The notes under the pieces were generated by a model. The model had not been told where the DNA came from and ran no database searches. It saw only the letters and a program-made list of their open reading frames with translations. Of a stretch of 64,000 bases of DNA, positions 1 to 64,000 are shown in pieces. A program made the translations under genes and the position numbers. Positions within the stretch are counted from its first letter, which is position 1; each line of letters opens with the position of its first letter. This DNA is from Tenericutes bacterium RIFOXYA12_FULL_35_10 (lineage in GTDB: Bacteria > Bacillota_I > Bacilli_A > Acholeplasmatales > Acholeplasmataceae). The stretch is from positions 1 through 64,000 of the forward strand of contig MIDA01000105.1 of NCBI GenBank assembly GCA_001830045.1, written 5' to 3'.

Positions 1-1
1 A

Positions 2-637
2 GGAAAACAAGGGGATACAATTGGTCATAATATGTATGCATATTGTGCTAACAACCCGGTGATGTATTCAGACATAACCGGATATGCACCTGAATGGTTA
101 AAATGGACAATAGGTGGAATTGTAATTGCTGGATGTTTAGCAGCAGTGATTTTATCTGGAGGATCTGCAATTGCCTTTGGAGCATTTGCTGGATCAATGG
201 TAGGTGGAATTACAGGATTAGTTAACGGAATTTCGTTAGATGAGGATGGCTTCCATTTTGATTCAGATAAAGCTTCTACAGGTTTCATGCTCGGTTCAAT
301 CGTTGGAGCAATATCTGGTTCAATTGGTGTACAAGTTGGAGCAACATCGAAATTAGGAGTATTTGCCCAGCGCTCAATAATGGCTAGTGTGAATGGGACT
401 TTATCCTTAGGTGCGTATATTTCCAAAGCAGCAATCGATGGTGATAGTATATCATTTAAAGGAGCAATGATAGCACTTGGATCGGGATTATTTAGTTTCG
501 CTGATCCGACGGGTTATAAAGTATTTGATGCTTTTTGGGGACCAATGATGGGAGCAGAACTTGGATGGACATATGATTTGCTTTCAGATTTATATAGAAA
601 ATCAAATACATCAACGAGAATGCTTACATATTACTAA
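2..637 (+). CDS. RHS/YD-repeat protein, C-terminal fragment (5' end outside window) with a Gly/Ala-rich hydrophobic tip
   Basis: Frame is open from base 2: GKQGDTIGHNMYAYCANNPVMYSDITGYAPEW matches the conserved end of the RHS repeat-associated core (N-x-Y-A-Y-x-x-N-N-P-x-x-x-x-D-x-x-G-x-A), followed by a variable hydrophobic tail. Confidence 0.8.
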   Translation, partial: GKQGDTIGHNMYAYCANNPVMYSDITGYAPEWLKWTIGGIVIAGCLAAVILSGGSAIAFGAFAGSMVGGITGLVNGISLDEDGFHFDSDKASTGFMLGSIVGAISGSIGVQVGATSKLGVFAQRSIMASVNGTLSLGAYISKAAIDGDSISFKGAMIALGSGLFSFADPTGYKVFDAFWGPMMGAELGWTYDLLSDLYRKSNTSTRMLTYY

Positions 638-654
638 TAGGAAGGTTAGATTAA

Positions 655-1167
655 ATGCAAAAATATAATAACATAGCTAATCACATGAACTTACTTGTTC
701 CTTTAATGAATGTAGTATCAGTTATAATGATTGTTTTCTTTGCTACAAAAGAACCATCTATAGACACAATTATCCCGATGATAGTGTTTGTTATTCTTCT
801 CATATTAAATAGTTTTACTTATTTATTATTGATTGATCATTGGTATTTCACATATTATAACGATAAATTAGTTATACAAAAGTGGCTCAATAAAAGAAAA
901 ACGATTGAATTTGAAGAGGTAAAGTACCTATATTTCATTAGTAATTTAGTTGTTCTTTCTAAAAATAAATTTAATATAATCGCCGATAATATAAATATGA
1001 AAGCAAGAAGACAAATTAAAAGAACACTCAAAAACGAGATTTGTATACTTATTAATCCATATGACCAAATATTTCCTAAAATTTTACTAACAAAATGTGA
1101 AAAAGCGAAGAAAATAGAGTTTAAAGTTAAAGAAAAAAAATATAGAGAATTGTTTGATCTAGATTAA
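655..1167 (+). CDS. Small two-TM protein with PH-like C-terminal half; candidate immunity protein for the RHS tip
   Basis: 170-aa ORF 17 bp after the RHS stop; two hydrophobic segments then a soluble basic domain. Confidence 0.55.
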   Translation: MQKYNNIANHMNLLVPLMNVVSVIMIVFFATKEPSIDTIIPMIVFVILLILNSFTYLLLIDHWYFTYYNDKLVIQKWLNKRKTIEFEEVKYLYFISNLVVLSKNKFNIIADNINMKARRQIKRTLKNEICILINPYDQIFPKILLTKCEKAKKIEFKVKEKKYRELFDLD

Positions 1168-1371
1168 ATAGAAGAAATGAAGAAGTATAGTGGTAAGGTA
1201 GAAACAAAAATAGATGAACAAGAAAAGAATACCTTATCAAGTTTATTGATTGTGCTAACAATGAATGACTGTTCTATGTGTCTTAAATGGATAATATTTG
1301 TATATAGATTCATAACATTTCATCAAAGTAAAATAAAGATATGTTTTCTATCATAAGGTAGAGGTGAGAAC

Positions 1372-3441
1372 ATGTCTTTTTTACTTTTTCTTTTACAGAG
1401 TATTCCAATCTTATTATCAAGAGTGGAATGGATCAATGATATCGTAGAAGTTCCTGTTTATTCTGAGTTAGAGCCTTATCGATATATTCCAGAAGCAAGA
1501 CTTTATATCGATGATGTCTGGATGAAAAATGCTTTAGTTGTTTATGAGAGAAACGGTGTCGAATGGACGTTTATATCAACCGTAAATACATCACATGTCA
1601 GAAGATATTCCATTAAATATGAAGCAAAGTTTGTTGATTATTACATAACTTCAGTTCATACGATTGTTTTTGATGTCGTTGATCTGATTTCTCCAGAAAT
1701 TATATTTATTCCTGAAAAACAGATAGCATATGGTGAGAAATTGCCTGATTTTACACAAGGTGTCGTTTTAACAGATAATTACTATGATCCACTTGATTTA
1801 AATGTTTTTATTGATACATCGTGTATTAATCAAAGTGCAGTTGGCATATACGACGTGACCTATCATATCTCTGATCCTTCGGGTAATCAGGTTTCTCAGA
1901 CGGTTTTGTTTCAGATTAAAGATGTGAAGGCACCCACGATAACACCATTAAAAGAAGTGGTGATCAATGTGGGTCAAACATTTGATTGGAAGACTTTCTT
2001 TAAGATTATAGATGATGTTGATCACGTATTACGTATTGATCTTGATTTGAGTGGTGCTAATTTATTAGCTATAGGAAGTTATCAAGGTAGCATTACTTCG
2101 ACTGACTTGAGTGGAAATCAAGCCATCCAGTTATTTCAAATCGAAGTTAAAGATTTAGAACCACCTAAACTTATGATGCGTATCACATGGCCAGATATCA
2201 TGGTTCATACCGAAATTTCAAGAGAACATTTAGAGAGTTATGTTTTATCTGTTACGGATAACTATGATGTACTTGAGATTTCCGATCTTAACATTCGTCA
2301 TGAGATTGATTCCAATTTATTAGGGACTTATCCTATTTACTATGAAATTAAAGATCGTTCAGGAAATGCAAAATCCTTAACGATTCATGTCAATGTTATT
2401 GATTCATTAAAGCCAACCATTACACTGATTAACCCTCTGATCTTCGATGTTTTTTCACCAACACCATTTTTACAGATGTTTTTCAAATTTGAAGATAATT
2501 ATACACCAGATGATGAGCTCATCTATAAAATCACTGCAGCTCCCAACATGAACAAAATTGGTTTATATCCCATCACGATTGAAGTCACTGATAGTTCAAA
2601 AAACAAACGGATTTATCAAGGGTATATCGAAGTTGTTGACCGCATCCCACCTGAAGTCATACAGATCAATGAGATCATCATCACTGACTTTGAAAAAAAG
2701 GATGTTCATTTTTTCTTTACATATGAAGATCAATATGATGAGGTGGATGATTTAAGATTTATGCTCATGGATGAGATGGTTAATTATGAAGTCATAGGTA
2801 GTTATGATGCGTATGTTAAAGTGACTGACACATCAGGTAATGAGTGTTTAGTGAACGTGATCGTGATGATTATCGATATTGAAGAACCTGAGCTCATCTT
2901 AAAACAGACATCTTACCAACATTTAATCGGTGCTGAACGACCCAACCTTGAATCATTTGTTGATACTGCATCGGATAACTATGATGATCTTGGTATTGGT
3001 GATGTGATGATAACGCATGACATTGATTGGGAAACGCTTGGCGTTTATCTCGTTCAATATGAATTGATGGATCAATCCATGAACCGAAAAACTGTCGAAT
3101 TTAAAATCATCATTGATGACAGAACACCGCCTGTCATCACGGCTTCAGATTTAAGTTATAGCGAAGGCGATCTCATCAATTTAATGGAAGGCGTTGAAGT
3201 TACTGACAATGTTGGTGTTTCAGGTATCACCTTCTTTCCATCAAATCTTGATCTAAATGAACCAGGGACCTATATCATCACCTATATCGCACGCGATTTC
3301 AGAGGTAATTATGTCATGTATGATCGTTTGGTGACGATCTACCCCAAATCTGATTCCATCAATGTCGTTTCATATCTTCCTGTGGGGATATTAACCATCA
3401 TTTGTGGTGCTGTGTTTTATATTCTCTACAAAAAAGGATAA
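1372..3441 (+). CDS. Surface protein with about seven Ig/HYR- or DUF5011-like repeats and a C-terminal TM anchor
   Basis: Recurring 'D-x-x-x-P-x-[IL] ... DN ... G-x-Y-x-[VI]-x-Y ... D-x-S-x-N' units of about 80 aa; C-terminal hydrophobic segment VVSYLPVGILTIICGAVFYILYKKG. Confidence 0.75.
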   Translation: MSFLLFLLQSIPILLSRVEWINDIVEVPVYSELEPYRYIPEARLYIDDVWMKNALVVYERNGVEWTFISTVNTSHVRRYSIKYEAKFVDYYITSVHTIVFDVVDLISPEIIFIPEKQIAYGEKLPDFTQGVVLTDNYYDPLDLNVFIDTSCINQSAVGIYDVTYHISDPSGNQVSQTVLFQIKDVKAPTITPLKEVVINVGQTFDWKTFFKIIDDVDHVLRIDLDLSGANLLAIGSYQGSITSTDLSGNQAIQLFQIEVKDLEPPKLMMRITWPDIMVHTEISREHLESYVLSVTDNYDVLEISDLNIRHEIDSNLLGTYPIYYEIKDRSGNAKSLTIHVNVIDSLKPTITLINPLIFDVFSPTPFLQMFFKFEDNYTPDDELIYKITAAPNMNKIGLYPITIEVTDSSKNKRIYQGYIEVVDRIPPEVIQINEIIITDFEKKDVHFFFTYEDQYDEVDDLRFMLMDEMVNYEVIGSYDAYVKVTDTSGNECLVNVIVMIIDIEEPELILKQTSYQHLIGAERPNLESFVDTASDNYDDLGIGDVMITHDIDWETLGVYLVQYELMDQSMNRKTVEFKIIIDDRTPPVITASDLSYSEGDLINLMEGVEVTDNVGVSGITFFPSNLDLNEPGTYIITYIARDFRGNYVMYDRLVTIYPKSDSINVVSYLPVGILTIICGAVFYILYKKG

Positions 3442-3451
3442 GTAACTTTCT

Positions 3452-3480
3452 TTGACAATAGGGATAAAATCTACTATAAT
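3452..3480 (+). promoter_or_regulatory. Sigma-A type promoter for flavodoxin
   Basis: TTGACA, 17-nt spacer, TATAAT. Confidence 0.8.
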
Positions 3481-3523
3481 GTGAGCGTAGATTTTTAATC
3501 TAGAGAGAAAAAAGGAGAGTACT

Positions 3524-3952
3524 ATGGCAAACGTCTTAGTGGTTTACTGGAGTGGAACTGGTAATACCGAAATCATGGCTGAAAAAATTAAAGAAGGATT
3601 AGAAAGCGCTGGCGCATCTGTTGATTTCAAAACAGTGGATCAAGTTGAACCAAGCGATGTTGCTAATTACGATAAAATCGCATTTGGTTGTCCATCAATG
3701 GGTGTAGAAACTCTTGAAGAAGATGAGTTTGAACCTTTCTTTGAAGCAGTTGAAGGCTCATTATCAGGTAAGAAAATTGCGTTATTTGGATCCTATGGTT
3801 GGGGTGAAGGTGAGTGGATGGATGCATGGGTAGAACGTGCTGAAGCAACTGGAGCAAACCTTTACGACAATGGACTTAGAATCAATTCAACACCATCTTC
3901 AGAAGAAGAAGATAAATGCGTTGAATTTGGTGCAGGTTTCGCTTCATTTTAA
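3524..3952 (+). CDS. Flavodoxin
   Basis: N-terminal VVYWSGTGNTEIMAE FMN-phosphate loop; 142 aa. Confidence 0.92.
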   Translation: MANVLVVYWSGTGNTEIMAEKIKEGLESAGASVDFKTVDQVEPSDVANYDKIAFGCPSMGVETLEEDEFEPFFEAVEGSLSGKKIALFGSYGWGEGEWMDAWVERAEATGANLYDNGLRINSTPSSEEEDKCVEFGAGFASF

Positions 3953-3964
3953 TCACATTGAGAA

Positions 3965-3986
3965 AATGCCTTCGGGCATTTTTTTC
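3965..3986 (+). terminator. Rho-independent terminator
   Basis: AATGCC-TTCG-GGCATT followed by a T run. Confidence 0.85.
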
Positions 3987-4037
3987 TAGAGAAAAAGTTA
4001 TCATTTTGACGTATAATAAGGTTAGTGAGGGGAAACT

Positions 4038-7025
4038 ATGTTTGGAACCTTATATTTACAAAGTGCATATAGCATGTTACACAATACGATTCCTTTAAAG
4101 GATTTGGTAGAACGTGCTAAACAAGCAGGTTATGATGTGGTTGCTTTAAGCGATACAGAGCTACATGGCTCTGTTGAACTTTTTAGAGAGTGCAAGAAAC
4201 ATCAGATTAAACCTGTTTTAGGATTAATGATCAAGGTATCTCATGAGTTAACCGATACCTCTTTTTTTGCATATGTGAAATCAGAAGAAGGATATCAAAA
4301 TCTTTTAAATATTGCACTAGCGGAAAAAGAAGTGGGTTTAGATGATGATTTCATCATCAATCACCAACAAGGCTTAATGTTTGTATCAGCTGGAAAATAT
4401 AGTTTAATTGACCGCGCTATCGATCAAGGTGACCTTGATTTAGCTAAACGAACACTTCTTTTTTATCAAAAAAATATAAATGAGTTTTATTTAGGTTTAT
4501 CTTTAGATACATTTCATGAAGAAATGAAGATTGCACCAGTTCTATTTAAGTTATCTGAACAAAATGATGTGAAATTACTTCCTATACATCAAACATCTTA
4601 TCTTGAAAAAGAAGATAAGGAAGTTTATGAAGCACTGATTAAAATTGAAGATGAAAAAAATACGGTATCTGAAGACTCAGATTACTCGCTTTTTTCAAAA
4701 GAACAACTTCTCCACCGTTTTCAAGATTATGAGTATGTTTTTGATACACTTTCTAAGGTTTTTGAATCAATTGATTTTGTATTCCATAAGCCTGTCTTTG
4801 AAATGCCAAGTTATCCTTTAGAACAAGGAACTTCAAAAGAGTTTTTAAGATCACTTGCTGCAGTTGGACTTAAAAAAAGATTAAAGAAAAATCAAAGTTC
4901 AACCTTAAAAACGTATCAAGAAAGACTTCATTATGAACTTTCTGTGATTGAAAAAATGGGATATGCTGATTATTTTTTAATCGTATATGATTTCGTGAAA
5001 TATGCGAAAACGCATGATATTTTAGTCGGTCCGGGTAGAGGTTCTGCTGCGGGTTCTTTAGTGGCGTACTGTTTAGGAATTACGGATGTAGATCCCCTTC
5101 AGTACGACCTTTTGTTTGAAAGATTTTTAAATCCTGAACGTATCACCATGCCAGATATTGATATGGATTTTCCAGATAATAAAAGAGATCAAGTTTTACA
5201 GTATGTTAAAGAAAAATATGGATCTCATCACGTGATTTCTATTGTGACTTTTGGTACGTTTGCGTTAAGATCATCGATTCGTGATATCGCAAGAGTCATG
5301 AAAATTGATCCGTCCAGAGTAAACGGCATTATCACACGCGTCGTCAATGAAGATTTAGATGAAACTGATCATGAAATGATGAGATTACTTCGGGTAGCTA
5401 AAAAGATTGAAGGGCTCCCAAGACACACAGGAACGCATGCTGCAGGCATGATTTTATCGAAACAAGATCTACTTCATTACATCCCCTTACAACCAGGAAT
5501 CAATAACTTCTATCAAAGCCAATTTGAAGCAAGTGAATTAGAAGCTTTAGGTCTACTTAAAATTGATTTTTTAGGTATCAGAAATTTAGCTGTGATTGAT
5601 GATGCTTTAAAAATGATTGAAGCTCAAGGGAAAAAGATTCATCTTTTAGATCTACCTCTCGATGACAAAAAAACATTTGATCTTTTATCTGCTGCAGAAA
5701 CCACAGGTATATTCCAGTTAGAATCATCTGGGATGCGTGCTGTTTTAAGAAAATTAAAACCAACATCATTTGAGGATATCGTGGCTATTCTTGCACTTTA
5801 TAGACCGGGTCCTATGGATCATATTGATGAGTATATTGAACGAAGAAATGGTAAAAGTTATACGTACATTCATCAAAACTTAGAACCCATTTTAAAACCG
5901 ACATATGGCATTATCGTATATCAGGAACAAATCATGCGTATCGCGCATGAGTTTGCCGGTTATACGCTTGCTGAAGCGGATTTATTAAGACGTGGTATCT
6001 CTAAAAAAGATAAAACTATATTGGATAGTGAACGTCTTCGTTTTCTTGAAAAGTGTAAACAAAAAGGATATAATGAACAAGATGCACATAACATTTATGA
6101 TTTAATTGTTAAGTTTGCTGATTACGGGTTTAACCGAAGTCATAGTGTTGCTTATGCACTGGTTGCTTATCAGATGGCATATTTAAAAGCGAATTATTTT
6201 TTAGTCTTTATGTCAATCTTGATTTCATCGGTCACGGGTAATGAATCGTTAACGATGGATTACATCACTGAAATCAAAGGACATGGTTACGAGATTAAAC
6301 CTCCACACATCAATCTTTCAACAGATCGTTATATCATTTCAAATGATGCATTGATCATGCCACTTCATGCCGTAAAAAGTATTGGTCGTGTCGCACTTCA
6401 AAAGATCATGGAAAATAGAGATGAGCAAGGATCTTTTAAAGATTATCAAGATTTTAAGCGAAGAATGAAAAAAGAGATTAATGATAAGAACGTTGAAATG
6501 CTGATTCATGCATCTGCACTTGATATCTTTGGGCTTACCCATCAAACGATGAATGATTCGAAACAAATCGATCATGCAGGTTATGAACTTTATGTCACAG
6601 ATTTCACCTTGCAGATGAAACCTGAATATAGTTTAAGTGATTTGCAGTCGTTTGAAAAAGAAGCATTAGGTTTTAATCTCATTTATCATCCGATGTCGAT
6701 TTATAAAGATCTTATAGAACGATTTAAACTTAAAAATTTAAATGAGATCAAATCAGGTCAAACCGGTTATGTGTTAGCACTTGTTAAAAAGAAAAAAACC
6801 ATTAAGACTAAACAAGGTAAAACGATGGCATTCATTGAACTTGATGATGGTATCACACAACTTGAGGTCACCTTATTTACAGAAATCTATCAGATGTATG
6901 AAAAACACAGTGAACACGACGTTTTCGTGTTTAAAGTGAGTTTAAATCAATATAAAGGACAATCAAGTTTTGTCGCTGATCACATCTTAACGACAGATGA
7001 ACTTGAAAAAGGTATGAAGAAATGA
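4038..7025 (+). CDS. dnaE: DNA polymerase III subunit alpha (DnaE type)
   Basis: PHP domain start, GPGRGSAAGSLVAYCLGITDVDP, PDIDMDFPD and YQEQIMRIAHEFAGY motifs; 995 aa. Confidence 0.95.
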   Translation: MFGTLYLQSAYSMLHNTIPLKDLVERAKQAGYDVVALSDTELHGSVELFRECKKHQIKPVLGLMIKVSHELTDTSFFAYVKSEEGYQNLLNIALAEKEVGLDDDFIINHQQGLMFVSAGKYSLIDRAIDQGDLDLAKRTLLFYQKNINEFYLGLSLDTFHEEMKIAPVLFKLSEQNDVKLLPIHQTSYLEKEDKEVYEALIKIEDEKNTVSEDSDYSLFSKEQLLHRFQDYEYVFDTLSKVFESIDFVFHKPVFEMPSYPLEQGTSKEFLRSLAAVGLKKRLKKNQSSTLKTYQERLHYELSVIEKMGYADYFLIVYDFVKYAKTHDILVGPGRGSAAGSLVAYCLGITDVDPLQYDLLFERFLNPERITMPDIDMDFPDNKRDQVLQYVKEKYGSHHVISIVTFGTFALRSSIRDIARVMKIDPSRVNGIITRVVNEDLDETDHEMMRLLRVAKKIEGLPRHTGTHAAGMILSKQDLLHYIPLQPGINNFYQSQFEASELEALGLLKIDFLGIRNLAVIDDALKMIEAQGKKIHLLDLPLDDKKTFDLLSAAETTGIFQLESSGMRAVLRKLKPTSFEDIVAILALYRPGPMDHIDEYIERRNGKSYTYIHQNLEPILKPTYGIIVYQEQIMRIAHEFAGYTLAEADLLRRGISKKDKTILDSERLRFLEKCKQKGYNEQDAHNIYDLIVKFADYGFNRSHSVAYALVAYQMAYLKANYFLVFMSILISSVTGNESLTMDYITEIKGHGYEIKPPHINLSTDRYIISNDALIMPLHAVKSIGRVALQKIMENRDEQGSFKDYQDFKRRMKKEINDKNVEMLIHASALDIFGLTHQTMNDSKQIDHAGYELYVTDFTLQMKPEYSLSDLQSFEKEALGFNLIYHPMSIYKDLIERFKLKNLNEIKSGQTGYVLALVKKKKTIKTKQGKTMAFIELDDGITQLEVTLFTEIYQMYEKHSEHDVFVFKVSLNQYKGQSSFVADHILTTDELEKGMKK

Positions 7026-7912
7026 CACACGAATCACAAAGAGAAGTCATCGTCGCCATTCGTTTGGGATTATTCATCAACATTTTTTTAGCGATCTTAA
7101 AACTATCGTTTGGTTTTTGGGGTCATGCTCAAGCTTTAATCAGTGATGGTTTAAACTCTGCATCTGATATCTTAATCAGTTTAATGATTTTAGTGGTTTT
7201 AAAACATGCGACTAAAAAACCGGATTATGATCATCCCTATGGTCATGAAAAATATGAAGGTTTAGCCTATTTCGTTTTAGGCATCGTCTTTTTACTCACA
7301 TCAGGTTTGATCGTGTTTGATACGGTGGTTGCGATTATTGATCACATTGCAAACCCAGGTGCAGTGGAAGGTCCACATATCTTTACGGTATTTGTTTCCA
7401 TCATTGCACTGATTGTCAAATTTGTTTTATTTCGTTATTATCGATATATTGGTAAGAAGTATAACCACCCAACGATTCATGCAGATGCAAAAAATCATAT
7501 GCTAGATGTGTATGCAACAAGTTTTTCTGTGGCTGGTTTAACGATTGCACAATTTGGTTTAGTTTATTTTGATGACATAGCAGCACTGATTATCGCATTC
7601 TTTATTTTAAGATTGGCGGTTCAAATCATTATAGAGTCAACATCGTTTCTAACGGATCAAGCACCCTCTAAAGATGAGATTAAAGCGATTTATAGTGTGA
7701 TACTATCGATAGAAGGCGTGATTCAAGTTGATGATTTAAAGGTAAGAAAACATATGACACAACGTTATGTGGATGTTGAAATTGCAGTAAGATCTTCACA
7801 CACACTTGAACATGCACATAAGATTGCAGAAACGGTGCATCATCAAGTTGAAGACGTTTTTCCTGACGTGATTCATTGCATGGTTCATGTCAATCCAGAG
7901 AAAAATATATAA
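7022..7912 (+). CDS. Cation diffusion facilitator family transporter
   Basis: N-terminal TMs with SDGLNSASD and HPYGHEKYE motifs; ATGA overlap with dnaE. Confidence 0.9.
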   Translation: MTHESQREVIVAIRLGLFINIFLAILKLSFGFWGHAQALISDGLNSASDILISLMILVVLKHATKKPDYDHPYGHEKYEGLAYFVLGIVFLLTSGLIVFDTVVAIIDHIANPGAVEGPHIFTVFVSIIALIVKFVLFRYYRYIGKKYNHPTIHADAKNHMLDVYATSFSVAGLTIAQFGLVYFDDIAALIIAFFILRLAVQIIIESTSFLTDQAPSKDEIKAIYSVILSIEGVIQVDDLKVRKHMTQRYVDVEIAVRSSHTLEHAHKIAETVHHQVEDVFPDVIHCMVHVNPEKNI

Positions 7913-7920
7913 AATAATTG

Positions 7921-7981
7921 AAGGCGAAAGGCTAACAATGTGTAAACGTAGTTTAATTCATTGTTATCTATCGCCTTTTTT
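7921..7981 (+). terminator. Long nested hairpin terminator-like structure
   Basis: AAGGCGA/TCGCCTT, TAACAATG/CATTGTTA and TAAAC/GTTTA nested arms followed by T run. Confidence 0.7.
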
Positions 7982-8025
7982 GATAAAATGATGATAGCAA
8001 ATTGAATGAGAAAGGCGGAATCCAT

Positions 8026-11000
8026 ATGCCATCACTATTAGTCTTACAATGGGGGATCGTCGGCTTCTATGTCGTGATTTACTTCCTTATTGGATTTATG
8101 AGGGGAGGTTCCAAGTCCACGTACTTTACGATCGTCGCGTTTATCACGACGTTTATTAGTTTGTACTTAATCTCATTCATCTCACTGAATTTAATTTTAT
8201 CAAATACGTTCACGTTGGTGAACCTTTTAGAAATGGCCAATGGTTATGCAGGTGGTATCATTCCTGATGAAGTCATGACTTATGCAGCCGATCCTACGTT
8301 AGCTGCGTTTGCGATTGCGGTGATTGACCTCATCTTACGTATTATCGGCTTCATTATTTTATATCCACTCATTAAAGGTTTACTCACACTGATTATTTTT
8401 AGACCCATTTGGAGTTTTGGAATTAAAAAAGCCTTACTTAGAAGACAAAATGAAAAACTAGAAGAACGCTCACTTGATCAAGGTGAAAAAGCATATAAAC
8501 CAAGAAAGCGATTAAAGAAAACATTTGTTGGTCGCTTTTGGGGTGGATTCATGGGATCTGCGCAAGGTTTATTGGTCGCATTCATTACTCTTTTACCACT
8601 ACTCATTATGGCAGGCTTCTTATCGGTTCCTGATCAAAATACGCAAGTATCAGCAAACTCAAATACGTCAGAACTCGCAACCACAATTCCTGGACTACCT
8701 GATTTAGGTGGACTGATGGGAACGGTTGATGATTATCTGTTACAAATCGATGAAATGAATGAACAAGGTTTAGGTGCAATGGTCAGACAGATTACCGTTT
8801 CAGGAAAATCGTTAGATCGTTACATTTTTGACCGTGTATTTACGACGCAAGTTAAACAAGGTGATTTAGTCACTGACATTAACTGGATTAATGAGTTACA
8901 AGGCATTCTTCAAATTACCAGAACTGTCTATGAAGGCGGTTATTTAGATGAAGGATTTGGTCTTGAAGATCTCAATGAAGATAAGTTAAATGATATTGAA
9001 GTTGTCTTCAATTACTTAAAGACTTCCGATTTAATGGCATACATGATTCCAACTGCAACCGCATTTGGCCTTGATATGTTTAGAGATCAACTTCCTGCTA
9101 ATATCACAGACGAACTTGCAGATGCTGCAGTTAATGGTGTTCAAGCCATCGATTGGAATGCTGAATTTGAGAATGTTCAAGCCATCGTCAATGCAGTCTT
9201 AGCCTTTGGTTCTGTTGAAGAATTACAAGCCTACATGGCTGATCCGATGTTGCTTCTTGATTTGACACCTGAAGAAGGTGAAAAGCTTGCAGATATCGTG
9301 AGAGCTATTGGTAACATGCAGCTTTTAGAAATGATGAGCATTGGTGCTGAATATGCAACTACACTCGATTCTATTCAAGCACAATTAACTTGGATTGCAG
9401 AAGATGAAAAACAAGCTTATTTAGAAGAACAACTCGCTTTTTTAATTGAAGATGAAACATTCTTTAATGGCGTTAATGGTGAATTTGCACGCTTAGCGCT
9501 CCTCATCGAAGGGCTTTATACGGATGAATTTGGTGATGTTGATTTAAGAGCACTAATGAACATTAATGATGTTGAATCGTTTATGGCAGCGCAAAACGAA
9601 GAGTGGATTGATAACCTACTCGAAAAAATCGTTGATTTAGAAATTCTATTAAACGCCATTCCTGTCGGTGTTGACTACGCATTATATACGCAAGTTGGTG
9701 ATCTTGTTGATCAAGAACTTGCAGGTGAAATTGAAACCGCATTAAATGAAATCGATTGGGAAGCAGAAATTTTAAATGTGGGTGACATTTATAAAGATGC
9801 AGTCAGCATTGGTGCTACAGCATTACTTGCAGATAATCCAGATTATATGGCATTTGTTGATAACGTCGTAGAAAACAACATGGATCAAGTCAGAGTCATC
9901 GTATCGCGTATTTTTGAAGATAGTGCGTTAGTCAGTGCTGCTTTAGAACTTGCAGCACCACTTCTTGTTGAACGTTTTGTTACAGATCCAGTGCTTGCTG
10001 ATTTAGTTCAAGAAGCTCTCATGTCTGATCCAGAATCCGGTGTTGTTGATTTTAATGTTGGACAAGAAATTAACACCGTTTTAGATATTGTTGAAAAAGT
10101 ATATCTGTTTACGAATGCAACTGAGATTGCGAACTTAAGTGGTATGACCACAGAATCCAAGTTAGCCTTATTTGCAAGCTTTGGTACATTAACTGAAACT
10201 GAATTTGAAGAACTTAAAACATCATTTTCAAGTCTTCAATTATTAGACCGTGTGGGTGAATCTGGATTAGCTTATGTCAGCGACACCATGGGTATAGAAC
10301 AAATCTATGTGCCTGAAACTGTTGATTTAGGTGCCGATTTAGGCTCTCTTTTAGGTTTAGGATATTATGTTGCAAAATATACGCATGATCAAAAGGTTTT
10401 ATATCCAACCTATGAAGAGATTGATTTCGCACCATTGTTTGCGGATCAAACATTTAGATCTTATTTACTCCCAACTGTTGAAAATAATCATTCCAATTTA
10501 TTACTTGCAACCCTAGCACATAATGCGAAAGTGTATGCAGATGATCCTTCGATTGGTAATTATTTAAGTGTTCCAGATAGTCTAAAAAATGCATCTCCCG
10601 AATCTGATGAATGGTTTGATGAGTTAAATGCTTTACTCGGCGCAGTTTTCGATTTAGCAGCATCCTTTGAAGATTCAGAAGCTTTAACGCTTTCTTATAA
10701 AGATGTGATTGCATTCACACAAGCACCTACGGGTGCAAGTATTGAACTGATCACACAATTTGGTGAATTATCCAAAACTGAAGAAGCTTTTGGTTCACTC
10801 GATAGTTCAGTTATTTTAAGATCATCAGTGAAGAAAGCGATTGATACGTATGGTGCATCAACTTCAGGTGCACTCGGTGGTTATGAAGTTAAAACACCAG
10901 CGATTGCACATGATGGTTTGATGCTTAATGAAGGTGTCTTAGTTGAATTAATCCATGGCCTTGCAAACTTTGTTTCAGAATTGAATCAAACATGGATGTA

Positions 11001-14000
11001 TGAAACGATTGCCGAACTCACAAGTAGTTTATCCGTTGACGGTATTCTTCCTGCATTTAACAACGTTTCAGATGCTTCATTAATTACCTTTGGCAATGTG
11101 ACACTCATTCAAGGGGTATTAAGTGAACTCCTTTTAAGTACTGACATTCAAACCTTTGGTGTTGAAAAAATTAATGGTGCTCAAACCTTCTTTGTTGCAC
11201 CAAGTGACTTCTTAGCACTTGATCCTCTCTTACAAGATAGTGAAGGTGTTAAAGGTGATGAAATAGGTAAACTCTTGATTTCTTTTAAGAGTCTTCAATT
11301 GCCAGATCAAGCATCCCTATCTTCATTTGGACCAGTCATGATGGCTGAAATGGAAGGTAGAAATAGCGATGGCACAAAAGATGATTTAGACCGATTCTTT
11401 GATTCGGGTATTTTATATACGTTCTTAGATAAGATCATTCAATTAGATGATTTAGGAACGTTCTTAAATGATGCTTTATCAACGGCATTTGGGGATGCTC
11501 CCATCACCGTTGATCTTTCCATACACCCTGATATTTTAGGGGTTGATGGTGTTGATGAACCGATTGAAGTGGGTAGAATCACGAAGAATGAATTTAGAAA
11601 TATGGTCATCTCAGCAGGGTTATTAGGACCTATTGGTGAAATCGGTATTGAAACATTCCCAGGCATGATTGATCCGATGGCAACTGAAGATGATTTTACA
11701 ACCTTCTTAAATTCTGATTTTATTTATACCATTGTTGGTCGTCTATTCGAAAACGAAGGTTTTGGTGATTACATTGGTGGTTTCTTAGCTGGTGCTTTTG
11801 GTGATGGTATTGATCTCGTGATGACATCTCCAAATGATGCTAAAGGAACAACCGGAGTTGAAACAGGTATTATCACGAAACATGAATTAAGACAAATCAT
11901 GGTTTCATTTAAATTGATTGGTTTAGATCAAGGTACCGATAATATCAATGAAGAAGCTATTTTACAACTAAAAGGTCAAAATGATGTTTTAGGTGTCGAT
12001 GATTTCGATCGTTTCATTGAATCGAAATACATTGCAGATAAGTTATCGATTATTTTAACATCAGATACGATCATTACCATGTTAGCTGCAGGTCGCTTCG
12101 TTCCTGCTGATTTCGTGTTACCTATTTCATCCTATACAACCATTGATGGTAGAAAGCGATTAACCAATGATGAATTTTCAAATATCTTTGGTGGTTTGAA
12201 TGTGTTAGGCATTACCTCATTTGATGGTGCTGGTTTAGGTATTGGCACATTGTCAGGTTTAACAGATCCTGAAGTTGATGAACTTTTACTTTCAAATTAT
12301 CTTTATACATTTATCGATTTAATGCTAAAATCTGAAACAAGTTTTACCATTCCTTCAACGGCACTTGAAACTTCAGGTGAGTATGATGGTATGGTGAAGA
12401 AGAGTGAAATTGCAGATATCTTTGTTGCAGTTAGCATTTTCAATTTAACAGATGGACAAGCACCAGATCCAACGTTGATTACGGTTGCTCAAATTCAAGA
12501 TTTACTCGCTCAAACCGATTCAGCGATTGTTCAGTCATTATTATCTGATGCCATCATTGATGCATTAGGTGTCGAAAATATACCAGATGATGCTTATGAA
12601 AGTGCTGGTTTACTCACACAAGAAGAACTAGATGCCATCGTAGCAGCACTTGCAGTGATTGCAGGAGATCCTAATACACCAGTTACGCAAGTGGCTGATG
12701 CGATTGATACGTTAACCGTCGGTCAAGTCAATGACATTGATTTAACCGAAACAGGATCAGTAACGATTAAACAGATGTTATCTGATGAAATTATTGCTGC
12801 AGTGAATGCATCCAATGTTCATGAAGATGCTTATCAACCATTAAGTATGCATTCAGGCACAATTCTTTTAAGTACAACGTTAGAAACACCACTTCGTCGT
12901 CTATCTGATAGTGAACTTCAAGAAATCATTGGTGCACTTAATATTTTAGCAAACAATAATCCTGAAACTTTAATTACAGATATCTCAATGGATGTTAAAG
13001 TAGGTCAAGCCGTTGAACTGAAGTCAAATAACTCATTACTGATTAAACAACTGATTTCTGATAATATCGAAACCTCATTAAATACGGTTGTTGTGATTCC
13101 AAATAGCGCATATGTCGATGTTGAAAAGACGAGATTAACCACCGTTGAAATCAATCAAATGATTGATGCTATGGTTGTCTTAGCAAATGGCGACTTAAAC
13201 TTACCGGTGACCAGTATAACAACTGATGTTAATGTAGGTCAAACCCAAGGTTTAAAGACGAATACATCACTCATTATTAGACAGCTTATCACCGATAATA
13301 TGGTTGATATTTTAGGTGCTGCATCGATTCCAGCAGATGCTTATGATCAAGCAGAACCAACTATGTTAACCGCGAATGAAGTTGTTGAAATGATTGATGC
13401 ACTTTATATCTTGGCAGAACAGCAAGATAGTAAACCTGTGATTGAAGTTTCAACTGACGTTACTGTTGGCCAAGTTCAAGAATTAAATGGTGGCACTTCA
13501 CTGATCATTAGACAACTGATTACCGATAATATCGTTGATGTTTTAGGTATAACCGTAGTGATTCATGCAGATGCCTATGATACAGCACAACCTACGATGT
13601 TAACACAAACCGAAATTGATCAAATGGTTTTAGCCATGGTTGTCTTAGCAAATAATGATTTAACAACGCCTGTAGCACTCATCTCAACCAATGTTACTGT
13701 GGGTCAAACACAAGGCTTAAAGACGAATACATCACTGATCATTAAGCAACTCATCACTGATAAGATTGAAGATGTTTTAGCATTAACAGTGACTTTCCCA
13801 ACAGAAGCTTATGATACCAATTATCCAACGATGTTAACGCAAGATGAAATAAGTGAAATGATTGATGCACTTTATGAATTAGCAGATGAAGATCCCCTAC
13901 TTCCAGTCACATCCGTTTCAACGAATGTCACTGTCGGTCAGACACAATCACTCATCGAAAATACATCATTAATCATTAATCAACTCATTTCTGATAAGAT

Positions 14001-16401
14001 TGTGGATACACTTTCTGTTTCAAATACGATTCCAGATAGTGCTTATACCGATGTTACAAAAGTAATACTAAAAGATAGTGAAATTGATAATATGATCTTA
14101 GCGCTTGATGTTTTAGCAGATGGCGATGACGATATGCTCGTTACAGATGTTCCTACAGATGTCACGATTGGACAACTCAAGAGTTTATCTGTATCAACAT
14201 CTGTCATTATTCAACGTTTAATTACCGATTCGATCGTAGATGCTGTTAACTTAACTTACTTCCCGGATACTGCTTATGTTGGTGATACACCAAGTGATCA
14301 GTTAAAGTCAACCGAAGTATCCAACATGATTTTAGCACTTGAAGTTTTAGCTGGAAGTACTGTTCCTGGTGATAGAGATACAGTGAAAGTATCTGCAGTA
14401 TCAACGAATGTGACTGTTGGACAAACAGAAACACTAAATAACAATACATCACTCATTATCAATCAATTGATTTCTGAATCGATTGTTGATACCTTAACAA
14501 CAGCTGGTTCAACCATTCCAGATGATGCTTATACATCATTAGCTAAAACAACTTTAACTGAAGATGAAATGACTGAAATGATTGACGCTTTAAAGATTTT
14601 AGCAAATAATAACTTAAACTTACCGGTTGCAAGCATATCAACCAATGTGACTGTCGGTCAAACCAAAGCACTTAAACTTAATGCATCTGTCATCATTAGA
14701 CAACTCATTAGTGATGCCATTGTGGATTCCATTGGTGTGACAGCAACCATTCCAGATGATGCGTATACTGATTTATCACAAACACGTCTATCTGATACCG
14801 AAATTAATAATATGATTGAGGCACTTGATATTTTAGCAAATGGTAATGATGCACTCTTAGTTGAGGATGTTTCAACTGATATTAGTATTGGTCAGTTAGA
14901 CAGTTTAACAGCATCAACATCACTCATCATGCAAAAACTGATTACCGATTCCATTGTTGATGCCATCGGTGCAGCTAAAGTTCCTGATGAAGCATACTTA
15001 CTTGATACACCAGGTAATAACTTAAAACCTGCAGAAGTATCAGAAATGATTGAAGCATTAAGAGTATTAGCAAACGATCCACTGAATCCACCAGCAGTCA
15101 TTGATGATGTGAAAGTATCAGCTATTGGTATTGATGTTACCGTTGGACAGACGAAAGATCTTAAGACAAATGGTTCAATCATTATTAAACAAGTGATTTC
15201 AGATGCCATTGTTGAGATGTTAACTGAACCTAAAGTTAGAGAAACAGCATTTATTACACCAGCTGAAAAAGATCGTTTAACCAATGATGAAATTGGTTAT
15301 ATGATTGATGCACTTGATGTGTTATCAGGTGGTATTGACAATACGTTAGTCAGTGCGATCACAGTTAATGAAAATACGTTAAGTATTGATAATTTACAAG
15401 CATTTAATGAAAACTCGATTGTCTTAAACCGCTTAATTAGTAGTGCAATCATTAGTGGTTTAGGAGCAAATGATATTCCAGTTGAATCCTATGAAGATGA
15501 TGTCCTCAAGACTGATTTGATTCGTCCAGAAATTGATGCGATTCTCTTAGCACTTGAAACGCTTGGTATTGATACAAGTGGTGCAGGTGGTATTGGTATG
15601 GCAGACTTAACGTTTGCAGATTTAGATGTTGTAGTTGCGATTGGAACAACTGATTTAGTCAATTACCCACTTGGATTCTCACCAATTGTTGCACATATCT
15701 TATCAGCACCAATGATTTCAGCGGTATCTGATATCAGATTGGGTCATGAATATGGTGTTCCATCAACTGCATATAGAAACACGAACGATTTATTGCATGA
15801 AGAAATTGAAGGCTTAGTTGCAGCACTTAAACTGATTGGTAATGTTCAACCAGAAGATGAAGAAACAACAACTATAGCTGATATTATCGTTGATCCAGAT
15901 TCATTTAACGGTACGATGATTACAAACTTAGTTGCACTTGATAAACTCATTGTTTACCGTATGATTTCTAAGGGTATAAGTGATTCTAACATTGATACGA
16001 TACCTTCACATGTTACTGATATTAATGCAAGAAACTATGACCCATTATTACCAGGAACTCCAGAAATATATGATATCAAGATTGATGAAATGAGTCATAT
16101 TGCAACTTCGATGGATATCTTAGGTATAACTTCAGTTGCAGAGATTGGCAATATGACCATGGCAAATCTCACTGGATTAACTTCACAAGATGTAGAAACA
16201 TTAGTTGAATCATTAGTTGTACCAGAAAGTGATGCCAACACGATTATTTACTACATTATTTCAGAAACAGTGGATTCATCGAATACACTATTCCCAGATG
16301 ATAATCCAAATACTTACAATCCTGCATTTGATGATAATTATGTAATGGATGGTGGAGTCAGAGTTAGATTAACAAGAGAAGCTTTGGCAAGTGTCTTATA
16401 A
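8026..16401 (+). CDS. Giant membrane-anchored repeat protein: CvpA-like four-TM N-terminus plus ~2,590-aa repeat region
   Basis: Continuous ORF; ATG at 8026 is preceded by AAAGGCGG (the tracked 8002 start is TTG). Four hydrophobic segments, with GRFWGGFMGSAQGLLVAF resembling the last CvpA helix, then degenerate tandem repeats. Confidence 0.85.
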   Translation: MPSLLVLQWGIVGFYVVIYFLIGFMRGGSKSTYFTIVAFITTFISLYLISFISLNLILSNTFTLVNLLEMANGYAGGIIPDEVMTYAADPTLAAFAIAVIDLILRIIGFIILYPLIKGLLTLIIFRPIWSFGIKKALLRRQNEKLEERSLDQGEKAYKPRKRLKKTFVGRFWGGFMGSAQGLLVAFITLLPLLIMAGFLSVPDQNTQVSANSNTSELATTIPGLPDLGGLMGTVDDYLLQIDEMNEQGLGAMVRQITVSGKSLDRYIFDRVFTTQVKQGDLVTDINWINELQGILQITRTVYEGGYLDEGFGLEDLNEDKLNDIEVVFNYLKTSDLMAYMIPTATAFGLDMFRDQLPANITDELADAAVNGVQAIDWNAEFENVQAIVNAVLAFGSVEELQAYMADPMLLLDLTPEEGEKLADIVRAIGNMQLLEMMSIGAEYATTLDSIQAQLTWIAEDEKQAYLEEQLAFLIEDETFFNGVNGEFARLALLIEGLYTDEFGDVDLRALMNINDVESFMAAQNEEWIDNLLEKIVDLEILLNAIPVGVDYALYTQVGDLVDQELAGEIETALNEIDWEAEILNVGDIYKDAVSIGATALLADNPDYMAFVDNVVENNMDQVRVIVSRIFEDSALVSAALELAAPLLVERFVTDPVLADLVQEALMSDPESGVVDFNVGQEINTVLDIVEKVYLFTNATEIANLSGMTTESKLALFASFGTLTETEFEELKTSFSSLQLLDRVGESGLAYVSDTMGIEQIYVPETVDLGADLGSLLGLGYYVAKYTHDQKVLYPTYEEIDFAPLFADQTFRSYLLPTVENNHSNLLLATLAHNAKVYADDPSIGNYLSVPDSLKNASPESDEWFDELNALLGAVFDLAASFEDSEALTLSYKDVIAFTQAPTGASIELITQFGELSKTEEAFGSLDSSVILRSSVKKAIDTYGASTSGALGGYEVKTPAIAHDGLMLNEGVLVELIHGLANFVSELNQTWMYETIAELTSSLSVDGILPAFNNVSDASLITFGNVTLIQGVLSELLLSTDIQTFGVEKINGAQTFFVAPSDFLALDPLLQDSEGVKGDEIGKLLISFKSLQLPDQASLSSFGPVMMAEMEGRNSDGTKDDLDRFFDSGILYTFLDKIIQLDDLGTFLNDALSTAFGDAPITVDLSIHPDILGVDGVDEPIEVGRITKNEFRNMVISAGLLGPIGEIGIETFPGMIDPMATEDDFTTFLNSDFIYTIVGRLFENEGFGDYIGGFLAGAFGDGIDLVMTSPNDAKGTTGVETGIITKHELRQIMVSFKLIGLDQGTDNINEEAILQLKGQNDVLGVDDFDRFIESKYIADKLSIILTSDTIITMLAAGRFVPADFVLPISSYTTIDGRKRLTNDEFSNIFGGLNVLGITSFDGAGLGIGTLSGLTDPEVDELLLSNYLYTFIDLMLKSETSFTIPSTALETSGEYDGMVKKSEIADIFVAVSIFNLTDGQAPDPTLITVAQIQDLLAQTDSAIVQSLLSDAIIDALGVENIPDDAYESAGLLTQEELDAIVAALAVIAGDPNTPVTQVADAIDTLTVGQVNDIDLTETGSVTIKQMLSDEIIAAVNASNVHEDAYQPLSMHSGTILLSTTLETPLRRLSDSELQEIIGALNILANNNPETLITDISMDVKVGQAVELKSNNSLLIKQLISDNIETSLNTVVVIPNSAYVDVEKTRLTTVEINQMIDAMVVLANGDLNLPVTSITTDVNVGQTQGLKTNTSLIIRQLITDNMVDILGAASIPADAYDQAEPTMLTANEVVEMIDALYILAEQQDSKPVIEVSTDVTVGQVQELNGGTSLIIRQLITDNIVDVLGITVVIHADAYDTAQPTMLTQTEIDQMVLAMVVLANNDLTTPVALISTNVTVGQTQGLKTNTSLIIKQLITDKIEDVLALTVTFPTEAYDTNYPTMLTQDEISEMIDALYELADEDPLLPVTSVSTNVTVGQTQSLIENTSLIINQLISDKIVDTLSVSNTIPDSAYTDVTKVILKDSEIDNMILALDVLADGDDDMLVTDVPTDVTIGQLKSLSVSTSVIIQRLITDSIVDAVNLTYFPDTAYVGDTPSDQLKSTEVSNMILALEVLAGSTVPGDRDTVKVSAVSTNVTVGQTETLNNNTSLIINQLISESIVDTLTTAGSTIPDDAYTSLAKTTLTEDEMTEMIDALKILANNNLNLPVASISTNVTVGQTKALKLNASVIIRQLISDAIVDSIGVTATIPDDAYTDLSQTRLSDTEINNMIEALDILANGNDALLVEDVSTDISIGQLDSLTASTSLIMQKLITDSIVDAIGAAKVPDEAYLLDTPGNNLKPAEVSEMIEALRVLANDPLNPPAVIDDVKVSAIGIDVTVGQTKDLKTNGSIIIKQVISDAIVEMLTEPKVRETAFITPAEKDRLTNDEIGYMIDALDVLSGGIDNTLVSAITVNENTLSIDNLQAFNENSIVLNRLISSAIISGLGANDIPVESYEDDVLKTDLIRPEIDAILLALETLGIDTSGAGGIGMADLTFADLDVVVAIGTTDLVNYPLGFSPIVAHILSAPMISAVSDIRLGHEYGVPSTAYRNTNDLLHEEIEGLVAALKLIGNVQPEDEETTTIADIIVDPDSFNGTMITNLVALDKLIVYRMISKGISDSNIDTIPSHVTDINARNYDPLLPGTPEIYDIKIDEMSHIATSMDILGITSVAEIGNMTMANLTGLTSQDVETLVESLVVPESDANTIIYYIISETVDSSNTLFPDDNPNTYNPAFDDNYVMDGGVRVRLTREALASVL
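12481..15378 (+). repeat. Tandem protein-coding repeats of about 78-90 aa (~12 clear units)
   Basis: Recurring '[TS]VGQTxxLxxNTSLIIxQLITDxIVDxLxxxxxIPDDAYxxxxxTxLTxxEIxxMIDALxVLAxxDxxxPVxxVSTNV'. Confidence 0.9.
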
Positions 16402-16415
16402 CAAACATATTTAAA

Positions 16416-16447
16416 GAAAGTCAGTAGATTAATTCTACTGGCTTTTT
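16416..16447 (+). terminator. Terminator of the giant gene
   Basis: AAGTCAGTAGA-ttaat-TCTACTGGCTT (one G-U) then TTT. Confidence 0.75.
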
Positions 16448-16449
16448 AA

Positions 16450-16478
16450 TAAAAAAGACCTCAACAACTGAGGTCTTA
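16450..16478 (-). terminator. Terminator of the minus-strand peptidase operon
   Basis: AAGACCTCA-acaac-TGAGGTCTT; A run on + gives a U run on the minus transcript. Confidence 0.75.
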
Positions 16479-16481
16479 TTG

Positions 16482-17909
16482 CTATAACTGATCTAATAAA
16501 TTGATATAAAACTGAACACCATGAACGACATTATCTATTGATATATCTTCATCATACCCATGAATCTTAGCTAAATCAGCTTTAGACACGTCCATAGGTG
16601 AAAATTTATACACATGATCAGAAATTTGATGATAATGTCTTGAGTCGGTGGTTGCTATCATGAGATAAGGAGATACGATCACTTCTGGCCAGGTTTGATT
16701 GATAGCTTTTTTGACTTTATCAAAGGCATCGTCAACAACTGATGTTGGTGTTGCTTCTGAGATAGCAATAGCTTCAATGTTGATCATGTCATCGTTAATG
16801 ATCTTCTTAATTCGCTTTAAAACGACATCACTTGTTTCACCCGGTCTTAATCTGTAATTGATTCCAATGGTTGCTTCTGAGGGTAAAATATTGATGGCTT
16901 GACTTCCTTCAGCAAGCGTGAAAGCTTGCGTTGTTTTAAACATGGCTAAGAATTCACCACCCGATAGTTTTGCAATCAATTTAACCAGTGGCATGAACAA
17001 CCATAGGTTTGCAAATAACATTTTTATCCCAAAGGATTTTGAGTGAGGTGCGAGTGTTGTAAAGAGTTGTTTAACAGGTTTAGTCATTTTAAGTTTAAAG
17101 CTTTTGTGATTGTTAAGCTTATCGATAGCTTTAGCAAGTCTGGTAATAGGTGTTTGTTTGGGTGGTGTTGATGCATGTCCACCTTTAGAAGTAGCTGTAA
17201 GTTTGACATTCATAAATCCTTTTTCAGCGATACCAATAACTGCAACTTTTTCTTTCACACCGGGAAACATGTTTGATACGATGGCACCACCCTCATCTAA
17301 AACCATGTACGGATGAATACCTCTTTCTTTTAAGGTGTTCATGATTCCAGGAGCTGAAGGACCGTAGATTTCTTCATCACCTGAGAAGGCAAGATAGAGA
17401 TCATGTTTAAAAACTTTTCCGTTTTTTATGACATGTTCAACAGATTCCATGACAGCATTTAATGTCGATTTGGTATCTAGAGTTCCTCGTCCATAGATGT
17501 GAGTATCTGAAATTTTACCAGAGAACGCATCATCTTTCCAACCTTCTTGAACAGGAACAACATCATAATGTGACATCAATACGATAGGATCTTCACTGGA
17601 TTCCCCAGGTATTCTAAATAACATACCGCGTTCAATCTCTTCATAGGAAGATATCTTCATGATATGGGGATAGCGTTCTTGTGCAAACTTTCTAAACGTT
17701 TGAAAAACTTCGGGATTTTCTTTTGAACGATCCACGTGTGAAACCGTTGGTATTTGAATCATCTTTGATAAAGATTCAATCACTCTTTTTTCATCAATCT
17801 CATGCCATTTCTTCATTTCAGGGTAAGACTTTTCCTTAAATGTGAATGCACGATAAAGAACAACGATGAGAAGAAGGGGTATGATCAAAAGAAGATATAA
17901 CCACCACAT
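16482..17909 (-). CDS. M20 family metallopeptidase with N-terminal membrane anchor
   Basis: SHYDVVPV, GRGTLDTKST, SGDEEIYGP motifs; N-terminal MWWLYLLLIIPLLLIVVLYRAF. Confidence 0.88.
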   Translation of the reverse strand: MWWLYLLLIIPLLLIVVLYRAFTFKEKSYPEMKKWHEIDEKRVIESLSKMIQIPTVSHVDRSKENPEVFQTFRKFAQERYPHIMKISSYEEIERGMLFRIPGESSEDPIVLMSHYDVVPVQEGWKDDAFSGKISDTHIYGRGTLDTKSTLNAVMESVEHVIKNGKVFKHDLYLAFSGDEEIYGPSAPGIMNTLKERGIHPYMVLDEGGAIVSNMFPGVKEKVAVIGIAEKGFMNVKLTATSKGGHASTPPKQTPITRLAKAIDKLNNHKSFKLKMTKPVKQLFTTLAPHSKSFGIKMLFANLWLFMPLVKLIAKLSGGEFLAMFKTTQAFTLAEGSQAINILPSEATIGINYRLRPGETSDVVLKRIKKIINDDMINIEAIAISEATPTSVVDDAFDKVKKAINQTWPEVIVSPYLMIATTDSRHYHQISDHVYKFSPMDVSKADLAKIHGYDEDISIDNVVHGVQFYINLLDQL

Positions 17910-18568
17910 TAAGAAATCATTCCCTTCTTATAAAGAATGCGAGCAACAAGTATTGAGATTACAACACCTACTGGAACCATAATCCCTACAAGTCCACCAC
18001 TACCTGGTACAAACGGGAAGAAAATCATCATGATAACCAGTGGAACAATCGCAATCTTTATTCTTTTTGAAATATAAACAATACCTAATGCGCCAAAGAG
18101 TGCAGGGATAATGTTATCAAATGCAGGTTTTAATGCAGGAGACTCTAACAATGGTGTGAGTGGAATAATAAGTAGAGCACCCACAAAAATAATGAGTGTT
18201 GTAATAATTGATGAAGAAGCAACCGCAAGGGTTGCGATCACATCACCTTCATCCGTGCCTTTTTCGACACCTAAAGCATCTTGAGCGTTTAACGCTGCAG
18301 GAACCTTTAAACTGGTTAAATTACCGGTCACAAAAGCTAAATAGGTTGAACCTACACCAAGCATTGGACTAAATGTAAAAACTTCAATGGTTGTTACTGG
18401 CCAGAAAATAATTGCAGTTGCTATAAACCCAGGAATGAAGTGTGCAAATGTTGGCCAAACGCCTGTTCCAATACTTAAGATAATGGGTGCACTTAAGAAA
18501 AGAAGTAAAGCGCCTATCATCCATAAACGTCCTTCAACATGAAGCTGATCTTGATATGTTCTTTTCAT
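17909..18568 (-). CDS. Multi-TM membrane protein, partner of the DUF5058-type protein
   Basis: Start placed at MKRTYQDQLHVEG (18568), separated from the upstream stop by one base (TAACATG); six or so TM segments. Confidence 0.75.
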   Translation of the reverse strand: MKRTYQDQLHVEGRLWMIGALLLFLSAPIILSIGTGVWPTFAHFIPGFIATAIIFWPVTTIEVFTFSPMLGVGSTYLAFVTGNLTSLKVPAALNAQDALGVEKGTDEGDVIATLAVASSSIITTLIIFVGALLIIPLTPLLESPALKPAFDNIIPALFGALGIVYISKRIKIAIVPLVIMMIFFPFVPGSGGLVGIMVPVGVVISILVARILYKKGMIS

Positions 18569-18569
18569 G

Positions 18570-19304
18570 TTATCTGACCCCCAATCCCGCATAAACGATA
18601 GCGAGTGCCATCGAGACAATCATCGATACGGGAAGTGCATAGTTTTTAAGCCATTCCCATTTATATTTTTTCATGAGATAACCTAATACCATGATGAGAA
18701 CTGCAGATGTAGCGAATACAATTAATCCTAAAACAGAAATATAAGGGTCTTCACCTTCAGGTGTTTTAGGTGCTAAGATATAACCCGCAAACGCTGAAAT
18801 CATCCCAATGAATAATGCATCCATCATGATTTGATTCCATGTTTGATCTTTTTCTCGCATTTTTTTCATACCCAAACTCATTTTCTTAAAGAAAAATGGA
18901 ATGATAATGAGTGGAGGTAGGCATCCTAAGGTCATCACCCAAACTGCAGTAATCACCATTTCAGTTGTGAGTGTATCACCGATTTGACGACCAAAGACAC
19001 CGTTGATCACATTAATCGCTGCTGGAAGTTCATAGGTCACAGCACCTAGGGTTGCTAAGCGCCATCCAGCAATCATTGAGCCAAAAATTTTAGTTAATGC
19101 AACCAAACCAATTAAAATTGCAACGCTTGGAGCAAGCGAAAATACCATCGATGATGAGATGGTTTGATTGATTTGTTCCTTAGAGAAACCAAGTTCAATC
19201 GCTCTCTTTTTCGCTTTGAGTAATGCATAAACGGATTGTGTTAAGACATAAAGAAAAATGATACTCATCAAACTATAAACCCACCATGAGTTTAAGAAAG
19301 CCAT
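18570..19304 (-). CDS. DUF5058-type membrane protein
   Basis: WWVYSLMSIIFLYVLTQSVYALLKAKKRAIELG N-terminus and TM pattern; tightly coupled to next two genes. Confidence 0.7.
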   Translation of the reverse strand: MAFLNSWWVYSLMSIIFLYVLTQSVYALLKAKKRAIELGFSKEQINQTISSSMVFSLAPSVAILIGLVALTKIFGSMIAGWRLATLGAVTYELPAAINVINGVFGRQIGDTLTTEMVITAVWVMTLGCLPPLIIIPFFFKKMSLGMKKMREKDQTWNQIMMDALFIGMISAFAGYILAPKTPEGEDPYISVLGLIVFATSAVLIMVLGYLMKKYKWEWLKNYALPVSMIVSMALAIVYAGLGVR

Positions 19305-19404
19305 AAAATCACCCTTTCGTCATATTAATCTTATTATATAAGAAAAATAAGGATTGTGTTTCATTAAAACGGGTGTTATAGTGAAATTAAAGAGGTGATG
19401 CATC

Positions 19405-20235
19405 ATGAAAGGTGCTATATATGACCGTATTTCTGTAAGAACCTATTTAAAGCGAAAATTGATTAAGTTAGAAAAAGAGATGCTAAACGATCTCGTTGAT
19501 GAACTTGATCAACTAGATGGACCTTTTGGACATAAACTACGCTTTTTTGTCCATCATCAAGATGGCAATCTCGATGATGAAGCCAAACGCATTGGAACGT
19601 ATGGGTTTATCAAAAACGCACCCAGTTTTATGGGTGCAGTTGTTAAAAATGAGTTTTCTGGTATTATCGATTTTGGTTATATCTTTGAGCACGCTATTCT
19701 ATTATTAACAAAAAAAGGATATGGTACATGTTGGTTAGCAGGTTCTTTTGATCGTCATGCATTTGATGATAAAATCTCTAATGATGAGGTGATTCCAGCC
19801 ATATCTCCCATAGGAATACCTGAAGATCACATGTCACTGAGGGAAAGAGCGATTAGACTTGCGATTAAAGCGAACAGAAGAAAATCATTTGAAGAGATGT
19901 TTTACATCGGTGATATCAGTCATCCACTAAAAGAAGGTTCTCATCATGTTTTAGAAGATGCATTAAAGCTTGTTCAGCTCGCACCATCTGCATCTAATAA
20001 ACAACCTTGGAGAATCATTATTGAAAACAAAAATGTGCATTTCTATTTAGAAAGAACGCCCAACTATAATGCGACTAGAACGTTTGTAACACAAGCATTG
20101 GATATAGGGATTGCGATGAAACATTTTGAAGTTGGACTTACATCATCTAACATCTCATTTACGCTTAAACGAACACCTTATCCAGCACCCACAACGTTTG
20201 AATATATCACGACATATCAACTTGATATTAAATAA
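19405..20235 (+). CDS. Nitroreductase family protein
   Basis: DRISVRTYLKRKL N-terminus and LVQLAPSASNKQPWRI motif. Confidence 0.85.
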   Translation: MKGAIYDRISVRTYLKRKLIKLEKEMLNDLVDELDQLDGPFGHKLRFFVHHQDGNLDDEAKRIGTYGFIKNAPSFMGAVVKNEFSGIIDFGYIFEHAILLLTKKGYGTCWLAGSFDRHAFDDKISNDEVIPAISPIGIPEDHMSLRERAIRLAIKANRRKSFEEMFYIGDISHPLKEGSHHVLEDALKLVQLAPSASNKQPWRIIIENKNVHFYLERTPNYNATRTFVTQALDIGIAMKHFEVGLTSSNISFTLKRTPYPAPTTFEYITTYQLDIK

Positions 20236-20262
20236 AAAAACGGCTTGAATAAGCCGTTTTCG
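20236..20262. terminator. Bidirectional terminator between convergent genes
   Basis: AAAACGGCTT-gaat-AAGCCGTTTT with flanking A/T runs. Confidence 0.8.
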
Positions 20263-20270
20263 TTTATCAT

Positions 20271-21515
20271 TTACTTTTTAGCAACTCTAATTTTCTTAAG
20301 TTTAGCAAACTGTGGAAGACCGTCAACGAGTTTCGCTTTTGCATCGCCTTGAATTAAAGGAAGTGCATAGTCAACATAATCTTGAGTTAACCCTTTTCCT
20401 TCTGGTAAAATCCATTCAAGTGGTACTTTTTGTTCGGTGTTAGCAGCAAGCTTTAATGGAAGTAGAACATATTTCATCTTGTATGGATTTGAAGAGACTC
20501 TCTTAAATCCAACCATCTTATCTGTTGTTCCACGAACTGCAGCTTGAACAGCTTTTTTACCTGCATTGAATGCTTCTTCAACGTCAACTTTAGATGCTAA
20601 ATGCGCAGCAGATCTTTGGATGAGTGAGAACTCAATAGCTCTAACTTTGACATCAATACGGTTAGCGATTTGTTCAGCTAAAACTTGTGCAGTTCCACCT
20701 AATTGCGCATGACCGAATGCATCTCTTTTTAATTCTTGATACATTTCTGGAATGTATTTACCTTCTTTGGTTTTAATACCTTCAGAAACAGCAACAATGA
20801 CTTTTCCTTTTTTGTTTAAGTTTTCTTCAACAGCACTAAAGAATTGTTCGATGTCAAATGGAACTTCTGGAAGATAAATTAAATCTGGACCTTGACCTTT
20901 GTATTGTGCAAGTGCAGCTGCAGCGGTTAACCAACCTGCATTTCTACCCATGACTTCAACAATAGTTACTTGTTTTGTATCATAAACGGTTGCATCATGA
21001 TAAAGTTCCATAAATGTGGTCGCAACATATTTTGCTGCTGAGGCATATCCTGGAGAGTGATCCGTTGCATTTAAATCATTATCAATGGTCTTTGGTACAC
21101 CCATGACGTTACAATCATAACCGGATTTCTTAAAGAATTTAGAAATCTTGTTACATGTATCCATCGAATCATTACCACCATTGTAGAAGAAGTAACGGAT
21201 GTTATACTTCTTGAAGACTTCGAGGAGTCTTTCATATTCACTTGGATCTTTCTTTGGATCTTTTAATTTAAAACGTACGGATCCAATGGCTGAAGATGGT
21301 GTATGCTTTAAACGCATGAGTTCTTCTAAATCTTCTTGTCCGATATCGTAGAAATCTTCGTTTAAGACACCTTTGATGCCGTGAACAGCACCGTATACGG
21401 CTGTGATGTTTTCTTGTTTTAACGCTTCAATGAAAACACCGGCAGCACTTGAGTTAATAACGCTTGTAGGACCACCTGATTGGCCAAGGAGCGCTGCTCC
21501 AACTAAATTTTTCAT
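20271..21515 (-). CDS. PPi-dependent type 6-phosphofructokinase
   Basis: GGNDSMDT and GVPKTIDNDL carry the PPi-PFK signature residues (Asp for the ATP-type Gly; Lys in PKTIDND). Confidence 0.9.
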   Translation of the reverse strand: MKNLVGAALLGQSGGPTSVINSSAAGVFIEALKQENITAVYGAVHGIKGVLNEDFYDIGQEDLEELMRLKHTPSSAIGSVRFKLKDPKKDPSEYERLLEVFKKYNIRYFFYNGGNDSMDTCNKISKFFKKSGYDCNVMGVPKTIDNDLNATDHSPGYASAAKYVATTFMELYHDATVYDTKQVTIVEVMGRNAGWLTAAAALAQYKGQGPDLIYLPEVPFDIEQFFSAVEENLNKKGKVIVAVSEGIKTKEGKYIPEMYQELKRDAFGHAQLGGTAQVLAEQIANRIDVKVRAIEFSLIQRSAAHLASKVDVEEAFNAGKKAVQAAVRGTTDKMVGFKRVSSNPYKMKYVLLPLKLAANTEQKVPLEWILPEGKGLTQDYVDYALPLIQGDAKAKLVDGLPQFAKLKKIRVAKK

Positions 21516-21705
21516 TTCATCACCATTTTTCTATGTTTTTTTGTTTTCCACATGACATTTTACCACAAATCTACGATTTACAAAGGTTTCTATGCACTAA
21601 ATCGTTTTCATAATTTACCAAAATGGTTTGGAGCTACTGTTATACTCGCGCGTTATGTTATAATAAGTTTGCAAGTACGTTTTTTTATGTATGGGAGTTG
21701 AAAAA

Positions 21706-22656
21706 ATGAAAATCGGCGTATTAACATCAGGCGGAGATGCACCAGGAATGAACGCTGCGATTCGTGCAGTTGTCAGAGCTGGGACGATGTATGGACATGA
21801 AATTTATGGCATTAAAGACGGTTATCAAGGCATGATTGATGACAACATTGTTTTACTGACTCACCAAAGTGTTTCTGGGATGTTAAATCTTGGAGGAACT
21901 TTTTTAGGAACCTCAAGAGCTCCTAAGTTTTTAGAAGAAGATGTACGTCAAAAAGCGATTGACAATTTAAAGTCAAGAGGTATTGAAGCACTGATTGTCA
22001 TCGGTGGTGATGGGACTTATCGTGGTGCGATGGATTTATCGAAGATGGGGGTCAAGACGATTGGTCTACCTGGCACGATTGATAACGACATTGCAGGTAC
22101 TGATTTTACGATCGGATTTCATACAGCAGTGGAAACGATTGTTGATGCAATCGACAAACTCAGAGACACATCGACTTCACATCAACGTTGTTCCATTGTT
22201 GAAGTGATGGGAAGACATTGTGGTGATTTAGCACTTTTTGCAGGAATTTGCGGTGGTGCTGAATTTATCATCACACCTGAACATCCGATGAACAAAGATG
22301 AAATTATCGATCGACTTAAAAAACATAAAAAAGAAGGACGTCGTCACGCCATCATTGTGATTACTGAAAATATATTGAATGTTCACGATTTTGCAAATGA
22401 GATTACAGAAAGATCTGGATTTGCCTCACGTGCTACAGTCTTAGGCTATATTCAACGCGGAGGTTCTCCATGTCCTGAAGATCGTATCATGGGTTCTCGC
22501 ATGGGAACATATGCCGTTGAACTCTTAAATGATGATATTTATGGTGTTTGCGTAGGTATCAGAGATTCAAGAATGGTTCATTTGCCTTTCTCCAACGTTG
22601 TTGGAATGAAGAGACCTAAGAATGAACTCTATAATCTGGTTAAAAAGGTTTCATAA
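21706..22656 (+). CDS. pfkA: ATP-dependent 6-phosphofructokinase
   Basis: MKIGVLTSGGDAPGMNAAIRAVVR, GGDGTYRGA, GLPGTIDNDIAGTDFTIGF; likely ATG at 21706. Confidence 0.95.
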   Translation: MKIGVLTSGGDAPGMNAAIRAVVRAGTMYGHEIYGIKDGYQGMIDDNIVLLTHQSVSGMLNLGGTFLGTSRAPKFLEEDVRQKAIDNLKSRGIEALIVIGGDGTYRGAMDLSKMGVKTIGLPGTIDNDIAGTDFTIGFHTAVETIVDAIDKLRDTSTSHQRCSIVEVMGRHCGDLALFAGICGGAEFIITPEHPMNKDEIIDRLKKHKKEGRRHAIIVITENILNVHDFANEITERSGFASRATVLGYIQRGGSPCPEDRIMGSRMGTYAVELLNDDIYGVCVGIRDSRMVHLPFSNVVGMKRPKNELYNLVKKVS

Positions 22657-22704
22657 AAATAAGAAATCATATATAATAAAAATGATAAAAAGTTAAGAAA
22701 GGAT

Positions 22705-25338
22705 ATGACTATGACTAAATACGTCTATTTATTTAAAGAAGGCAACGCAACCATGAAGAACCTTCTTGGCGGTAAAGGTGCGAACTTAGCGGAAATGACA
22801 TCCCTTGGTATGCCCGTTCCTCAAGGTTTTACTGTCACAACTGAAGCATGTAATGACTACTATCGTCGTAAAAAGGTGATTGCTCCTGAAATCATCGAAC
22901 AAATTATTGATGCTTTAGCAAAAACTGAAAAAGAAGCAGGTAAGAAATTCGGAGATCCAAACGATCCATTCCTAGTTTCTGTACGCTCTGGTGCGAGAGC
23001 ATCGATGCCAGGGATGATGGATACCATCTTAAACCTTGGTTTAAACAACATTGCTGTTGAAGGTTTAGCAAAATTAACCAACAACCCACGTTTTGCGTAT
23101 GACTCTTACCGTCGTTTTATTCAAATGTTTGCTGATGTCGTTATGGAAATCGATAAGAGCAACTTTGAAGAATTATTAGAAGAAATGAAGCACAAGAAAG
23201 GTGTTGAATTAGACACTGAACTTGATGCTAACGATTTAAAGAAACTTGTTGGTGAATTCTTAGTGAAATACCAAGAATTAAAAGGTGAACCTTTCCCACA
23301 AGATCCAAAAGAACAATTAATTGGCGCGATCACAGCCGTTTTCAGATCATGGGACAACCCACGTGCGAACACTTACCGCAGATTAAACCACATTCCATAC
23401 GAATGGGGTACAGCGGTTAACGTTCAAGGCATGGTGTTTGGTAACATGGGTGAAGATTCTGGTACAGGTGTTGCCTTCTCTAGAAACCCTTCAACCGGTG
23501 AAAACGAATTATATGGTGAATACTTATTTAACGCACAAGGTGAAGACGTTGTTGCGGGTATTCGTACACCAAAACCTATTTCTGAATTAAAGAAAGACAA
23601 TGCTGCTTTATACCAAGAATTCTTTGATACTGCAAAGAAACTTGAAGCACATTATCGTGACATGCAAGATATGGAGTTCACCATTGAACGTGGTAAGCTT
23701 TACATGTTACAAACACGTAATGGTAAGCGTACTGCACAAGCAGCTCTTAAGATTGCGATCGACTTAGTTAAAGAAGGCGTTTTATCTGAAAAAGAAGCTG
23801 TGTTAAAAGTTGAACCAGCACAATTAGACGCTTTATTACACCCACAATTCAATCCAGCTGCGTTAAAGAAAGCTAGAGTCATTACAACAGGTTTAAATGC
23901 ATCTCCAGGTGCTGCAACCGGTCGTGTGGTATTCACTGCTGAACGTGCGAAAGAATTGAAGAAACAAGATGGTCTTCCCGTGATTTTAGTTCGTCAAGAA
24001 ACATCACCTGAAGATATCGAAGGTATGATCGTTGCATCAGGTATTTTAACATCACGTGGTGGTATGACATCACACGCTGCCGTTGTTGCACGTGGTATGG
24101 GTACATGCTGTGTTGCTGGTGCTGGTGCCGTTCATGTCAATGAAAAGAAAAAGACTTTTGAAATCAATGGCGAAACATTTAAAGAAGGCGATTGGATTTC
24201 ATTAGATGGTTCTACAGGTAAAGTTTATGGTGAAAAGGTTGAAACACAAGATGCAACCGTTTCTGGCGATTTTGAAACATTAATGACATGGGCTGATAAG
24301 TTCAGAGCATTAAAGGTTAGAACAAACGCAGATACACCAAGAGACGCTAAAGTCGCTTATAACTATGGTGCTGAAGGTATTGGATTATGCCGTACAGAAC
24401 ATATGTTCTTCGAACCAGATCGTATTCCAGCTGTTCGTGAAATGATCGTAGCTAAGAATAAGGCTGAAAGAGAAAAAGCATTAGCGAAACTTCTCCCCAT
24501 GCAAAGAGAAGACTTCATCGGATTATATAAAGAGATGAAGGGTTACGCCGTGACCATCCGTTATTTGGATCCACCTCTACATGAATTCGTTCCAACTGCT
24601 GAAGATGATATTCGTGATTTAGCAAAAGAAATGGGATTAACATTTGAAGAACTTTCTAAGACAATTAATGATCTTCATGAAACAAACCCAATGTTAGGTC
24701 ACCGTGGTGTTAGACTTTCAGTCACTTACCCTGAAATTGCAGAAATGCAAACCAGAGCGGTCATTGAAGCTGCAATTCACGTGAAGAAAGAAGGACTTGA
24801 TATCACTCCAGAAATCATGATTCCTTTAGTTGGTGAAGTCAAAGAACTTCAATACGTTAAAGATATCGTTGTTGAAACTGCAGACAGAATTATTAAAGAA
24901 TCTGGTTTAGATCTTAAGTACTTAGTGGGTACGATGATTGAAATCCCAAGAGCTGCAATCACTGCAGATATCATTGCGAAAGAAGCAGAATTCTTTAGCT
25001 TTGGTACAAACGATTTAACACAAATGACCTTTGGTTTCTCAAGAGATGACGCTGGCAAGTTCTTAGGCGATTACTACGAAAAGAAGATTTTCGCTTCTGA
25101 CCCATTTGCGCATATCGACCAAACAGGTGTTGGTAAATTAATGGAAATGGCTGTTACTTTAGGTAAACAAACAAGACCTGATATTAAATTAGGTATTTGT
25201 GGTGAACACGGTGGGGACCCACTTTCAGTGGAATTCTGCCATAACATCGGTTTAACATATGTTTCATGTTCTCCATTTAGAGTGCCGATTGCAAGACTTG
25301 CAGCTGCACATGCTAACATTAAGAACCCAAGAAAATAA
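22705..25338 (+). CDS. ppdK: Pyruvate, phosphate dikinase
   Basis: LGGKGANLAEMTSLGMPVPQGFTVTTE and GGMTSHAAVVARGMGTCCVAG (phosphohistidine site). Confidence 0.97.
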   Translation: MTMTKYVYLFKEGNATMKNLLGGKGANLAEMTSLGMPVPQGFTVTTEACNDYYRRKKVIAPEIIEQIIDALAKTEKEAGKKFGDPNDPFLVSVRSGARASMPGMMDTILNLGLNNIAVEGLAKLTNNPRFAYDSYRRFIQMFADVVMEIDKSNFEELLEEMKHKKGVELDTELDANDLKKLVGEFLVKYQELKGEPFPQDPKEQLIGAITAVFRSWDNPRANTYRRLNHIPYEWGTAVNVQGMVFGNMGEDSGTGVAFSRNPSTGENELYGEYLFNAQGEDVVAGIRTPKPISELKKDNAALYQEFFDTAKKLEAHYRDMQDMEFTIERGKLYMLQTRNGKRTAQAALKIAIDLVKEGVLSEKEAVLKVEPAQLDALLHPQFNPAALKKARVITTGLNASPGAATGRVVFTAERAKELKKQDGLPVILVRQETSPEDIEGMIVASGILTSRGGMTSHAAVVARGMGTCCVAGAGAVHVNEKKKTFEINGETFKEGDWISLDGSTGKVYGEKVETQDATVSGDFETLMTWADKFRALKVRTNADTPRDAKVAYNYGAEGIGLCRTEHMFFEPDRIPAVREMIVAKNKAEREKALAKLLPMQREDFIGLYKEMKGYAVTIRYLDPPLHEFVPTAEDDIRDLAKEMGLTFEELSKTINDLHETNPMLGHRGVRLSVTYPEIAEMQTRAVIEAAIHVKKEGLDITPEIMIPLVGEVKELQYVKDIVVETADRIIKESGLDLKYLVGTMIEIPRAAITADIIAKEAEFFSFGTNDLTQMTFGFSRDDAGKFLGDYYEKKIFASDPFAHIDQTGVGKLMEMAVTLGKQTRPDIKLGICGEHGGDPLSVEFCHNIGLTYVSCSPFRVPIARLAAAHANIKNPRK

Positions 25339-25352
25339 GTCAATATGAAATT

Positions 25353-25382
25353 AAGCCTGACTATATGTTGGGCTTTTTTTAT
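25353..25382 (+). terminator. Rho-independent terminator after ppdK
   Basis: AAGCCTGAC-tatat-GTTGGGCTT (with G-U pairs) then T run. Confidence 0.8.
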
Positions 25383-25603
25383 TAGAAGAGTAGGAGACAG
25401 CTCTATATCTTCTTATACCAGGGTTCTCAGTCTGGAATTTGAATAGCAAAAAGAAGCGGGTGAACGATCATCCATAAATACATAGTTTTGTTTTCATTAA
25501 ACCACAGTTCACTAATAATTGGATAATTTAATCTACAATAATTGGAATAAAAAGATGATATAAATTGGAATAGTGATATAATGAACATAGAGGTGATTAC
25601 TAA

Positions 25604-26863
25604 ATGGCTTTCATTAATTATCGTAAGAGACTTATCGAACAAGATATCGAGAATAAAATGAGATATAGTGGTGGTGTTGTTATAGAAGGTCCTAAATGGG
25701 CTGGTAAATCTACAACAGCTGCTTTATTTTCAAAAACCATCATTAAACTTCAAAATCCGATCATCAAAAAACAGTATCAAACATTAGCAACGATATCAAA
25801 AGATGAACTATTGTCGGGTGAAAAGCCAATTCTTTTTGATGAATGGCAAGAAGTTCCAGAACTATGGGATTTTATCCGATTAGATATCGATGAGCATAAG
25901 TTCAAAGGTGCATATCTGTTAACTGGTTCAACAAAAAAACAAAATTTGCCTGTTTCTCACACTGGAACAGGTAGAATAAATTCTATATATATGAGACCCA
26001 TGAGTCTTTATGAAAGTGGTGACTCAACAGGTACTGTTTCACTTAGCGCCTTATTTAAAGGTGTGAAACTAAAACCTGTAAAATCTCATATAACAATTAA
26101 TGATATTGCACAACTTATATGTCGAGGGGGTTGGCCCGGAAGTCTAGATTTAACGGTTAAAGATCAGCTGCTCGTGGCTAGAGATTTATTAGAAAGCATT
26201 ATTAAAAATGATGTCGATGAAGTAGACGGTATAAAGAAAGATAAAGAAAAAATGAGAAAACTGATAAGAAGTTATGCTAGAAATATATCAACTTTAGCCA
26301 CTAGCAAAACAATTTATCAAGATCAAAATAACGAAGGATTACTTTTGGATTATAAAACATTTGACTCCTATGTTAATGCATTACAAAGATTGTTTATCAT
26401 AGAAAATGTTAAAGCTTGGTCTCCACAAATTAGAAGTTCATCAACCATTAGAACATCAGATAAAAAACAATTTGTAGATCCATCAATTGCTGTTGCTGCA
26501 CTAGGTTTATCTGTAGAAAAGTTAAAAAATGATTTTAATACATTTGGATTTTTCTTTGAATCTATTTGCACAAGAGATATAAAAATTTATGCTCAAACAC
26601 TTGAGGGTGAAGTATATCATTACCTCGACTCATCGGGTTTAGAAATCGACTTGATTATCGAATTAAATGATGGAAATTGGGCCGCTATAGAGGTAAAAAT
26701 GGGAGAAAATGAAGTTGAAAAAGCTGCAGAAAACCTAAAAAAACTGGCGAACTTACATAAGGTTGTCAAACCCTCATTTTTAATGATACTAACAAATACT
26801 CAGTTAGGGTACCAACGACAAGATGGCGTATTCGTTATACCAATAGGTTGCCTTAAACCATAA
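25604..26863 (+). CDS. AAA (AAA_14) ATPase with DUF4143-type C-terminus
   Basis: Walker A GPKWAGKST, Walker B PILFDEW, C-terminal GLEIDLIIELNDGNWAAIEVKMG resembling PD-(D/E)XK. Confidence 0.85.
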   Translation: MAFINYRKRLIEQDIENKMRYSGGVVIEGPKWAGKSTTAALFSKTIIKLQNPIIKKQYQTLATISKDELLSGEKPILFDEWQEVPELWDFIRLDIDEHKFKGAYLLTGSTKKQNLPVSHTGTGRINSIYMRPMSLYESGDSTGTVSLSALFKGVKLKPVKSHITINDIAQLICRGGWPGSLDLTVKDQLLVARDLLESIIKNDVDEVDGIKKDKEKMRKLIRSYARNISTLATSKTIYQDQNNEGLLLDYKTFDSYVNALQRLFIIENVKAWSPQIRSSSTIRTSDKKQFVDPSIAVAALGLSVEKLKNDFNTFGFFFESICTRDIKIYAQTLEGEVYHYLDSSGLEIDLIIELNDGNWAAIEVKMGENEVEKAAENLKKLANLHKVVKPSFLMILTNTQLGYQRQDGVFVIPIGCLKP

Positions 26864-27003
26864 TAATCAATAACTTTGAATAATGATTGATAGGAATAAG
26901 AATGAAATGTGTTTTTAAAAGTAATTAACAATTTCATAATTGGAAAAAAAGATGAGATGATAGATCTGATCTTTTTTTGTGAAATGATGTGAGAAATGCA
27001 AAA

Positions 27004-27021
27004 TTGTTGAAAAGTCAACAA
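27004..27021. promoter_or_regulatory. Inverted repeat overlapping -35; candidate MarR-type operator
   Basis: TTGTTGA-AAAG-TCAACAA perfect arms; -35 TTGAAA (27007) and -10 TATCAT (27029) with 16-nt spacer. Confidence 0.5.
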
Positions 27022-27059
27022 AAAAGAGTATCATAGAAACTATGACTATGGAGGTTTCT

Positions 27060-28829
27060 ATGTTTAAATTATTTAAGTATTTTAGATGGTATCATTATAT
27101 GTTTATCGTCTTGATTGCAGGATTGATTTACGGTCAAGTCCAAATGGACTTAGCGCTTCCTGAGTATATGGGAAAAATCATTATTCTGATTAATCAAGGC
27201 ATTCAAACAGGGACACCACAAACCAGTGAGATTTTAAATGAAGGATTAATGATGTTGCTCATCACGTTTGGTTCGATTACAGCAACCATTATTGCAAGTT
27301 TTATCGCAGCAAGACTTGGGACTAGATTAGCTGTAACGATCAGACATCGTTTGTTTCAGCATATCCAAGGTTTTTCTGCAGCTGAAATGAATCATTTTTC
27401 AACACCATCACTCATTACGAGAAGTACGAATGATGTGCAACAAGTTCAAATGGCTGTCATCATGATGTTGCGTATGCTAATTACAGCACCGATTATGGCA
27501 TTTTCAGGCATTCGAAAAGTCACGTCGATTAACTTAACTATGAGTTTAATTGTTGTAGGTGGTGTGGTTGCGATTATTGCACTCATTTCAGTCATCTTTA
27601 TTTTAGTTGGACCGAAGTTTGCGAAGATTCAAACAAAGATTGATGATGTCAACCAAGTGACAAGAGAAACCTTAACGGGTATTCGTGTCGTAAGAGCACA
27701 TCGTGCAGAACATATTCAAGGTGATAAATTTGAAGTTGTTAACACAGATTTAACCAAAACACAACTTTTCGTTAACAGTGCATTTGCAGTGATGAACCCA
27801 GGAATGAGTTTTATTATGAATGCACTCAATTTAGCATTGATAACGGTTGGAGCTGTTTTAATTGGTGATGGTTTGTTAGGTTCTAATCCGATTGAAGGCC
27901 TTTCACTTCAAGTGCAGTTTACGTCGTATGCAATGACGATTCTTATAGCCTTTATGATTTTAATTATGCTCTTTATCTTTTTACCAAGAGCATGGGTATC
28001 AGCAAAACGAATTAATGAAGTGTTAGATCAACCTTACACCATCCATGATGGTTCATCTACTTTTGATGATACATCTCGCGATTTAGTTGTTGAATTCAAA
28101 CACGTTAGTTTTCGTTACCCACACGCGGATGAAGACGTTTTAAAAGATGTTAGTTTTAAAGTCAAAAAAGGTGAAACACTCGCATTTATTGGTTCTACTG
28201 GATCAGGTAAATCTACGATCGTATCACTCTTACTGAGATTTTATGATGTGACACAAGGTGAAATTTTAATCAATGGTGTGAATATCAAGTCATATCAGTT
28301 AAGTGAACTCTATCGCTTGATGGGTTACGTGCCACAAAAAGGTACGCTTTTTAGAGGTACGATTAAGTCAAATCTTGAAATAGGTCGTAGGGAAGCTGAT
28401 GAAGATCAAATGATTGAAGCACTGGATACAGCACAAATCAAATCGATTTTAAATGAAGGTGAAGAAGGTTTAAATCGTTCTATAGATCAAGGTGGTCAAA
28501 ACGTATCTGGTGGACAACGCCAAAGACTATCGATTGCACGTGCATTAATTAAAAAACCACAGATTTATATCTTTGATGATTCATTTAGTGCACTCGATTA
28601 TCGCACAGATCGACTGCTTAGAAAAGCACTTAAAAAGCAAACAGAACACGCATTAACCGTCATCATTGGTCAACGCATCGGAACCATTCTTGATGCAGAA
28701 CAAATCATTGTTCTTGATCAAGGAATCATTGTAGGTCAAGGTAAACATCATGAGCTTCTTGAATCATGTCAAGCATATCAAGATATTGCCTATGCACAGC
28801 TATCAAAGGAGGAACTCAGCCATGTCTAA
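27060..28829 (+). CDS. ABC exporter half-transporter (degenerate Walker-B catalytic position)
   Basis: TMD-NBD; GSTGSGKST, NVSGGQRQRLS, IYIFDDSFSALD; start at 27060 after GGAGG. Confidence 0.92.
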   Translation: MFKLFKYFRWYHYMFIVLIAGLIYGQVQMDLALPEYMGKIIILINQGIQTGTPQTSEILNEGLMMLLITFGSITATIIASFIAARLGTRLAVTIRHRLFQHIQGFSAAEMNHFSTPSLITRSTNDVQQVQMAVIMMLRMLITAPIMAFSGIRKVTSINLTMSLIVVGGVVAIIALISVIFILVGPKFAKIQTKIDDVNQVTRETLTGIRVVRAHRAEHIQGDKFEVVNTDLTKTQLFVNSAFAVMNPGMSFIMNALNLALITVGAVLIGDGLLGSNPIEGLSLQVQFTSYAMTILIAFMILIMLFIFLPRAWVSAKRINEVLDQPYTIHDGSSTFDDTSRDLVVEFKHVSFRYPHADEDVLKDVSFKVKKGETLAFIGSTGSGKSTIVSLLLRFYDVTQGEILINGVNIKSYQLSELYRLMGYVPQKGTLFRGTIKSNLEIGRREADEDQMIEALDTAQIKSILNEGEEGLNRSIDQGGQNVSGGQRQRLSIARALIKKPQIYIFDDSFSALDYRTDRLLRKALKKQTEHALTVIIGQRIGTILDAEQIIVLDQGIIVGQGKHHELLESCQAYQDIAYAQLSKEELSHV

Positions 28830-30675
28830 TCAGTCAAAAGATAGCCAAAAGCCTGTTGTTCGTCCAATGCATGGTCCTATGGGACGCATGGGTGGTGGTG
28901 AAAAACCAAAATCCATGAAGAATGCTTTGAAACAATTATTAACGTATATTAAACCATATCGCTTACAGTTTTTAATGATGATTATGTTTGCTATGTTGGG
29001 TGCTGCACTTGCTATTGCTGGACCTAAATTATTAGGAAACATTACATCTGAAATTCAAAAAGGGATTGCTTATAACCCCATATCTGGAACATTTTTAGTG
29101 GATATCAATTTTGATGTCATTTATAACATTGTTTATCTTTTAATCTTACTTTATGGGTTAAGTTTATTCTTTAATGTCACACAAGGTATTTTAGTCAGTC
29201 GTATGACACAAAAGATTTCTAAACAACTCAGAACTGACTTGTTTAAGAAAATGGAAAGATTACCACTTAAATACTTTGATCAGCATCCTCATGGTGATAC
29301 ATTATCACGTATGACCAATGATATTGATACCATTGGTCAAGCAATGAATTCATCCGTGTCTTCATTGTTCTCATCGATCACACTTTTAATTGGTGTGCTC
29401 ATTATGATGTTAACGATCTCAGGATGGTTGACATTGGTTGCAATGATCACGCTCCCATCAACAACCGTCTTAATGGGTCTCATTATGAAGAAAGCAAGAG
29501 GCTATTTTAGAAAGCAGCAACAAACCTTAGGATTACTGAATGGACATATTGAAGAAAACTATACGAACCAACAAATTGTTAAAACATATCAAGCAGAACA
29601 AACCATGTTAGATACATTTGAAGTACACAATAAAGATTTGTATGAATCATCTTGGAAATCACAGTTTATTTCAGGTTTAATGATGCCACTCACAACGTTT
29701 GTAAGTAATCTTTCCTATGTTGCGATTTCGGTTGTAGGCGGTATTTTAGCAATTAGTAGAGGATTACTCATTGGTGATATTCAATCGATGCTCATGTATG
29801 TGAGAACATTTTCTCAACCATTAGGAAACATTGCTCAAAGTTTAACGATGACACAAACAGCTTTAGCAGCTTCAGAAAGAGTATTTGAATTTCTAAATGA
29901 ACCCGAGATGATCGTAGAAACAAGAAGCGTTGAGATGAATAAGATCAAGGGAAATGTTCGTTTTGATCATGTTCGTTTCGGTTATGTCGAAGGTAAAGAA
30001 ATTATCCATGATTTTAACGCTGAAATTAAAGCTGGTCAAAAGATTGCAATTGTAGGACCAACTGGTGCAGGTAAAACGACACTGGTTAATCTGTTAATGC
30101 GTTTTTATGAACTTAATAGTGGTTCAATTCAAGTTGATGGTATCAAAACGACTGATTTAACCCGCGATCAAGTTCATGAACTTTTTGGTATGGTACTTCA
30201 AGACACATGGTTGTTTAAAGGCAGCATCAAAGATAACTTGAAATACGGAAAACCAGACGTTTCAGATGAATTGATGATCCAAGCAACACAAGCAGCAAAC
30301 ATTGACCATTTTATCAAGAGTCTTCCTTATGGATATGATATGGTTCTTGATGAGAATGCAAGTATATCACAAGGACAAAAACAATTATTAACTATTGCGA
30401 GAGCTATGATCGTTGATGCACCTATGTTGATCTTAGATGAAGCGACATCTTCGGTTGATGTTCGAACTGAACTTCTTATCCAAGAAGCTATGGATCGCCT
30501 CATGAAGGGAAGAACAACGTTTGTTATTGCTCACCGTTTATCAACGATTAAAAATGCAGATCTCATTTTCGTTTTAAAAGATGGTAATATCGTTGAGACG
30601 GGAACACATAACACGTTACTTGAACAACAAGGTTTTTATGCAGATCTGTATAATAGTCAGTTTGAAACGGAGTGA
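28822..30675 (+). CDS. ABC exporter half-transporter (canonical catalytic Glu, altered signature)
   Basis: GPTGAGKTT, ASISQGQKQLLT, MLILDEATSSVD; ATG 28822 after AAAGGAGG overlaps upstream gene. Confidence 0.92.
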   Translation: MSNQSKDSQKPVVRPMHGPMGRMGGGEKPKSMKNALKQLLTYIKPYRLQFLMMIMFAMLGAALAIAGPKLLGNITSEIQKGIAYNPISGTFLVDINFDVIYNIVYLLILLYGLSLFFNVTQGILVSRMTQKISKQLRTDLFKKMERLPLKYFDQHPHGDTLSRMTNDIDTIGQAMNSSVSSLFSSITLLIGVLIMMLTISGWLTLVAMITLPSTTVLMGLIMKKARGYFRKQQQTLGLLNGHIEENYTNQQIVKTYQAEQTMLDTFEVHNKDLYESSWKSQFISGLMMPLTTFVSNLSYVAISVVGGILAISRGLLIGDIQSMLMYVRTFSQPLGNIAQSLTMTQTALAASERVFEFLNEPEMIVETRSVEMNKIKGNVRFDHVRFGYVEGKEIIHDFNAEIKAGQKIAIVGPTGAGKTTLVNLLMRFYELNSGSIQVDGIKTTDLTRDQVHELFGMVLQDTWLFKGSIKDNLKYGKPDVSDELMIQATQAANIDHFIKSLPYGYDMVLDENASISQGQKQLLTIARAMIVDAPMLILDEATSSVDVRTELLIQEAMDRLMKGRTTFVIAHRLSTIKNADLIFVLKDGNIVETGTHNTLLEQQGFYADLYNSQFETE

Positions 30676-31103
30676 TCAAGATGATGGATTCAAAACTTAA
30701 TGCTATGCCTAATTTATTTTCAGCATTGCATAAAAAAATGATGGAAAATCATCAACAGTTACTATCTCATTATGGGTTATCAAAAATACATCTTCCTTAC
30801 TTGATGATTTTATCAGCACATGAAGATGGTTTGACACAGAAAGAAATGGTTGATCAACTCTTTTTAGATAAAGGACATGCATCAAGAGCATTACGTGATT
30901 TAGTTGATAAACACATGATCAATAAAGATGATCAAACAACCTATAAGAATAAATATTTCATCAATGAAAACGGCTTGAAAGTTGTTCAAGCAGTACGTAA
31001 ACAAACGATGGATTTACGTAAGAAAGTTATCGAGTCTTTAACAGAAGAAGAACTTGTTCTATTCACAAAGGTTATTGAGAAAATGATTGAAGTATTAGAA
31101 TAG
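30672..31103 (+). CDS. MarR family transcriptional regulator
   Basis: wHTH layout LTQKEMVDQLFLDKGHASRALRDLVDKHMI; ATGA-type overlap with ABC gene. Confidence 0.85.
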   Translation: MIKMMDSKLNAMPNLFSALHKKMMENHQQLLSHYGLSKIHLPYLMILSAHEDGLTQKEMVDQLFLDKGHASRALRDLVDKHMINKDDQTTYKNKYFINENGLKVVQAVRKQTMDLRKKVIESLTEEELVLFTKVIEKMIEVLE

Positions 31104-31168
31104 TTCATTTGTTTAAATCAACATTTAGTTTATGGGATAATGAAACCCATGTTAATAAAAACAAATCA

Positions 31169-31210
31169 AAAAACGCAATTTACCAAATCAATAGGGTATT
31201 TGCGTTTTTT
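31169..31210 (+). terminator. Terminator after marR-like gene
   Basis: AAACGCAATTTACC...GGGTATTTGCGTTTTTT imperfect stem with T run. Confidence 0.7.
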
Positions 31211-31266
31211 AGTTGTTAATTCTGTAAGTTATATGTAAATAGAATGAAAAAATAGATTAAATAAAT

Positions 31267-31280
31267 TAAAAACGTTTTCA
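31267..31280. promoter_or_regulatory. cre-like palindrome upstream of pyk
   Basis: TGAAAACGTTTTTA on the minus strand, close to TGWAANCGNTNWCA. Confidence 0.35.
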
Positions 31281-31312
31281 TGACAGGGGGGTCTAGGTGA
31301 CTTATTATATTA

Positions 31313-31321
31313 TGATATAAT
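31313..31321 (+). promoter_or_regulatory. Extended -10 promoter element of pyk
   Basis: TGATATAAT (TGnTATAAT); no good -35 at 17 nt upstream. Confidence 0.6.
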
Positions 31322-31362
31322 ACATTCGGGAAAAGTCGTTTATCGGCTTTCAAGGAGTGTCT

Positions 31363-32718
31363 ATGCGTAAAACAAAACTTGTAGGGACATGTGGACCTGC
31401 ATCAGAAGATAAAGCCATTTTAAGACAATTGATTCTTTCAGGAGTCAACGTTGTTCGTAATAATTATTCTCATGGTGATCACCAGGAGCACATACATCGT
31501 TTTCATTTAGTACATGAACTTAACAAAGAGTTAGGAACTTATGTAGGGACATTGATGGATACGAAAGGTCCTGAGATAAGAACACATAACTTTAAAGAAG
31601 GTAAAGCATACATTAAACAAGGATCTACCGTCACGGTTCATATGACTGAAATCTTGGGTGATGAGGAGTCTTTATCGATAACCTACGGTGCTTTATTTGA
31701 TGATGTTGAGATAGGTACAACTCTCTTAATTGATGATGGTTATTTAGGACTTCTCGTGATTGAAAAAAATCATGAGGACCGTACACTCATTACGGTTGCT
31801 AAAAACTCACACATGGTGAAGAACCGTCGTGGAGTGAACGTGCCTAACACCATCTTAAATATGCCTTTCCTATCGGAACAAGACATCCTTGATTTAAAGT
31901 TCGCAGCACAAAATGATTATGATTATATCGCAGCATCCTTTACGCGAAGAAAAGAGGATGTGTTTGCCATCCGTGAACTTCTTAAACAAGAAGGCAAAGA
32001 CTACATTCAAATCATCGCAAAAATAGAAAACCAAGAAGGTATCAACAATGTCGATGAAATCATCGACGCTGCAGATGGCATCATGGTTGCACGTGGTGAC
32101 TTAGGTGTTGAAGTTTTCGCAGAAGATCTTCCACAAATGCAAAAATCAATTGTTCATAAATGCCAACAAAAAGGTAAGTTGGTGATTGTTGCGACTCAAA
32201 TGCTTGAATCGATGCAACAAAATCCAAGACCGACCAGAGCTGAGGTTTCAGACGTTGCAAATGCAGTTTACGATGGAACGGATGCAACGATGTTATCTGG
32301 TGAAATGGCACAAGGTAAGTACCCGATTGAATCGGTTGAATATATGTCAAAAATCTCAGAAAAAGCGGAAAAGCACGTCGATCATCGCAAATTTATGGAT
32401 CGTGCTCTTTTCGAGGGCGACAATCTCCTTGACGCCATCTCTTTTTCAGCAGCACAAGCTGCCATGCATTACAATGTGAAAGCGATGATCGCTTACGGTT
32501 ATAAAGCAACAGACAATCTATCTAAATATCGTTCGATCGCACCTATTGTTGGTGTGGTGGATTCGTATCATAAAGCAACATCATTATCCCTTTATTACGG
32601 GGTCTTTCCTGTCATCGGTCAAGAAGAACTTGAGCGTAGACTGAAAAGTCTAGGTGTTGTCAAAGGTGATACCATCCTTGTAGTTCGTAAATATCAAATT
32701 GAGTTTATCAACTACTAA
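31363..32718 (+). CDS. pyk: Pyruvate kinase
   Basis: [51 protein letters not shown]. Confidence 0.96.
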
Positions 32719-32732
32719 CGAATGCTTATGCA

Positions 32733-32757
32733 AAAGCATCATTCGTGATGCTTTTTT
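32733..32757 (+). terminator. Terminator after pyk
   Basis: AAAGCATCA-ttcg-TGATGCTTT TTT. Confidence 0.8.
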
Positions 32758-32823
32758 GCTGAAAGAAAGACAGAATGAAACAATATCAAGTAAAATAGAA
32801 ATGAAAGTCGTAGGAGGATAAGT

Positions 32824-34527
32824 ATGACGATTGCACTAGCAGGTATTGGAGAGAACATTATGTTCGTCTTTGGGGGACTCGCATTATTTCTTTTCGGGAT
32901 CAATTTGATGAGTGATTCACTGAAGGCTGCAGCTGGACGTAAATTAAAATCGATAATTGAGAAAGCAACCAATACACCACTAAAAGGTATTTTGGTAGGG
33001 ATTTTCTTAACCGTCTTAATTCAATCTTCTTCAGGAACAACTGCGTTAACGATTGGTTTACTTAGAGCAGGACTGATGACATTACCGCAATCTGTTGGTA
33101 TTATTATGGGTGCAAACATCGGGACAACCGTGACTGCATTTATTATTGGTTTACCGATTGCGAAATTCGGTTATGTCTTTTTAGGTATTGGTGTGATCAT
33201 GTCATTTATTGGTAAGAAGAAGATCCATCATTTTGGTGGCGTTCTTGCTGGTCTTGGTATGTTATTCGTTGGCCTTGAAGTCATGGGTGGCGGTCTTAAG
33301 CCACTCGCAAGCACACCTGAAGCAGAACAGATGTTTGCAGTCTTCTCACAAAATTGGTTCTTAGGAACGATTTTTGGTACCGTCTTTACAGCGGTTGTTC
33401 AATCATCTTCTGCAGCCATTGGTATTTTAGAAAAACTTTATGCACTGAATGCTGAAGGTATTGATACGATTACATTAGCTGGTGCTATTCCGATTTTGCT
33501 TGGTGCAAACATCGGAACAACCATTACAGCGTTCTTAGCATCACTTGGTGGTAATACAGAATCCAAACGTGCCGCATTTGTTCACGTCTTGTTCAACGTC
33601 TTAATGACCGTTGTCTTCTTAATTGTTTTAGCACCGTATCGTTTATTTATCATATGGTTCGAAGAAACATTCTTAGTCAGATACTCAATGATTTCGATCG
33701 CATTCGCCCATGCGTTCCAAAACATTACGATGACCATCATCTTGTATTTCTTTATTAAACAAATGATTGCTGCTGCGAAATTTGTTGTTAAGGATAAAGA
33801 GAAAAAACATATTCCAGATGATATGTTTGACGAAAAACTGATTTCAGAATCACCCATGTTAGCTTTAGAAGTTGCAAAACGTGGAATTCTTTCCATGGGT
33901 GCGGTGATTAAAGAGTATTTTGACATCGTTAAAAACTATAGTTTTAAAGAAGAAGATCATTATGTTGAAGAAGGGTATACGTTAGAGATGATCACGGATA
34001 CCTATGACATGAAACTCCATGACTACCTCATTAAAATTTCGATGGCTGGATTAGAGAAAGAAGATTCTGCAAAACTTTCAAGAGACTTAGATACCATTAA
34101 AGACTTTGAACGTATCGGTGACCACTTAACAAACGTTTTAGAGTTTTTCAAAGAAAGATATGAAGAAAATCAACTTTTATCAGAAGAAGGTAAAAAAGAT
34201 TTAAACATGATGTTTGAAGTCTTAGATCAAATGTTAACAGCAACACTCGAAAGTTTCAAAAACCAAGATGTTGAACTCGCTCAAAAAGTTGTTAAAATGG
34301 AAGATGTCGTCGATGAACTCGAAGAAAAATGCCGTTTTAGATATATTGAAAGACTAAAGAACCAAGAAGTGAAGTTTGTGAAAGCAGCGAACTATCCCGA
34401 CATTTTAGCAAACCTTGAACGTATCGGTGACCATTTAATGAACATCGTAAGTTCTGTCATTGAACCCATGTATGTTCCACAAAGTGTGATTGTTCCTAAA
34501 CCTCACGAAATAGATAAAGATATTTAA
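32824..34527 (+). CDS. Na/Pi cotransporter family protein with C-terminal PhoU-like domain
   Basis: [14 protein letters not shown] and [10 protein letters not shown] repeats, GANIGTT motifs; PhoU-like helical tail. Confidence 0.92.
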
Positions 34528-34547
34528 ATAAAAAAGGAAGTGGTTTA

Positions 34548-36503
34548 ATGTTTGAACTTAAAGCACCCTATACACCTAAAGGGGATCAGATTAAAGCGAT
34601 TGAAACGTTAAAAAATAACATGAATCGTGGAATCAAAGAACAAATTCTTTTGGGTGCAACAGGTACAGGTAAAACATATACCATGGCCAACATGATTCAA
34701 CAGTTACAAAAGAAAACCCTTATTCTCGCCCCAAACAAGACCTTAGCCGGTCAGCTTTATGGCGAGCTTAAGGCTTTTTTTCCTAACAATCGCGTGGAAT
34801 ACTTCATTTCATATTATGATTATTATCAACCTGAAGCTTATGTTGTCTCATCAGATACCTACATTGAAAAAGATTCATCGATCAATGATGAAATTGATGA
34901 GATGAGACATGCAGCAACCTCTTCACTATTAGATCGTGATGATGTGATTGTTGTCGCATCCGTTTCATGTATTTACGGGATTGGTGATCCAGATGATTAC
35001 AAGAAGGCGATGCTTTTTGTACGTTCTGGTGACTTATATGGAAGAGATCATTTAATTAATAAGTTAGTCGAACTTACGTATCAGAGAAATGATATCGATT
35101 TTCATCGTGGAACGTTTAGAGTCCGAGGTGACTCCATTGAAGTCATTCCTGCATATGAACGTGCCCAAGGTATTCGTATATCGTTTTTTGGTGATGAAGT
35201 CGAAGAGATCAAACGTTTTGATGTCTTGACAGGCCAAGCTTTGGAAACTTTAACCTATATCACCATCTTCCCAGCAACACACTTTATGACCGATAAAGAT
35301 AAACTACAAGAATCAATTAGAAGAATCAAGAACGAACTCCAGGAACAAATCGCTTATTTTAAAGGAGAAAATCTTCTTTTAGAAGCACAGCGTATTGAAC
35401 AGAGAACGAAATATGATATTGAAATGCTAGAAGAAATAGGCATGTGTAGTGGTATTGAAAACTACTCAAGACATCTATCACTACGTGAAGCTGGTGAAAC
35501 ACCAGCTACACTTGTTGATTTCTTTGGTGATGATTTTTTACTGATTATTGATGAATCTCACGTGACCGTTCCTCAAGTAAGAGGGATGTATAACGGGGAT
35601 AGATCTCGTAAAATGACACTCGTTAATTACGGATTTCGCCTACCTTCAGCATTAGATAACCGTCCTTTAAAGTTTGAAGAGTTTGAAGCTAAAATGGATA
35701 AAGTCATTTATCTGTCAGCAACCCCAGGTGCTTATGAACTTGAAAAGGGAATTCCAATTGTTGAACAAATCATTCGTCCAACGTATCTACTCGATCCTGA
35801 GATTGAGATTAGATCAACCAAGGGTCAGATGGACGATCTTTATTTTGAAATTAAAAAGAGAGTACAAGCAAATGAGCGTGTACTTGTGACAACTTTAACC
35901 ATTAGAATGTCTGAAGATTTAACAGCTTATTTTAAACAACTAGGGATGAAAGTCGCTTATTTACACAGTGAGATAAAGTCTTTAGAACGTATTACCATCT
36001 TAAGAGATTTAAGACTAGGAAAATATGACTGTTTAATTGGGATTAACCTACTCAGAGAAGGTCTCGACTTACCTGAGGTTTCTTTAGTTGCGATTTTGGA
36101 TGCTGATAAACAAGGTTTCTTAAGAAGTGAGAGAAGTTTAATTCAAACCATTGGACGTGCAGCAAGAAACTTAAATGGTAAAGTTATCATGTATGCAGAT
36201 AGCATTTCGGATGCGATGACATACGCGATGAAAGAAACTGAACGAAGAAGAGCAATGCAACTCAAGTTTAATGTAGAAAATAATGTGACACCTGTAACCA
36301 TTCAAAAAGAAATCAGAGATAAGATTAGTATTAAAGAAGATGTCATCGAAGAGCCTAAGGATTATCAAAAACTCACGAAGAAAGATCGTGAGAAGATGAT
36401 CAAGGATTTTGAAAATGAAATGAAATTAGCAGCCAAGAATTTAAACTTTGAAAGAGCTGTAGAACTCAGAGATTTAATCTTTGAACTGAAAGCTGAGGAG
36501 TAA
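34548..36503 (+). CDS. uvrB: Excinuclease ABC subunit B
   Basis: [44 protein letters not shown] motif at C-terminus. Confidence 0.97.
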
Positions 36504-36504
36504 G

Positions 36505-37113
36505 ATGTCAAACGATCAAACGTTGATGAAAGCAATCATTAAAGCTGACTATACGCGGAGGGTGAAAACCTTCCGCGCTTTACCCATTGAAGGAAAAGAT
36601 ATTATGATCGGTGATTCAATGATTGCTTATTTAAATTTGAATCATGTTGGATTTTCTGATTGGATCAATATGGGTATTGCTGGTGATACGACAGATGGGG
36701 TGTTAGACCGCTTGGATGCAGTCATTAGACAACGTCCTAGCAAGGTTGTTCTATCCATTGGTTCAAATGATTTAGTTCTAACATCATATACAACAGATGA
36801 AATTATCAACAATATTAAAAGAATTTCCGATATATTATCATCATATGCTGCGGTCTATCTTTTAACGTTAACGCCTGTTAATGAACGAGATCCTAAAGCA
36901 GTTCATGCATATATTGCTGGTAGAAAAAATAAAGATATCTTTGAAATCAATGAAAAACTCAAAGACCATTTTTCACGACAACTCATTGATACATGTACGC
37001 CTTTGTTAAATCAGGAAAACCGATTAGACCTCGCTTACTCAAAAGATGGCATTCATTTAAATGAAGAAGGCTACAAAGTTTTTATCAAAACCATTCAAAA
37101 CGCTCTTGTATAA
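36505..37113 (+). CDS. SGNH/GDSL hydrolase family protein
   Basis: IMIGDSMIAY, SIGSNDL, DGIHLNEEGY blocks. Confidence 0.85.
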   Translation: MSNDQTLMKAIIKADYTRRVKTFRALPIEGKDIMIGDSMIAYLNLNHVGFSDWINMGIAGDTTDGVLDRLDAVIRQRPSKVVLSIGSNDLVLTSYTTDEIINNIKRISDILSSYAAVYLLTLTPVNERDPKAVHAYIAGRKNKDIFEINEKLKDHFSRQLIDTCTPLLNQENRLDLAYSKDGIHLNEEGYKVFIKTIQNALV

Positions 37114-37168
37114 ATGTCTTATAAATGTTATCATAAAGCCATATATTCACATTGGAGGGTTATACAAA

Positions 37169-38077
37169 ATGAAGTTAGAAGTAGTCGCACAGAAGTTGGG
37201 TCTGTCTTTTGAACATGGTGTTCCAAGTGGACAGATCAGAGGGTATAATTACGATGTCGTGAATGTTTCAATCGACACATTCGTTAAAGTTCCTATGATG
37301 ACATTCGTCTTTGAAAGAACACTCACAAAAGAAGAAACAAAAACGATTCAAAAAGCTGTAGGTATGCAACAAATTCGTATTGAATCTGTTGGTTTGAACA
37401 ACAATGCAGTGATCATTATGTTTAGACACGGCATTAAGAACTCTGATAAACATCAAGCTTTCTTAGAAAAGATTGCTGATGCATTTAAAGAACTTGGTTT
37501 AAAATCTTTAAATCATTGTCCATTCTGCGGTAATGAAGATACAGATTCCATTCGCGTGATTAAGGGTTCAGTCATTAAAGTTCATGATGCATGTGCGAAG
37601 AGTTTCTATCAAGAATTAACAGCACGTGTTGAAGAAGAGGAAAAATCAAATGACAACATGGGTAAGAGCTTAGTCTTTGCAGTATTAGGAGCTGTTGTTG
37701 GTATGATTCCAACCTTCGTATCCATCGTATTCTTCCAATACATGTTTGCACTTCTTTACGCACTTATTCCACTGGCATCCTTTTATGGATATAAGTATGG
37801 AAAAGCACCAAAGAAATCTTGGGTTCCCATTGCTGTATCTGTGATTTCACTCATCTTAGTTTTAGCACTTCATTTCTGGTTATACAATGCGATTGCAGTT
37901 GAAGAAGGTGTAACACTCTCTTATGCGATGGGTATCGAAGAATTTAGCAGTGCTTTCTATTCTGACTTAATGACAAGCCTTCTCTTCTTAGCGATTGGTA
38001 TTTGGATTTCTTGGCGTCAAATGTATAAACAAACAACAGGCGCTATCAAGAAGAGTTTTTCTGGATTAAATAAGTAA
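37169..38077 (+). CDS. Membrane protein with zinc-ribbon-like motif, unknown function
   Basis: ATG 37169 after GGAGGG; CPFCGNED...HDAC then about four TM segments. Confidence 0.7.
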   Translation: MKLEVVAQKLGLSFEHGVPSGQIRGYNYDVVNVSIDTFVKVPMMTFVFERTLTKEETKTIQKAVGMQQIRIESVGLNNNAVIIMFRHGIKNSDKHQAFLEKIADAFKELGLKSLNHCPFCGNEDTDSIRVIKGSVIKVHDACAKSFYQELTARVEEEEKSNDNMGKSLVFAVLGAVVGMIPTFVSIVFFQYMFALLYALIPLASFYGYKYGKAPKKSWVPIAVSVISLILVLALHFWLYNAIAVEEGVTLSYAMGIEEFSSAFYSDLMTSLLFLAIGIWISWRQMYKQTTGAIKKSFSGLNK

Positions 38078-38084
38078 TCTTATA

Positions 38085-38112
38085 AAACCACAGCGATGTG
38101 GTTTTCTTTTTT
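38085..38112 (+). terminator. Terminator
   Basis: AAAACCACA-gcga-TGTGGTTTT then T-rich. Confidence 0.7.
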
Positions 38113-38172
38113 AAAGACATCTTTCTAAAGAAAAACCATCGTTTATGGTATGATAATCATGGAGTTGATTTT

Positions 38173-39435
38173 ATGAATGCACAAACACATTATCAAGCAG
38201 GATTAGGTAATTATATTTTAAATACACCTAAGAAAAACATTATGGTTGCGATTGAACACTTTAGTCAAGCAGTCGCATTAGGACATGCAGATGCCCATTA
38301 TTTTTTAGGTCGTTTTTACGGATTAGGCGATGGGATCTCCATCGACTTTGGGAAAGCAAAAGAACATTATGAAAAAGGCTATGCTTTAGGGTCCTATAAA
38401 TGCGGTTATGCCATAGGTTTAATGTATCATTCAGGTATGGGTGTTGAAAAAGATGAAGATTTAGCAAAATCTTATTTCAATCAAAATTACGATATTTTAT
38501 TATCTGAAGCGGAAGCAAAAGATCCAGTGAGTATGCATATTTTAGGGACTTACTTTTATTATGGTTTTTCAGTACAACGTTATATCTTTAAAGCAATGGA
38601 ATGGTTTATTAAAGCATCTGAATTAGGCTATAGTGATTCACAATATATGCTTGGTATGATTTATGAAACGATCAGTCATGAAGATAACGAAAAAGAAAAA
38701 GCGAGTCATTATTATGAACTTGCTGCTAAGCAAGATCATCCTTATGCCCTCTACGCTCTTGGCATTAATGCATTAGAAGAAGAAAGATTTAAAGATGCAG
38801 TCTTCTATTTAGAAAGAGCAGCTAACCAACAATATGTGTTAGCAGCGTATACACTAGCCATGTATTACCACGAGAAAGAACCGAAGTATCCTTTAAAAGC
38901 TTTTGAATGGTTTATGGTAGCAGCTAAACAAAATCATACGGAATCTGAATATTATGTCGGTCTTTACTATCAAAATGCTAAAGGTGTTCCACAGAGCATT
39001 GAACAAGCGATTCATTGGTATGAAAGAGCAGCGTTAAAGAAGAATAAGAATGCACTTTATCATTTAGCGATGATTTTGATCAAACAAGAAAATAAAGATT
39101 ATGTCTCAATTGCAAAATTATTAGAATCTGCTGCAAAACTTGATCACCCGAATGCACAATATAATTTAGCAGTCATGCATCAAAAAGGTGATGGTGTTGA
39201 AAAGGATATGCAGAAAGCATTATTCTGGTATGAAAAAGCGTCTGATGCAGGACTTGCGATTGCACAATATAATTTAGGTATGCTTTATTTTGAAGGTGCC
39301 ATTGTACCTAAAGATGAAGTGAAAGCTAAAGAGTTATGGCAGAAAGCAGCTAACCAAGGATTGGAGGCTGCAGTGAAGTTGATGTATTCGATTAATAACT
39401 ATGAAAAACTGCAGAAATCATCATGGCAATCTTAA
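38173..39435 (+). CDS. Sel1-like repeat protein
   Basis: Multiple 'A-x-Y-x-L-G-x-[ML]-Y-x-x-G-x-x-V-x-x-D-x-x-K-A-x-x-W-[YF]' units. Confidence 0.88.
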   Translation: MNAQTHYQAGLGNYILNTPKKNIMVAIEHFSQAVALGHADAHYFLGRFYGLGDGISIDFGKAKEHYEKGYALGSYKCGYAIGLMYHSGMGVEKDEDLAKSYFNQNYDILLSEAEAKDPVSMHILGTYFYYGFSVQRYIFKAMEWFIKASELGYSDSQYMLGMIYETISHEDNEKEKASHYYELAAKQDHPYALYALGINALEEERFKDAVFYLERAANQQYVLAAYTLAMYYHEKEPKYPLKAFEWFMVAAKQNHTESEYYVGLYYQNAKGVPQSIEQAIHWYERAALKKNKNALYHLAMILIKQENKDYVSIAKLLESAAKLDHPNAQYNLAVMHQKGDGVEKDMQKALFWYEKASDAGLAIAQYNLGMLYFEGAIVPKDEVKAKELWQKAANQGLEAAVKLMYSINNYEKLQKSSWQS

Positions 39436-39701
39436 AGTATAGTTATTTGGTTTTAGGTGTTATCCTTTATGTGTTTATCAATGTTTTATCGTATACGACA
39501 GCATCATTTGCAGGAGATATGGGTATCAAAATCCTTTATAGTGCGATTTCACTCATTTTATTAGTTTTAGACTATGTTATTATCTTAAAAGCTGAACTCA
39601 TCTTTAAACGTCCATTTTCATCGTTTACGATGTATACAAAAATCATGTTTTACATTGGCGTCTTTGTGATACCAATGATCAGTTTATACTATCAATCATG
39701 A
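39423..39701 (+). CDS. Small three-TM membrane protein
   Basis: 92-aa hydrophobic ORF overlapping the end of the Sel1 gene. Confidence 0.6.
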   Translation: MAILKYSYLVLGVILYVFINVLSYTTASFAGDMGIKILYSAISLILLVLDYVIILKAELIFKRPFSSFTMYTKIMFYIGVFVIPMISLYYQS

Positions 39702-39727
39702 TGCAGATTGCGTCATGATTTTTTTAT
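39695..39727 (+). terminator. Terminator
   Basis: ATCATGA...TCATGAT followed by long T run. Confidence 0.75.
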
Positions 39728-39795
39728 TTTTTCTTCACTTTATGTCAAAATAGGCGTATGATGAAACTAATTATGGATGAAAGTGGGGATATTTC

Positions 39796-40479
39796 ATGAA
39801 CATCGATTCAAAACAGATCAGTCATTTATTTAGCGTAGCAAGATACATGATTTTTTCGATGATTGGCATTATTTTATTGCAGGTAGCAGTCTATTTGTTG
39901 ATGCCACCACCGGATAGTGCAGTTGGTTTTTTTGAACTTTTCCAAGAAAGTACGTTTAAAGGGTTACTTAGTTTAGATTTTCTATACCTCATCAATAATG
40001 CCTTACTCATCATCATTTATTTAGCTTTTTCAGTGTTTATGATGAAAAGAAAACCTTTGTTAGCAATCATCGCTTTTATCATAAGTGCGATTGGCATTGC
40101 ATGCTATTATGCGTCTAATCCGATTTTTGAGTTTTATTTTATAAGTAAGACATATGCCACTGCAACTCCTTTGGAACAGCAAATGTGGATTACTGTTGGT
40201 GAAGGGTTATTAGTTCAATACATTGGAACCGCGTTTATCAGTTATTATATGTTCAATGCGATTGGATTATTTCTTTATGCGATTATCTTACTCTTTATGA
40301 AAGAAGTCCCAAGAAGGGTCGCCGTGTTTGGTTTTATGTCAGCTATCTTTATGTCAGTTCCATCATCGTTTGGTACATTAGGCTTAATCTTTGCATTGTT
40401 ATCCCTTATTCCTTGGATCATCTTTTGTTTGATGATGGAAAAAGAACTCCGTATCGAGCAAACCATCATGATGCAGTAA
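39796..40479 (+). CDS. Multi-TM membrane protein, unknown function
   Basis: 227-aa ORF with several hydrophobic segments. Confidence 0.65.
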   Translation: MNIDSKQISHLFSVARYMIFSMIGIILLQVAVYLLMPPPDSAVGFFELFQESTFKGLLSLDFLYLINNALLIIIYLAFSVFMMKRKPLLAIIAFIISAIGIACYYASNPIFEFYFISKTYATATPLEQQMWITVGEGLLVQYIGTAFISYYMFNAIGLFLYAIILLFMKEVPRRVAVFGFMSAIFMSVPSSFGTLGLIFALLSLIPWIIFCLMMEKELRIEQTIMMQ

Positions 40480-40500
40480 TCATTGACTATATAAAATAAA

Positions 40501-40537
40501 AACAGAACGAGATATCATTTTCGTTCTGTTTTTTTAA
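40501..40537. terminator. Bidirectional terminator between convergent genes
   Basis: AACAGAACGA-gatatcattt-TCGTTCTGTT with flanking A/T runs. Confidence 0.8.
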
Positions 40538-40552
40538 TGTGAATAGGATGAT

Positions 40553-41767
40553 TTATAGTTCTGCAGCTAATTTAACAATCTCAATAAAAATATTGACTGC
40601 TTTTTCCATTTGATTGATCGATGCAAACTCCATACGACCATGGAACTGGTAACCACCTGTTCCAATATTTGGACATAATAAACCTTCATAGGTTAATCTT
40701 GCACCATCTGTGCCACCTCTGATGGCTTTATAGAAAGGTGTAACGCCGACGTTTTCAACAGCCTTCTTAGCTAAGTCAACAATATACATATGATCTTTAA
40801 TGACTTCATACATATTGAAGTAAGAATCTTTAATGTTTAATTCAACGGCTTGATAACCATATTTTGAGTTCAGATAGGTTTGAATGGTTTCAAACTCTTG
40901 TTTTTGTTCAGTAAATTTAGCCATATCATGGTTGCGTATAATGTAATGTGCATGCGCATGCTCTACTTCACCTTTTAAACCTGTTAAATGATTAAATCCT
41001 TCATAACCTTCTGTGTATGCGGGATTTTTAAAGGTTGGAAGCATGTTGTGAAACTCCATGGCTAAATGAAGTGCATTGATCATTTTGTTTTTAGCCGAAC
41101 CTGGATGAATCGATTTTCCAACAAAATGAACATCCGCAGATGCCGCATTAAAGTTTTCAAATTCGATACCACCAACTTCATCGCCATCAGCAGTATACGC
41201 AAAATCAGCTTTAAACCAATCATAATTGAAATGATCAGCACCTTCGCCAATTTCTTCATCAGGTGTAAAGCAAATGTAGATGTCACCATGTTTGACATCT
41301 TTATTCTTTTGGAAGTATTCAGCAACCTCCATGATTTCTGCAACACCACATTTATCATCAGCCCCAAGTAATGTATTACCATCGGTCACGATAATATCAT
41401 CACCAATGACTCTTGCTAAACTAGGGTATTGTGCAGGTGCCATACTTAATTGATCATTTAAATGAATGGTTGAACCATCATATTTCTTGATGATTCTTGG
41501 ATTGACGTTTAAGCCGGGAGCATCAGGTGATGTATCTACGTGTGCGATTAATCCAATCGCTTTAGCACCTTTCTGATTTCCATCAATTTTGGCGTATGTA
41601 TAACCGAAGTCATCCATAAATGCATCAAGCCCCATCGCTTTTAATTCTTCAACTAACATGCGCGATAAATTCTTTTGTTTTTCTGTGGAAGGATGGGTGT
41701 GTGTCTCATGTGAGGACTGTGTATCCACCTTCACGTAACGTAAGAAACGTTCAACAAGTCGATTCAT
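40553..41767 (-). CDS. pepT: Peptidase T (tripeptidase, M20B)
   Basis: RFLRYVKVDTQSS, LIAHVDTSPDAPG, LLGADDKCGVAEIME, TPDEEIGEGAD, IRGGTDGARLTYEGLLCPNIGTGG. Confidence 0.95.
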   Translation of the reverse strand: MNRLVERFLRYVKVDTQSSHETHTHPSTEKQKNLSRMLVEELKAMGLDAFMDDFGYTYAKIDGNQKGAKAIGLIAHVDTSPDAPGLNVNPRIIKKYDGSTIHLNDQLSMAPAQYPSLARVIGDDIIVTDGNTLLGADDKCGVAEIMEVAEYFQKNKDVKHGDIYICFTPDEEIGEGADHFNYDWFKADFAYTADGDEVGGIEFENFNAASADVHFVGKSIHPGSAKNKMINALHLAMEFHNMLPTFKNPAYTEGYEGFNHLTGLKGEVEHAHAHYIIRNHDMAKFTEQKQEFETIQTYLNSKYGYQAVELNIKDSYFNMYEVIKDHMYIVDLAKKAVENVGVTPFYKAIRGGTDGARLTYEGLLCPNIGTGGYQFHGRMEFASINQMEKAVNIFIEIVKLAAEL

Positions 41768-41885
41768 AGGTCTACCTTCTTTCTAGTATCTGTTTATATT
41801 ATACGATAAAAATTGATAAAATTGAAGTCTAGATTGATAAAATGAATATCAAAATTAATTTTTTTAATATTTTTTTAGTTTTTGC

Positions 41886-41913
41886 TTGACAAATGATAAA
41901 AATGCAATATAAT
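41886..41913 (+). promoter_or_regulatory. Sigma-A type promoter for the DUF2089-containing operon
   Basis: TTGACA, 16-nt spacer, TATAAT. Confidence 0.75.
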
Positions 41914-41953
41914 TAAGGTAACAATTGAAAATATTAAAGAAGGTGAGTGAAAA

Positions 41954-42307
41954 ATGACAAAAGATGAAGTTTTAACTCAACTGAATCAAAAAGAATTGAA
42001 ACCAAAGAAAGCTTATCAGATGCTTTATCCTAAAGTTAAAATTAGAAAACCAAGACGTGCATCTTTTGTAAAACTCTCGATCAGTGTTCCAGAATCAAGA
42101 GGTGTAACCATCTTCTTGAAGATTCTCTTTTTACTCCCAATCCCCATGTTTATCATCAAGTGGATTGCTAAGCGAAAAGCAGATCAAGTTGTGAGTGAGC
42201 AAATGAACTTAACGACTGGGGAACTGATTGATCTGATTTCAATTCGTGGTGTCAAGGTTGACATCAAGACAGCAACAAAAGAACGTATTTTAATTAAAAC
42301 AATCTAA
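41954..42307 (+). CDS. Conserved hypothetical protein with one hydrophobic segment
   Basis: 117-aa ORF with good RBS (AGGTGAG); first gene of the operon. Confidence 0.65.
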   Translation: MTKDEVLTQLNQKELKPKKAYQMLYPKVKIRKPRRASFVKLSISVPESRGVTIFLKILFLLPIPMFIIKWIAKRKADQVVSEQMNLTTGELIDLISIRGVKVDIKTATKERILIKTI

Positions 42308-42320
42308 GGAGGAATTACCC

Positions 42321-42743
42321 ATGGAAAAAAATCCCACCGTAAACCCAGTACTAACGACTTGCCCTGTATGTAAACACGAATTACGTGTTCAAAAATTACA
42401 TTGTGATCACTGTCACACAACGATTGATGGATCATTTACACTTTCTAAATTCAACTATTTAGAAACAGAAAAACTCTATTTCATTGAAATATTCATCAAA
42501 AATAGAGGAAACATCAAACAAATCGAAAAAGAACTAAACATCAGTTACCCTACTGTTAAGAAAATGCTTGATGAAGTAATTATTGGTTTAGGTTATTCAA
42601 TCACTGATGATGATGACATGTTCCAAAAGCAACCAGAAAAAGAAGAACCCGTTCAAAAGAATTTAAAAACGAATATTTTAGAAAGAATCGAAAAAGGTGA
42701 ATTAAGTGTTCAAGATGCACTTGATTTACTCAAAAAGAAATAA
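42321..42743 (+). CDS. DUF2089 family protein (zinc ribbon plus HTH-like)
   Basis: TCPVCKHELRVQKLHCDHCHTTIDGSFTLSKFNYL; RNRGNIKQIEKELNISYPTVKKML. Confidence 0.85.
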   Translation: MEKNPTVNPVLTTCPVCKHELRVQKLHCDHCHTTIDGSFTLSKFNYLETEKLYFIEIFIKNRGNIKQIEKELNISYPTVKKMLDEVIIGLGYSITDDDDMFQKQPEKEEPVQKNLKTNILERIEKGELSVQDALDLLKKK

Positions 42744-42756
42744 GAGGTGAATGACA

Positions 42757-43149
42757 ATGTCAAAAGATCAACTTAAAGAAGAAAGAATGAAGATTTTAGA
42801 TTTATTAGCCAAAGGGATTATTAAAGCTGATGAGGCAGAAAAATTATTAAATGCATTGGAAGGTATTCCTCAAGCTCCTGAAGTTCCAGGGATTCCTGTA
42901 TTTAAAGATAAGAAAGCTCCCTTTAGAATGCTTAAAATCTTTGTTGATTCTAAGGATGGAGATGTCATTAAAATTCAAATTCCTGTTGAATTTGCGAAAC
43001 TCTTAAAGACAGGCAAATTCAATGTTAATCTCCAAGATGCAGATATCGATATCGATTCACTCATTCAAATGATCAATGCAGGCGTTGCAGGTGAACTCGT
43101 GAATGTCGAGTCAGCAGATGGCGATGTTGTCAGAATCGTAGTAGAATAG
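42757..43149 (+). CDS. YvlB/SHOCT-like N-terminal motif protein
   Basis: ERMKILDLLAKGIIKADEAEKLLNALEG motif; 130 aa from ATG 42757. Confidence 0.7.
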   Translation: MSKDQLKEERMKILDLLAKGIIKADEAEKLLNALEGIPQAPEVPGIPVFKDKKAPFRMLKIFVDSKDGDVIKIQIPVEFAKLLKTGKFNVNLQDADIDIDSLIQMINAGVAGELVNVESADGDVVRIVVE

Positions 43150-43251
43150 TGTTGGAAGACATACTTCATGTTCGTTAACCAGGACGCACGAGTCTTTGCG
43201 TCCTTTGGTTATGTTTAGGCAAAACGGAATATGCCGGTAAGGAATTAAATT

Positions 43252-45024
43252 ATGCTACTTAGTAAACACTTTAGAAAGTATTACCTCAAATACGCACTCT
43301 ACTTTATCGTAGGGATTGCTGTATTGATTGCTGTAGACTGGCTACAGCTCGATATTCCAAAACTTGTTGGGGGGATTATCGATACCTTAAAACAGACTGA
43401 TCCAGATGTAGAGATGATTGAAAATTCGATTATTCAAATCGGAATTTTAGCAGCTTCAATAACTTTGGGTCGTTTTTTGTGGCGCTACACCATTTTTGGA
43501 GCGTCAAGACGTATAGAATACGAACTAAGAAATGTGATGTTCGGACATGCTACCAAACTTTCTCAAAGCTTCTATAGCCAAGAAAAAGTGGGTGGGTTAA
43601 TGACCTATTTCATTAACGACTTAGAAGCGATTCGTATGTCATTTGGTCCTGGTATTTTAATGCTGATTGATGGACTTATGTTAGGTGGTTTTGCACTTTA
43701 TCGAATGGCAGCATTAAACTTAAAGTTAACGATTTATGCCGCGATTCCGATGACTTTATTAACGGTTGCACTTGTTTTCATCAGAAAAACAATTACGAAG
43801 CGCTTTAAAGAACGTCAAGAATCCGTTGAAAAATTATCTGATTTTACCCAAGAGAATTTTTCAGGAATTACCGTTATTAAAGCATTTGTTCGTGAAATGA
43901 AAGAAGCAATGCTCTTTAGAACGAAGAATTTAGATTTATACGATAAGAACATTACGTTCATGAAATACATTATCGTGATTAACATCGCATTAGGGATCGC
44001 CTTAAACATGGTGATCTTAGTCATTATTATTTTAGGTTCTCTCTTAGTCATTAATCATGAAGATGCTGGTTTAACTGCAGGTCAGTTAACGGAATATTTA
44101 GGTTATTTCTTTACATTGATCTGGCCAACGATGGCTTTATCACAATTTATTAATATTCAAAGCCAAGCGAAAGCTTCTGCTGAACGTATAACGAAATTCT
44201 TAGATCATCCACTTGATGTTTCTGATGAACCTGATGCAGTTGAAATACCAAATTTAAGAGGTGCTTTAAAAGTAGAGCATTTAACATTTAAATACCCTGA
44301 CGGAGATGCACCGGTGTTACACGATGTCTCATTTGATATTAAAGCAGGTGAAATGGTTGGTATTTTAGGTCGCACAGGAAGTGGCAAATCAAGCTTGGTT
44401 GACCTATTCCTTCGTATTTATAACTTAGAACCGGGCATGATTTATTTAGATAGTCACGATATCATGAAGTTATCCATTAAATCAGTCAGACAAACGATAG
44501 GCTACGTTCCACAAGATAATTTCTTATTCTCGGATACGATTGTCAATAACATCGGATTTGCCATGGAAAATCCAAAAGAAGAAGATGTTGTTGAACCCGC
44601 GAAGTTATCGGATGTCTATGAGAATATTATGGAATTTAAAGAACAATTTAACACCATTTTAGGTGAACGTGGGGTCACTGTTTCGGGTGGTCAAAAACAA
44701 CGTATTTCTATTGCAAGAGCTTTGGCTAAAGATCCTGAAATCTTAATATTAGATGATTCTGTTTCAGCAGTTGATACAAAAACTGAAGAAGCGATTATTA
44801 AAAACTTACACCGTATTCGTAAAGGTAGAACAACTATTTTTATTGCGCACCGTATTTCAACGGTGAAGCGTATGGATAAAATCATTTTACTTGATCAAGG
44901 AAAAGTTGTTGGCATAGGTTCTCACAAGGAACTCATGAAGACATCACCACTTTATCAAGATATGGTGAAACGTCAAACGTTAGAAAATCTCGTTCAAGGA
45001 GGTGCAACTAGTGAAGGACTTTAA
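43252..45024 (+). CDS. ABC exporter half-transporter (degenerate Walker-B catalytic position)
   Basis: GRTGSGKSS, TVSGGQKQRIS, ILILDDSVSAVD. Confidence 0.92.
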   Translation: MLLSKHFRKYYLKYALYFIVGIAVLIAVDWLQLDIPKLVGGIIDTLKQTDPDVEMIENSIIQIGILAASITLGRFLWRYTIFGASRRIEYELRNVMFGHATKLSQSFYSQEKVGGLMTYFINDLEAIRMSFGPGILMLIDGLMLGGFALYRMAALNLKLTIYAAIPMTLLTVALVFIRKTITKRFKERQESVEKLSDFTQENFSGITVIKAFVREMKEAMLFRTKNLDLYDKNITFMKYIIVINIALGIALNMVILVIIILGSLLVINHEDAGLTAGQLTEYLGYFFTLIWPTMALSQFINIQSQAKASAERITKFLDHPLDVSDEPDAVEIPNLRGALKVEHLTFKYPDGDAPVLHDVSFDIKAGEMVGILGRTGSGKSSLVDLFLRIYNLEPGMIYLDSHDIMKLSIKSVRQTIGYVPQDNFLFSDTIVNNIGFAMENPKEEDVVEPAKLSDVYENIMEFKEQFNTILGERGVTVSGGQKQRISIARALAKDPEILILDDSVSAVDTKTEEAIIKNLHRIRKGRTTIFIAHRISTVKRMDKIILLDQGKVVGIGSHKELMKTSPLYQDMVKRQTLENLVQGGATSEGL

Positions 45025-46804
45025 AGATAACACTCGTGAACGTAGTGATAAAGAAGTGATTCGTCGTTTGTTAACGTACGGAAAGCCTTATAAACGTGAA
45101 TTTTTCTGGATTGTCGTCATGATGATTGTATCCTTAGGGATTCAGCTACTTCCACCACTTCTGATCGGTTTAACCGTTGATACGGTGGGTAATGATGCAC
45201 TCTCAAGACCTGAGAAAATTGAATTCATTATTTTCTTATCTATCTTTTTCATCATCGTTTTAGTTATTGGTAACGTTGTAGGATACTTACAAGGGATCAT
45301 GCTTCAAAAAGTAGGTCAAAAGACAGTTGTCTCACTTCGTGATGAAGTATTCAATCACATTGAACATCTCTCGATTGGACAGATCAACCAAGTTCCTGTT
45401 GGTAAATTAGTCACCAGAGTGATTAATGATACCAATACGATCAGTGAAATGTATACCAATGTTGCAGTTAACTTGATTCGAAATGTGCTTTATTTATTTG
45501 CTATATTGATTGTCATCTTTATCATTAACTGGAAGATTTCACTCTTTGTAGTGACGGTTGTACCACTTGTTTTCTTAGCAACCATGATTTTTAGAAAGTA
45601 TTCAAGAACATCTTATCGTAAGGTGAGACAAAACGTTTCTGAAGTGAATGCATTTCTATCTGAAAATTTATCAGGTATGAAGGTGACACAAATCTTTAAC
45701 CAAGAAGATAAAAAACGTTCTGAGTTTAAAAATCATAGCGTGAAATTAAGAAACAGCTACTTACAAGAAATTTTAGTCTTCGGTATATATCGTCCAGTCG
45801 TCTACCTCTTTTCAATGGTTGGACTGCTCTTGGTTTTATATATCGGTTATCAAGAAGTTTTAGCAGGCGTCATTACTGCAGGTATTCTCTATGCTTACTA
45901 TGCATACGTCGGTGATTTCTTTGAACCGATTCAGCAACTTGCTGAACAGTTTAATACACTTCAAAATGCATTTGCATCTGCTGAAAAAGTATTTGACGTC
46001 CTAGATACGAAACCAGAGATCACAGATGATCCAGAAGCTATGGATATGACATCGTTTTCAGGTCGAATCGAATTTAAGGATGTTTGGTTTTCTTACTTAC
46101 CCGATGAATGGGTTTTAAAAGGTGTATCATTTAGTGTCAATCCAGGTGATACCGTGGCCTTTGTAGGTGCAACCGGTTCAGGTAAAACAACGATCTTAGG
46201 ATTGATTGTCAGAAATTATGAAATCCAAAAAGGTCAAATTTTAATTGATGGTATCGATATTAAAAAGATTACAAGATCCTCCTTAAGACGTTTTATTGGT
46301 CAAATGCTACAAGATGTCTTCTTATTCTCTGGAACAATTTTAGAAAACATTACACTTCGTGATGAGTCGATTACGCAAGAAGAAGTGAAGAGTGCTTCTG
46401 AATATGTTGGAGCGAACACATTTATTGAAACATTACCAGATAGTTACAATCACGTCGTCTTAGAAAGAGGAAATAACTTCTCAGCAGGACAACGTCAGCT
46501 CATCAGTTTTGCAAGAGCGCTTGTTTATAAACCAAGTCTTATGATCTTAGATGAAGCAACCGCGAATATCGATAGTGAAACTGAAGGTTTGATTCAAGAG
46601 TCTTTAGAAAAGATGATGAATATCTCTACGATGCTCATCGTTGCCCATCGATTATCCACCATTCAGCATGCCGATAAAATCATCGTCATGCAAAAAGGTG
46701 AAATCAAAGAAAGTGGAAATCATCAGGAATTACTTAAACTTGGTGGTTTATACTATAACCTCTATCAATTACAGTATGAAGAGAAGGAAGCGAATCCAGC
46801 ATAG
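45011..46804 (+). CDS. ABC exporter half-transporter (canonical Glu, altered signature)
   Basis: GATGSGKTT, NFSAGQRQLIS, LMILDEATANID; GTG 45011 after AAGGAGG. Confidence 0.9.
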   Translation: MKDFKDNTRERSDKEVIRRLLTYGKPYKREFFWIVVMMIVSLGIQLLPPLLIGLTVDTVGNDALSRPEKIEFIIFLSIFFIIVLVIGNVVGYLQGIMLQKVGQKTVVSLRDEVFNHIEHLSIGQINQVPVGKLVTRVINDTNTISEMYTNVAVNLIRNVLYLFAILIVIFIINWKISLFVVTVVPLVFLATMIFRKYSRTSYRKVRQNVSEVNAFLSENLSGMKVTQIFNQEDKKRSEFKNHSVKLRNSYLQEILVFGIYRPVVYLFSMVGLLLVLYIGYQEVLAGVITAGILYAYYAYVGDFFEPIQQLAEQFNTLQNAFASAEKVFDVLDTKPEITDDPEAMDMTSFSGRIEFKDVWFSYLPDEWVLKGVSFSVNPGDTVAFVGATGSGKTTILGLIVRNYEIQKGQILIDGIDIKKITRSSLRRFIGQMLQDVFLFSGTILENITLRDESITQEEVKSASEYVGANTFIETLPDSYNHVVLERGNNFSAGQRQLISFARALVYKPSLMILDEATANIDSETEGLIQESLEKMMNISTMLIVAHRLSTIQHADKIIVMQKGEIKESGNHQELLKLGGLYYNLYQLQYEEKEANPA

Positions 46805-46822
46805 CTGGTCGCTTCTTTTTCT
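46787..46822 (+). terminator. Terminator overlapping the 3' end of the ABC gene
   Basis: GAAGCGA-at-CCAGC-ATA-GCTGG-TCGCTTC then TTTTT; stop codon lies in the hairpin. Confidence 0.8.
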
Positions 46823-46876
46823 TCGTGACTTTTAAGAGGTAAACAGTTACAATAGTACTGAAAGGACGTGATTTTT

Positions 46877-47875
46877 ATGTTTCAAGCAAATCCAGCACGT
46901 TACGACAAAATGATTTTTAGACGTGCGGGTAAAACGGGTTTAAAACTTCCTGTCTTATCCTTTGGCTTATGGCAAAACTTTGGTGCTGATAATGATTATG
47001 AGACCTGTAAAGCGATGATTTATCAAGCATTTAACAACGGTATTATTCATTTTGACTTAGCAAATAACTACGGACCTCCCGCAGGATTCGCAGAAAGTAT
47101 GTTTGGTCGTATTTTAGATGATGGTTTAAGAGCTTACCGTGATGAACTTATTATTTCTACAAAAGCGGGTTACTATATGTGGCCAGGTCCTTATGGTGAT
47201 TTTGGTTCAAGAAAGTATTTAATGGCATCTTTAGACCAATCTTTAAAAAGAATGGGTTTAGATTATGTTGATATTTTTTATCATCACCGTTTTGATGATG
47301 GTACAGACCTTTATGAAACGATGCTTGCCTTGAGGGATATCGTTTTACAAGGTAAAGCGATTTATGTAGGACTTTCAAATTATAACAGTGAACAACTTAA
47401 GAGAGCACATCACATCTTAGATGAACTTCATGTACCTTATGTGATTACTCAGCCTTCTTATAGCATGTTAAACCGCTGGATTGAAAGAGATGGATTACTT
47501 GATACACAAGATAAACTCGGTGTGGGAACGATTTGTTTTTCAGCGCTTGCACAAGGTAAGTTAACGAATAAATATATCACGGGTATTCCAGAAGATTCAA
47601 GAGCTAAAAAAGCGCATTCGATGTGGTTAAAAGAAAAAGATATTACACCTGCACTTCAATCTATGTTAAAAGAACTAGATGCTGTTGCTAAAAAAAGAGG
47701 TCAATCAATTGCACAGATGGCACTTGCATGGGTACTCAGAAATCCGAAGATGACATCAACATTAATCTCAACTTCAAAAATCGAACAATTAGATGAAAAC
47801 TTAAAAACATTAGACAATCTTTCATTTACTGAAGAAGAAATCAAAGAAATCGATCTAATCTTAAGTCATTTCTAG
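46877..47875 (+). CDS. Aldo/keto reductase
   Basis: FRRAGKTGLKLPVLSFGLWQNFG, FDLANNYGPPAG, RMGLDYVDIFYHHR; likely ATG at 46877. Confidence 0.92.
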   Translation: MFQANPARYDKMIFRRAGKTGLKLPVLSFGLWQNFGADNDYETCKAMIYQAFNNGIIHFDLANNYGPPAGFAESMFGRILDDGLRAYRDELIISTKAGYYMWPGPYGDFGSRKYLMASLDQSLKRMGLDYVDIFYHHRFDDGTDLYETMLALRDIVLQGKAIYVGLSNYNSEQLKRAHHILDELHVPYVITQPSYSMLNRWIERDGLLDTQDKLGVGTICFSALAQGKLTNKYITGIPEDSRAKKAHSMWLKEKDITPALQSMLKELDAVAKKRGQSIAQMALAWVLRNPKMTSTLISTSKIEQLDENLKTLDNLSFTEEEIKEIDLILSHF

Positions 47876-47898
47876 TCCAACACATGTTGGACTTTTTC
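47874..47898 (+). terminator. Terminator after aldo/keto reductase
   Basis: AGTCCAAC-acat-GTTGGACT TTTT. Confidence 0.8.
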
Positions 47899-47906
47899 TT
47901 TATCTA

Positions 47907-47935
47907 TTGACGTATATAAAAAAGCATGCTATACT
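47907..47935 (+). promoter_or_regulatory. Promoter of the ZIP transporter
   Basis: TTGACG, 17-nt spacer, TATACT. Confidence 0.7.
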
Positions 47936-47945
47936 TAAACCGAAA

Positions 47946-47961
47946 TTAAGGCATGCCTTAA
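47946..47961. promoter_or_regulatory. Perfect 16-bp palindrome; candidate DtxR-family operator
   Basis: TTAAGGCATGCCTTAA starts 10 nt after the -10 hexamer. Confidence 0.6.
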
Positions 47962-47977
47962 AAAAGGAGTAGATTCT

Positions 47978-48802
47978 ATGCTGACATGGTTTATGGGATT
48001 AGAGGTTTGGGTACAGGCATTGATCGGAACATTATTTACATGGGGACTTACCGCACTCGGTGCTTCGCTTGTATTTTTGTTTAAAAATATTGAACGTAAC
48101 GTATTTAATTTAATGTTAGGATTTGCATCTGGTGTGATGATAGCAGCAAGCTTTTGGAGTTTACTAGCTCCAGCCATTGATATGGCCAATGAACAAGGTG
48201 CTATCTCATGGTTTGTCGTTGCAGTTGGTTTTGCATTAGGTGGTATTTTCTTATACCTAGCAGATAAAATTGTACCTCACATGCATTTTGGATTTAATCA
48301 TGATCGTGAAGGATTACCCACAAAGTTAAAAAGAAATATATTACTTGTTTTTTCAATTACACTGCATAACATTCCAGAAGGTTTAGCAGTTGGTGTTGCT
48401 TTTGGTGCCATTCAATACATGTCTGGTGATTTAACTGCAGCAACCCTTTCTGCGATTGGACTTGCGATTGGGATTGGGATTCAAAACTTCCCTGAAGGTG
48501 CTGCAGTATCCATTCCTTTAAGACAAGAAGGGGTATCACGTACAAAAGCTTTTATTTATGGCCAAGCATCAGGCTTAGTAGAACCTGTTTCAGCCATTTT
48601 AGGAGCTATCTTAGTGACCTATGTTTCAGTCATTTTGCCTTACGCACTCGCATTTGCTGCAGGTGCGATGATTTATGTCGTTGTTGAAGAGTTGATTCCT
48701 GAAGCACAGCAAAAACAGACACCCAAAGGTGCGCATTACGCCACGTTTGGTGTTATGGTTGGTTTTATTGTAATGATGATCTTAGATGTTGCCTTAGGCT
48801 AA
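47978..48802 (+). CDS. ZIP family metal transporter
   Basis: HNIPEGLAVGVAFG and QNFPEGAAVSIPLR motifs. Confidence 0.93.
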   Translation: MLTWFMGLEVWVQALIGTLFTWGLTALGASLVFLFKNIERNVFNLMLGFASGVMIAASFWSLLAPAIDMANEQGAISWFVVAVGFALGGIFLYLADKIVPHMHFGFNHDREGLPTKLKRNILLVFSITLHNIPEGLAVGVAFGAIQYMSGDLTAATLSAIGLAIGIGIQNFPEGAAVSIPLRQEGVSRTKAFIYGQASGLVEPVSAILGAILVTYVSVILPYALAFAAGAMIYVVVEELIPEAQQKQTPKGAHYATFGVMVGFIVMMILDVALG

Positions 48803-48818
48803 TAAGAGGAGATTAAGG

Positions 48819-49472
48819 ATGAATAGAGCGGAAGAGGATTATATAAAAACGATCTACGAATTAACAATTGAAAAAAAACAAGAGATGATTAAGTCGAATG
48901 AGATTGCTGATCGTTTTGGGTTTACCGACCAAAGTGTGAACGAAATGATCAAAAAATTAGAGAAAAAACATCTCGTTTCATTTGTTCCTTATAAAGGGAT
49001 TTCTTTAACCAAGAAGGGAAAAGATGTTGCGATTCGTATGATTCGTGCTCACCGGATTTGGGAAGTATTTTTAACAGAAAAATTAGGTTTTTCATGGGAA
49101 AATGTGCATGAAGATGCTGAGATGTTAGAACATGCAACAAGTTCTGAAGTACTCGAGAAACTCTATCATTTTTTAGGTGAGCCTAAATATTGTCAACATG
49201 GTAACCCAATCCCCAATATCAAAGGTAAAATGGAAGATGCAATTTCTTTATCACTTGACCATTTAGAAGTAGGTCAAACATTCGAATTATTAAGAGTGAT
49301 TGATCATAAAGATTTACTGATCTATCTCAACACACAACATATAAAACTTCATGACCAATTTAAAATTATTGAAAAAGATGCGTTTAATGGATTGATGAAG
49401 GTTTTATGTCAAGGTGTTGAAAAAACGATCACCATCAAAACAGCTAAAATGTTATTTGGTAAATTGATTTAA
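48819..49472 (+). CDS. DtxR/MntR family metal-dependent regulator
   Basis: EEDYIKTIYEL, HTH SNEIADRFGFTDQSVNEMIKKLEKKHLV, RMIRAHRIWEVFL, FeoA-like tail. Confidence 0.9.
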   Translation: MNRAEEDYIKTIYELTIEKKQEMIKSNEIADRFGFTDQSVNEMIKKLEKKHLVSFVPYKGISLTKKGKDVAIRMIRAHRIWEVFLTEKLGFSWENVHEDAEMLEHATSSEVLEKLYHFLGEPKYCQHGNPIPNIKGKMEDAISLSLDHLEVGQTFELLRVIDHKDLLIYLNTQHIKLHDQFKIIEKDAFNGLMKVLCQGVEKTITIKTAKMLFGKLI

Positions 49473-49513
49473 GTATAAAATGATTGAATGAAATTTTGAA
49501 AGGGGGCTAAGAC

Positions 49514-50836
49514 ATGCTAAAAGAATTTTTACAAGGGCAGGATATAAAGATATTAAAAGAATTTTTAGATGATATCCATGCACATGACTTAGCAGATATG
49601 TTTTTAGAACTAACTCAAGAAGAAAAAGATAAAGTCTATCAACTCTTGTCCAGTGAGAAACTTGCTGAGCTAGTTTCTTATCTTGAAGTTGAAGAAGCAG
49701 CAGAAGTCTTATCTGATTTTGATGTTGAAAAGCAGGTTGAACTGGTCGAAATGATGGAACCAGATGATGCTGCTGATATCATTTTGGAGTTAGATGAAGA
49801 TGAACAAGAAGAACTTCTAGAAAACTTAGATGAAGATTCTGAAATTAAAGAATTAATTCAATACGATGATGATGAGACAGGTTCTGCGATGACGAACCTT
49901 TTTGTTGCTGTTTTACCAGATATGGATGTTAAGCAAGCAACAAAAAAAGTCATCAAAGAAGCAGATGAAGTTGAATCAATTAATACCATCTTCGTTGCTG
50001 ATGAACAAAATCATTATGTTGGTGCAGTTGAGTTAAAGTCTTTGTTAAAGGCTAAAACACCACTAGAAATCAAAGAATTAATCGTTGATTATCCCGTATC
50101 CTATGCGAAAGATTCCATTACAAAAACGGTTCAAGCCATTCGGAATTATGGGATTTACGAAATGCCAGTTTTAAATGAAAAAAACGAGTTGCTCGGAATG
50201 ATTACGTTAGATGATGCACTTGATATTTATCAAGAAGAAGCTCAAGAAGACTATGAACGTTTATCTGCACTACCTGATACTGAAGAGCATAAAAACGCAT
50301 TTTTAACTGCGCTTCATCGTCTACCATGGTTACTTTCACTACTTATCATTTCATTTCCAATCGCACTTGTTACAAGACAATTTGAACATGTACTTGCCAC
50401 AGTTGCTATTCTTGTTGTTTTCCAACCACTTATTTTAGACTCTGCGGGGAATGTTGCAACGCAAACACTTGCTGTTACACTTCGTATGTTATCTTCTGAA
50501 GAAAAAGGTATGGGAGTCAATGCATGGAGAGAAATATTAACCGGTGTGATTAATGGTCTCGTGATTGGTGCAATAGCCTTCATTATGACGTTCATTTTTG
50601 CAAAAGTGAACCCATCACTGACGACAGATCCCATTTTAATTAGCTTTGTTGTAGGACTATCTTTATGGTTAACTGTCATCATGGCACCCGTTGTTGCGCT
50701 ACTCATACCGGTGACACTTAATCTCCTAAAAATTGACCCTGCTGTCGCATCAGGTCCTTTTATTACGACATTAATCGACGTTGCTGCTTTATTTATCTAT
50801 TTCGGTTTAGCAACCTTTATGTTAGGGGGGATATAA
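49514..50836 (+). CDS. mgtE: Magnesium transporter MgtE (copy 1)
   Basis: MgtE N domain, CBS pair, DSAGNVATQTLAVTLR, TMs. Confidence 0.92.
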   Translation: MLKEFLQGQDIKILKEFLDDIHAHDLADMFLELTQEEKDKVYQLLSSEKLAELVSYLEVEEAAEVLSDFDVEKQVELVEMMEPDDAADIILELDEDEQEELLENLDEDSEIKELIQYDDDETGSAMTNLFVAVLPDMDVKQATKKVIKEADEVESINTIFVADEQNHYVGAVELKSLLKAKTPLEIKELIVDYPVSYAKDSITKTVQAIRNYGIYEMPVLNEKNELLGMITLDDALDIYQEEAQEDYERLSALPDTEEHKNAFLTALHRLPWLLSLLIISFPIALVTRQFEHVLATVAILVVFQPLILDSAGNVATQTLAVTLRMLSSEEKGMGVNAWREILTGVINGLVIGAIAFIMTFIFAKVNPSLTTDPILISFVVGLSLWLTVIMAPVVALLIPVTLNLLKIDPAVASGPFITTLIDVAALFIYFGLATFMLGGI

Positions 50837-52176
50837 TGCTTAGAAAAGTGAATTTTAAACATAGTGATGAACAACTAAAAAAAGAAATTAAGCCAATCTT
50901 AGCCTATGATATCGCGCAATCCTATCATGAACTTGATGAAATGGAAAAAAAGAGATTGCTTCATGTTATCGGGTTAGATAAACTAACGGATATGTTTGTT
51001 GAACTGGATGTCGATGATCAACTCGATGTCTTATCTCATTTAGAAGAAGTTAGAAAAAAATCGTTATTTAGAAATATGGAATCAGATGATTTAAAAGAAT
51101 TCATTGAAGATATTGATGAAGAATTAAGACCTGATATGTTTGCACTATTCTCAAAGGTTAAAGCTAAAACAATCTCTCTTTTATTAACCTATGAGGAGGA
51201 TACAGCAGCATCCATTATGTCCACCGATTTTATGGTGGTTTCAGTTAATGACACAATCAAAGAAGCGACCGATCACGTCATTAAAGAATCCAGAGATCAA
51301 GACTATATTGATACCATCTTTGTAGTTGATGATGACAAACGTATCGTTGGTCTCATTGATTTAAAAGATTTGATTAGAGCACGCAGTAATTCTAGTTTAT
51401 CGAAAATCATGTTTGAAGATTTCCAATTTGTATATCAAGAAGAAACCATTGAAAAAGCAATTCAAACGGTTGTTGATTACGACAGAAATGTGATTCCAGT
51501 TTTGGATTCTGATGATCATGTTATTGGGATTGTTACTGCGGATGATATCTTTGATGAAGTGTTTGAAACGGTAGAATCAGATTACCAAAAAATGGCTTTA
51601 TTATCGGATCATGAATCCTCATCATCCGCATGGATCAGATCAAAACAACGCCTACCATGGTTAATGATTGCTGTTGTGTTAAATCTTTTAATCGCAAGTT
51701 TTCTTTCCATTTTTGAAGCGACATTAGCAGAAGTAACTGCGATCGTTTTATTCCAACCACTGATTTTAGGGATGGCAGGTAACATCGGAACACAAGCACT
51801 TGCTGTTACGATTTTAGGCATTCATAAAAATGAGTTTGACGGTAAAAATATTCCTAAAAACCATGTATTTAAAGAAATGATGATTGGGTTATTCAACAGT
51901 TTATTACTCGGGGTTGCTGCATTTATTTTCGTTACAGCATTCCTATCCTTTTTTCCGACACAAGACAGTCAACTCCCCTATCAAATGGGAATCGTCGTCT
52001 TTATTGCAGTTTCATTATCGATGTTTGTTTCAGCATTAATGGGTGTCTTTGTCCCCATGATTTTACATCGTTATGATCAAGATCCATCTACTGCATCAGG
52101 TCCTATTATGACAACCATTAACGATTTAGTTGCATTAGTGATTTATTTTGGTCTAGCAACACTCGCCTTTTTATGA
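50836..52176 (+). CDS. Magnesium transporter MgtE-family (copy 2)
   Basis: Same architecture; GMAGNIGTQALAVTILG; TAATG overlap with copy 1. Confidence 0.92.
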   Translation: MLRKVNFKHSDEQLKKEIKPILAYDIAQSYHELDEMEKKRLLHVIGLDKLTDMFVELDVDDQLDVLSHLEEVRKKSLFRNMESDDLKEFIEDIDEELRPDMFALFSKVKAKTISLLLTYEEDTAASIMSTDFMVVSVNDTIKEATDHVIKESRDQDYIDTIFVVDDDKRIVGLIDLKDLIRARSNSSLSKIMFEDFQFVYQEETIEKAIQTVVDYDRNVIPVLDSDDHVIGIVTADDIFDEVFETVESDYQKMALLSDHESSSSAWIRSKQRLPWLMIAVVLNLLIASFLSIFEATLAEVTAIVLFQPLILGMAGNIGTQALAVTILGIHKNEFDGKNIPKNHVFKEMMIGLFNSLLLGVAAFIFVTAFLSFFPTQDSQLPYQMGIVVFIAVSLSMFVSALMGVFVPMILHRYDQDPSTASGPIMTTINDLVALVIYFGLATLAFL

Positions 52177-52250
52177 GATATTGTGTGATTTCAAGTCACA
52201 TGATAGGTAACATGTTATAATTTAATTAAATGAAGAAACGAGGTCAATGT

Positions 52251-53741
52251 ATGGAAAACTATATCAAGATATACGAAGATTACCGCAAGAAAATTAAAGC
52301 TTACCACTATTTTGGGTGGCTTATGAGCTGGGACCAAGAAACGGAAGCTCCAGATGCATCAATTGAATATCGCACAAAACAATACCAGGTGATGGCTGAA
52401 GAAATGTATAAGATTGAATCTGCTCCTGAGTATTTAGAAGCGATTGATAAACTCTATGAAAACCTTGATCAGATTCAAGATACTGATTTTAAGACTGAAA
52501 TTAAACATGCATATAAAGGATTACGTGCGATTAAGCTAGTTCCTAAAGATGAACTTATTGAACACCAAGTGTTAATTTCACAAGCTTCTCATATTTGGGC
52601 AAAAGCGAAAAACAACAATGACTTTGAAGCGTTCCGCCCAACATTGGAAAAGATTGTTGAATTTAAGAGAAACTATGTCAAATATCTAGAAACACCAGAA
52701 CTCAAAGGTTACGATATTTTATTAGATGATTTTGAAGAAGGTTTTACGGTTAAAGAATATGATGCTTTCTTTAATAAACTAAAAGAAGATTTAGTTCCTT
52801 TTGTTAAAGAAGTGACATCGAGAAAACCTAAGTTTTCACGTAAATTAACCAAAGGTGTATTCCCAAGAGAAAAACAAATCAAGTTTAATCATTATTTAAT
52901 TGATGTATTTGGTTATGATCGCACAAGAGGTTTACTTAAAGAAAGTGCACACCCCTTTACATCTGGTGTGAGTTCAACCGATACCCGTATTACGACACAT
53001 TATTATGAAGATAATTTAACATCAGCTATTTTTTCCACGATTCATGAAATGGGTCATGCCATTTATGAAATTCAAAATGATCCTAAATATGATGATACAT
53101 TCTTACATGGTGGAACCAGCTTAGGTATCCATGAATCACAATCAAGAATGTATGAAAATATGCTTGGTCGTTCATTATCGTTTTGGAAAGTACACTATCC
53201 AAAACTTGTCGAGATTTTCCCTAAAGAACTTAAAGGTGTCACAGTTGAAGAATTCCATCAATTTATTAACCGCTCTGAACGTTCTTTAATTCGCGTTGAA
53301 GCTGATGAACTTACATATGCACTTCATGTTATGGTTCGTTATGAACTTGAAAAAGGTTTAATTTCAGGTAAGATTAAAGTCAAGGATCTTCCTAAGAAAT
53401 GGAATCGCATGATGTATGAATATGTGGGTGTTCGTCCAAAGACCGATAAAGAAGGTGTCTTACAAGATGTTCACTGGTCTGGTGGTATGTTAGGCTACTT
53501 CTCAACCTATGCACTTGGTTCAGCCTATGCAGCACAAATTTATAACGCAATGAATAAAGATTTAAATATTGAACAAGAACTTGAAAACAACAACATTAAA
53601 GCGATTAATGCATGGGTGAAAGAAAAGATTCATAAGTTTGCATCTTCGAAATCACCTAAGGAATTGATGTTGATTGCAACTCAAGAACCATTCAATCCAC
53701 AATATTATGTCGACTATTTAAAAAATAAGTTTCAAAACTAA
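52251..53741 (+). CDS. Carboxypeptidase M32
   Basis: STIHEMGHAIYE (HExxH) and GTSLGIHESQSRMYENMLGRS. Confidence 0.93.
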   Translation: MENYIKIYEDYRKKIKAYHYFGWLMSWDQETEAPDASIEYRTKQYQVMAEEMYKIESAPEYLEAIDKLYENLDQIQDTDFKTEIKHAYKGLRAIKLVPKDELIEHQVLISQASHIWAKAKNNNDFEAFRPTLEKIVEFKRNYVKYLETPELKGYDILLDDFEEGFTVKEYDAFFNKLKEDLVPFVKEVTSRKPKFSRKLTKGVFPREKQIKFNHYLIDVFGYDRTRGLLKESAHPFTSGVSSTDTRITTHYYEDNLTSAIFSTIHEMGHAIYEIQNDPKYDDTFLHGGTSLGIHESQSRMYENMLGRSLSFWKVHYPKLVEIFPKELKGVTVEEFHQFINRSERSLIRVEADELTYALHVMVRYELEKGLISGKIKVKDLPKKWNRMMYEYVGVRPKTDKEGVLQDVHWSGGMLGYFSTYALGSAYAAQIYNAMNKDLNIEQELENNNIKAINAWVKEKIHKFASSKSPKELMLIATQEPFNPQYYVDYLKNKFQN

Positions 53742-53758
53742 AGGAATGTGACATTAAA

Positions 53759-54973
53759 ATGCTTTCTATTCGTTCTCTTTACCAGGTTGGACATGGTCCA
53801 TCAAGTTCACACACGATGGGGCCAGCAAAGGCATCAGGGATTGTTAAACAGGCGTGTCCATCATGTGATCGTTTCGAGATTATGCTTTATAACTCACTCG
53901 CATTAACTGGTAGAGGGCATTTAACCGAAGAAGCGATCAAAGAGTCATTGGGAGAAACTCCCGTGACTTTTTTGACGTCATTAGATTTAACAAAGCATCC
54001 GAATACACTGATCATTAAAGGTTACGAAAACGATCAGTTAATGATTGAAAAAGAAGTCAATAGTACTGGTGGAGGTCGTATTGTTTTTGTGGGCGATGAC
54101 TCTACTGAAAAACATATTTATCCGCACAAGACATTTAAAGAAATTAAAAAATATTGTAAGAGTAAACATATGGCACTTCATGATTATGTCTATGAAGTTG
54201 AAGGTGAAGAGATTAAAGTCTTTTTAGAAGAGATTTGGGAAGCGATGAAATCATCGATTATTAGAGGGATTGCTACACATGGTGTTCTACCAGGACCTTT
54301 AAAGATGAAAAGAAAAGCACCAGAACTTTATAGTAAGCTAAAAGCAACCGATGTCCCTGAACTTGTTGAAAATAGATTAGTCGCAAGCTATGCATTCGCG
54401 GTATCTGAAGAAAATGCGGGTGGGGGTATGATTGTGACAGCACCAACGTGTGGTGCATGTGGTGTTTTACCTGCTGTTTTATACTACATGCACGAAAAAC
54501 ATCATTTTATCTCGAAGGAAAGAATCATTAATGGGTTAGCGGTTGCTGGTTTAATCGGAAATATCATTAAACATAACGCATCCATCTCTGGTGCAGTTGC
54601 AGGATGTCAGGCAGAAGTGGGAAGTGCATGTTCGATGGCTGCTGCAGCACACGCAACACTCTTTAATCTTTCCATGGATCAAATTGAATATGCTGCAGAG
54701 ATTGCCATGGAACATCACTTAGGATTAACCTGTGATCCCGTGAACGGCTACGTTCAAATTCCATGTATCGAAAGAAATGCAGTTGCAGCACTTCGCGCCA
54801 TTGATGCATGTGGTTTAGCTTACTTTTTAACCGATTCAAGAAAGATCTCATTTGATATGGTTGTACAAACGATGTATCAAACAGGACTTGATATGCATCA
54901 GTCCTATAAAGAGACTTCGCAAGGTGGTTTAGCATATTACTTCAAGGAGGAAGACGATGTTAACTGTTGGTAG
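53759..54973 (+). CDS. L-serine dehydratase (single chain, Fe-S)
   Basis: GHGPSSSHTMGPAKAS; APTCGACGVLPAVLYY; GLTCDPVNGYVQIPCIERNA. Confidence 0.93.
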   Translation: MLSIRSLYQVGHGPSSSHTMGPAKASGIVKQACPSCDRFEIMLYNSLALTGRGHLTEEAIKESLGETPVTFLTSLDLTKHPNTLIIKGYENDQLMIEKEVNSTGGGRIVFVGDDSTEKHIYPHKTFKEIKKYCKSKHMALHDYVYEVEGEEIKVFLEEIWEAMKSSIIRGIATHGVLPGPLKMKRKAPELYSKLKATDVPELVENRLVASYAFAVSEENAGGGMIVTAPTCGACGVLPAVLYYMHEKHHFISKERIINGLAVAGLIGNIIKHNASISGAVAGCQAEVGSACSMAAAAHATLFNLSMDQIEYAAEIAMEHHLGLTCDPVNGYVQIPCIERNAVAALRAIDACGLAYFLTDSRKISFDMVVQTMYQTGLDMHQSYKETSQGGLAYYFKEEDDVNCW

Positions 54974-56240
54974 CAGATTTATAGGTGAATCCATTGATGT
55001 GGATTACCTCGGACAAGGGATTGTCAAGCACGAAGAGTTAGTCATCTTTGTTAAAGGAATGCTTTCTGGTGAAGTTGCAGAAATTGAAATTAAAACACTG
55101 AAAAAGCGCTTTGCTGAAGGAAAAATAGTGAAAATAGTTAAACCTTCTTTATCGCGTAGAGAAGGTGTAACCAATGTTTTAGGTAGTATGGATTTATATC
55201 ATATGAAAGATGAAGATCAGTTGAAATGGCAAACCAAATTAACAGAAGATACCATCTTAAAAATTGCGGGTATCAAGGTTGAAACTGAGCGTATTTTAAC
55301 CGATCATAAGTTTATCAGATACCGCAATAAATCGGTATATCATGTGATGGATAAAGATAACATCACGCTCGGTTTATATCATGAAGATGGTAGAGGCCTG
55401 ATGCGTGTAGCAGATTTTTTACTCGCTGATGAACTCACAAATCATCTCGTTAAAGTGATTCATCAAAGTGAAGTAAAAGTTGATTTTCTATCACTTAAAA
55501 ACATTGCATTTAGAACGAATGAAAAAAAGGAAGCTTTGGTGACATTGGTTGCCACGAAAGCTTCATTTAAAGGATTAACACAATTAATTCAAGTACTTAA
55601 AAAAGAACCATCAGTGATTGGTATTACGCTCAATATTAAAGATGATGTACGTAAAATACTAGGTACAACATCACATCTTTTATATGGAACAGAGACGATC
55701 GATGAAACGTTGGGAGATTTGATATACCCCGTAACGGATCAATCATTTTTTCAAATTAATGTTCCAGTCATTGTGAAAGCATACGATGTGATTAAATCTT
55801 CAATGAAGCCTCAAAAGAAAGTGATTGATGCCTATAGTGGTGTAGGTACGATTGGATTTTATTTAGCATCTAAAGCCAAAGAGATGATCATGATTGAATC
55901 AAATTCAGATGCCTTTAAAATGTCAGAACGTATGAAAGAAACGTATGGAATCAATCATGTATCGTTGATTCAAGGACGAGCTGAGGTTGAGATCAAAAAC
56001 ATTGATGGTGATATTTTAGTGATCGATCCACCAAGAAATGGATTGATGCCAGAACTGGTTACATCGATGATTGAAAAGCCATTTGAAGAAGTTTATTATG
56101 TCTCCTGCGATTTAAAAACATTAGCTAGAGATTTAAGTTTGTTAAAAGATACATATAACATTCAAAAAGTTTATCCCATTCGCATGTTTCCACAAACAAC
56201 CGAATGTGAAACATTAGTGATTTTGCACCAAAAGAAATAA
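54957..56240 (+). CDS. 23S rRNA (uracil-C5)-methyltransferase (RlmD/RumA/TrmA superfamily)
   Basis: TRAM-like N-terminus, DAYSGVGTIGFYLA, VIDPPRNGLMPE, YYVSCDLKTLARDL. Confidence 0.92.
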   Translation: MLTVGSRFIGESIDVDYLGQGIVKHEELVIFVKGMLSGEVAEIEIKTLKKRFAEGKIVKIVKPSLSRREGVTNVLGSMDLYHMKDEDQLKWQTKLTEDTILKIAGIKVETERILTDHKFIRYRNKSVYHVMDKDNITLGLYHEDGRGLMRVADFLLADELTNHLVKVIHQSEVKVDFLSLKNIAFRTNEKKEALVTLVATKASFKGLTQLIQVLKKEPSVIGITLNIKDDVRKILGTTSHLLYGTETIDETLGDLIYPVTDQSFFQINVPVIVKAYDVIKSSMKPQKKVIDAYSGVGTIGFYLASKAKEMIMIESNSDAFKMSERMKETYGINHVSLIQGRAEVEIKNIDGDILVIDPPRNGLMPELVTSMIEKPFEEVYYVSCDLKTLARDLSLLKDTYNIQKVYPIRMFPQTTECETLVILHQKK

Positions 56241-56265
56241 AACGCCAAACGGCGTTTATTTTTTT
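56239..56265. terminator. Bidirectional terminator between convergent genes
   Basis: AAACGCC-aaac-GGCGTTT with A/T runs on both sides. Confidence 0.75.
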
Positions 56266-57266
56266 AGGTCAAGGATCAGTTGATCAATATCTTCTTTGGT
56301 TGTGCGATAGGTTGTTACAAGACGAATCATTTGTTTATCCTTGAGATCTTGCCAGATTTCAAAGGTGTATGTTTTCTTTAATTGTTCAATTTTTTCTTTT
56401 TTAAGGGTAATAAATTGTTGGTTTGTAGGTGTCTCATTAAACTGTAAACCAATAGATTTGAGTTGGCTGATGAGATAAGATGACATTTGATTTGCATGTC
56501 TTCCAATTTCATAGAAAAGATCATTTTCAAATAAACCTTCGAACTGCATACCGACTAAAAAGCTTTTCGCAAGTAGTCCACCTTGTTGTTTCATCGAATA
56601 TCTAAAATAATCATCCATAAATGCATGTTTCGTGATGACAGCTTCTCCCAATAAAGCACCATTTTTAGTACCACCAATATAAAAGATATCGGTGAGGTTG
56701 ACCATATCATCAAGTGTTAAATCATTTTCTTTTGATGTTAATGCAACTCCCAAACGTGCACCATCTACAAAAAGGTACATGTTTAATTTTTGACAAACCT
56801 CATAGATTGCTTGAAGTTCTTTTTTTGAATAAATGAGTCCTGTTTCAGTCGCTTGTGAAATATAAACCATCTTAGGCTTAACCATATGTTCATCTGTAAA
56901 TGTTTGATAAGCCTCATCAATCTGCTGTGCATCTATTTTTCCATCATGTGTTGGAAGACTGATGATTTTGTGACCTGTTTGTTCAATCGCACCTGTTTCA
57001 TGGACTTCGATATGACCGGTTGCTGCAGATATGACAGCTTCAAATGGTTTTAAAAGATGTGAGATGACGATTTTATTGGTCGATGTTCCACCGCTCATAA
57101 AATGCACATATACCGGTGTCTTGATGTGTTTTTGAATCACATCTTTAGCATGTTTTGAATGCAGATCCATGCCATAGCCTAAATGTGCTTCGTTTTGATA
57201 TGTCACTAATCTTTCAATCAGTTTTGGATGTGCAATATCGTTATAGTCGTTTCTAAAATGTATCAT
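56256..57266 (-). CDS. Threonine aldolase family (PLP, beta-eliminating lyase)
   Basis: FRNDYNDIAHP, LFVDGARLGVAL, IGGTKNGALLGEAV; likely start MIHFRNDY at 57266. Confidence 0.88.
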   Translation of the reverse strand: MIHFRNDYNDIAHPKLIERLVTYQNEAHLGYGMDLHSKHAKDVIQKHIKTPVYVHFMSGGTSTNKIVISHLLKPFEAVISAATGHIEVHETGAIEQTGHKIISLPTHDGKIDAQQIDEAYQTFTDEHMVKPKMVYISQATETGLIYSKKELQAIYEVCQKLNMYLFVDGARLGVALTSKENDLTLDDMVNLTDIFYIGGTKNGALLGEAVITKHAFMDDYFRYSMKQQGGLLAKSFLVGMQFEGLFENDLFYEIGRHANQMSSYLISQLKSIGLQFNETPTNQQFITLKKEKIEQLKKTYTFEIWQDLKDKQMIRLVTTYRTTKEDIDQLILDLKK

Positions 57267-57307
57267 AGGATTACCTCTCATTACTTAAAATTATAACATA
57301 AAAAAAT

Positions 57308-57331
57308 AACAGAAGAACGCATCTTCTGTTA
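57308..57331 (-). terminator. Terminator of the MBL-fold gene
   Basis: AACAGAAGA-acgca-TCTTCTGTT; U run on minus transcript; stop codon lies inside the hairpin. Confidence 0.75.
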
Positions 57332-57928
57332 ACCTCTTACAAATGGATTGAATTTTTTCTCGTGTCCGATATCTGTAGGTTTTCCATGTCCTGGATAAAC
57401 TAAGACATCTTCATCAAAAATCTGATACATACGTTTAATGGATTGATAGATCACTTGAGGATCGGATAAAGGAATATCTGTTCTTCCAATACTTTGAAAG
57501 AAGAGGGTATCTCCTGAAAAAAGGATGTTATCAACGTGTAAAACGGTGCTACCTTCGGAATGTCCTGGAGTTTCATAAATCGAAAAAACATGTCCGATGG
57601 CTTCAAAGGTTTCAAGATCATGTACCCAAACATCAACAGGAATCTCATAACCAATTTGATTATAACTTGATTTACCCATCCAAATGCGATCTTTATGTGG
57701 TGCATAGACTATGCATCCAAAAAGGTCTTTGATTTGTTTTACACCACCCACATGATCAGGATGACCGTGTGTGAGATAGATAGCTTCAATATTTAATTCA
57801 TGTTTTCTAATATATTTGAGCACTTCGTCACTTTCGTAACCTGGATCAATGATCAGTGCTCTGTTTTCTTCGCTAATGATATAACAGTTACTTCTTAAAC
57901 TGCCTAGCTGAAAACGGATTATTTCCAT
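57329..57928 (-). CDS. Metallo-beta-lactamase fold hydrolase (glyoxalase II-like)
   Basis: LTHGHPDHVGG, PGHSEGS, FSGDTLF, YPGHGKPT. Confidence 0.92.
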   Translation of the reverse strand: MEIIRFQLGSLRSNCYIISEENRALIIDPGYESDEVLKYIRKHELNIEAIYLTHGHPDHVGGVKQIKDLFGCIVYAPHKDRIWMGKSSYNQIGYEIPVDVWVHDLETFEAIGHVFSIYETPGHSEGSTVLHVDNILFSGDTLFFQSIGRTDIPLSDPQVIYQSIKRMYQIFDEDVLVYPGHGKPTDIGHEKKFNPFVRG

Positions 57929-58075
57929 ATTCATCACCTGTTGCATTATAACATATTTTTCTAGTTTGCCAAGACTTTGTTGCTCGTTACTTATTAGTAA
58001 GCGTTATCTTATATCATCTTTCATGCAAAATAGAATCTTTTTAAGTATAATGAGGGTGCTTAAGGAGATGATTTT

Positions 58076-59005
58076 ATGAAAATAGCAAAACAATATACAG
58101 AACTCATTGGTAAGACTCCACTTTTAAGAATGTCAAATGTTGAAAAAATGTTTGATTTACATACTGAACTTGTTGGAAAACTTGAACAACATAACCCGCT
58201 TTCGAGTGTGAAAGATCGATTAGCTTTAGCGCTTATCGAATCCATTGAACATACAGTTGGTGTAACAAAGAACACGCATTTTGTAGAACCGACATCAGGA
58301 AACACTGGTATTGGGCTAGCATTTATCTGTGCATCAAGAGGATATAAATTAACACTCATTATGCCAGAAACCGTTTCTAAAGAAAGGGTTCAAATTGTTA
58401 AAGCATTAGGAGCTGATGTTATTTTAACAGAAGCTGCTTTAGGCATGAAGGGTTCGATTCAAAAAGCAAACGACATGAAAGCATTAGATGCACATGTTGT
58501 TATTCCGATGCAGTTTGAGAATAAAGCAAATCCTGAAATGCATCGAAAAACAACAGCTTTAGAAATTTTAGAAGATACAGATGGTCAAGTTGATTACTTT
58601 ATCGCAGGTGTTGGTACAGGAGGTACGATCACGGGTGTGGGTGAAGTTTTAAAGAAGCATAACCCAAACGTTAAAATCATCGCAGTTGAACCAACTGATT
58701 CTCCTGTTTTATCAGGAGGAAAGCCAGGTCCTCATAAGATTCAAGGAATTGGTGCGGGATTTATTCCTGAAGTTTTAAATATGAACGTGATTGATGAAAT
58801 CATTCAAGTGACCAATGATGAAGCTTTTGATGGTGCAAGATTACTTGCTAAAACAGAAGGTGTCTTTGCTGGGATTTCATCTGGAGCTATCTTACATGCA
58901 GCCATTCAAGTTGCCAAAAGAAAGGAAGCGGAAGGTAAACGTATTGTCTTTATCGTATGTGATACAGGCGAACGCTATTTATCAACCCCACTTTATAACC
59001 TATGA
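58076..59005 (+). CDS. cysK: Cysteine synthase
   Basis: IGKTPLLRM, NPLSSVKDRLA, EPTSGNTGIGLAF, GVGTGGTITGVG. Confidence 0.95.
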   Translation: MKIAKQYTELIGKTPLLRMSNVEKMFDLHTELVGKLEQHNPLSSVKDRLALALIESIEHTVGVTKNTHFVEPTSGNTGIGLAFICASRGYKLTLIMPETVSKERVQIVKALGADVILTEAALGMKGSIQKANDMKALDAHVVIPMQFENKANPEMHRKTTALEILEDTDGQVDYFIAGVGTGGTITGVGEVLKKHNPNVKIIAVEPTDSPVLSGGKPGPHKIQGIGAGFIPEVLNMNVIDEIIQVTNDEAFDGARLLAKTEGVFAGISSGAILHAAIQVAKRKEAEGKRIVFIVCDTGERYLSTPLYNL

Positions 59006-59517
59006 TGAAATGTACAGTAGAAGATGTTAGATCAGCTAAACAGTTTGATCCAGCAGCACCCAATTGTGTAATGATCTATTTTACATACCCAGGTGTGATC
59101 GCGTTACGTAGACACAGAAGAGCACATCGTCTTTGGAAAAAAGGATTTAAGAATCTAGCGCGATGGATAAGTTATCGTACGCGAAGAATTACAGGGATTG
59201 ATATTCATCCAGCTGCTCAAATCGGTCATGGTGTTTTTATCGATCATGGGATGGGTACCGTTATTGGGGAAACTGCAGTCATTGATGATAACTGCGTTTT
59301 ATACCATGGTGTTACTTTGGGGGCGAATACGTTCGAAAAAGTGGATCGCCATCCGAAATTAGGGAAAAATGTCATCGTTTATGCGAACGCGACCATTTTA
59401 GGTCCCATTCACATTGGTGACCACAGTGTGATTGCTGCAGGTGCTGTTGTTTTAAAAGATGCACCAGCTTATAGTAAATTAATTGGTGTTCCTGCTCATA
59501 AAAATAACGCAAAATAG
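59002..59517 (+). CDS. cysE: Serine O-acetyltransferase
   Basis: GIDIHPAAQIGHGVFIDHGMGTVIGETAVIDDNCVLYHGVTLG. Confidence 0.94.
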   Translation: MMKCTVEDVRSAKQFDPAAPNCVMIYFTYPGVIALRRHRRAHRLWKKGFKNLARWISYRTRRITGIDIHPAAQIGHGVFIDHGMGTVIGETAVIDDNCVLYHGVTLGANTFEKVDRHPKLGKNVIVYANATILGPIHIGDHSVIAAGAVVLKDAPAYSKLIGVPAHKNNAK

Positions 59518-59706
59518 AGTTATTTAGTTATATAAAATAGGAGATTTATGAGATTAATAACTTATTGTTACTTCACAATGTAATACAGATTAGTAAAGTA
59601 ATCTTATGAGTGTTTTAACTACATGCTTTTCTTACACATAATTATTCCATGAATTGACAAAAACATAAATTTTTGTTATCATTAGTTGAGCTTTTAGGAG
59701 GGTATT

Positions 59707-59931
59707 ATGAACTGGGCAGATATTTTAATTATTATCGTTACCATTCTCTTGATTGGTACTGTATTATTACAACAATCTCAAGACGACATTAAAGATGCAT
59801 TTAGTGGTGAAAAATCAGAATTATTCAAAAACCGTAAATCACGTGGACTTGAATTATTCTTAGTTAGATCCTCTGCAGTGCTATCTGTTTTGTTGATTGT
59901 TCTAGCTGTTATTTCAAACAGACTACACTAA
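59707..59931 (+). CDS. secG: Preprotein translocase subunit SecG
   Basis: 74-aa two-TM protein with LLQQSQDD...FSGEKSELF loop; TTGACA-17-TATCAT promoter upstream. Confidence 0.88.
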   Translation: MNWADILIIIVTILLIGTVLLQQSQDDIKDAFSGEKSELFKNRKSRGLELFLVRSSAVLSVLLIVLAVISNRLH

Positions 59932-59993
59932 TCTAAGAATCTTATGAAAACCAAGTGTTTCTACGGAAACGCTTTTTTCATCAAAGGGGTACT

Positions 59994-60698
59994 ATGCAAC
60001 GTTATTTTCTTCCAGAACTGAAGAGTAAAGAAATTACTGGATTAGATGCACATCACATCATGAAAGTGATGCGTATGACATCCGGTGAGAAGATCATCGT
60101 CTGTTCAGATAGACGCTGTTTTTTAGCAACTCTAGAGATTTCAAATGGACGTGTATTCTATGAACTTAGCGATGAATTAAAGGAAGAAAAAGATCCGGAA
60201 ATTACACTTTTCCAAGGACTACCCAAACATCCCAAAACAGAATCTGTTGTTAAATATGCAACACTCTTTGGAGCATCTAAAATCACTTTTGTACCGATGA
60301 TGCGAAGTATCGCAAAATCGGATAATGAAGCCAATAAACTTAAGCGTATGGAACTTATTGCTAAAGAAGCTTCCGAACTTGCACACCGGTTTGATGTTCC
60401 TAAAATAAGTTTTGAATCCTCATTAAAAAAGATTGATTGGACATCTTTTGATGTCATTTTATTAGCAGATGAAAATGAAAAAACAATGACTTTACCTGAG
60501 GTGCTACCCTCAGTTTTAAACACCATGAACATCGCACTTATCATTGGTCCTGAAGGGGGTATTGCTGATCAAGAAAGAGATTATCTTGAATCGGTTGGTG
60601 CACGTTTCGTCTCTTTAGGTAAACACATTTTACCAACAGAACTCGCAGCACTTTACGCCCTCACCTATCTCTCGTTAAAAAACTTTAAAACATTTTGA
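59994..60698 (+). CDS. rsmE: 16S rRNA (uracil1498-N3)-methyltransferase
   Basis: MQRYFLPE, HHIMKVMRM, LIIGPEGGIADQE, LGKHILPTELAAL. Confidence 0.93.
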   Translation: MQRYFLPELKSKEITGLDAHHIMKVMRMTSGEKIIVCSDRRCFLATLEISNGRVFYELSDELKEEKDPEITLFQGLPKHPKTESVVKYATLFGASKITFVPMMRSIAKSDNEANKLKRMELIAKEASELAHRFDVPKISFESSLKKIDWTSFDVILLADENEKTMTLPEVLPSVLNTMNIALIIGPEGGIADQERDYLESVGARFVSLGKHILPTELAALYALTYLSLKNFKTF

Positions 60699-60723
60699 CA
60701 AAAGTAGAAAAATGCTATATAAT
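60695..60723 (+). promoter_or_regulatory. Consensus promoter for rpsU
   Basis: TTGACA, 17-nt spacer, TATAAT. Confidence 0.85.
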
Positions 60724-60764
60724 GGATGAGGCTAATGAATCTCAGCGTGGAAGGAGGGCAGACT

Positions 60765-60938
60765 ATGCCTAAAACAATCGTTCGCGAAAAAGAAACAATC
60801 GAAGATGCTTTACGTCGCTTTAAACGTGATGTTTCTAAGTCAGGAACTCTCCAAGAAGCACGCAGACGTGAGTTCTACTTAAAACCTTCAGTAGAACGCA
60901 AAGAACGCCAACGCGCAGCACGCTCTAAAAAGAAGTAA
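60765..60938 (+). CDS. rpsU: 30S ribosomal protein S21
   Basis: [38 protein letters not shown] 60765 after GGAAGGAGGG. Confidence 0.95.
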
Positions 60939-60948
60939 AGTACAAAAT

Positions 60949-60970
60949 CGCACCTCAGGGTGCGTTTTTA
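60949..60970 (+). terminator. Terminator after rpsU
   Basis: CGCACC-tcag-GGTGCG then TTTTT. Confidence 0.75.
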
Positions 60971-61057
60971 TATCGCATTTGACTGAAAAAAGGACATTCC
61001 GTGCTTTTTTCTTTTTGTCTCTATGGTATAATGAATACACGATAAGGAGCGGATTTA

Positions 61058-62011
61058 ATGAAATTAAATCAACAAATTCATCATGCAGAAGCGATCGCAA
61101 GGCTCGTTGGTGTTCAAGATCGTAACCTCTTGGTTTTCAAGCAATATTTAGGAATTGTCGTTTCCGTCAATGGTTCTGAGATTATCACAGATGCTAAAAA
61201 GGAACAAATTCCATTGCTGGAAGCTATTTTTGCTGTTTTAATTGAACTTGCTGAACATCAAGTCCAGTTATCTGAACGCGATGTCATGTATATCATTAAA
61301 CTTGCAGAAAAAGATGAACTTGAAGGTGTCTTCGAACTTTACAAAAACCGTAAACGCATTTTGATAAATGATCAAGGCCGTTCCATCTATCCGAAAACAT
61401 TTAATCAAAAGACCTATGTCGATGCCATTACTCATTATGATTTAGTGTTTGGTGTTGGTCCTGCAGGTACAGGTAAAACATATTTAGCTGTGGCACAAGC
61501 CGTGGCAGATTTAAAAAACAATATCGTAAAAAAACTTGTTTTGACACGACCTGTTGTTGAAGCTGGTGAGAATTTAGGGTTTTTACCAGGTGACTTAAAA
61601 GAAAAAGTTGACCCTTATTTAGTACCACTCTACGATGCACTTTATGAAATGTTAGGCACACAAACAACATTGTCTCTTATGGAAAAAGGTGTCATTGAAA
61701 TCGCACCACTTGCTTACATGAGAGGACGCACCTTAGAAAATGCGTTTGTCATTTTAGATGAAGCACAAAATACAACAAAAGTACAAATGAAGATGTTTTT
61801 AACACGTTTAGGATTCGCATCTAAAATGGTGATCACAGGAGACCCAACACAATCCGATCTGCCGAGAGGTATTCCATCAGGTTTAAATCAAGCATTACAA
61901 CTTTTAGATCATTTAGATGATATTAAAATTGTAACGTTTGACAAACTTGATGTGGTTAGACATCCACTCGTTCAACGTATTCTTGAAAGGTATGAATCTA
62001 ATGAAAACTAA
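61058..62011 (+). CDS. phoH: PhoH family protein
   Basis: [47 protein letters not shown]. Confidence 0.94.
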
Positions 62012-62423
62012 TTTGTTTAATCAAACAGAACACGATATTAAACCTTATAAAAAATTGATGAAACGCATCTTCAAACACGTGAAAGAAAAACAATCTATGC
62101 AAATCGTTTTTGTTTCACAAGAAGAAATTCATCGTCTGAATCTCACATATCGACAGATTGACCGTCCAACGGATGTCTTAAGTTTTCCAAATGATGATCT
62201 AGAAGATAAGTCTTTAGGTGATATTTTTATCTCCATCGAACAAGCGATGAAACAAGCTGAAGACTATGGTCATGGATTAGATCGTGAAATGGGCTTTTTA
62301 GCAGTCCATGGTTATCTTCACCTAAAAGGTTATGATCATCATACCCCTGAAGAAGAAAAAGAAATGATTCAACTTCAAGAAGATATTTTGAAGAAAGCAA
62401 AACTGGAAAGGATGAAAGCATGA
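62001..62423 (+). CDS. ybeY: Endoribonuclease YbeY
   Basis: [10 protein letters not shown] and [11 protein letters not shown] (HxxxHxxxxxH). Confidence 0.93.
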
Positions 62424-62821
62424 AACCCAATCTAAATGAAGCACTTCGTGCAAGAGATAAAGCTTATGTACCTTACTCAAAGTTTAAGGTAGGTGCAGCC
62501 ATTGAATTAAAAGACGGAAAAATCATACATGGTGCAAACATTGAAAATGCATCGTTTGGTTTGACATGTTGTGCAGAAAGAAATGCTTTATTTTCTTTGA
62601 TTAGCCAAGGTTATAAGAAAGAAGATATCGTTTCAATCACGATCGTTGCTAACGACCATGGTCCTGTATCACCGTGTGGTGCTTGCCGCCAAGTGATGCA
62701 TGAACTGATGCCTAGAAATACGAAAGTCTATTTAGCAAACACTAAAGGAGAAATCAAAGAAACATCAACCGATGAACTTCTTCCTTATGCGTTTGTTTTA
62801 GATGAAAAACCACATGAATAA
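62420..62821 (+). CDS. cdd: Cytidine deaminase
   Basis: [20 protein letters not shown] and [12 protein letters not shown]. Confidence 0.94.
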
Positions 62822-63710
62822 CCATCGTTCGGGGTTTGTAGCCATCGTAGGTCGCCCCAATGTCGGTAAATCAACGCTCATTAACGCACTGATTGGTGAG
62901 AAAATAGCGATTATGAGTCCAAAACCTCAAACAACCAGACATCGCATCATGGGTGTGCTTACGAAAGAAAATTATCAAATTACATTTGTAGATACACCAG
63001 GTCTTCATAAGGGAAAAGATTTATTAAATAAAACCATTGATAAAATCGCCGTTTCTGCCATCTCTGATGTCGATATCATTTTATATGTCGTTGATCGTCC
63101 TAAAAATGAGGAAAATGATTATATCCTTCATTATTTTAAAGAAGCAGACGTTCCCGTTTTTCTAGCGATTAACAAAATCGATTTACTACCTTCTAAAGCC
63201 GCGATTGATAACATCATCTTAAGTTATATCAATGCTTATCCTTTTGAAGGTGTCATTCCGATTTCTGCAAAAGATAAAACACACATTGATAAGATTGAAG
63301 AATTGATTGTTCCATTATTATCAGAAGGTCCACGCTTTTTCCCAGAAGAGATGAAATCAGATCAAACTGAAGAAAAACTGATGAGTGAACTCATTAGAGA
63401 AAAGATTTTATATCACACCGAACAAGAAGTACCGCATGCGGTTGCTGTTGTGATTGAATCTTTAACTGAAAATGAGGAATTAAACACCATTGATGTTTCA
63501 GCGCTCATTATCGTCGAAAGAACCACTCAAAAACAAATTTTGATTGGCAAAGGCGGCGAGAAGATGAAAAAGATTGGTATGGAAGCACGCAAAGAAATTA
63601 ATCAATTGCTTCACACCAAAATTCATTTAACATTATGGATTAAGGTTAAAAAAGATTGGAGAAATCGACCAGGCGACTTAAAGTCATTTGGTTTTTCTGA
63701 GGACGTTTAA
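62814..63710 (+). CDS. era: GTPase Era
   Basis: GRPNVGKSTLINALIGEKIAIMSPKPQTTRHRI; DTPGLHKG; KH-domain ILIGKGGEKMKKIG. Confidence 0.96.
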   Translation: MNNHRSGFVAIVGRPNVGKSTLINALIGEKIAIMSPKPQTTRHRIMGVLTKENYQITFVDTPGLHKGKDLLNKTIDKIAVSAISDVDIILYVVDRPKNEENDYILHYFKEADVPVFLAINKIDLLPSKAAIDNIILSYINAYPFEGVIPISAKDKTHIDKIEELIVPLLSEGPRFFPEEMKSDQTEEKLMSELIREKILYHTEQEVPHAVAVVIESLTENEELNTIDVSALIIVERTTQKQILIGKGGEKMKKIGMEARKEINQLLHTKIHLTLWIKVKKDWRNRPGDLKSFGFSEDV

Positions 63711-64000
63711 TGGAAGGTATGATTTATAAGGTCCAACCTTATCAAGAACATGGTAGATTGTGTTTTACTTATACCGAGAAGGGTAAAGTCACTTTATATG
63801 CACAAGGTGCACAAAAAGTGAATCATGCAAACCGTATTCTTGCTCAGTTTTTAACAAAAATTAGTTTTAAAGAAGGAACTAAAAGTTTTCTACCACTTCA
63901 AGAAGCAGCAATCATCAATGATTACCAACACTTAAAACTTGATTATAAAAAGACACAAGCTGCAGCTTTAATGCTTGAGATCATTGATAAAGTTGTTGTT
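63710..64000 (+). CDS. recO: DNA repair protein RecO, N-terminal fragment (runs off window)
   Basis: MEGMIYKVQPYQEHGRLCFTYTEKGKVTLYAQGAQK in open frame to the window end; TAATG overlap with era; conserved position after era. Confidence 0.75.
   Translation, partial: MEGMIYKVQPYQEHGRLCFTYTEKGKVTLYAQGAQKVNHANRILAQFLTKISFKEGTKSFLPLQEAAIINDYQHLKLDYKKTQAAALMLEIIDKVVV

Follow-up and report, generated by a model that had tools for sequence, protein, structure and literature searches.

The wall-less bacterium Tenericutes bacterium RIFOXYA12_FULL_35_10 (GTDB lineage Bacteria; Bacillota_I; Bacilli_A; Acholeplasmatales; Acholeplasmataceae) carries a gene for a giant protein of 2,791 aa, which we read, with a probability of roughly one half, as a structural component of the cell surface: a rod, anchored in the membrane, that belongs to a protective or spacing coat. 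The data support a rod that is held in the membrane, lies outside the cytoplasm and is strongly constrained, and from this we infer a surface-coat function. A coat or spacer is preferred because the gene is single-copy and vertically kept, and because the order of the units is conserved between two species and the length varies over longer distances.

In the proposed arrangement, a four-helix membrane domain, a remote relative of CvpA, would fix the protein in the membrane so that its two ends lie outside, and a conserved juxtamembrane domain would join this anchor to an acidic rod in which helical units are stacked. The rod would project from the cell and form a protective or spacing coat in these mostly wall-less bacteria, and its length would shift over evolution through the loss or gain of units of ~78 residues. 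The window analysed here, to which all nucleotide positions refer, is a stretch of 64,000 nucleotides (contig MIDA01000105.1, positions 1 to 64,000, forward strand) from assembly GCA_001830045.1, a genome of 106 contigs and 2.05 Mb.

The giant gene

The gene is a single uninterrupted open reading frame (ORF) at 8026-16401 on the forward strand, with its stop codon at 16399-16401; the coordinates of the original prediction hold and the frame is intact. A full-length orthologue with 78% identity is found in a relative, the MAG 'Acholeplasmataceae bacterium UBA5769' (L026). A ribosome-binding site read from the sequence, AAAGGCGG (8011-8018, +), precedes the ATG at 8026. An alternative in-frame start is present at TTG 8002; the ATG is the likelier start because the relatives conserve a start of the form MPS.... 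The protein is encoded once in the genome.

An intrinsic-terminator-like hairpin with a U-run (7920-7981, +) occupies the gap between the gene of a cation diffusion facilitator (CDF) transporter and the giant gene (folding energy -22.6 kcal/mol, z -5.0 relative to shuffled sequences), and a pattern scan detected two adjoining terminator-like hairpins at 16415-16477, in the gap before the convergent gene for an M20 peptidase (folding energy -30.8 kcal/mol, z -8.3). With hairpins on both sides, the giant gene is probably transcribed alone, as its own unit. Promoter-like sites near the gene were not more numerous than expected by chance in a pattern scan.

A membrane anchor with a predicted relation to CvpA

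The candidate four-helix, CvpA-like anchor spans residues 1-200 (8026-8625, +) and is proposed from an alignment (A1) of the N-terminal 230 residues from 21 relatives, profile comparison with CvpA proteins and the charges of the loops. Hydrophobicity peaks at residues 4-22, 36-54, 94-112 (with the helix reaching to ~126) and 183-201, in agreement with the four N-terminal hydrophobic segments first described, and the motifs quoted with them (FMRGGSKS, KKALLRRQNEKLEERS and GRFWGGFMGSAQGLLVAFITLLPLLIMAGF) are all found in the protein. The anchor has a predicted cytoplasmic loop with the pattern GFxRGxxKS (residues 23-31), a basic loop between TM3 and TM4, and the motif GRxxGGxxGxxrG (residues 169-181) before TM4. 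G23, G27, K30, S31, I128-W129, R170, G173, G177, G181 and P191 are invariant in the 21 aligned anchors. Class-wide, the glycine and basic motifs are near-invariant, and both in the loop joining TM1 to TM2 and ahead of TM4 they line up with the motifs of CvpA.

As a single sequence, the giant protein has no match to the CvpA family PF02674 in a Pfam scan and misses its gathering cut-off of 29.3 bits. PF02674 matches do occur in five of 21 family members (best E 7e-4), and two distant giants match almost the full length of the model with E 1.6e-5 and 2.3e-5, at 24.9-25.3 bits, under the cut-off. Further, an 846-aa ORF of genome G044 scores 34.2 bits against PF02674, and the same ORF is matched by the family profile. 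When this profile was compared by hhalign with 30 CvpA proteins from the host's class, it aligned at 92.4% with a score of 50.6 over columns 11-192, as against scores of 12-19 and 1% or less for the controls (two reversed, eight locally shuffled). Because the family profile aligns with CvpA and the distant members narrowly miss the Pfam cut-off, the anchor is predicted to be a remote CvpA homologue, without formal Pfam membership. The CvpA-like N-terminus of the original prediction is thus upheld by the profile comparison and by the relatives' E of 1.6e-5 and not by the direct Pfam score of the protein; a CvpA-like score is missing for the single sequence and present for the family.

The anchor resembles CvpA in its four TM helices, in a GxxRGxxK-type TM1-TM2 loop and in the GRxxGxxxGxxrG pattern before TM4. 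It differs in the tail of ~2,590 aa, which departs from the short, tail-free form, and in its surroundings, since purF adjoins cvpA in E. coli (PMC6705877) and is not a neighbour of the giant gene. In the class, the ORFs that match PF02674 best measure 157-360 aa; many of the PF02674 ORFs are shorter than 300 aa, and many others measure 500-1,100 aa or longer. The membrane part of the mycobacterial protein MarP is likewise CvpA-like. MarP (Rv3671c), a membrane serine protease, begins with four TM helices and carries a C-terminal domain in the periplasm (PMC4992679), the same order of parts as predicted for the giant protein. In MarP the tail is a trypsin-like protease, whereas that of the giant protein is predicted to be a rod of helical repeats; Pfam and NCBIfam scans detected no protease domain in it, and its AlphaFold model is all-helical. 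A CvpA-type anchor carrying a soluble outside tail had been expected to be unusual; that it lacks any precedent is not supported in view of MarP and of the CvpA-domain ORFs of 500-1,100 aa or longer in the class.

A predicted helical rod built of repeats

Behind the anchor, residues 201-254 (8626-8787, +) form a putative flexible linker outside the cell, with the lowest conservation and a pLDDT below 50. It is followed by an all-helical region at residues 255-860 (8788-10605, +), with AlphaFold2 pLDDT mostly 75-94. The first ~150 residues of this region contain a juxtamembrane motif conserved class-wide, F268-D269 ... E290, of which F, D and E are invariant in 21/21 sequences. Longer, diverged repeat units occupy residues 861-1482 (10606-12471, +), as indicated by profile comparison, which traces the repeat back to ~865 (hhalign 64.5% for ~865-985), by weak HMM pieces at 1344-1396 and by a pattern visible in the translation. 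The main array, at residues 1483-2661 (12472-16008, +), comprises 15 units of ~78 aa with i-Evalues from 3e-15 to 7e-33, the first of them partial; at the DNA level nine copies of 96 nt recur in it, mostly at a spacing of 231-255 nt, and its AlphaFold2 model (residues 1483-2324) has a mean pLDDT of 85.6. A degenerate last unit and a C-terminal half-repeat ending in RLTREALASVL complete the protein at residues 2662-2791 (16009-16398, +). Each unit of ~78 aa is laid out as a helix, a short strand and turn, a short helix, a further helix and a PxxAY turn. An 83-row repeat alignment (A4), in which MAFFT had staggered overlapping windows of one protein, was dropped and A5 was used.

Profile comparison of residues 255-860 did not bear out the same repeat there, although the region is predicted to be helical. 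The description of the ectodomain as repeat-built therefore applies to about three quarters of the tail, back to ~865, and not to residues 255-860. The AlphaFold model of residues 1-1130 has a mean pLDDT of 77.4; values lie mostly at 75-94 across residues 270-1100 and at a moderate ~50-77 in the TM region. Both models are helical except for short strands, and the tail is predicted from them to form a long all-helical rod.

As expected beforehand, the repeats lie outside any described family. Pfam and NCBIfam gave sub-threshold matches only (RHH_9, WapI and DUF6290), which were rejected; PDB sequence searches returned nothing at E up to 1, and Foldseek searches of the models against PDB and BFVD returned no significant match. 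The best Foldseek matches, to importins and huntingtin (E 0.034 and 0.020, probability 0.30 and 0.13, TM-score about 0.1), were rejected, together with tape-measure matches, as insignificant, generic helical resemblance. With no significant fold match, the structure tells nothing about binding or assembly. The stacked helices do recall alpha-solenoids of the HEAT/ARM type, to which importins and huntingtin belong, but the unit of ~78 aa has short beta bridges and is predicted to be extracellular, and the Foldseek E-values are 0.02 or worse.

Giant1-3 of Apilactobacillus kunkeei are surface proteins, 3,000-8,000 aa in size, whose predicted alpha-helical repeats form long arrays (PMC12863079). 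By description rather than by sequence, they share with the giant protein its huge size and long helical repeats. The passages of that paper on their architecture give them a beta-solenoid domain at the N-terminus and other domains at the C-terminus and mention no four-TM anchor (PMC12863079), and the AlphaFold model of residues 1-1130 of the giant protein has no beta-solenoid.

Topology and location of the tail

Across 21 homologues, the mean net charge is +2.3 in loop 1, -3.0 in loop 2, +9.3 in loop 3 and -4.2 after TM4, which by the positive-inside rule points to an N-out/C-out topology. The tail of the giant protein is free of cysteine, with D+E at ~16% and K+R at ~4.6%. Among 24 tails, cut by script after residue 260 from stop-to-stop frames (some of which stop at contig ends), 20 contain no cysteine, and all 24 together hold 21 cysteines in 51,713 residues, compared with 0.63% cysteine in the soluble proteins of the window. 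Similarly, K+R amounts to 5.1% in the 24 tails against 12.3% in these soluble proteins, although it is not low in some relatives (11.3% in the tail of L043 and 12.6% in the A. palmae ORF). The tail is predicted to lie outside the cell because of the loop charges, the cysteine-free related tails and the low Lys+Arg content, and the earlier placement of both ends outside is thereby supported.

No segment after residue 260 of the giant protein exceeds a Kyte-Doolittle value of 1.7, as a TM-like segment would; some relatives have one or two late hydrophobic segments slightly above this threshold. An LPXTG motif, an SLH domain and a C-terminal TM helix are all absent from the protein, and its acidic tail without C-terminal TM or LPXTG stands as first described.

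Helical solenoids are most frequent as intracellular scaffolds, and the best, insignificant fold matches are to importins and huntingtin. Both points would suit a cytoplasmic tail, which would serve inside the cell as a scaffold or as a cytoskeletal rod attached to the membrane. The positive-inside pattern in 21 homologues, the depletion of Cys and of Lys/Arg, and the precedent of MarP, in which four TM helices precede an outside C-terminal domain, make such a tail highly improbable.

Distribution in the class and cell-wall genes

The family profile matches 71/296 genomes of the host's class, or about a quarter, and 35/295 genomes in a phylum-wide sample, all of them within that class. The carriers include the cultured Acholeplasma laidlawii, A. 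palmae and A. brassicae; genome G038 is A. brassicae, and we take G131 and G207 to be A. laidlawii and A. palmae. The A. laidlawii ORF (L114:5436-9878, 1,481 aa) aligns without the first TM segment, and its start is uncertain. Homologues within the order are ORFs of 1,586-3,890 aa, some ending at contig ends, and relatives across the class range from ~1,000 to 4,461 aa, the longest (L116:3904-17286) being open at a contig end. The distant ORFs have in common the four-TM start and the invariant FD...E juxtamembrane motif, and the repeats are present in 23/247 class genomes, mostly within giant ORFs.

Some members stand apart. In the class-level family f24, neighbouring proteins with CvpA starts occur in pairs of 1,340/2,697 aa (L130:1888-15543), 1,176/2,711 aa (L131:1672-13481) and 583 (cut)/3,163 aa (L124:3-11423). 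At G200:C1:980552-983608, one in-frame TAG lies inside the first profile match, which may reflect a broken gene, an assembly error or a real split. The profile search found no family member in the small genomes of genus g117 (0.7-0.9 Mb; phytoplasma-like by size).

The giant surface-protein family is widespread and, it appears, undescribed. No paper joining Acholeplasma with colicin V production and no description of the family were found in a literature search outside which most subscription journals lie. In the A. oculi genome paper, the passages on large, surface or membrane proteins and adhesins do not contain such a protein; in the Izemoplasma paper, adhesin, surface protein, CvpA, hypothetical protein and colicin had no match. 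The natural fusion of a CvpA domain with a predicted outside rod makes the topology and role of CvpA testable in a culturable wall-less organism, and the giant protein is a candidate surface cover of cells without a wall.

The wall gene mraY is absent in 57/71 giant-positive and 110/225 giant-negative genomes (Fisher p 2e-6). This test treats related genomes as independent, and absences may stem from incomplete assemblies; the association is therefore a lead only. Moreover, 14 giant-positive genomes carry mraY, which weakens a role purely as a wall substitute. A bolder reading, which we consider unlikely, is that a class-wide family of CvpA-anchored helical rods supplies the main protein coat of many wall-less bacteria, that these rods assumed mechanical or barrier tasks once peptidoglycan had disappeared, and that the CvpA domain is a general module for export and anchoring.

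Selection, function and gene order

Comparison with the UBA5769 orthologue gives dN/dS values of ~0.135 for the whole gene and 0.096 for the anchor, both approximate because dS is near or above 1. The gene is under purifying selection, which extends across all parts, and the order of the units is stable between the two species. Orthologous units are 69-87% identical, as against a mean of 47% among the units within one protein. Over longer distances, the tail presumably evolves in length by gain and loss of units of ~78 residues.

The anchor is the best-conserved part (87% identity with the UBA5769 orthologue). Together with its low dN/dS, the invariant Gly/Arg/Lys motifs and the FD...E motif, this would also fit a protein whose membrane function comes first. 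Its CvpA-like domain would then be a transporter, a channel or a factor conferring tolerance, and its ectodomain would serve as a scaffold, sensor or recruitment platform, much as MarP bears an enzyme tail on a four-TM anchor. EHEC and two vibrios need cvpA to resist deoxycholate (PMC6705877), which is in keeping with such a function. We consider this reading rather unlikely, as Pfam and NCBIfam detect no catalytic or ligand domain in the tail, and the wide variation in tail length and unit number suits a spacer better than a sensor.

The original prediction had instead suggested an adhesin, a surface layer or a contact system, for which we find no direct support. An adhesin or aggregation fibre, binding surfaces, host material or cells through its repeats or tip, would be in keeping with a huge, acidic, repeat-built protein predicted to lie outside, and giant helical-repeat surface proteins elsewhere are tied, in the passages describing them, to aggregation, biofilm and cell interaction (PMC12863079). 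It is nevertheless rather unlikely here: Pfam and NCBIfam scans reveal no known adhesion domain, the purifying selection in all parts and the unit order that is stable between two species, without diversification, speak against a fast-changing host adhesin, and the gene is a single, vertically kept copy close to dnaE.

The gene order flavodoxin-dnaE-CDF-giant is common to several genera. In the window, the conserved neighbours are dnaE (DNA polymerase III alpha; 4038-7025, +), identified by Pfam/NCBIfam and synteny, and the CDF cation efflux transporter gene (7022-7912, +), identified by PF01545/PF16916 and synteny. Upstream of flavodoxin-dnaE in several relatives, and at 1372-3441 (+) in the window, is a gene whose product of 689 aa contains Ig-like, HYR and LapB-type repeats. 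On the other side, a convergent M20 peptidase, a 236-aa membrane protein and a DUF5058 protein (16482-19304, -) adjoin the giant gene in several relatives as well, and the trio is possibly a transporter with a peptidase. The 236-aa protein and its orthologue in L027 share 94% identity, compared with 82% for dnaE.
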